Assembly (NCBI GenBank): GCA_013153575.1
Contig: JAADEE010000174.1
Location: forward strand, 1-5,903
DNA from: Chlorobiota bacterium
GTDB taxonomy: Bacteria; Bacteroidota; Bacteroidia; Bacteroidales; JAADGE01
Direction of reading: 5' to 3'
DNA: 5,903 bases
Shown here: piece by piece, positions 1 through 5,903 of the stretch
Numbering within the stretch: position 1 is the first letter of the stretch
Layout: each line of letters starts with the position of its first letter
Program-made: the position numbers and the translations under genes
Notes under the pieces: model-generated
What the model saw: only the letters and a program-made list of their open reading frames with translations
What the model was told of the DNA's origin: nothing
Database searches by the model: none

Positions 1-44
1 ATAACTCGCACAGTTATTTGCATATTAAATGTTGTAAGTTGTCG

Positions 45-52
45 TAACTTTG
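45..52 (+). promoter_or_regulatory. Candidate Bacteroidota -7 promoter box for the 78-aa membrane protein gene
   Basis: The sequence TAACTTTG matches the Bacteroidota -7 consensus TAnnTTTG exactly. It would place the transcription start near positions 58-60, giving a leader of about 22 bases before the ATG at 82. The nearest upstream TTTG (17-20) lies 24 bases away, longer than the usual spacing of about 19-21, so the -33 half is weak or absent. The leader is A/T-rich with no Shine-Dalgarno match, which is normal in this phylum. Confidence 0.5.
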
Positions 53-81
53 CACTATAAAAAACAATTAAATATAGAGTT

Positions 82-318
82 ATGGACTTACAAAGAAACA
101 TATTAAAAGGAACATTTATTTTTGGAGTATTAGGAATTGCAATTTTTCTTATTTTAATAATTGCAGGGATAGTAATAAATGCATTAGGCTTAGGGTGTAA
201 CTGTTTTAAAGTATTTTCTCTTTCATTAATAGGAGCAGGGATTTTATTTGGTTTTGCAATGTGGTATTATTCATGTTCAAAAAATTCTGATGGAGAAGAT
301 TGCAAAGGATTAAAATAA
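82..318 (+). CDS. Small two-helix membrane protein with four cysteines, function unknown
   Basis: I do not recognise this 78-residue protein. It has a short basic N-terminus (Arg5, Lys9) and a long hydrophobic stretch at about residues 11-36. A brief loop carries a Cys-Asn-Cys motif (Cys39, Cys41). A second hydrophobic stretch follows at about 44-63, then a polar charged tail with Cys65 and Cys74. The positive-inside tendency suggests both ends are cytoplasmic, which would place the two cysteine pairs on opposite sides of the membrane; this is inference. It is likely real because it has a candidate promoter at 45-52, a sensible ATG, membrane-protein composition and a hairpin terminator about 50 bases after its stop. 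It is the only plus-strand gene, convergent with the block to its right, and shows no sign of belonging to that operon. Pairs of cysteines could bind metal or form disulfides, but no known motif such as CxxC is present. Confidence 0.65.
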   Translation: MDLQRNILKGTFIFGVLGIAIFLILIIAGIVINALGLGCNCFKVFSLSLIGAGILFGFAMWYYSCSKNSDGEDCKGLK

Positions 319-368
319 ATTTGCAAACTTCTTTATTCTAAAATTGCTGTAAGAATTATATTAAACTT

Positions 369-418
369 GCTAAACCTTGTAATATACTTAAATGTTTTAC
401 ATAGGTTTAGCTTTTTTT
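369..418 (+). terminator. Hairpin terminator between convergent genes
   Basis: The 8-base stem GCTAAACC (369-376) pairs exactly with GGTTTAGC (404-411). Inside it, after a small asymmetric bulge, TGTAA (378-382) pairs with TTACA (397-401), leaving a 14-base loop. Seven T residues follow on the plus strand (412-418), so this fits an intrinsic terminator for the 78-aa gene. On the minus strand the same hairpin lies just after the kdsC stop and is followed by a weaker U-rich stretch, so it may serve both directions. The plus-strand T-run overlaps the kdsC stop codon (417-419). Confidence 0.75.
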
Positions 419-923
419 ATTTTAATTTAACCCAAACTTGTTGTGCTCTCATAACTTGTTCAATTACATCACGTATGCAACCTTTGCCTCCTTCTTTGTC
501 AGAAATATAATGTGCAATGTTTTGGATTTCCTCAACTGCATCAGCCGGGCAAGTTGCAAGTCCTGATGCCTTCATAGGCTCATAATCAGGTATGTCATCG
601 CCCATGTATAAAATTTGCTCAGGTTTTATGTTGTATTTCATGTAGAAATCTTCGAAATCATCAATTTTGTCGTGAGAACCAAGATATATGTCAGTTACTC
701 CTAAACCTTGAAATCTTGTTCTTACAGATTCTGATTTGCCACCTGTTATTATGCAAACAATAAAACCATTGTCAACTGCATATTTTACTGCAAAACCATC
801 TTTAACATTCATGTGTCTTGTAAGTTCACCGTCGGTGTGTAAAACCATATCTTGCGAAAATACGCCATCAACATCAAAAACAAATGCTTTTATATCTTTT
901 AATCTTTCTTTAAAATTGTCCAT
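417..923 (-). CDS. kdsC: 3-deoxy-D-manno-octulosonate 8-phosphate phosphatase (KdsC, HAD family)
   Basis: KdsC hydrolyses Kdo-8-phosphate to Kdo and phosphate in the cytoplasm, the step before CMP activation for lipopolysaccharide core synthesis. All HAD motifs are visible in the 168 residues. Motif I is DVDGV (nucleophile Asp17, acid/base Asp19). Motif II is ITGGKS (Thr60). Lys86 fits motif III, and motif IV is GDDIPD (Asp109, Asp110, Asp113). The tail GGKGCIRDVIEQV (145-157) matches the conserved C-terminal Gly-rich loop and RD/E segment of the family. There is no cap insertion, as expected for the tetrameric C0 type, and the length is normal. The close relative KDN-9-phosphate phosphatase has a Glu in motif II where Gly62 sits here, which favours KdsC. 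The ATG lies three bases after the stop of the lipoprotein gene upstream and is in the same frame. No Shine-Dalgarno site is evident, so translation probably depends on coupling. It is the last gene of its operon. Confidence 0.85.
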   Translation of the reverse strand: MDNFKERLKDIKAFVFDVDGVFSQDMVLHTDGELTRHMNVKDGFAVKYAVDNGFIVCIITGGKSESVRTRFQGLGVTDIYLGSHDKIDDFEDFYMKYNIKPEQILYMGDDIPDYEPMKASGLATCPADAVEEIQNIAHYISDKEGGKGCIRDVIEQVMRAQQVWVKLK

Positions 924-926
924 ATT

Positions 927-1985
927 TTATAATTCTGTTACACCAAACTCTAAAATTGCGTAAGGTTTATTTTTAGAAATTTCTTGAAATTTATTATATG
1001 CTTTATCAATTAAATCTGCCGGATAATATTCATTAAAGTCTTCGTCTTTTGTCATAGGACCATAAATGCTAACGCCAAGCCAATCGATGTAATCATCACC
1101 CGGATAGTAAAGTTTTGCATTGTTCCAATCTTCTTCGGGATCGTTATTTACATCGAAATGGAAGAACCAAGTTAAATTATTTGCACCAACTTGTTTGCTT
1201 AAATTTATTATGTGTCGGTATGCATCTCTGAAAATTTCTGCACCATCAGGATAAGATGTATCACCATAGTTTGTGGTTTCTCCTTTGCCATAATATGTTG
1301 CATTCCATGAAAACCAAAATCCGTTAACTTCTGTTCCGAACTCAACTAAAAGGTTTTGATTTGTGTTTTTTGCTTCTTCGAACCAATTTGTTAAGGCTTC
1401 ATCGTGTTTGCCTGAAATTATGTCGTTTAAGTTCCAAATAGGGTCAATGCGTCCTTCTTCAAATTCGCTTCTTGGCATCATTCTTATAAAAGGTGTTTTG
1501 TCTGTGTTAATTATTGCTTGAACTTCATCATATGGAAATACTATTGTGTCATTCCAATTATTTGAAAAATATGCCCATGCAATTTCTTTGCCTATGAGAG
1601 TTTCGTAATCAGTTATGATTTTTTCAGAAACACAATCTTCTTCACCACAAAAATCAGGAAATGAAGCAAAATATTTTTTGTTTTCTATTGGTATTAATTT
1701 ATTGTTTTCAAATTTGCAAGAAGATATGTAATCATCAGAATTTATTAAATTTTTAAAGGTGTTAAGTGATGCTTCTGATGAGTTAACTTTTAGCTGTGTG
1801 TCGTCAAAGTCTTCGTGCCAATATGATATTGCATAAATGTCGTCGTAGTTTTTTACTTCATTAAAAAAAAGTTCTAACCATTCTGATTTTGAGTTGAATA
1901 ATTCATCATCATCATCATTTTTACAACTATTTATTGAAAATGATATTATTAAAATTAATGTTAAAATAATTTTTAGTTGTTTCAT
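927..1985 (-). CDS. GH26-like (beta-mannanase fold) surface lipoprotein, apparently circularly permuted
   Basis: The 352-residue precursor begins with a hydrophobic signal peptide ending in INSC, with Cys21 as the lipidation site. The following KNDDDDE fits the acidic lipoprotein export signal that sends Bacteroidota lipoproteins to the cell surface. The catalytic part resembles GH26: PFIRMMPRS (165-173) for strand 3, FGTEVNGFWFSW (216-227) with candidate acid/base Glu219 after strand 4, DWLGVSIYG (301-309) for strand 6, and AILEFG (343-348) with candidate nucleophile Glu346 on strand 7. The protein stops four residues after this motif, so strand 8 and the last helix are missing at the C-terminus. 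Residues 33-95, including AISYWHEDFD (52-61) and LKVNSSEASL (65-74), resemble that missing C-terminal segment, which suggests circular permutation. The His that usually precedes the acid/base Glu in GH26 is Thr218 here. Cys113 and Cys118 could form a disulfide. The start overlaps the preceding stop as TAATG, implying coupled translation. The substrate is unknown; mannan-type activity is only a family-level guess. Confidence 0.72.
   Translation of the reverse strand: MKQLKIILTLILIISFSINSCKNDDDDELFNSKSEWLELFFNEVKNYDDIYAISYWHEDFDDTQLKVNSSEASLNTFKNLINSDDYISSCKFENNKLIPIENKKYFASFPDFCGEEDCVSEKIITDYETLIGKEIAWAYFSNNWNDTIVFPYDEVQAIINTDKTPFIRMMPRSEFEEGRIDPIWNLNDIISGKHDEALTNWFEEAKNTNQNLLVEFGTEVNGFWFSWNATYYGKGETTNYGDTSYPDGAEIFRDAYRHIINLSKQVGANNLTWFFHFDVNNDPEEDWNNAKLYYPGDDYIDWLGVSIYGPMTKDEDFNEYYPADLIDKAYNKFQEISKNKPYAILEFGVTEL
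1905..1916 (-). repeat. Four GAT codons encoding the acidic export-signal stretch
   Basis: Four perfect GAT triplets encode Asp24-Asp27 of the lipoprotein, three residues after the lipidated Cys21. Gain or loss of one unit would change the number of aspartates without a frameshift. Because the stretch forms the likely surface-export signal, its length could matter, but four copies is short and may have no special behaviour. Confidence 0.6.
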
Positions 1986-2770
1986 TATTTAGTTTCTTCA
2001 ATATTTTTGCTCACAAATTTATAAATGTTTTGCAAATTTGTATTATCTTTTAAAAGTTCGAGGTGTTTGTTCATAACTTTGGTGTCTTTTCTAACGGCAG
2101 GACCTGTTTGAACTTTTTTAGGGCTTTCTTTTTGAATTTTTGCAACTGTTTCATTAATTAAAGGAAGCAAAATGTCAAAATCAATGTCTTTCTCTTTTAA
2201 TATTTCTTCTGCAATAGCAAACATATTATTTGAAAAGTTATTTGCAAAAACTGCGGCTAAATGTATGTATTTGCGTTGCTCAAAATTTATTTTTCGGACA
2301 TCTTCACTAATTTGAAATGCAATTTTGCTAATTCGATTATAGTTAAATCCTGAATTTGCTTCTAAACAAAGTGGAATATTTTTAAAGTTGGCTTTTTTGA
2401 AACGAGAAAATGTTTGCAAAGGATAAAAAATGCCAAAATTTGCAGAAAGTTTTTCTAAAATATTTGCTTGTATGCTTCCTGCTGTATGAACTACAAGATT
2501 GTTATTAATTTTTTCTTTTAAAGTTTTATTATTTACAATTTCAGAAATTGCATCATCAGAAATTGAAATTATGTATAAATTTGCATCAAAAGGAATGTCA
2601 TTTACATCAAAAGAGTAGGAGGGTGCATTTATTTTATTTGCAAGTAATTTTGCTGCCCCCTCAGTTCTGCTATGAATATGAATTTCTTTCGATATTTTTT
2701 CATAGAAAACTTGTGCAATGTTTGTTGCAAGGTTTCCGGCTCCAATTATTACAATTTGATTATTTGCCAT
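1985..2770 (-). CDS. Rossmann-like NAD(P)-binding protein with DUF2520 C-terminal domain
   Basis: This 261-residue protein has an N-terminal Rossmann fold with the dinucleotide motif GAGNLA (10-15) right after a hydrophobic strand. A conserved HTAGS (95-99) follows, like related ProC / F420-NADP-oxidoreductase-type proteins. The C-terminal helical DUF2520 domain shows its family hallmarks: YPLQTFS (116-122), HLAAVFANNF (170-179) and QTGPAVRKD (221-229). The architecture predicts a cytoplasmic dehydrogenase or reductase, but the substrate of the family is not established to my knowledge. In many Bacteroidota genomes this gene sits directly before kdsC and a maf gene (recalled, not searched). 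Here a GH26-like lipoprotein gene lies between it and kdsC. The ATG at 2770 is supported by AAGGA six bases upstream and by a -7 promoter box further up. The stop TAA shares its last A with the next gene's ATG. Length is normal for the family and I see no damage. Confidence 0.82.
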   Translation of the reverse strand: MANNQIVIIGAGNLATNIAQVFYEKISKEIHIHSRTEGAAKLLANKINAPSYSFDVNDIPFDANLYIISISDDAISEIVNNKTLKEKINNNLVVHTAGSIQANILEKLSANFGIFYPLQTFSRFKKANFKNIPLCLEANSGFNYNRISKIAFQISEDVRKINFEQRKYIHLAAVFANNFSNNMFAIAEEILKEKDIDFDILLPLINETVAKIQKESPKKVQTGPAVRKDTKVMNKHLELLKDNTNLQNIYKFVSKNIEETK

Positions 2771-2776
2771 TAATTG

Positions 2777-2781
2777 TCCTT
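2777..2781 (-). promoter_or_regulatory. Shine-Dalgarno site of the DUF2520 gene
   Basis: On the minus strand AAGGA lies six bases before the ATG at 2770. This is a good Shine-Dalgarno match at standard spacing and supports that start. It stands out because the other starts in this window have no comparable site. Confidence 0.6.
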
Positions 2782-2798
2782 TTTAGGTCTGTCTTTGA

Positions 2799-2806
2799 CA
2801 AAGTTA
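2799..2806 (-). promoter_or_regulatory. Candidate internal -7 promoter box before DUF2520, GH26-like and kdsC genes
   Basis: The minus strand reads TAACTTTG, an exact TAnnTTTG match and the same eight bases as the box at 45-52. Transcription would start near 2791-2794, giving a leader of about 22 bases that contains the Shine-Dalgarno site. No clear TTG -33 element is found at the usual distance, which falls in the last codons of the DUF2723 gene. The box overlaps a small perfect dyad, CTTTG-A-CAAAG (2793-2803 on the plus strand), too tight to be a hairpin but possibly an operator. No terminator separates it from the DUF2723 gene, so read-through from upstream is also likely. Confidence 0.45.
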
Positions 2807-2815
2807 TTATTTTCT

Positions 2816-5800
2816 TTAAAACATAAATATACTATTTAGTTTTTCGGTATATTCTTTTTGGTTGTGTTTTTCTGTAATGTCAATGTAAAGTTTTGTTATG
2901 TATTGTAATTCAGCAATTTCACTATATGCTTGTCCTTTAAAGTTACTGCCTATTTTTGTATAATATTTTAAGCTTTCACTTGTGTTTTTTATTATTACAT
3001 CTAAAATTTTGTAAGCTTTTTCATTTTCTTCAAGTTCAAAATATGCATCAACAATATTTAGCATTGATTCGTCGTATTTTATTTTATTTTCAGGTAAAAT
3101 TTCAACAACATAATCTAGTGTTTTAATTGCTTTTTCTTTCTTGCCTTCTTTAATAAGTTTTTTAGCTAATTTTGCAAAAGTTTCTCTTATTTTTAAAATT
3201 CTTATATTTCTTGCATCAAAATTTCCAATGTAAACATCATCTTCGTTTACACGTCCCCAAACAAATTTATTCATTAAGTTATTATATAAAATGTTTGTGT
3301 TAATATAACCAATTTCGTTTGTGGTTTTGTATGGAACAAGGCGATATGCAAAGCCTTCTAATCTGAAATAATCTTGTAATCCTAAAAAACTGCTATGTGG
3401 CACACTTGTAGCAAAATAAATAGGTCGCTTCCAATTGTTGCGAGCAATAATTTCAAGAACTGCCATGTCATTTTTATAAATGAATGTATTATTTAGTTTC
3501 CATTTTATGTTTTTTTCAAATTTGCTTAATTCTTTAATTGTGAAATCTCCTGATTTTGTGAGATTAGCCCAATCAACCTTTAATGAAAGTTTTTTTGATG
3601 GAATATAATTTATTTCATTACCGTCATTTGCTTGAAGTTTTGTGTCGTAATCATCTGATGCAACAAAATCCATTGCAGTTGTAAGAGGTAAGTTTTTCTT
3701 AGAAATTTCTGTAAGAAATATTTGTGTTTTATCTGTTAGGTCGTTAACAAGTGAGGTGTTAATATCATATTTATTTATAAATGTTTCGTTAGATAATTTA
3801 TTAATAATTCCTGCAAACTCAATAGGTGAGAAATTATTTATTTCACTAATTAAAGTGTTGTATTCCTTTTTATTAAGTTTTGGATATGATGATTTTTTAA
3901 GAATGTTTTTTAATCCTTCTTTTATAATGTTAAATGTATCTTGAAGTAATATTTTATTTGCATTATATTTTTCATCAATAAATAGTTCAGGATTGTCCAT
4001 AACGTAAAGTGCATCACGTTTACCTTCTCTATATTTGTTGTGTTTCATTGAAAAAGGTACAGGTTCTGCTTCGTATGTTTTCGTTTTCATTTGGTCGATA
4101 TACCAATCTGTTCCGAGTAAACTTAGGTTTACAACTTTAATGTCAGTTCTATATCCTTCAACTTCTTGTACAAACCATAGTGGGAAAGTATCATTATCGC
4201 CATAAGTGAAAAGTATTGCATTTTTTTCGCAAGAATCTAAATAATCTTTTGCAAAATCTCTTGCTGTATATTTTCCGGAACGGTCGTGGTCGTCCCAATT
4301 TTGAGTTGCTAAAATTACAGGTACAGGAATAGTTAAAATAATTGCCAAAGTAACAGCTATTTTTTTAGATGTTTTAGAACTCAAAAAGTTGTAAATTCCT
4401 GCAACACCTAACCCTATCCATATGGCAAATGCGTAGAAAGAACCTGCATAAGCGTAATCTCTTTCGCGAGGTTGATAAGGTGTTTGGTTTAGATAAACTA
4501 CAATTGCAATTCCTGTAAATAAAAATAGTAAAAATATTATTAATAAACTTCGTTTATCTTCTGAAAATAGAAGTAAAATTCCTAAAATTCCTAAAATTAA
4601 AGGTAAAAAATAATATGTGTTTCTGCTTTTGTCATTTTTAACTTTTTCAGGTAAGTTGCTTTGGTTTCCAAGCATTAAACTATCAATAAATGAAATGCCT
4701 GAAATCCAATTGCCATTTGTAATACCTCCGTTTCCTTGAATGTTGTTTTGTCTTCCTACAAAATTCCACATAAAATATCTTAAATACATATGTGAAAGTT
4801 GATAAGATATGAAAAATTGAATGTTATTAATAAAATTTGGTTTTTCTCCTTTGCTTAATCCACCCCAAATTCTATATGCTGAAATATGATGTTGCTCTCT
4901 GCTGTACATTCTTGGGAAAATAGTTTTTCTGGCATCGTCAAATTCATATTCAGGATTTGTTTTTTCAATTTTAAGATATTTGTCTCCTTCTTGAATGTAT
5001 GTGTAACGAGGATGTGTAACATAATCGCCATTTTCTTGCTTTAATTCTGCATCGAAATATTGTCCGTAAATTAATGGTCGTGAGCCATATTGCTCTCTGT
5101 TTAAGTATGATAGTAATGAGAAAATATTTTCAGGATTGTTCTCATCCATAGGAGGATTTGCATAAGAACGTATCATAATAATTGTGTAAGATGAATATCC
5201 TATAAGGATTACAATTATTGATGTAAGTATTGTGTTTAGTAATATTTTTTGTTTTTTGTATGAATAATAAATTCCGTATGCTAATAATCCAAAAGTTAGG
5301 AAGATGTAAAATAACAGTCCACTATTAAAGGGTAAACCGAATGTGTTAACAAAAAGAAGCTCGAATTTTGAGGCAATTACAACGTATTCTAAAATAATTC
5401 CATACATTAAAAAGCCAACCAAAGCAACTGAAATAATTGCTGAATAAAAAAGACCTTTGTTTGTAACTTTATGTTTTTTGAAATAATAAACAAAAACTAT
5501 TGCAGGAATTGCCAAAAGGTTAAGTAAATGTACACCAATTGAAAGTCCCATTATAAATGCAATAAATATTAGCCAACGATTTGAGTATTTTTGGTCAGAA
5601 ATTGTTTCCCATTTAAGTATTGCCCAAAATACAATTGCAGTAAAAAGTGAAGAGCTTGCATAAACTTCTGCTTCAACAGCCGAAAACCAAAATGTATCGG
5701 AAAAAGTGTATGCTAACGAACCAATAAACCCGCTTGCAAAAATTGCAATTGCAGTTTCTTTTGAAATTTCTTTATTGCCTTTTGTAAGAACTTTTTTTGC

Positions 5801-5903
5801 AAAATACGTAATAGTCCAAAATAAAAACAAAATTGTAAATGCACTTGCTAATACAGAAACAGAATTAATGAAAATAGCAACCATTTCTCTGTTTGGTGCA
5901 AAT
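2816..5903 (-). CDS. DUF2723 / TMEM260-like GT-C membrane glycosyltransferase with C-terminal TPR-like region (5' end outside window)
   Basis: A polytopic membrane protein of the DUF2723 family. The human member TMEM260 is a protein O-mannosyltransferase (CAZy GT117), so a lipid-sugar-dependent transferase at the membrane is the best guess. Counting from Met at 5884 (1022 residues), about ten hydrophobic segments occur at 8-30, 44-62, 76-92, 104-135, 146-168, 189-208, 214-238, 424-441, 446-465, 480-500 and 508-527. Family signatures include FWFSAVEAEVY (65-75), GVHLLNLLAIP (117-127), RMYSREQHH (325-333), PYQPRERDYAYAG (469-481), NWDDHDRSG (529-537) and FTYGDNDTFPLWF (559-571). A large soluble part follows (530-890) with NNWKRPIYFAT (816-826) and DYFRLEGFAYRLVP (838-851). 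Residues 893-1000 form TPR-like helices. The frame stays open upstream of 5884 to the edge (FAPNRE then Met), and the family normally has further N-terminal residues with the catalytic acidic loop and a HPPG-type motif. The real start therefore lies beyond the window. The C-terminus looks complete. Confidence 0.85.
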   Translation of the reverse strand, partial: FAPNREMVAIFINSVSVLASAFTILFLFWTITYFAKKVLTKGNKEISKETAIAIFASGFIGSLAYTFSDTFWFSAVEAEVYASSSLFTAIVFWAILKWETISDQKYSNRWLIFIAFIMGLSIGVHLLNLLAIPAIVFVYYFKKHKVTNKGLFYSAIISVALVGFLMYGIILEYVVIASKFELLFVNTFGLPFNSGLLFYIFLTFGLLAYGIYYSYKKQKILLNTILTSIIVILIGYSSYTIIMIRSYANPPMDENNPENIFSLLSYLNREQYGSRPLIYGQYFDAELKQENGDYVTHPRYTYIQEGDKYLKIEKTNPEYEFDDARKTIFPRMYSREQHHISAYRIWGGLSKGEKPNFINNIQFFISYQLSHMYLRYFMWNFVGRQNNIQGNGGITNGNWISGISFIDSLMLGNQSNLPEKVKNDKSRNTYYFLPLILGILGILLLFSEDKRSLLIIFLLFLFTGIAIVVYLNQTPYQPRERDYAYAGSFYAFAIWIGLGVAGIYNFLSSKTSKKIAVTLAIILTIPVPVILATQNWDDHDRSGKYTARDFAKDYLDSCEKNAILFTYGDNDTFPLWFVQEVEGYRTDIKVVNLSLLGTDWYIDQMKTKTYEAEPVPFSMKHNKYREGKRDALYVMDNPELFIDEKYNANKILLQDTFNIIKEGLKNILKKSSYPKLNKKEYNTLISEINNFSPIEFAGIINKLSNETFINKYDINTSLVNDLTDKTQIFLTEISKKNLPLTTAMDFVASDDYDTKLQANDGNEINYIPSKKLSLKVDWANLTKSGDFTIKELSKFEKNIKWKLNNTFIYKNDMAVLEIIARNNWKRPIYFATSVPHSSFLGLQDYFRLEGFAYRLVPYKTTNEIGYINTNILYNNLMNKFVWGRVNEDDVYIGNFDARNIRILKIRETFAKLAKKLIKEGKKEKAIKTLDYVVEILPENKIKYDESMLNIVDAYFELEENEKAYKILDVIIKNTSESLKYYTKIGSNFKGQAYSEIAELQYITKLYIDITEKHNQKEYTEKLNSIFMF
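4574..4598 (-). repeat. Short 9-base tandem repeat inside a membrane helix
   Basis: The unit TAAAATTCC (plus strand) occurs 2.8 times in tandem, in frame with the DUF2723 gene, where it encodes the repeated ILG of LILGILGILLL (429-439) in a hydrophobic helix. A change of one unit would add or remove three residues without a frameshift. It is probably a by-product of AT-rich coding for a low-complexity helix. Confidence 0.6.

Follow-up and report, generated by a model that had tools for sequence, protein, structure and literature searches.

The 352-amino acid (aa) chain encoded in the window (the whole stretch of DNA analysed here, 5,903 nucleotides) is very probably a circularly permuted GH26-related protein, in which the canonical C-terminal segment stands at the N-terminus. 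The piece that moved consists of helix 7, strand 8, helix 8 and the match to the former C-terminal tail (about residues 28–95), and since the relocation includes helix 7, the cut is placed in the loop between strand 7 and helix 7. A first-pass annotation, made on the letters of the sequence, had proposed the displacement of strand 8 and helix 8; both do lie at the N-terminus, but helix 7 and the tail match moved with them. The window protein thereby departs from the linear GH26 order, β1 to β8, with α7-β8-α8 preceding β1, and according to a structure model the chain is predicted to close as a full (β/α)8 barrel in the order α7-β8-α8-β1-...-β7. As the predicted barrel is still complete, a GH26-type enzyme class has likely been re-cut by nature directly beside its active site. 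The features of the gene and its product are collected in Table 1.

Table 1. Features of the GH26-related gene and protein, with positions in the window; residue numbers refer to the 352-aa chain.
Feature	Position	Strand	Basis
Gene of the GH26-related protein, very probably permuted	927..1985	minus	single open frame, 352 aa + stop
Signal peptide, predicted, residues 1–20, lipobox I-N-S-C	1926..1985	minus	sequence; predicted helix 2–18; lipobox counts of relatives
Cys21, predicted lipid anchor	1923..1925	minus	present in at least 90% of 100 aligned sequences
Linker between Cys21 and helix 7, residues 22–32, KNDDDDELFNS	1890..1922	minus	
Helix 7, relocated, residues 33–44	1854..1889	minus	model; aligned to CtLic26A residues 231 on
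Strand 8, relocated, residues 50–56, IYAISYW	1818..1838	minus	model; profile and hhalign matches
Helix 8, relocated, residues 71–81	1743..1775	minus	model; profile and hhalign matches
Match to the former C-terminal tail, residues 83–95	1701..1739	minus	tail reaches the stop codon in canonical siblings
Seam of old C-terminus and old mature N-terminus, about residues 92–96	1698..1712	minus	two-piece profile match in siblings
Barrel core, strand 1 to strand 7, residues 104–348	942..1676	minus	
Thr218, where the GH26 HE motif usually has His	1332..1334	minus	Thr in 200/210 permuted sequences
Glu219, predicted acid/base after strand 4	1329..1331	minus	invariant 100/100; ungapped alignment to the Glu of CtLic26A HEANG
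Glu346, predicted nucleophile, end of strand 7	948..950	minus	invariant 100/100; aligned to CtLic26A EFASAE
New C-terminus, residues 349–352, and stop	927..941	minus	short chain end past the core match in relatives

The motifs SEWLELFFNEV, AISYWHEDFD and LKVNSSEASL occupy residues 34–44, 52–61 and 65–74, respectively, and the chain terminates in ...ILEFGVTEL. The first-pass annotation had read this ending correctly, but the distance of four residues that it gave from the nucleophile motif has to be amended, Glu346 being six residues before the end. Curated profiles describe only a part of the protein: Pfam PF02156 (GH26) exceeds its curated cut-off (31.6 bits versus 20.2) with a match confined to residues 198–316 (profile positions 139–239), while a search of the 352-aa protein against NCBIfam gave no match up to an E value of 0.1. 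This partial coverage is a warning for the annotation of permuted proteins by profile.

The nearest solved relative is the GH26 lichenase CtLic26A (catalytic domain of Endoglucanase H of Clostridium thermocellum, 2bv9/2cip). In a phmmer search against PDB sequences, residues 184–351 paired with CtLic26A 74–227 and residues 28–81 with 227–280. Taken alone, the N-terminal piece was weak in this single-sequence search (independent E 3.4), which would suit an alternative reading: that its likeness is due to chance or to a separate domain, and that the barrel stops after strand 7 or is completed by the strand 8 of a partner. Against this stands the family profile (A1, an alignment of 100 from the 120 listed relatives), of which positions 122–348 matched CtLic26A chain 23–227 (E 1.9e-17) and positions 29–82 matched chain 231–282 with an independent E of 2e-6 among the 177,635 sequences searched. 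In hhalign comparisons with a CtLic26A-like alignment (121 rows), the unrotated profile gave two matches (scores 190 and 81), and placing the segment after the core gave one long match over 253 columns with a score of 262. When 33 windows of 55 columns were scanned, the canonical C-terminal 56 columns were matched solely by those overlapping residues 28–82 (best E 5e-18), and E values were 0.07 or worse for the 24 windows whose start lay at residue 82 or beyond. The segment profile lies C-terminal to the core in 119 of 120 CtLic26A-like proteins (113 at a stricter setting), and a clade of canonical siblings likewise bears the same segment at the C-terminus. A chance match is ruled out by the profile E value together with the hhalign scan, and the alternative reading as a whole, which also has to face the confident eight-strand model and the couplings described below, is very improbable. 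At the level of sequence, the comparisons demonstrate homology of residues 28–82 to the canonical GH26 C-terminus, as the first-pass annotation had supposed in calling the segment a displaced C-terminus.

The structure model (pLDDT 93.4) shows eight barrel strands, with residues 50–56 as a strand and 71–81 as a helix, in line with what the first-pass annotation expected of this region. Strand 8 is predicted to pack beside strands 7 and 1, which is supported indirectly by the model, the alignment and the couplings. The coupling score between β8 and β7 (3.57, from 193 distinct permuted sequences) is not above that between β8 and β3 (3.70), and some pairs with high coupling (79–277, 83–154, 1–121) match no barrel contact. 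The best Foldseek match reached a query TM of 0.52 over 236 columns; since aligners of this type keep the chain order, the permuted match itself is beyond what they can show.

The order of segments was classified in 440 sequences, a set that includes the window's own protein and whose subsets overlap, some loci being equal to P entries. Of these, 210 were permuted, 227 canonical and three undetermined, and none had both copies; homologues with the segment at both ends, which the first-pass annotation had regarded as a case that would speak against it, are absent from this set. Three homologue searches contributed 120 listed and classified sequences each, from 912, 2431 and 374 matches. All 120 listed relatives from the search with 912 matches, the window's own protein among them, are permuted, as are 79 of the 80 genome loci kept of 391, the remaining one being broken by Ns, so that the permuted order is indeed shared by a clade. 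One might suspect that the order reflects misassembly or a frameshift in the contig, the source assembly being fragmented (313 contigs, 70.7% complete), but the gene is one open frame and the 210 permuted sequences come from many contigs and genomes; a chimera is ruled out by the same order in other genomes, and the probability left to this explanation is negligible. A second copy of the gene was not found in the window's own genome (70.7% complete).

The genome loci that were kept (80 of 391) are mostly titled as Bacteroidota groups. Permuted genes were also seen in MAGs titled Spirochaetaceae (L052), Sedimenticola (L071), Bdellovibrionales (L093), WOR-3 (L105), Phycisphaerae (L107) and Gammaproteobacteria (L111), either by transfer or by mis-binning. 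Among 395 genomes sampled from the phylum, eight match A1 at 1e-20: the window's own, which is permuted, two with canonical siblings (L113, L114), four with more distant proteins in canonical order (L115–L118) and one (L119) in which the segment match is not significant. In the counts that follow, linker lengths refer to 203 of the 210 permuted sequences (length 330–380, no X), couplings and seam counts to 193 distinct permuted sequences, C-terminus counts to 197 distinct ones, and lipobox counts to 188 permuted sequences with a complete N-terminus and to 91 of 108 siblings.

The place of the join can be read from the canonical siblings, on all 108 of which the full permuted profile splits into two pieces. 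The C-terminal piece most commonly ends at the position of window residue 92 (42 of 108; at 89–97 in 103), and the N-terminal piece most commonly starts at 90 or 93 (20 each; at 89–96 in 82). Between the segment end and the stop codon, siblings have a tail of 10–16 residues in 87 of 108 sequences, with 12 as the commonest length (55) and 19 sequences having a longer one; in permuted proteins, the K-L that precedes strand 1 follows the segment end at a distance of 13 residues in 173 of 193. The seam lies around residues 92–96, where the C-terminal tail of the siblings meets the K-L stretch before strand 1 with little gained or lost. From these tail lengths and the 13-residue spacing, hardly anything appears to separate the old C-terminal tail from the old mature N-terminus at the join, the second signal peptide being absent. 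A sibling model has short strands at 23–24, 340–341 and 345–346, close to both chain ends, and the model of the permuted protein has short strands at the matching places of the join (86–87, 92–93 and 96–97); judging by these models, the canonical ends would already have been close before the permutation.

At the other end, canonical proteins continue from strand 7 through a short loop into helix 7, and permuted chains stop within that loop, 0–16 residues past the core profile match among 197 distinct sequences and 4 or 5 residues past it in 180 of them. The rearrangement probably began with a tandem duplication in which two copies of a canonical gene were fused, after which both outer parts, the front of the first copy and the end of the second, would have been lost, with the cut in the loop straight after the nucleophile strand. 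Such duplication and trimming is compatible with the seam. Duplication intermediates carrying the segment at both ends were not found among the 440 sequences.

Direction and number of origins were addressed with two trees, each including 32 canonical siblings chosen for spread. For the core tree (71 rows, 29 of them permuted), 10 CtLic26A-like rows served as the root; for the core-plus-segment tree (67 rows, 35 of them permuted), two canonical siblings did so, and three more P0334-type rows and L082, L085 and L094 were added to this second tree by hand. Permuted rows nest inside canonical ones on both trees, which makes the canonical order ancestral under this rooting. The main permuted clade is supported at 86/98 in the core tree and 99/97 in the core-plus-segment tree. 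Permuted sequences of the P0334 type are placed apart from it, as one row in the core tree and as four rows with 100/100 support in the core-plus-segment tree; this second clade (P0334, P0336, P0339 and P0350) comprises proteins ending in ...EFGVVE. The permutation may therefore have arisen twice at nearly the same seam, once in each clade: permuted rows require two changes on both trees, the clades were joined in 0 of 200 bootstrap trees of either, and the starred branches of the core tree by themselves force two changes. The starred branches of the second tree, however, force just one change, the split depends on four sequences, and a joint permuted clade, being 11.4 log units worse, is not rejected (AU p 0.235), on which account two origins were dropped as a firm claim. 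Cut site, lipobox and a similar join are common to both clades, as a single origin predicts, and for this reason a single origin is held to be somewhat more likely, with two origins a weaker yet serious possibility.

The protein is likely to be a retaining glycosidase acting on some β-glycan, with Glu219 as acid/base and Glu346 as nucleophile. The Glu pair was assigned by alignment to the catalytic residues of CtLic26A. Both residues, as well as Arg168, Arg172, Trp224, Trp227 and His276, are invariant in 100 of 100 aligned sequences, and it is this invariance of the Glu pair and other cleft residues that makes a retaining double-displacement mechanism likely. At the His position of the HE motif, the 210 permuted sequences have Thr (200), Ala (6), Val (3) or Cys (1); His occurs there in 0 of 108 canonical siblings (one unread) and in 114 of 119 CtLic26-like proteins. 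Because of the Thr at this position, the specificity probably differs from that of lichenases and mannanases, catalysis is not certain, and the protein is labelled GH26-related rather than a typical GH26 enzyme. The same substitution, found in nearly all permuted sequences, could point to a permuted but non-catalytic carbohydrate binder. This is unlikely, given that the catalytic Glu pair and the Arg, Trp and His residues named above are invariant and that, in the excerpted text of PMC6556568, the His is also absent from GH26 xylanases and from an unknown branch. With a residue other than His at the HE position, the permuted proteins and their siblings seem to form a GH26 branch of their own. 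No solved member of this branch was found among the PDB sequences searched.

Compared with CtLic26A, the window protein is homologous across nearly the whole barrel after rotation and has the catalytic Glu pair at the same places, but CtLic26A is canonical in order, has retained His in its HE motif and shares 24% identity over 217 aligned residues. In the core tree, a branch with 100/100 support separates the 10 CtLic26-like rows from every one of the 61 permuted and sibling rows. The canonical siblings (P0241 and relatives, a few of them named Ignavibacteria or Chlorobi) are closer, the core of L113 scoring 316 bits with the permuted profile; they share the lack of the HE His with the permuted proteins, but differ in having the canonical order and mostly no lipobox. 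A C-terminal extension of more than 40 residues is present in 18 of 108 canonical siblings versus 0 of 197 permuted proteins. The siblings P0297, P0301, P0302, P0305, P0307 and P0309 have a precomputed PF18962 assignment, and one is named T9SS type A sorting domain protein.

MalS is reportedly an α-amylase with permuted domains. Natural permutation of a (β/α)8 glycosidase barrel is already known from GH70 glucansucrases as compared with GH13, for which permutation by duplication has been proposed (PMC4919382, in excerpt). GH70 resembles the present case in its helix-first barrel and in the existence of non-permuted relatives, but belongs to clan GH-H, starts at helix 3 instead of helix 7 and comprises multidomain sucrose or starch enzymes. 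The Bacteroidota GH26 β-mannanases BoMan26A and BoMan26B belong to the same fold family as the window protein, but have the canonical order and the HE motif and are part of mannan utilisation loci (PMC6556568, in excerpt). No natural permutation in GH26 or clan GH-A was found in searches of the open-licence literature; the passage retrieved from PMC12137362 concerned a lectin. The permuted family offers a resource of some two hundred sequences with unpermuted siblings of about equal length and a seam readable within a few residues, and such natural protein pairs allow tests of the duplication/fusion route, of the folding cost, and of the effect of an anchor at the catalytic rim.

Cys21 is predicted from the sequence to be a lipid anchor. 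A loose pattern recognises a lipobox-like Cys in 160 of the 188 permuted sequences with a complete N-terminus and in 13 of 91 canonical siblings, and a strict pattern in 123 and 8, respectively; these counts are not independent of kinship. I-N-S-C, the lipobox of the window protein, is an imperfect one, and no lipobox is recognised by the loose pattern in about 15% of the permuted relatives. Where a lipobox-like Cys is present (174 of 203 permuted sequences), 6–22 residues, with a median of 10, separate it from helix 7. In TIM barrels, the catalytic face is formed by the loops that follow the strands. The loop between strand 7 and helix 7 belongs to this face, and an anchor about ten residues before helix 7 would thus tether the active-site rim to the membrane. 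By this barrel topology, it is about as likely as not that the enzyme is held at the membrane by the rim of its active site, in contrast to the attachment through the barrel floor that a canonical lipoprotein would have. It is rather doubtful that the permutation was an adaptive shift of the anchor from barrel floor to catalytic rim, with the active site facing the outer membrane, carried out twice with the same cut and seam; if true, this adaptive re-plugging would give clan GH-A its first natural circular permutation. Concerning export, surface lipoproteins of Bacteroidota are described as carrying the signal K-(D/E)2 or Q-A-(D/E)2 (PMC5080379). The window sequence continues after the lipobox as C-K-N-D-D-D-D-E. 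The exact motif occurs within six residues in 25 of 166 distinct lipobox sequences, and an export signal was discarded as a family trait, being unconserved.

The gene lies in a tight run (window 417..2770) between a DUF2520-type and a KdsC-type gene. Its ATG overlaps the stop codon of the upstream DUF2520-type Rossmann gene (1985..2770) by one base, and its own stop is 3 bases from the downstream KdsC-type phosphatase gene (417..923; TIGR01670, 128.3 bits versus a cut-off of 106.95). A shared neighbourhood that could serve as a clue to the substrate was not found, no cluster occurring in more than 5 of 81 loci (up to four open reading frames (ORFs) on each side, called by a simple greedy procedure, with many of the loci short). 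The DUF2520-type and KdsC-type flanks are common only to the window and three near relatives (L032–L034) among the 81 loci. On the minus strand, 2816..5902 encodes a protein of at least 1028 residues that runs off the window and is rich in membrane-like stretches by eye; its last part has only weak matches in NCBIfam. A plus-strand ORF of 78 aa (82..318), near the low end of the window, has two membrane-like stretches by eye.
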